The notes beneath the pieces are model-generated. The model searched no databases, was not told the DNA's origin, and saw only the letters and a list, made by a program, of their open reading frames with translations. A stretch of DNA of 25,000 nucleotides from Pigoraptor vietnamica. Its lineage: Eukaryota; Opisthokonta; Filasterea. How positions within the stretch are numbered: position 1 is the stretch's first letter; every line of letters starts with the position of its first letter. The position numbers were made by a program, and so were the translations under genes. The DNA lies in assembly GCA_943704525.1 (NCBI GenBank), contig CALSCQ010003220.1, forward strand, positions 1 through 25,000, written 5' to 3'. Below are positions 1-25,000 of this stretch, piece after piece.

Positions 1-10
1 GGGGGGGGGG
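1..10. repeat. Poly-G run at the window edge
   Basis: Ten G residues at the left edge, probably longer outside the window. On the DHPS coding strand this is a poly-C run inside the intron that follows exon 5. Confidence 0.7.
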
Positions 11-13
11 TCA

Positions 14-1523
<1,510 letters not shown>

Positions 1524-1748
1524 GTTTCGGCTTACGTCGTTATCCGACGACAACTCCGCCCGCCGCGACTAACAACGCTTATATCCCTCGTTCGACACGC
1601 CGACAGCCGGAATGATGAAGTTGCCAAGGTCAGCTGTACACTCGAGCAACCGCGACGTCGCATCGATTAACGGCATTGTGCAAGCCAAAAAATTGATGAC
1701 CGCACGTGGCAGATCACGTGATGTTTGAATTTAGTAATGCGTTACTTC
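1524..1748. promoter_or_regulatory. DHPS upstream region with a CACGTG palindrome
   Basis: This 225-bp gap separates the DHPS start from the stop of the ABC gene (both minus strand), so it holds the DHPS promoter and the ABC 3' end. It contains the 10-bp palindrome ATCACGTGAT at 1713-1722 and a second CACGTG at about 1703-1708. bHLH-type factors bind such cores in other eukaryotes; function here is inferred. Confidence 0.4.
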
Positions 1749-3181
1749 TCAGGCGGCCTTGAGCCAGGCGCCCTGGGCCTGCCGCAGCGCGAGCAGCCGC
1801 GCATACACCGCCCCGCGTGCGACAAGCTCCGCGTGAGTGCCAGCCTCACAAATTCGCCCGTCGGAACCGAGCACAACGATTCGATCCGCAGCTCTCGCAA
1901 CGCTTTCGTCGATGTGCTCGCCCACAACAAGCAGTCCCGGCCGCTCGGCGGTCGCCGAACCGGGACTGCGGCCAAGCAGCGTCGCGACGGACATCAGCAA
2001 TCCCTCGGCGTCGTCCTGGTCGCACGTCAGAAAGGCGGCGTCCGCCAGCACGAGCCGCGGCTGTCGCAAGAAGGCGCGCGCGACTGCAATGCGCCTCGCA
2101 ACGTGCCCGGCAAGCACGATCGGCTTGACATTCGACGGCGGTTTGCGCGCCCCGCGAAGTGCCGGCGCAGCGTCACCGGCAGCTGCTCGAAAGTGGCTTG
2201 TGACGCGCGTGTCGTAGCCGTGAGGCAGCCGCATGATGGCGTCGTGGATGCCCGCACGCGCCGCAGCGTCCTGCACGGCCTCCAGCGAGCTCGCGCCTTC
2301 CGTGCCGGCCGCAATGTTCTCACGCACCGAGCCAGGAAACACGTCGTCATCCGCAGACAGCCACGCTACAGACACAGGGCCGTCGACCTCGCCGGGGCTC
2401 TTGGATTGCGAGCCGCGTCGCTGCAGTGGCGATGCCGGGACGCGCACGTTGCCGCCCCCGAGCAACTCCACCACACCGCGGTCCGGCGAGTAAAACCCGC
2501 ACGCTGACAAAGCGAAAATGCGAAGGTGAGTGGAAAGATTAGAAGAGTGCGAGATGTGGGTTAGCGAATGTGAGTGGGGGATGAATCTATGAGGCCACTT
2601 ACCCAAATCCAAAATGCACGAGACGCCTGTGTGGTGAAGTGTGCCAGCTGTCAGCACCAACGTCGAGCTCTTGTGAACGACAGCACAAGGGCACTCACCG
2701 AGGTCGGCTGGACCGTAAACATACACTACTTCGCCGCGCGCCACGTCGAGGGAAAATCCGCGCACGCCGTCCTTCCCCCACTTGCGCGGGTGGCGGCAGT
2801 CAACGTCCCGGAAGCGCAGGAGAGAATCGGCGTGTGCGGCGTCACTGCGGTCGCCGTGCGTGCTGCTGTCTGTGCGCATCGATCCCCGCGCAGAATGGAC
2901 GCCCGGCGCCGCGGACGAGTCACGCGATGCTCGAAGGGCGGCCTTGGCGGCGACATCGTCGTCGGCGGTGAACTTCGTTCCGATTAAATCGAACAGGAGC
3001 CTGCGAAAAAGAAAAAAAGGAAGAAATGCTCAATAAAACACACGCACACGCCAAATCAGAGACGCACACCCGTACACCACATACACGCGCCTGACACATC
3101 GCACATGCAGACATGCCTACAGGCATACACTCACTCACAGTCACTCATTCCACGGACGCATGCACAGTCACTTGCTCTACG

Positions 3182-3216
<35 letters not shown>

Positions 3217-4837
3217 CACGCGCAAGACGCACCGCGCGGCACTTGTGCTCGCAGAGTAGGCCTCCATCCGCTCAAAAAGGGCCTGAAGGTTCTCGAACAC
3301 AATGTCTGCGTACATAAAGAAGGCTAGCAGCTTGCCGCGGCTGAGGTCGCGCTCAATGACGTCGCGCGAGGCAAGCCACATGGCCACCGCAAAGCCGCTG
3401 CCGGACGCCATCGATATGAGGAAGTCGTAGGTGGCGGCGGCCTTGGCAGACAGCCTGTCGACGAGGTAGATCTCGCGGCAGAGGCGCGCGAAATTGCGCG
3501 TCTCGAGGTCTTCCGTGGCGAGATTGCGCACCTGCAGCCGAAGCGTGTCACGCCCACTGGCACACAACACACACGCACAGACACCAATCACCAAAACGAA
3601 TTGAACAGAATAAAAGGACCGGGAAAGAACCCTTGTCAAGGATACGCTGGCACGCCCACACACCTGCCGCACACGCAGAATGCTCGACTGCGCATAGTCC
3701 GCAAGTGCTGCCTCACGCCGCATCAGTCGCCCCGTGTTCCACCGCACAATCCTGCGCAGCAGCCGCGCTCAGCTCGAGATGCACAACGCAGCTGCGAACA
3801 ACACGCGCAATCACAACATGCGCACTCCACTCCCCAGTGTATGCGACAACACACGTCATGCGGCACCCACGCGTTGTACGGGAAGGTGATGAAGACGGAG
3901 AAGCCCGCGGTGGCGACGAGAATGGGCCCCAGGTCGGCGTTGACCCAGAAGAAGAACCCCAGTCCCATCGCCACGCCCACGCAGTTCTGGAGCATTTCCG
4001 CGCGGTCGTTGACCATCGTCTCCATGGCATCCACCTGCGGGGCGTCCGTGCCACGCCAGTGTGTGAGTGGGCGCAGAGCCCGTCATTTTTCCAATTGCAA
4101 CAGTATAGACGCAAGTTATCTGCACGTCCACGCACAAGCTCACACACGCCGCAAGAGCACTCCACACACCTGGCCGAGATAGGACACGAGCTCGTTTGCG
4201 CTGAAGCGGTCGATGTACTCGAAGGCGATGTGGCTGAGGATGGAGCGGTGGATGGCCGCGCGGAGGCGCTGAACGAGACGCGCGCTGCCCATTCGCACGA
4301 AAAGGGTTTTGAGGAACATCGCGGCAGACTGTCCGGCGACGAGCAGCAGCATGTCGCGCAGCAGGCGGCGAATTTCGTTCTCCTGTGCGTCGCGCTCCCT
4401 GTACTTGAGTGTGCCGCTCGCAATGTCGACCATGTCCTCAACGTACTGCGGGTAAGGGTGACAGCTGTGTTACGCACACAGTCACGAGCACACACTCACT
4501 CGCACATATCCATTAACTCACTGCCAGTCACCCATACAAGCACACTCACACTTTGTGCGCGCATGCACTCACAAGGGACGACACGCACCTTAATGAGTAT
4601 CATGGCCGCAGACGACTCCAGGAAGAGCATGATGACGGCCGGTACAAAGTACTTGTAGTCCGGGCGCGCATATCGCACCGTGCGCCATGTCAGCGAGTGG
4701 TCCAGCCACCCGCGAATGCCACCGCTGCCTTTGCGCCGTGACGTCGTCTCCCGCGCCTCGTCGTGCCACGCGTGCGCCGCACCCCCGCCCAGCAGTGGCG
4801 AGCGCTCTCCCGCCCCCACGCCCCCCTCCTCGTCCAT
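1749..4837 (-). CDS. ABC half-transporter with degenerate nucleotide-binding domain
   Basis: Exporter-type ABC protein, one six-helix membrane domain followed by one ATPase-like domain, 724 residues. Eight exons: 4837-4589, 4445-4170, 4034-3853, 3751-3664, 3531-3233, 3000-2699, 2626-2603 and 2503-1749. They sum to 725 codons. TM1 is near residues 64-83; exons 2 to 5 carry the rest of the membrane domain. The nucleotide-binding domain runs from about residue 400 and has the right layout, but its key residues are changed. The A-loop reads CRHP. Walker A reads GPADLGVS (461-468), with Val for Lys. The Q-loop Gln is Ala (524). The signature is LAGHV (604-608). Walker B keeps Asp628 but Glu is Ala629. 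The H-loop His670 remains, followed by conserved ADRIVVL. The domain is therefore probably not an ATPase. The donor of exon 3 (GTGTTG) and the limits of exon 7 are the least certain. Substrate and membrane are unknown. Confidence 0.85.
2603..2626 (-). other. 24-nt microexon of the ABC gene
   Basis: The acceptor CACACAG (on the minus strand) ends just before position 2626 and the donor GTAAGT begins at 2602. Used as an exon, it joins the GTGAGT donor at 2698 to the exon starting at 2503 in phase 1 on both sides. It restores the normal family spacing from the P-loop to the CGFYSPDRG block. An alternative phase-compatible acceptor (GCTGACAG) would add seven codons. Confidence 0.6.
3186..3215. 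repeat. (CA)15 microsatellite
   Basis: Perfect CA repeat inside the ABC intron between exons 5 and 6 (TG on the coding strand). Confidence 0.95.
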
Positions 4838-5338
4838 GGCGCCCTACGCGTGCGCGCGTGCGTGCGTGTGTGTGTGTGCTTCAATGGGTGCGTCTTCTGT
4901 GTCGGATTCTGAGGATAGGAGTTTTGACTGCGACTGGGTCAGCGAATTCAAGCAGGGTGTCACAGCGCGGGTGGCTCAAATCCGTCACGTGCGTCGCTGT
5001 CCAGACATCTGTTGTCGTGGACTCCTCCCATTCCTTTGCGTCCCTCTTCAACTGTCGTTCATGCACTTCGCACTGGCCACCCTCCGCACCCCTCCTCTCC
5101 ATCCCACCCACGTCCATTCCTCCTCATCCTCCCCCGCTCGCACTCAACCAAGCTTCGAGCACTCATTGCAGTAGAGAGAGGCACTCCACTGCGCACCTTC
5201 GCCGGTTCGACAATTTCCACCGCGCTCGGTTCGCACGCTCTCAGCCAACTGCCACTGGCGCGGCCACAACACCTCCTTCCTCGTTCTCCCTCCCTGTGTT
5301 CATGAGGGTCGCGGGTGCGTCAAGCCCTTTCCCCTGAC
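4838..5338. promoter_or_regulatory. Divergent promoter region, ABC / ENTR1-like
   Basis: This 501-bp gap lies between two divergent starts. A short GT repeat directly follows the ABC start (about 4865-4879), a CACGTG core lies near 4986-4991, and the stretch at about 5080-5143 is very pyrimidine-rich on the plus strand. A small upstream ORF occupies 5302-5337. No TATA element is seen. Confidence 0.35.
5302..5337 (+). other. Upstream ORF (11 codons) before the ENTR1-like start
   Basis: ATG at 5302 opens 11 codons (MRVAGASSPFP) ending in TGA at 5335-5337, one base before the main ATG at 5339. Its own start context is weak (T at -3); the main start has G at -3 and G at +4. Whether the transcript includes 5302 is not known. 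Confidence 0.4.
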
Positions 5339-7034
5339 ATGGACGGCATCGACGTGCCGCCGAGTGGGCCAAACCCCTTCTCGTTCCGCACGTTCGTGCA
5401 GGCGGGCGGCCCTTCCGCGTCGTCCACGTCGTCAGCGCGCTCGTCGAAAGTGTTCTCCGATGCCGAAGATGCCGGCGGTGCTGCGCCTGCGGACGCAACC
5501 GGCGAGGAGAACCCGTTCTCGTTCAAAAAATTTGTCAAGAGGGACTCTGCGGACGCACTGCAAACAGAGTCGCGCACGCCGCCCGAGCGTAAGCAACCGC
5601 GGACGTCGAGCAAGACGTCGTCGGTCGAAATAGAGACGCCATTTCCTGAGGTGCGTCCGTGTGCTTGATGCGAATGGGCGCCTGCGTGCATTACGCTCGT
5701 CGCAGTGCGCGAAGTATGTGTGGAGGTTTTGCGCTGGCCGGCACATGGGCATCTGTACGTGGGTGTGGGTGTGAGCGGACGTGAGGTCGGGTGGTCCGTT
5801 TGTGTTTAATTGAGGGTGTAGATGCGTGTGCATGCGTGTTGTGTGTGGTGTGGTGAATGTACGCTCTGCGCGCACGGCAGGTACTGCTGCGGATGGCGTC
5901 GCGTCGCTTGCTTTCGTTTCTCTCCGTTACTCGCGCACTCACCCACGGCCCGTGCGCCGCGTGTCCAGGTGGCCGACCCAGAACTCCTCAAAATCGAGAT
6001 TGAGGCACTCCGAAAGAAGAACAAGAAGTCGCAGCGCGCTCTCGCTGACCTCGAGGCACGCGCCGCGTTTGCAGAGGCCGACGCAGAGCGGCTCAAGACG
6101 GAGGCCGCGCAGGCGAACGAGCGCGCGGACGCTGCGGAGCGAAAGGCGGGTCACGGTGTCGCACTTGCGGTGGACGGAGCCGCATTTCAACATCACTACC
6201 CACTTTTCTGAAGATTTGTATTCTCATCGCTGTGTCAAAATCGTCTGCTCCTCGCAGCTCAACGCACCCGCCCATTGTGCTGTAGACACGCCGACTTCCA
6301 AGTTGTGCGCAGCGCACTGACATTGCCTGTGTTCGGTGCCGCAGGTGGCCGCGCTCGAGCGAACAATCAAGACGTTTCGCGCGAAGGAGGCGGAGGACAC
6401 CGCGGCGCTCGAGTCGATGGTGCACGCGATCGAAAAAAACCTCGAACTCACGACGGTGCGTGCAGATGCGATGCTGCTACGGCACGTAGTGCGACCTCCT
6501 TTGTCCCTCTGGAATCCCTTCCCTCACTCAAAAGCGCTTCTGGCGCTGCTTGGTATACTTCGCTGTACGCCTCGTTTTGCCGCTGTGAACGACGGCTGAT
6601 CCCACTCTTGTTGCCCGCACAGGTGCGCGCGCTCAATGCCGAAAGCGCGGCGGACGCATTGCGTGCCGAGCGGGATAAGCTCGCCGCGCGCGTGGTGGCC
6701 GCCGAAGAAGCGGCACGTGACCTCGCTGCCCGGTGCGATGCCTCGTTGAGAGCACTGAGGGAAAAGTCGGCGTATGCATCGGCGCAGGTGGGCAGGCATC
6801 CGCGTTTTTCGCGCGGTCACTTGGATGTCGTGCTATTTCTATTTATCGAGACAGCGCGCGCACGCTTCTTCGAATGAACCCTGTGCACGCACACTGACTG
6901 CGGTGCGCTTGCAGTTGCTCAAGGTGGCCTCCGACGGCGAGGCGGCGGTCAAGTCCCTGCTTCAGAACGTGGAGACGATGCGGTTGGCGGCGGATGTGAT
7001 GGCGGCCATGGACAAAACCGAGCCGCTACACTGA
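5339..7034 (+). CDS. ENTR1: ENTR1/SDCCAG3-like endosomal coiled-coil protein
   Basis: Homologue of endosome-associated trafficking regulator 1, which in animals acts at early/recycling endosomes with retromer and in cytokinesis. Exons: 5339-5650, 5969 to about 6169, 6345-6455, 6623-6787 and 6915-7034, about 300 residues. The N-terminal part is disordered and has two NPFSF boxes (NPFSFRTFV and NPFSFKKFV) like the NPFSF box of the animal protein. Exons 2 to 5 form a long charged coiled coil. The third exon carries ALERTIKTFRAKE...LESMVHAIEKNLEL, closely matching the animal LERKLEAK...LESVVQQVEQNLEL block. The C-terminus (LLQNVETMRLAADVMAAMDK) matches the conserved end. The exon 2 donor is unclear: GTGGAC at 6170, GTCGCA at 6158 or a GC donor at 6146 all keep phase. 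Other junctions are phase 0. Confidence 0.85.
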
Positions 7035-7283
7035 CATGAATGCGAATTGGGCTACATATCGACCCCTCCCAGTTCACGGATATGCGTTCGGCGGGGATAG
7101 CCAACACACTACTCGCTGTCAAAGTAGATAAGGAGCAGAAGGTGCAATTCAAACTAACGACGCGCTCATTTAATAGACGCACGTCCACCAGAACGAAAGA
7201 AGACGAAAAAACGCCGCCGCAAACGCAACGCAACGCACGCGCACGCAGTGAAAGCAGAGCAAACAGGACGGGCACGTGATCGC
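7035..7283. other. Convergent 3' region, ENTR1-like / ARMC6
   Basis: The 249 bp between two converging stops are A-rich and serve as the 3' ends of both genes. A GCACGTGATC motif lies near 7272-7281. I see no RNA gene here. Confidence 0.5.
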
Positions 7284-8708
7284 TCATAGGAACACCTGAG
7301 TCGTCTCCTTCTCCTTGATGGCGCCCTTGAACGGCTCGTTCAGGTGCACGTGGCAGCCGAGGTCTCGCAGCGCCGCCTTGCCGACATCTCCGCACCCGGG
7401 CAGCTTGCGTGCGGCGCGCAGCACGCTCTCCGCGCCCTCGTCGAGGAAGGGCTGGCGCACTTCCGGGTTCCGCGACACAATGTTGCGCACGGCCATCGAT
7501 GCCACGCGCTGTACCTTGGCGTTGTCGGCGTGCAGGCGCATCGCCGTCACGACGAGGGGCACGCCTCCCTTTGCGTGGAAGGCCGCAACCACCTGCGGCT
7601 GCCGCAGCACGACCGAGCCGAGCGCCCCGAGCGCGTTCTCCACGACCGCCGCGTTCTTCGCGTGCGCCTCAAACGACGCCAGGATGAGGTCCAGCCCGCG
7701 GCCCATGCCCACCGACACCTTCACATCGTCGTTGCCCGCGAGGCACTTGATGAAGTTCAGCGCCTCGGACGCCAGCGGCGCCACCGTCCCGTTCGACTCG
7801 AGCGTCGACACGACGAGGTCGAGGCCCCCACGGGACACAATGTCCTTGCAAAAGTCGTCCTTCACGGCGAGCCGCGCAAGCACAGAGAAGAGCTCGACGG
7901 CCACGGGCGAATCAGGGCGCGCCTTGTTCGCCTGCAGGCACGCAATCACCGTCTCGAGCGTGCCGTTCTCCACCATCGCCGTCACGTGCTCCATGGACCG
8001 GCAGAACAGTGCGCGCTCGTCGTCCGAGAGCGTGAGCGAGCGCAGCAGGCGGCACGCGGCCTCCACCACTTCGTCGTGGGATGCGTGCCCTCGCATGGAC
8101 GCGACAGCAATGTCGATGATGCCGCCGTCGACGGCGCGCTGGCGGTTGATCTCGTTGCCAGTGCACGCGTCCGCGAGGGCAGCGAGGCCGCGACGAACGA
8201 GCACGGGGTCTTCCTTCACGGCCTCGAGCAGCATGAGGTAGATTTGCACGCCGTCCTTGCCGATGAGATCGCGGTTGGCGTCAACCTGCATGCACTCGTG
8301 GAAAATGTCGAGCGCGACGGCGACAAACTCCTCGTGCTGCACGAAGCGGTGGCCCGCAAACAGGCACAGCCTCACGCAGTCGTTCGTGCCCGCCACGACG
8401 CGCCCCTCGTTCTCCTTCACAAGCAGCTCGAGCAGCGCCCGGAATTGCGGGAGCACGTCCTCCGCCTTGCAATCGGCGTTGTCGAGCGCCCCCTTGAGCT
8501 CCGAGAGCGCGGTGGCCACGGCATGCTGCACGGGCGCACCGTCGGCGCCCACCGCTGCCGTCGTCACGACATTGGCAAGGTCCACGCCTTGCGACTCGAA
8601 CTGCTGCCGTGCGTCGGCGACGGCCTCCTCGCGAGACATGCCGAACTCGGACATGTTCTCGTCGACGACGGCGTCAAACGTCTCCTGCGTGATGCGCTTC
8701 TTGGCCAT
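7284..8708 (-). CDS. ARMC6: Armadillo repeat-containing protein 6
   Basis: A single uninterrupted exon of 474 residues, essentially the length of animal ARMC6. The start is the ATG at 8708: MAKKRITQETFDAVVDEN matches the ARMC6 N-terminus, and the frame upstream continues only to non-ATG codons. The block EEAVADARQQFESQGVDLAN is also characteristic. The rest is alpha-helical armadillo repeats, with GGLDLV, GGVPLVVTAM and similar repeat turns. It ends TTQVFL. The family is a predicted protein-protein scaffold whose molecular role is poorly defined, so no pathway is assigned. It is the only long gene here without introns, which could mean an old retrocopy or intron loss; no poly-A tail or target duplication is seen. 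Confidence 0.93.
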   Translation of the reverse strand: MAKKRITQETFDAVVDENMSEFGMSREEAVADARQQFESQGVDLANVVTTAAVGADGAPVQHAVATALSELKGALDNADCKAEDVLPQFRALLELLVKENEGRVVAGTNDCVRLCLFAGHRFVQHEEFVAVALDIFHECMQVDANRDLIGKDGVQIYLMLLEAVKEDPVLVRRGLAALADACTGNEINRQRAVDGGIIDIAVASMRGHASHDEVVEAACRLLRSLTLSDDERALFCRSMEHVTAMVENGTLETVIACLQANKARPDSPVAVELFSVLARLAVKDDFCKDIVSRGGLDLVVSTLESNGTVAPLASEALNFIKCLAGNDDVKVSVGMGRGLDLILASFEAHAKNAAVVENALGALGSVVLRQPQVVAAFHAKGGVPLVVTAMRLHADNAKVQRVASMAVRNIVSRNPEVRQPFLDEGAESVLRAARKLPGCGDVGKAALRDLGCHVHLNEPFKGAIKEKETTQVFL

Positions 8709-9368
8709 TCTTGCCGTGGGATCGCCGCGATGCGTGGTGCTACTGTGCGAGGGCGAGTGTCTTATTGTTCGACGACTTGCGCTTGCTTTCGACAGCACTT
8801 TCTTTCGGTGACTGTGTGTGTTGTGTGGCGCTGCGTTTTATGCACTGCCCACATTCCTCGATGGCCGTGACATCACCACGCAGAGCCCACACTTGTCAAG
8901 CAAATTTGCGCGTTAATATGAACATTTCCATAAAATTGCAATCTTGGTATTTCTCTAAACGGGCTCATCGTGTCTGCGGTATGCGTCACTCGACTGTTCA
9001 TGGCATGGTGGAGGTTTCCAGTAACAAATTTTGTTACTTTAATGTGGTAAGCACCCTTGTTACCCTCTTTGCTTCCGTACGGCATTGTGTGCTTGCGCTG
9101 CGTGCTGCGCGTGCCACTGACGAACCCGTCGCACGGCCTGCGCACACGCCCAGTCCCAGTTATTTGGCTCTCCCACCCATTTTTTGCGTGGGAATGTGGC
9201 GCTTTGCAGTGTGATGACGCAAATGCTGTCGCCACTGTGCGTTGGCTGGGATCACAACACCGCGCCCATGAACTACCGTGCTTTTTCCCTTTTTTCTTTC
9301 ATTAAAACGAACCAAACGAACCAACCAAGCCGCCTCTTTCACCACTGTTTACTCTTGAGACACTGACC
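8709..9368. promoter_or_regulatory. Divergent promoter region, ARMC6 / SBDS-like
   Basis: 660 bp between divergent starts, markedly richer in A and T than the flanking exons around 8900-9060. It contains a perfect 8-bp inverted repeat, GTAACAAA-T-TTTGTTAC, at 9021-9037, and another TTGTTAC about 20 bp downstream. Just before the SBDS-like start there are short direct repeats of ACGAACCAA (about 9306-9324). No gene was found. Confidence 0.4.
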
Positions 9369-9860
9369 ATGGATATCCGCTTGCAGGGCCCTGGTGAGTG
9401 GACGTTGCGACTGCGTGTGGCGCCGGGAGTGACTTATGTGAGGACGCTGTGTACGCAGTGCAGAGCCTCCACCACGACCTCTACAGCAAGGCGAAGGCGC
9501 ACCAGGACCACGGCATTGAAGTTGTGCGCTATCGTCCGAAGGTGCACGCGGGGCGCGGCACGGAATTCTACGTGTACGCCAACAGGGGCATGACGCTCAA
9601 GTGGCGCAGCGACCCGGAGAAGGTGCCCATTCTCGACGTGTTGCAGGCGTTTGAGGTGTACCACGGCAGCCCCCACGGCGAGCACACGCGGCCGTCGTCG
9701 TCGGAGCTCGAGTGAGTGCAGCCTGTTGTGCTGCGCTGACGCTTATGCTCGGAACAGTGATTTTGACTCTGCGTGTCGCGTTTTACGTAGGAACCACTTT
9801 GGTACGTCCGACACCGAGGAGGTCGTGCGGCAGATCCTTCTCAACGGCATGGTGCACTAG
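9369..9860 (+). CDS. Single-domain SBDS-family protein (Rtc3-like)
   Basis: 115 residues in three exons: 9369-9393, 9459-9711 and 9791-9860 (phases 1 and 2; donors both GTGAGT; acceptors CAG and TAG). The protein corresponds to the N-terminal (FYSH) domain of the SBDS family alone, most like yeast Rtc3/YHR087W. Shared features are a beta strand FYVYANRGMTLKW, then ILDVLQAFEVYHG, and the closing helix ENHFGTSDTEEVVRQILLNG, which matches the yeast ENEFG..EEVI.LILRNG. The full SBDS/SDO1 protein, with two more domains, releases eIF6 from 60S subunits. The single-domain form has been linked to RNA metabolism and stress in yeast, but its reaction is unknown. The first exon (eight codons plus one base) is the least certain part. 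Confidence 0.82.
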
Positions 9861-10068
9861 AGCGGGCGCAGCGTCTGAAGAAGGCGCAGTGCCGTGCGGG
9901 CTGCGTCGTGTGCCCTTCATGCTGACGCAATGAAAAGAGTGCGCGCCATTCCCCGTTCATTGCGTTCAGCCGTCAGACACAAACCGAGCCAAATGGCCGC
10001 ACAACAATAGCACTACAGCACGCGCGCAAGCAACACAGGCGAATTTCTTTCTCGAAACACAGTCCCGC
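9861..10068. other. Convergent 3' region, SBDS-like / FBP
   Basis: 208 bp between two converging stops; holds the 3' ends of both genes and nothing else recognisable. Confidence 0.5.
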
Positions 10069-11789
10069 TTAGGCCTTGGCGGCGTAGAGGCGCTCCAGCT
10101 CCTCCACGTCCTCCTTGCTGCCGAGAAAGACGGGCACGCGCTCGTGGATGGCCTTGGGCACGTGATCGAGGATGGCGCCCTTGCCCGTGCTCGCGCGCCC
10201 GCCGGCCTTCTCCGTGAGGAACGCCATGGGGAAGCACTCGTAGAGCACGCGCAGCTTGCCGTTCGGCGCCTTCGAGTCCCCAGGGTACATGAACACGCCG
10301 CCGTACAGGAGCGTGCGGTGGACGTCGGCCACCATGCTGCCAATGTAGCGGAGCGAGTAGGGGCTGCCTTTCTTCGGGCGCTTCATGCCCTCCACAAAGT
10401 CCGCGGTGGGCTTGTCCCAGAACTGCGCGTTGCCCTCGTTCACAGAGTAGATTTTGCCGCGCGGGGGAATGCGAATCTGCGCAAAGAGTGCGGTTGCGAT
10501 TGGCGAAGAGTTGGACGGATGCAATGCCCGTCGCGCGCAACAGCACAGCCACTCACGTTCTCGTGTGTAAGGACGAACTCGCCGAGCGACTGCGAAAGCA
10601 ACAAAAAAACATCTCGCGTGAGCCAAGGACAACCACACGACAGGCACAATCACCACGACAACACGACGGCCCTCGGTGCATTCCTCATTCACACACCGGG
10701 TCGAGGGTGTAGCCGTGCACGTCGTGGCCAGTCGAGATGACAAGGACGGTGGAGCTGCCGTACATCGCATACCCCGCAGCCACCATCTCACGCCCGGGGC
10801 GGAGGACGTCCTCGAGGGTGCCCGTGGACGATGGGTTCTGAAGGCAATTTCACTGTCAGAAACCTCACTTGTGCCCAACAAGCATACACACACTCACACG
10901 TACACACGCGTGCACATGCACCCTTACACACGCATACAGTGTCACGTCAACATAACACAGCGACAACTTCCACAGGAACTGCAGCCCAAGCGGAATAACG
11001 CTTCGGGACCCACCACTTTGTAGATGCCGAAAATCGTGCCAATGCTGACACCGGCGTCAATGTTGGACGAGCCGTCGAGGGGGTCGAACACGACGGCATA
11101 CTTGTGCTGGGGCTGTGGTGTGGACGCGTGTTAGCAGTCAACCGCGCACTCAGCGGGCACACACGACGCGCACACGCCGCCCTTCAGGAACGCACCCTGG
11201 CGCCGTCCTTCTCCTTGACGAAGATGGCGTTCTCGTTCTCCTCCGACACCATCACGGACACCTTGCCAGACGACGCCAGCGCATTGATAAACACCTGCGG
11301 CGGCACAGAGGCAAACACAGACGGCAGTTGGCTCAGCAAAAGCGCGCACCATCACCGGCGAGACGACCATCGCACCTCGTTCGAGAGGACGTCGAGCTTC
11401 TTCTGAGTGTCGCCGGTGGTGTTCGTGGACCCGCCTGCCTCGCCCGTCCTGCGCCAAGTGTGCTTAGTGCGAGGGCAACAGATGCAAGCATAGTGCGCAA
11501 CTTAAACGCAGACATACGCACAGATACGCACTCATTTAGAAGTGCACACGCAACATCCAACACATCCACTCATCGTATCCACAAACAGCACTCGCGCAGC
11601 ACGTCACATTGCCACCCACAGGTTCACGAGGCCGGCCTTTCGCACACAGTTGCTGACATATTTGCATCCCAGCTGAATGGCGGCGAGGAGGAGGGTGAAG
11701 TCGCCCGTGGACTCGGGGTACTTGCGCTGCTCCTCAATAATGTGCCGCGTGAGCGTCATGATGTTCGTGTTGTGGTGCTCCGTCTCCAT
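10069..11789 (-). CDS. FBP1: Fructose-1,6-bisphosphatase, class I
   Basis: Hydrolyses fructose 1,6-bisphosphate to fructose 6-phosphate, the committed step of gluconeogenesis. Seven exons: 11789-11620, 11448-11376, 11294-11196, 11112-11014, 10837-10697, 10589-10557 and 10476-10069. They sum to 340 residues, the usual length. Metal ligands are present: SEE (Glu99, Glu100), DPLDGSSN (Asp124, Asp127) and Glu285 in LYECFPM. The substrate region NEG and [10 protein letters not shown] are intact, and the N-terminal AMP-site region reads STGDFTLLL. No plastid-type redox cysteine loop and no targeting peptide are seen, so it is a cytosolic form. The 33-nt exon 6 is supported by phase and by SLGEFVL. 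Exon 4 could end three bases earlier with the same frame. An 11-residue segment ([11 protein letters not shown]) differs from textbook sequences but keeps the length. Confidence 0.95.
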
Positions 11790-12277
11790 GGTTGCGGCGG
11801 TGCGTGTCACGCACAAGTCACGCAAACTGAAAGTATCGCTGAGAAATAACGAGTGTGAAGTCGATTACTCTCTGTTTTTAATCGGCTTTTGGATCTGTTT
11901 GAACGTGACGTGACGTGGGCCTTCCCTCTGGGTGGGTGTGGAACATTCCTCACACACACCGGAACGTTCCACTCACACTCACAGACACACACCGCACACA
12001 ACGCACACACACACAGGCACGCACGCACGCACGTACGCAGACTCTCGCACACACACGTGAGCAGCAATCCCAGCCATGGGCTGGGCACGAGAGGGAGCAC
12101 GTGCCAAGCCTGTTACAGCAACTGCGCAAAAATGTCCGGCAACCCTTATTACTATATATCCGGTTTTAATTTCACCATTACTCAACAGATAATCACCCGA
12201 AAAATATAAGAATGAAACTAAGTATTACACTAGCCTACTGCCAGCTTACTTAATTCGCTTTTACTCCCGTCGCATCC
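11790..12277. promoter_or_regulatory. FBP upstream / acyl-CoA dehydrogenase 3' region
   Basis: 488 bp between two minus-strand genes. The part next to FBP (11790-12010) is its promoter or leader. At about 11945-12055 there are interrupted CA and CGCA repeats. The part next to the dehydrogenase stop (about 12120-12265) is strongly AT-rich against the GC-rich background, consistent with a 3' UTR and polyadenylation region. Confidence 0.4.
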
Positions 12278-14271
12278 TCACGCCGTCCAGCCCACAGCGC
12301 GATCGATGATCTTCTGTGCTGAGCGCGCTGCTTCCGCAGGCAGCGTGCCGTAAACAAAGCCACCCCCGCCCAGCCGCGACGACAGGAAGGCGTTCAGCAC
12401 TTCCGACGGCGAATTCTGCGCAAGCAGCGACGCTTGCATGCAGACGGCCAGCCGCTCGACCACTCGGCGCGCCCCAATTTCCTCGAAAGGCTTTGACACG
12501 AGGGCGCGAAGGCCGTCAATTTCGTCGTCCAGCCGCTTGTCCGCGCCGCGCGCGTGCGCCAGCTCCGAGAAGAATGCGTCCACGCTCTGCGGCTCCGTCT
12601 TCATCGCACGGAGAACGTCCAGCGTGATGACGTTGCCCGAACCCTCCCAAATTCCGTTGAGCGGCGCCTCGCGGAAGGCACGCGCAAGCACGCCGTCCTC
12701 GACGTAACCGTTGCCGCCATGGCACTCCATCGCCTCGTGCACGTGACCGACGACGCGCTTGCAGATCCAATACTTGGACACGGCCGTCGCAATGCGGCCA
12801 AACGCCCGCTCGCTCTCGCTCTGCCCAGCGCCAAACGAGCGCGCGAGGCGCATAGTCATGAGCGCCGCTGCCTCCGACTCGATCGCGAGGTCCGCGAGCA
12901 CGTTCGCCATAAGCGGATGCTGGCGGACGGCCTTTCCAAACGCGCGGCGGTGGCTCGTGTGGTGCACGGCGTGGATCACGCCGAGCCGCATGAGGGACGA
13001 CGCGCCGATGCAGCAGTCCAGGCGCGTGTGCATGACCATGTCGATGATGGTGGGGATGCCGCGGCCCTCGGGACCGACGCGCACGGCGTACGCGTTGCGG
13101 TACTCAATTTCGGACGATGCGTTCGACTTGTTGCCGAGCTTCTCCTTCAGCCGCATGATCTGCATCGAGTTGCGCGTGTCGTCCGGTCGCCACCGCGGCA
13201 CGAGGAAGCACGTGGGCGCGTTGGAACCGGGCGTCTTGGCGAGCGTGAGGAAGGCGTCGCACATCGGCGCAGAGCAAAACCACCTGCAGAAGGGCGGCTG
13301 TGAGGCCTTGCACAAAGCGCACGCCCCTCACGCTGCGGCCGTAAAAACAAACGAACAAACCTATCGAATCTGATTCTGACGGTATGACACAGAGGAGAGG
13401 TGAGGGAGAGAGGACTCACTTGTGGCCCAGAAGGAGATATTCGTTCTTCGTGCTGCCCGGCAACGGCGTTGCGGTGGTTGTGTTTGCGCGCACGTCAGAG
13501 CCGCCCTGCGACGCCAATTCGATCAACCCATGCCAGTCCCAAGGCACAGAACAACGCAGCCGCAAACTGCACAGTCAACAAGCGCACCTGCTTCTCCGTC
13601 ATGGCCATGCCGCACTGCGCGCCAGTCTTCTTGTGCGCCGGGAGAACGCGCGGGTCGTATTCGTTGCTCTTGAAGCGCGGCTCCCACTCCTTCGCCACCG
13701 CCGCCTCGTGCCGGATCGCCGGCACAGCAGCATACGTCATCGACAGCGGGCAGCCAATCCCAGATTCCGCCTGGCTAAAGAGGTACAGCTTCATGGCGCG
13801 CGCCACGTGTGCGCCGGGGCGGCTCTCGTTGTTCCACGCGTACGAGTGCACGCCGTGCGAGACGGCCATCGTCATCAGCCCGTGGTACGACGGGTGGAAA
13901 TCGACCTCGTCCACGCGGTTGCCGTAGCGATCGTGCGTCTTCAGCGTCGGCGTGTACTTGTTCGCGAGGTGTCCCATCTCGATAATCTTGTCCGTGCCCA
14001 CAATGCGGCCGAGGTCGCGCACGCTCTCGATGGCCCACTCGGCGCCCTCCGCCCGCAGCACGTGCCGGAGAACGACATCATTGTCAAACGCGTTGTAGTT
14101 CTCCAGCGGAGGCGGCTGGTTTTCGACGCGGTGAGTATGCGGCGATGGCCCATACGGCGATTCAGCGGGGGAATCGGCAGGCACGGCGGCAGCACTGGAA
14201 GCAGCCCTCGCAGTGTGTCGGAGGGCAGAGACGCGCGGTGTGCGGCGCCCCACGCTGCGCAGCGCGTACAT
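12278..14271 (-). CDS. AidB-type acyl-CoA dehydrogenase, putative mitochondrial
   Basis: FAD-dependent acyl-CoA dehydrogenase superfamily member of the AidB / nematode ACDH-11 branch, 591 residues. Exons: 14271-13588, 13505-13420 and 13283-12278; junction phases 0 and 2. Residues 1-30 are rich in Arg, Ser and Ala without acids, as in a mitochondrial targeting peptide. The AidB hallmark N-terminal domain is present (ENYNAFDNDVVLRHVL, VDFHPSYHGLM), followed by AMTEKQ-GGSDVRANTT, GHKWFCSAP, KLGNKSNASSEIEY, RAFGKAVRQHPLM and ECHGGNGYVEDG. The catalytic-region block IWEGSGNVITLDVLRA is intact. In E. coli AidB is part of the alkylation response and binds DNA through a C-terminal extension; the nematode homologue binds long acyl-CoAs. 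The substrate here cannot be told from sequence. Confidence 0.92.
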
Positions 14272-14687
14272 TCTCTTGAGAACAACGGAGTACAGTCGAA
14301 AAATAAAGTTCCGCAGCGTGTGGGTGGTCGATCTGAGCAAGCGGGAACTTATGAAGGTGTCGTGTGCCCGTGTGTGTGTGTGTGTGCTAGAATGTGTGAC
14401 ATGCCGTCATTTAGTCAAATGTCGTCATAGTGACGATTACGTGTTACCCGCACATGCCCACACCTGTCAATCGCTGTCAAACGCACACACCCGCGCAGTC
14501 ACCGACCCACACGACAGAGTGTGCAGCCCTCCTGTTCTCAAGGCGCAGGCGCCGAGAGGACGTTATGCCGGCGACAGCTTGAACGCTTTGAGCAACAGTG
14601 TAGCTGGTTCATCCGCCGGTGACTCTAAGTCCGACGCGCCGGCGCCGAGAAGCCGCCTTGGCTGCGGCTTCACACAATCAACTGAGG
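14272..14687. promoter_or_regulatory. Divergent promoter region, acyl-CoA dehydrogenase / PDI
   Basis: 416 bp between divergent starts. A short GT run lies near 14370-14386. An inverted pair of CRE-like half sites, CGTCA-TAG-TGACG, lies at 14423-14435, with another CCGTCA at 14404-14409. These could bind bZIP factors; this is inference only. Confidence 0.35.
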
Positions 14688-16799
14688 ATGCGGGCGCATG
14701 TGGCCATTGCCCTGTGTTGCACCCTTCTGCTATCGATTACCCAATTCTCGGCGGCGCAGTCCGAGAACGGGCGCAGGAATATCCTGGACATCACGCCCGA
14801 CAACTTTGATGAGGTGAGCCGCCGGCTGACTCACTATCTGAAATCAGTGAAATTGGAGTCGCGGTGGGTTGGCCCCTGAAGCAGCCGTGTAATAAGAGTG
14901 TGTCATGCGGCGACTAGCAGTGCTGAGCTGCTCTTCTCACCTTAGTGCGTGGTGCTGCGCAGCATGTGAACGGCGGTCGCAATGTCGCTGTCCTCTTCTA
15001 CAGGACGACAGGTACGACGTAACTGTGTCTCGCAATTGACTGACGGCCGGGCGCCGAACGCTCACTTTGACACATCAACACGCCGCAGGTTGCCTCGAGT
15101 GTGCTGAGCTTGAGCCGGAGTACGAGCTTGTTGCGGACGCCTTCGAGCGTGCGGGACGCCCCGTCGTCATTGCGCGCGTGAACGCCGGAAGGCACGGTCC
15201 CCTTGCGCGCCGCTTCCAGGCCGAGGCAGCGCTGCCGGAGGTCATTCTCTTTCCGCGGTCGAAACCGGATTACGTCAAGTGGGTGTTGTCGACCGTGTGC
15301 GCACGTATATGCAGTCTGCGAACATCATGGCACCAGCCCATGTCCTCATGGAGCAGTGCGACTGAGCGTTCGGTTGCGTTTCGCTTCGTTATGTCGACTT
15401 GCCGAGTGAGTGGCCGACTGTTAATACGCTGCCTCTTACAGGCTCACGTCCACCGACGCGACCAACGCGGACGCCATAGTCGCATGGCTCAACAAGGCCG
15501 TCGGTGCGTGCGCTTGCCTGGCCATTACACAGATCCGTCGGTGTCTGCCTGCCTGTTAGTCGCCGTGAGGGATTTGCAGTGTCCCGCCGGCAATCACCAG
15601 TAGCTGGTGACTGTTGCCCTCACGATCGCCGCCTCAGCCCTGACCCCTGTCCCAATCCCTCGTCACCTGACAGGGAGCCGCGCCGTCGTTGAGCGCCCTC
15701 CGCCGGCTTACGTGGAGCTTGAGCCGGACAACTTCGACCGCGTCGTGGGCGACAAAGAGCGCGGCACCTTTGTCTTCTTCTACGCCTCGTGTGAGTATGC
15801 CAGATGCCACTGTCGCCCTTATCTCGGGGCGTGCCTGCCAGCGAGCCTGACCCAACTGGAGTGCATTATATTGTCGTGCTGCATTTCATATCCGAAGCAT
15901 TGACCCTTTTACATGGACTGCCTCACTCACGGCAGGGTGTCGCGCGTGCCGCATTTTCTGGACGCGCTTCCGGCGTATCGCGGAGGCGTTCCGTCGCGAG
16001 GACAAGTGCACCCTTGCGGCATTCAACGCGCACGTCCACAAGTCCATTGGGCAGATCTACGCACCCGACGGATACCCCAACATCAAGATATGGCCGCGCG
16101 TGGGCGCTGCGAAGGTGGGCAGTCGTATACCAGTGCGTGGCACTGAGTGTGGGTTGGTCGGTCGGTTCGCTGTCGTAACTATCGTGCGAGTTCGTGCGCC
16201 CCCATGACAGTTATTGAAACCCACTAACGCACGCGCGCGCCATCCCGCGTTCTGGTGCAGGGGACGCCGGTGCAATTCCCCCAGAGCGAGCTGGAGGTGG
16301 AAGACGTGCTTGGCTTCATCAACGAGCACTGCGGCACCGACAGGCGCATCGACGGCTCCCTCGGAGACACCGCCGGACGCATGGCCGACTTCGACGAGCT
16401 TGCGCACGAATTCGCGACGGCGCCAGATGGCAGCGACGCGCGCGCGGCGGCCAAGGAGAAGTTGGTGGCCGCGGCCAAGGCAAGCTCCCAAAGGTACGAA
16501 CCGCTTGCATGTGTGCCGTGCGTAAAGAGGCTGCACGTGCGTATGCACACGACCGCACGTCACTCTTGCTTCCGTGCGTTGTACTGAACCGGCCACTGGC
16601 ATCGGTCGCTCGCAGCGAGGCGAAGGAATACGCGCGCGTTGCCGCCGGGATACTGAGGGAGGGCGTCGAGTACTACGACGGCGAGCGGAGGCGGCTAGAG
16701 AAGCGCGCAGAGCACCCGAACCTCGACGGCTACAAGCGCGACGAAGCAAAGGTCAAGCTCAACATACTGCGCGCCTTCGCGGCGGTGAAGCCAAAGTAG
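14688..16799 (+). CDS. PDI-D type protein disulfide isomerase (two thioredoxin domains plus D domain)
   Basis: ER-lumen thiol-disulfide oxidoreductase of the a-a'-D class, 379 residues. Eight exons: 14688-14813, 14963-15011, 15089-15278, 15442-15503, 15674-15790, 15936-16114, 16261-16493 and 16616-16799; all phases agree. Residues 1-23 are a hydrophobic signal peptide (MRAHVAIALCCTLLLSI). The first thioredoxin domain (about 30-125) has CLEC at 60-63 and a cis-proline near 108. The second (about 140-245) has WCRAC at 182-186 and cis-proline 229 in GYPNIKIW. From about 262 the helical D domain follows, with the family block FINEHCGTDRR and DFDELAHEF, as in ERp29 and plant PDIL2. The C-terminus is KPK with no KDEL-type signal, as in several D-domain PDIs. 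Both active sites lack the usual CGHC His, so redox strength may differ. Confidence 0.9.
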
Positions 16800-17008
16800 C
16801 CACGTGACACAGAATGAAGTCGATGAACGATCGGATGGGACCATCGCAGGCCAGCCAACACTGAGCACTGCGGCGTCGAGGACGAACGGAGAGAGTGCAA
16901 GACCCCACGCCCACGGAAATAATCATCCATTATGCAGAGACAGACGCAATCGAACGCACGCACGCACGCACATCAAACACAGCGCACAACAACAGCGCAA
17001 CCGGCGCA
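16800..17008. other. Convergent 3' region, PDI / Alba
   Basis: 209 bp between converging stops. A CACGTGACAC motif directly follows the PDI stop (16801-16810). Nothing else is recognised. Confidence 0.45.
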
Positions 17009-17956
17009 CTACTGAGGGTTGCCCTGTGCAGGCCCGCCCCCGCCCCGTCCCCGTCCGCCGCGACCCCCGCCGTGCGATCCTCTACCTCGCGCAGACGCGC
17101 CCCTTTCACCCCTTGCGTGCGGCTGCTGTGCACGTGCGTGGGCATTCGCAGCGGCGCTCGTCGGCGGTGCATGCAATGGAGTCTCTGCAGCATTTCCGCT
17201 TCCCGGCGCGGCCGGGGCTGTGTGACTTCCCCCGCGTGGCGATTTTGAACCTCTGGTGCCGTGCTTTGCGCCCCGTGATCGCTGCTGTTGAGGCTGCGAT
17301 GGCGGCTGTCCAGACTCGCCCGGAACACCTCCGTCCAAGTCCATCGGCGCAGGTCCCTCGCCCGCGTGCTTCTCGCGCCCCCCTGTGGAGAGATATATTA
17401 TGGGTTGAGACGCACAAGGGACTGAGAAGGCGATTCAACGCATTGGGATGCGACAACAGCGAAACCTCGCAACGACCCATAAACTCAACTGCCGAGACAG
17501 TCGCACAGACGGGTTCGGTTGGGTCACTCACGCTTTTTCTTCGCCGATGCAGCATGCGCAGCCTTGTCCTCGCGCTCGAGTTCCGCGGCTGCCGCGGGGT
17601 CGAATTGAATCGGCGGTTGGTACCTGCAAAAGCAAGAACAGCACGAGGGACACCGACAAGCAACGGCGTTACTCTCCGCGGTGCCGAAAGCAGGCAAAGG
17701 GAGAGGGTCCAACTGAACGCCACTTCATCGAGTGCGACAGGTGACATGCACGCACGCGCACATGTACCCAGCGCTGCAGGCATAAAGGGAGAGGGTCTAA
17801 CTGAACGCCACTCATCGAGTGCGTGGCACGCATGCACACGCACATGTACGCAGCGCTGCAGCCCACCCTGGCGTCGTCGGATCCAACTGGGCGACGGCGA
17901 GCGTTATTTCGATGGCAGGCACGTGCTTTGTTACGCGTATTCTGCGACAATAATGT

Positions 17957-18006
<50 letters not shown>

Positions 18007-18616
18007 GAATGGGTTTTCCACGCACCAGTACCATGGTGTACATGTCACACGCACAATGGAACAACGAGCGGCGCCACGCACGTGTCAAGGCCGGGCTCGG
18101 TGGGCTCCCACACGTCAACGGCGGTCCGATAGGAGATGCGTGTGATTTGGTGCACTCCCGGCACGCGCCTCTTCGCAATCTCAGCCACGGAGACGGCCTT
18201 TGCGACGGATCGCCCGACGCCGCAGAGCACGGACGTTCCTTCTGTCGACTGTGCACCGAAGCGCAAGATGTAAGAAAGGACAGCGGGTCCAAGGATTCAC
18301 GCATTCAGCGGAATGCTTCCCCATATACTTTTCGCCCGCACTTTTACCCCACACACTCAAACACACCCGCACACACTTACATACAGACTGCTCCGACATG
18401 CTTCAAACAGTGACCAATAACAACCGCCCACACACAAGCGTGCATGCATGCACACACCCTCAACATCTCGACCGCCTTGCCGACGTACTCGTGCACTTTG
18501 CCACGTGACACAATACGCAGCGCGTTCGGCGGCACAGGCGCTGTGTCTCCCATGTCGTCGTCGGCACTTGCGCGGCCGATGACATCCTGCGCCTTGCGGT
18601 ACTTTTCCACTGGCAT
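17009..18616 (-). CDS. Alba-domain nucleic-acid-binding protein with RGG tail
   Basis: 288 residues in five exons: 18616-18458, 18248-18082, 17941-17867, 17623-17532 and 17382-17009; all phases close. The Alba fold spans about 32-150: NALRIVSRGKVHEYVGKAVEML, then SVLCGVGRSVAKAV and VAEIAKRRVPGVHQIT, WEPTEPGLDT, KHVPAIEITLA and TPGYQPPI. These match plant and protist Alba/Rpp25-type proteins in order and spacing. The C-terminal 120 residues are low-complexity and end in an Arg/Gly stretch (RGRGSHGGGRGGRGRGG) typical of RNA-binding RGG tails. Relatives are RNase P/MRP subunits or cytoplasmic mRNA regulators; the long RGG form favours mRNA binding, by analogy with plant and trypanosome proteins. 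Intron 2 holds the G35 tract and intron 3 a tandem duplication. Confidence 0.88.
17690..17857. repeat. Imperfect tandem duplication in Alba intron 3
   Basis: Two copies of about 82-86 bp (17690-17775 and 17776-17857) share GGGAGAGGGT, AACTGAACGCCACT, CATCGAGTGCG, CACATGTAC and CAGCGCT in order. The second copy ends just before the donor side of Alba exon 3. Confidence 0.85.
17955..18005. repeat. (GT)8 followed by a 35-base poly-G tract
   Basis: A GT repeat at about 17955-17970 runs straight into 35 consecutive G residues (17971-18005). On the Alba coding strand it reads C35 then (AC)8, about 10-60 bases upstream of the CAG acceptor of exon 3. Confidence 0.97.
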
Positions 18617-18670
18617 GGCAAGCAGATGTCGGATCAGCTTCCGTCAAAGCCATCGACTCAAATAAACAGA

Positions 18671-18679
18671 CACACACAC

Positions 18680-18761
<82 letters not shown>
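18671..18761. repeat. (CA)45 microsatellite between Alba and TBC1D5-like genes
   Basis: About 91 bp of almost perfect CA repeat with one phase slip at 18680/18681. It lies between the Alba start and the first visible TBC1D5-like exon. Confidence 0.97.
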
Positions 18762-18763
<2 letters not shown>

Positions 18764-18798
18764 CCGCTCGCAACTTCCTCACTGCGCCCGTTCTGCAG

Positions 18799-19372
18799 AT
18801 TCCCCGAGAGCGACTACTTTCAGTCGCCGCGAATTCGCGCCATCATGATGGACGTCCTGTTCTGTTACACGAAGCTCCACCCGGAGCTGTCGTATCGCCA
18901 GGGCATGCACGAGCTGCTTGCGCCGATCATCCAAGTGCTCGACTGCGAGAAGATCTCTTCGAAGGACGGGTGCGTTGTTGCCGTGTCCGATAATGGCGTT
19001 TGTGTGAGCGTGCGTGCTGTGCTGTGTGCTCGTGTGCGTGCTGGGCTTACGGCTGGAAGACTGCATGAGCTTTTCCATTCCGTCTGTGTCCATTTGTTGT
19101 GCCAGTACGTGCCAACAGACCATCATCTCTGTTTGCGCATCGCACAATGTTGACCGCGCACATTTTCGTTCCCATTTCCGCCTTCAGCGACGAACTCATG
19201 CGGCTGATTCTGAGCGAAGATCACGTGAGGCACGACTCCTTTGCCCTGTTCTCTCGCCTCATGGTGTCGACGCGGGAGTGGTACACGCAGGGCGACGACA
19301 CGCGAACACCGCGAACATCCGTGGTCAGTGTGCACGCGAGGCTCCCACAACATACACGCACACATACACGCA

Positions 19373-19404
<32 letters not shown>

Positions 19405-19457
19405 CACCACATACACACACACACACACGCACACACACACACACACACACACGCACA

Positions 19458-19490
<33 letters not shown>

Positions 19491-21532
19491 GTTGCAGGCT
19501 CATCTGTTGAATACGTCACTGTCACTCATGCTTTTGCTTCGCACAGCCCCAATCGCCGGGCATCGTTTCCCTGGGTTCCGTGTCGAGCGAAGACTCGGTG
19601 AGTCGTCGTGCCACACAGCGCTAGGGCGCGTGCGACAACTTCAACAATCATGCTCCTGCGGTCGCGCGCACTTCGAGTTGTCCTTCTCCCCCGGCTAATC
19701 TTTTTGTTCTCCGCGATGATGCAGTCGTCTCCGCCGGCGATTGTTACGAAGCTGCGCCGCATTCAGCACGTGCTGTTGCGTGAGGTCGACCCCGAGCTCT
19801 ACCAGCACCTCCTCAAGATGGAGATTGAACCGCAAATTTACGGGCTGTGAGTGGTCTCTGAGGACTCGTGCGTGGCCACATGCGTGCGCGTGCCCACTCA
19901 CAAGTGCGGACGCATGCACTTTGAAGACTCACACACAATTTCCTCTTGCTCTGTTACTGATACGGTGTTCTGTCATTGTTACGGTCCACTGATGTACTAT
20001 CGCTGAATGCTGTCGCAGGCGGTGGCTTCGCCTCTTGTTCGGGCGCGAGTTCCACCTCGTCGACGTGCTTGTGTTGTGGGACGCCATTTTCGCCGACGGC
20101 TCGCAATTTGAAATTGTGGACTACATATGCGCCGCGATGCTCTCGTACATTCGCACGCACCGTGAGTGGCTCTCTCTCTGCGTTGCAGCGTCAGTTATAT
20201 GTGCATTCGCCCCTGCGTCAGACTTCACAAACGCCGTCGCGCTGTGTGCGTGCATGTGTGCTGTCACCGATTTTTCTTTTTGGTTAACTCTGTCGTGCGC
20301 AGTTATACAGGGAGACTACGTCACGTGCCTCAAGCGCCTCATGAAGTATCCGCCAGTGGAGGACGTCCGCATCATTATCGAGAAGGCCCAGCAGATACGG
20401 CAAAACCAGAGCCAGATTGCGCGGTCGGCGTCGCCGGTCCCCTCGAAAGGGCGCACGTCCGCAGCATCCGGGGGTTCCTCGACGCCGCCCACGCCGACGC
20501 AGTCGCTCTCGAGCACAAACTTCGCCAACGCACTTGGGGCAACGACGTCCACACGCCCGAGCCCTGGCACGCGGCGACAGTCGGCGGGACCGCAAGCGGC
20601 GCCGCGGATGAAGGTTGGCAGCTGGGTCAGACGGTGATGATCGTGCGTGCGCCACTGGCAGACAGAGAGGGAAAGAGGCGCGTGAAGTGTTGTTTAAGAG
20701 GCGCGTAAAGTGTTGTTCTGCATCAATTTTTGCATCGGACCGCTTCTCACGCCTAACCGTGCTCTCCCCAGGTGCAGGACCTTGCAAAGCCAGTGGCAAA
20801 CTTTGTCAGTTTCATCGGAAGTTCTTTCCGGTCCGTCGGAGACTCGACCGCCGTCCCTGCGACCGCGCCCGCGACACAGTCCTCCACAGCACCGCCGGCG
20901 GAGAAGTCGAATCGCGTGTCTGTGATATCGACCGAGGGGAGAGAGACGCCGCCGAACGCACGGCCGTCCACGCCGACCCGCGAAAGGGTCGCGCGCCAAA
21001 AGTCAACGGCAAGCGTGGCAGGTGGGGACGTGCTTTCGTTTTGTAAAAGTGTCGTTGTGAAATGGCGGTTTCCGCGTTGCTGACCCTCACCCCATCTACG
21101 TGCACAGGAGCCGCGGAGGACGCACAGCGGGTGCGTGATCTCGAGGCGATGAACAAGGCGTGCGCGCGTCGCATACAGAGCCACCTCCGCAAGCTCGAGC
21201 AAGAGCTGGCCAAGATGCCCGACGGCGGCGGCGAGGACGGTCCGGACAAGCGCGCCATGTACCTCGCCATCGCGGGACTCAAGCAGACGCGCGACATTCT
21301 CTACGGCGACCTGCCTTTCCACGCGGCGGGTGACGCAGCGGACGGCGAAGGGACCGAGGACGAGAGCCCGGTCAAGGAAGCGTCCGCCGACGGAGAGGGC
21401 GCGGGCGCGGCTGGCAGGGCCATTTCGCGCTCGCTCTTTGCGGGTGAGAGTGCTCCGGGGACGCAGGAAGCGGAGGCATCGCCGTCGATAGGCGCGGCTG
21501 CCATCGACCCGCTCGGGGCGCTGCTACACTGA
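18799..21532 (+). CDS. TBC1D5: TBC1D5-like Rab GTPase-activating protein (5' exons missing)
   Basis: Animal TBC1D5 is a retromer-linked RAB7 GAP. Eight exons are seen: 18799-18969, 19188-19323, 19547-19597, 19725-19846, 20019-20161, 20303-20613, 20772-21021 and 21108-21532, about 535 residues. The catalytic Gln-finger block SYRQGMHELLAPI is present, then DHVRHDSFALFSRLM, LYQHLLKMEIEPQIYGL-RWLRLLFGREF, VLWDAIFADG, VDYICAAMLSYI and GDYVTCLKRLMKYP. A Ser/Thr/Pro-rich linker leads to a C-terminal helical block, RRIQSHLRKLEQELA..KRAMYLAIAGLKQTRDILYGDL, which matches the TBC1D5-specific tail. The first exon begins in mid-codon in the middle of the TBC domain. The Arg-finger segment and everything before it are not found upstream, where only 182 bp separate it from the divergent Alba start. 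The gene is therefore 5'-incomplete in this sequence. Confidence 0.88.
19347..19490. repeat. Compound CA / CGCA microsatellite
   Basis: About 144 bp of CA repeats mixed with CGCA units inside the TBC1D5-like intron before the 51-nt exon at 19547-19597. Confidence 0.93.
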
Positions 21533-21963
21533 TGCAGGGGCTCTTCTCCCGTGGAAATAACAAACACGGCATTGCTGTAGAGAGCAAACGCAGGTCGAAG
21601 AGCAAGCGCTCCGTCCACGCGGAGAGAAGAGGAGACAAGCTATTCGCAAGAAAGCATCGAATGCAATTACAACCAAGGAGCATCTTTACTCCGACATCGC
21701 AGTGTGGGGCGGTCGGCACGGACAGTTTCTCTGTCGCTTTGAAGCTTCGCCTGCGAGCCAAGGGGTTTTTAAAAGTCAGACGATCAATTTGACAACAGCA
21801 TAATCAAGGAAAATGGAAAAAGGCGGACATGAAGGCACCAACGCACCATTCGTATGCGGCGTGCGTGATGCGTGTAGCTAGCTCGTGTTTTGGCTTGCAC
21901 ACTGCAAGGGCTCATCGCTGCGTTCCGGTGGCACCGCCTTCCACGTGCTCAACATGCAAGGGC
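21533..21963. other. Convergent 3' region, TBC1D5-like / PIGBOS1-like
   Basis: 431 bp between two converging stops. The left part is purine-rich; the stretch around 21760-21820 is AT-rich and may contain polyadenylation sites. The right end holds the first copy of a 52-bp duplication. No RNA gene was recognised. Confidence 0.4.
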
Positions 21964-21998
21964 TCATCGCTGCGTTCCGGTGGCACCGCCTTCCACGT
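21903..21998. repeat. 52-bp-period tandem duplication
   Basis: 44 identical bases (beginning TGCAAGGGCTCATCGCTGCG) occur at 21903-21946 and 21955-21998. The second copy overlaps the last codons and stop of the PIGBOS1-like gene. Confidence 0.96.
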
Positions 21999-22155
21999 TC
22001 CCCTGTTGAGCACCATGCAGGCGCGCCTCGTTCTCCTTTTGCGTCTGCTCGTCGCGGTATCGGCGAAGCAACGGGTCGAATATGTAGAAGCCACCGCCAA
22101 CGCCCACGACGAGCACGCCGATCAATTGGTGGGGCGTCATGCGAGGGAATGGCAT
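21964..22155 (-). CDS. PIGBOS1-like single-pass microprotein
   Basis: 63 residues, no intron. After MPFPRMTPHQL comes one hydrophobic helix (about 11-26: LIGVLVVGVGGGFYIF), then DPLLRRYRDEQTQKENEAR, charged and helical. Vertebrate PIGBOS1, a 54-residue mitochondrial outer-membrane microprotein that modulates the unfolded protein response, has the same plan: an N-terminal T..QL, a Gly-rich helix ending GGVYIF, then QP, an aromatic-basic stretch and YxxDQ. The last dozen codons lie in a 52-bp duplicated segment and look unconserved. Short length makes the match suggestive only. Other single-pass mitochondrial small proteins with a similar FYxxF-P pattern (for example SMIM20/MITRAC7) are alternatives. 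A second in-frame ATG five codons downstream is possible. Confidence 0.62.
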   Translation of the reverse strand: MPFPRMTPHQLIGVLVVGVGGGFYIFDPLLRRYRDEQTQKENEARLHGAQQGNVEGGATGTQR

Positions 22156-22887
22156 TTTCTCAGGAAAGGGTCGAGAGGACAGAGAAACTGCGCAAGAGTA
22201 TAGAGAGGGTCGTTGTTCGCCGGGACAGAGAAATGATCGAAAAAGAGACTGCCGTTTTTGTCGTTCACAGACACTGCACGTGACACGAAACCACGTGCCC
22301 TATTGACGTCATCTAATCGTCACTCACAATTACCGAAATCTCGCTTACTATTTTCATCCGGGGTGTGCTCCCAATCAGTCGCCATAGTCAGCCACACGCA
22401 CGCCCGGCGAGCAAGGGGAGAGGCAGCGCATCGCTTGAAAAGGGCGCCAGCTGACATCCGACTTCTTCCTCTTTCGCACCGCCCTCTCTGTCGCACCGGG
22501 GTCCGTCCGTGGCTGCGAGGTGGGCGTCGCGTGGTCGCGGCGATGGATGGATGTGGCGTGGATAGTATGGGGATGGGGATGCGCTTGCTTGGTACTGGCG
22601 ATGATGTGCGGGGGTGCATTTTTGTGGCGTGGTGCTTTATGTGGGGCCGTTGGACGCACGGACCGGCGTTATGTGATCGACGTCGCTTAACCGTTCGTGT
22701 GCCTTATTTCCTTGCTGGTTGGCCTTGTGTGTTGTGGGAAGAGTGGAAGTCACATTGGCATGTGCGCCTTGCGTGTCGTGCGTGTCGTGCTCAGTGTGCC
22801 GCGTGCTGTGAAGGGTTCTCGCGTTTCGAAATGTCCGTGTAATCTCACGCTGTGTTTTCGTGTTGTGTGTGTTGGCAGGTTTGGAAA
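22156..22887. promoter_or_regulatory. Divergent promoter region, PIGBOS1-like / RPS15A
   Basis: 732 bp between divergent starts. A cluster about 120-155 bp from the PIGBOS1-like start has CACGTG at 22277-22282, CACGTG at 22292-22297 and the perfect CRE palindrome TGACGTCA at 22304-22311. Next to RPS15A, TTGGCAG at 22872-22878 looks like a 3' splice site nine bases before the ATG, suggesting a 5' UTR intron. The region between is GT-rich on the plus strand without a supported gene. Confidence 0.5.
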
Positions 22888-23930
<1,043 letters not shown>

Positions 23931-24168
23931 GCGACCGATGGGCGTGCCGCGCGCGTGTGCTTGTTGCGTGTTGTCCCACCTGTCCCCGTGAGGCTCACTC
24001 AAAAAAAAAAAAACATATGGGGAAAATTTTACTGTGCGTCATCATCCTGTGGGTGTGTTGGTTCGAAAGTGACGGACGTGTGACGGGTCAAATTGGGCGC
24101 GTTTTGACAGACAGCACCAGTTCATATAGGGGCAAGCCACGCACGCTGCGAGACACAACAACCACACA

Positions 24169-24208
<40 letters not shown>

Positions 24209-24359
24209 AGAGCGCACGCACAAAAGGGCCACAAAATATGCCAACGGCAACGACAGGCGAAAAACGGGAGAAATCGACGACGACATAGCAGCGCACGCTC
24301 AACGATGGCTCAAAACGCACGCAACACAGCACGCATTGCGTCCACACTCGAGTCTGAGT
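23931..24359. other. Convergent 3' region, RPS15A / cNMP-binding protein
   Basis: 429 bp between converging stops. A run of 13 A residues lies at 24001-24013, 70 bases after the RPS15A stop, and a CA repeat at 24171-24206. No gene was found. Confidence 0.5.
24171..24206. repeat. (CA)18 microsatellite
   Basis: Perfect CA repeat in the convergent intergenic region. Confidence 0.95.
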
Positions 24360-24998
24360 CTACACGGCGATCCCCGAGAGCGACGCGGTCGATCCCGCCT
24401 TCTTCATGCCATCCTCCTCAGACTCGCGAATCGTCGCGATCGCCGGGTTCGCCGCCGCCGCCGCCGCCGCGAGCGCCACCGTGGGGTCACCCGGGTCCGA
24501 GCTGGACCTCCGGCGCTGCGCCTCGTCGCCAATCGACCGCCGGCGAGTGGCTTCGTCGCTCATCGAACGGGCGGCCTCCGGTGCCAGGCGCACAAACTTC
24601 TCAAAGGCGTCCTTGCTCAGCGTGAGGAAGAACGACTCCTCAAGCGCCGTCGCCGTCGCCTGCCGCGGCTCCTCTTCGAGCAGCTCGACCTCGCCAAAGT
24701 AATCGCCCGTGCCGAGCGGCTGCGGGAGCATGTCGGCGCCGTCGGGGAGAGTCAGGCGAACCGCGCCCTTGAGAATGACGTAGAGCTTGTCGGGGACGCT
24801 GCCGGCCGTGAAGATGACGTCGCCCTTTTGCCTCTGCTCGTACACGAGAAGCGACGCGAGAAGCTCAAACTTGGACCACGGCTTGTTCTCCTTGATGCCG
24901 CTGAAGAGGCGCACCGTCTTGAGCGTCGTCGCCGTGCGCAGGTTCATGATGGCCTGGCACGTGTCGCGCAGCTCGGGCGCGATCGACAGGAACTTTCC
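24360..24998 (-). CDS. Cyclic nucleotide-binding domain protein (C-terminal part, 5' end outside window)
   Basis: At least 212 residues are open from the right edge to TAG at 24360-24362, without an intron. The visible part opens with helical segment LSIAPELRDTCQAIMN and then a cyclic nucleotide-binding beta barrel: GDVIFTAGSVPDKLYVILKG, then GTGDYFGEVELLEEEPRQAT, whose FGE and PR-x-AT residues are the ones that hold the cyclic-nucleotide ribose and phosphate in PKA-R, so binding is likely intact. After the domain come two Arg-Arg-Arg-Ser sites (RRRSIG and RRRSSS), matching the PKA consensus, an Ala-rich stretch and a short acidic/Ser tail. It could be a PKA-regulatory-type protein or a multidomain sensor; the N-terminal domains that would decide are not in the window. 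Confidence 0.85.
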   Translation of the reverse strand, partial: GKFLSIAPELRDTCQAIMNLRTATTLKTVRLFSGIKENKPWSKFELLASLLVYEQRQKGDVIFTAGSVPDKLYVILKGAVRLTLPDGADMLPQPLGTGDYFGEVELLEEEPRQATATALEESFFLTLSKDAFEKFVRLAPEAARSMSDEATRRRSIGDEAQRRRSSSDPGDPTVALAAAAAAANPAIATIRESEEDGMKKAGSTASLSGIAV

Positions 24999-25000
24999 AA

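Follow-up and report, generated by a model that had tools for sequence, protein, structure and literature searches.

The stretch of DNA analysed here (the window) comprises 25,000 nucleotides of contig CALSCQ010003220.1 from the filasterean Pigoraptor vietnamica (GCA_943704525.1), positions 1 to 25,000 of the forward strand. Near its beginning lies the gene that we call pABC, which reads from 4837 to 1749 on the minus strand and, by gene model and Pfam, encodes a half-transporter with a transmembrane domain (TMD) followed by a nucleotide-binding domain (NBD). Downstream of its stop codon, also on the minus strand, are pieces of a deoxyhypusine synthase (218–1568; PF01916, 89.9 bits at 218–817 and 16 bits, against a cut-off of 27, at 1053–1568). 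The minus strand further holds an armadillo-repeat protein in a single long open frame (7284–8837; ARM_LRRK2, 33.7 bits, cut-off 26.2), a fructose-1,6-bisphosphatase C-terminal domain (10069–10893; 175.1 bits), an AidB-like acyl-CoA dehydrogenase (12278–14406) whose AidB_N domain (212.3 bits) and acyl-CoA dehydrogenase C-terminal domain (100.7 bits) sit in neighbouring frames, and a cyclic nucleotide-binding domain protein (24360–24998; 73.6 bits) that runs past the window end. On the plus strand are an SBDS_N domain match (9398–9715; 27.6 bits, cut-off 24.6), an ERp29 C-terminal domain (16218–16799; 35.5 bits) accompanied by a weak thioredoxin match under its cut-off (15040–15603; 19.5 bits), and pieces of a TBC (Rab-GAP) domain (18509–20637; 28.8 and 22.0 bits, cut-off 25.2), separated and flanked by long CA repeats.

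The structure of pABC is consistent throughout. Its eight exons give a coding sequence of 2157 nt (718 amino acids plus stop); all seven introns are GT-AG, the phases close, and the spliced frame contains neither stop nor frameshift. Exon 1 (4589–4837) carries the start codon, the N-terminus and TM1, exon 2 (4170–4445) TM2 and most of the first coupling-helix region, exon 3 (3871–4034) TM3–TM4, exon 4 (3664–3751) the stretch after TM4 in which the second coupling-helix region begins, and exon 5 (3233–3531) the remainder of that region with TM5–TM6; these placements combine the gene model with TM assignment (exons 1, 3 and 5) and alignment (exons 2, 4 and 5). The end of the TMD, the linker and the start of the NBD, with the A-loop and the first part of Walker A, are encoded by exon 6 (2699–3000, placed by the gene model). 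Exon 7 (2603–2626) is a microexon of 24 nt that continues the Walker A loop (GVSCILDL) and completes the P-loop helix, aligning to the canonical helix without an indel, and exon 8 (1749–2503, by gene model and alignment) supplies the remaining NBD and the stop codon. The original prediction concerned 1749–3000, which is exactly exons 6–8 with their introns, and its phase-consistent model of these exons stands: the exit phases after exons 5, 6 and 7 are 2, 1 and 1, and the NBD is recognised by Pfam in the spliced form (ABC_tran, residues 439–624, 32.7 bits, 7.7 above the cut-off of 25), as against 17.2 bits, below the cut-off, when introns 6 and 7 are retained. Intron 6 (72 nt, 2627–2698) and intron 7 (99 nt, 2504–2602) are both multiples of three and stop-free in the gene frame, so that retention would add 57 amino acids and leave the frame unbroken. 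The TMD is likewise recognised (ABC_membrane, residues 68–339, 60.2 bits), and the presence of both domains in the order TMD then NBD is that of an ABCB-type half-transporter. Among the 25 NCBIfam families listed, out of 59, none reached its own cut-off on pABC.

Judged by homology, pABC is by descent an ABC exporter of the ABCB half-transporter type. Its domain order is shared with ABCB9/TAPL, TAP1/TAP2 and other ABCB half-transporters (type IV ABC exporters). The best PDB match of the TMD, among six, is ABCB9/TAPL (2.5e-8), a best match that may hint at membership of the TAPL subfamily; the NBD matches 247 PDB sequences at E ≤ 0.001, and many of the best 60, which we inspected, are ABCB proteins. 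Compared with 34 full-length relatives, of which 33 are bacterial, pABC has a median identity of 13% in the TMD and 27% in the NBD, where pairs among the relatives have 16% and 40%. In 183 pairs of relatives matched on TMD identity the NBD median is 37% and the minimum 25%, which indicates that constraint on the pABC NBD has been partly but not wholly lost. In the coupling-helix regions the alignment has at most one gapped majority column, and all of their hydrophobic positions (15/15) are kept; consensus residues are kept at 2 of 12 positions, and at none of the six in the first region, which makes the TMD–NBD contact in pABC uncertain. No orthologue was found in viral contigs, nor in GTDB contigs, where 8 of 182 stretches matching the search pattern encode a relative, all bacterial and at 23–32% identity.

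The ATP-contact motifs of pABC have been lost. We aligned its NBD with 45 related NBDs, 43 bacterial and two from its own genome, having dropped open reading frames shorter than 230 amino acids and matches covering fewer than 190 profile positions. The Walker A pattern is present in 42 of the 43 bacterial NBDs and the strict signature in 32, the other 11 having [LVIF]SxGQ. In pABC the A-loop Tyr is replaced by H429, and the Walker A position, split by intron 6, reads GPADLGVSC (2616–2714), with Val461 for Lys. Ala518 stands in place of the Q-loop Gln (2337–2375). A long insertion at the X-loop is followed by LAGHV (residues 598–602) at the signature position (2073–2189), and the Walker B position reads LVLADA (2037–2054), in which Asp622 is kept and Ala623 (codon GCC) replaces Glu. 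These are the five replacements that had been predicted. The accompanying claim that only Asp628 and His670 remain fares less well: the Asp is kept (Asp622 in our numbering), but the His is ambiguous, since at the H-loop position GEH (1908–1931) E663 occupies the column of the canonical His, into which His664 can be brought only by shifting one residue. Also kept are D-loop Asp629, P-loop G455, G460 and S462 and, in the signature, L598 and G600. Three marks of a working ABC ATPase are absent from pABC: a Walker A of the form GxxGxGK[ST], an LSGGQ-type signature and the Walker B Glu; a fourth, the H-loop His, is the ambiguous one. The original prediction allowed that another splice pattern might restore GxxxxGKS and LSGGQ. 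Strict patterns for canonical Walker A, signature and Walker B have no match in the six frames of 1500–6000, where loose searching gave only eight SGG strings and one antisense GKS. A local splice form that rescues these motifs is ruled out over that interval.

A structural model was computed with AlphaFold2 from the intron-retained frame together with ten relatives (pLDDT 66.4, pTM 0.65). In exon 8, 19 of 25 ten-residue blocks have pLDDT of 78–95 and six of 44–66. Residues 101–152, which cover most of the translated introns and the true microexon (125–132), fall below 50. The modelled P-loop helix (154–166; pLDDT about 50–56) consists of the last part of translated intron 7, and the model therefore bears on exon 8 and not on the real P-loop. 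Foldseek places TAP, ABCB6, IrtAB, TmrAB and Atm1 among the best matches of the NBD model; isolated NBDs of TAP1 and ABCB6 rank near the top, with TM-scores of 0.73–0.80 by target length.

Catalytic positions have been lost preferentially, to a degree that depends on the conservation threshold. We chose the columns counted as catalytic according to general motif definitions. Among columns conserved in at least 90% of the 45 NBDs, pABC keeps 4/12 catalytic and 10/11 other residues (Fisher p = 0.009); at 80% the counts are 5/18 and 17/27 (p = 0.033), and at 60% they are 8/24 and 37/66, which is not significant (p = 0.094). Scoring His664 as kept raises p to 0.071 at 80% and 0.154 at 60%, neither of them significant. 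The hydrophobic core is retained, 65 of 68 hydrophobic NBD columns being still hydrophobic in pABC. Codon usage, modelled on 2149 codons from four other stretches including the genome's own P-gp, is positive solely in the annotated frame among the six frames of the NBD, and negative in all 21 sense frames (three each) of the seven introns. The frame had been described as open over more than 250 codons with gene-like composition. It is indeed stop-free and its codon usage is gene-like, but an antisense frame across the same bases is likewise open, so the openness itself is weak evidence for maintenance; splice phase, homology, codon usage and the retained core support it better. On this evidence a pseudogene accounts for the data less well than the predicted maintained pseudo-ATPase, which is supported, not proven.

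The strongest alternative, which we nonetheless consider improbable, is relaxed selection: ATPase ability would have been lost first, and pABC would be a pseudogene in the making whose frame is still unbroken. The NBD shows less codon bias than the TMD (0.15 versus 0.39 bits per codon, with a synonymous part of 0.066 versus 0.182), which also fits relaxed selection, as do the 27% NBD identity against 37% in TMD-matched relatives, the worn coupling-helix consensus, and the want of an orthologue showing conservation in the viral and GTDB contigs searched. Set against this is a large divergence reached without a stop or frameshift, with every splice site intact and the hydrophobic columns retained. 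Neutral decay was simulated without indels from the NBD of the genome's own P-gp, a relative and not the ancestor of pABC. At 35% identity the runs accumulated a mean of 4.6 stops and none of 200 was stop-free; 3/200 were stop-free at 45% and 8/200 at 60%. A recent loss, after divergence under selection, would also be compatible with this outcome.

Somewhat less probable again is that the TMD works alone as an ATP-independent carrier or channel, for instance proton-coupled in the manner of SbmA, with the dead NBD holding the dimer together. SbmA/BacA-like peptide transporters (SLiPT) have an ABC exporter-like TMD that works without ATP, a likeness that pABC may share, and SbmA itself is described in PMC13316013 as proton-driven. 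pABC has six acidic residues in TM columns, the highest count of 35 sequences (next highest five, mean of the other 34 2.2); counting only acidic residues that are rare elsewhere gives five, again the highest (next three), E74, D335 and E339 among them. These counts rest on TM limits taken from hydropathy and partly set by hand, with D114, E188 and D209 lying near helix ends, and all but one of the 34 proteins compared come from bacteria. The loss of most coupling-helix consensus residues also suits this reading, but according to the same source SLiPT proteins lack both the NBD and the coupling helices, and pABC, which has an NBD and coupling regions that align with their hydrophobic positions kept, falls outside that group. 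A related and still more doubtful idea is that pABC is en route from ABC pump to secondary carrier, having gained acidic TM residues while its coupling helices wore down, so that the NBD would serve as a dimerisation scaffold and ATP would not be needed. That the motifs exist in the organism and were missed through an assembly or gene-model artefact is very improbable and largely refuted, for although the draft assembly is in 1395 contigs and introns 6 and 7 could be retained in frame, the canonical motifs are absent from all six frames of 1500–6000, the spliced P-loop helix aligns without an indel, and the change of Lys to Val requires three wrong bases (the Val461 codon, GTC, differs from both Lys codons at every base), which a single base-call error does not explain.

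The rest of the genome (a draft assembly of 32.5 Mb) was searched for copies and partners. No second copy of pABC was detected at E values up to 10, only the window gene and weak matches in other ABC genes. Other ABC genes with canonical motifs are present: Walker A and the signature both occur in this form in contigs C814 and C565, and in C1264 and C238 they occur in separate pieces, the Walker A of C238 being cut by the frame end. On our reading, exon by exon from such pieces, C814, C1264 and C238 are candidate half-transporters; the partner search that had been proposed thus yielded candidates but singled out no partner. Because Pfam searches of the genome contigs listed neither domain of pABC, they would also overlook further diverged ABC genes. 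An exact 17-base rRNA pattern gave no match, and no light-harvesting family turned up, which hints against an algal source.

Among transporters with degenerate sites, TAP and Pdr11p/Aus1p keep one complete ATP site. A complete ABC site combines Walker A and B of one half with the signature of the other, and TAP, as set out in PMC4242082, retains one active site, formed by the TAP2 Walker motifs and the TAP1 C-loop; pABC has lost both halves. Yeast Pdr11p and Aus1p resemble pABC in having a degenerate NBD1 without Walker A and Walker B in a protein that works. There, according to PMC5602531, the losses are complementary, the NBD1 signature and the NBD2 Walker motifs being kept so that one complete site is left, whereas pABC has lost both in a single NBD. 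An asymmetric heterodimer with one consensus site requires either the Walker motifs or the signature in this half, and pABC has neither. In Trichomonas, according to PMC3378599, most of 98 ABC proteins have all three motifs, although one motif, usually the signature, is often very distinct. The Walker and signature motifs of one ABCA group are described there as degenerate, and that group may be a precedent for the loss of both. Among the literature matches listed, by their titles and the openings of their abstracts, none describes a half-transporter that has lost both motifs.

We favour the reading that pABC is an ABCB-family half-transporter whose NBD has been kept as a folded scaffold after the ability to hydrolyse ATP was lost, and from the sequence evidence we put its probability at roughly 0.55. 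It was predicted that losing the Walker and signature residues in one half would compromise both composite sites, and the motifs bear this out: because a single protomer lacks both Walker A and the signature, a pABC homodimer would have no complete ATP site, and pairing with a canonical half would give two half-sites and again no complete one. With no complete site in either dimer, the most likely role would be to accompany a canonical half-transporter as a non-catalytic subunit with a regulatory or structural function, and an ATP-independent channel or secondary carrier is less likely. pABC would then be expressed and under selection, and its NBD, kept for its shape, would still pack against both its TMD and a second NBD, stabilising the dimer. 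If pABC were instead on its way from pump to carrier, it would represent, in a eukaryote, the sort of intermediate from which SbmA-like transporters have been proposed to originate. A half-transporter maintained without Walker A and signature, and so without a complete site in any dimer, would provide a test of whether selection can act on an NBD purely for its shape.
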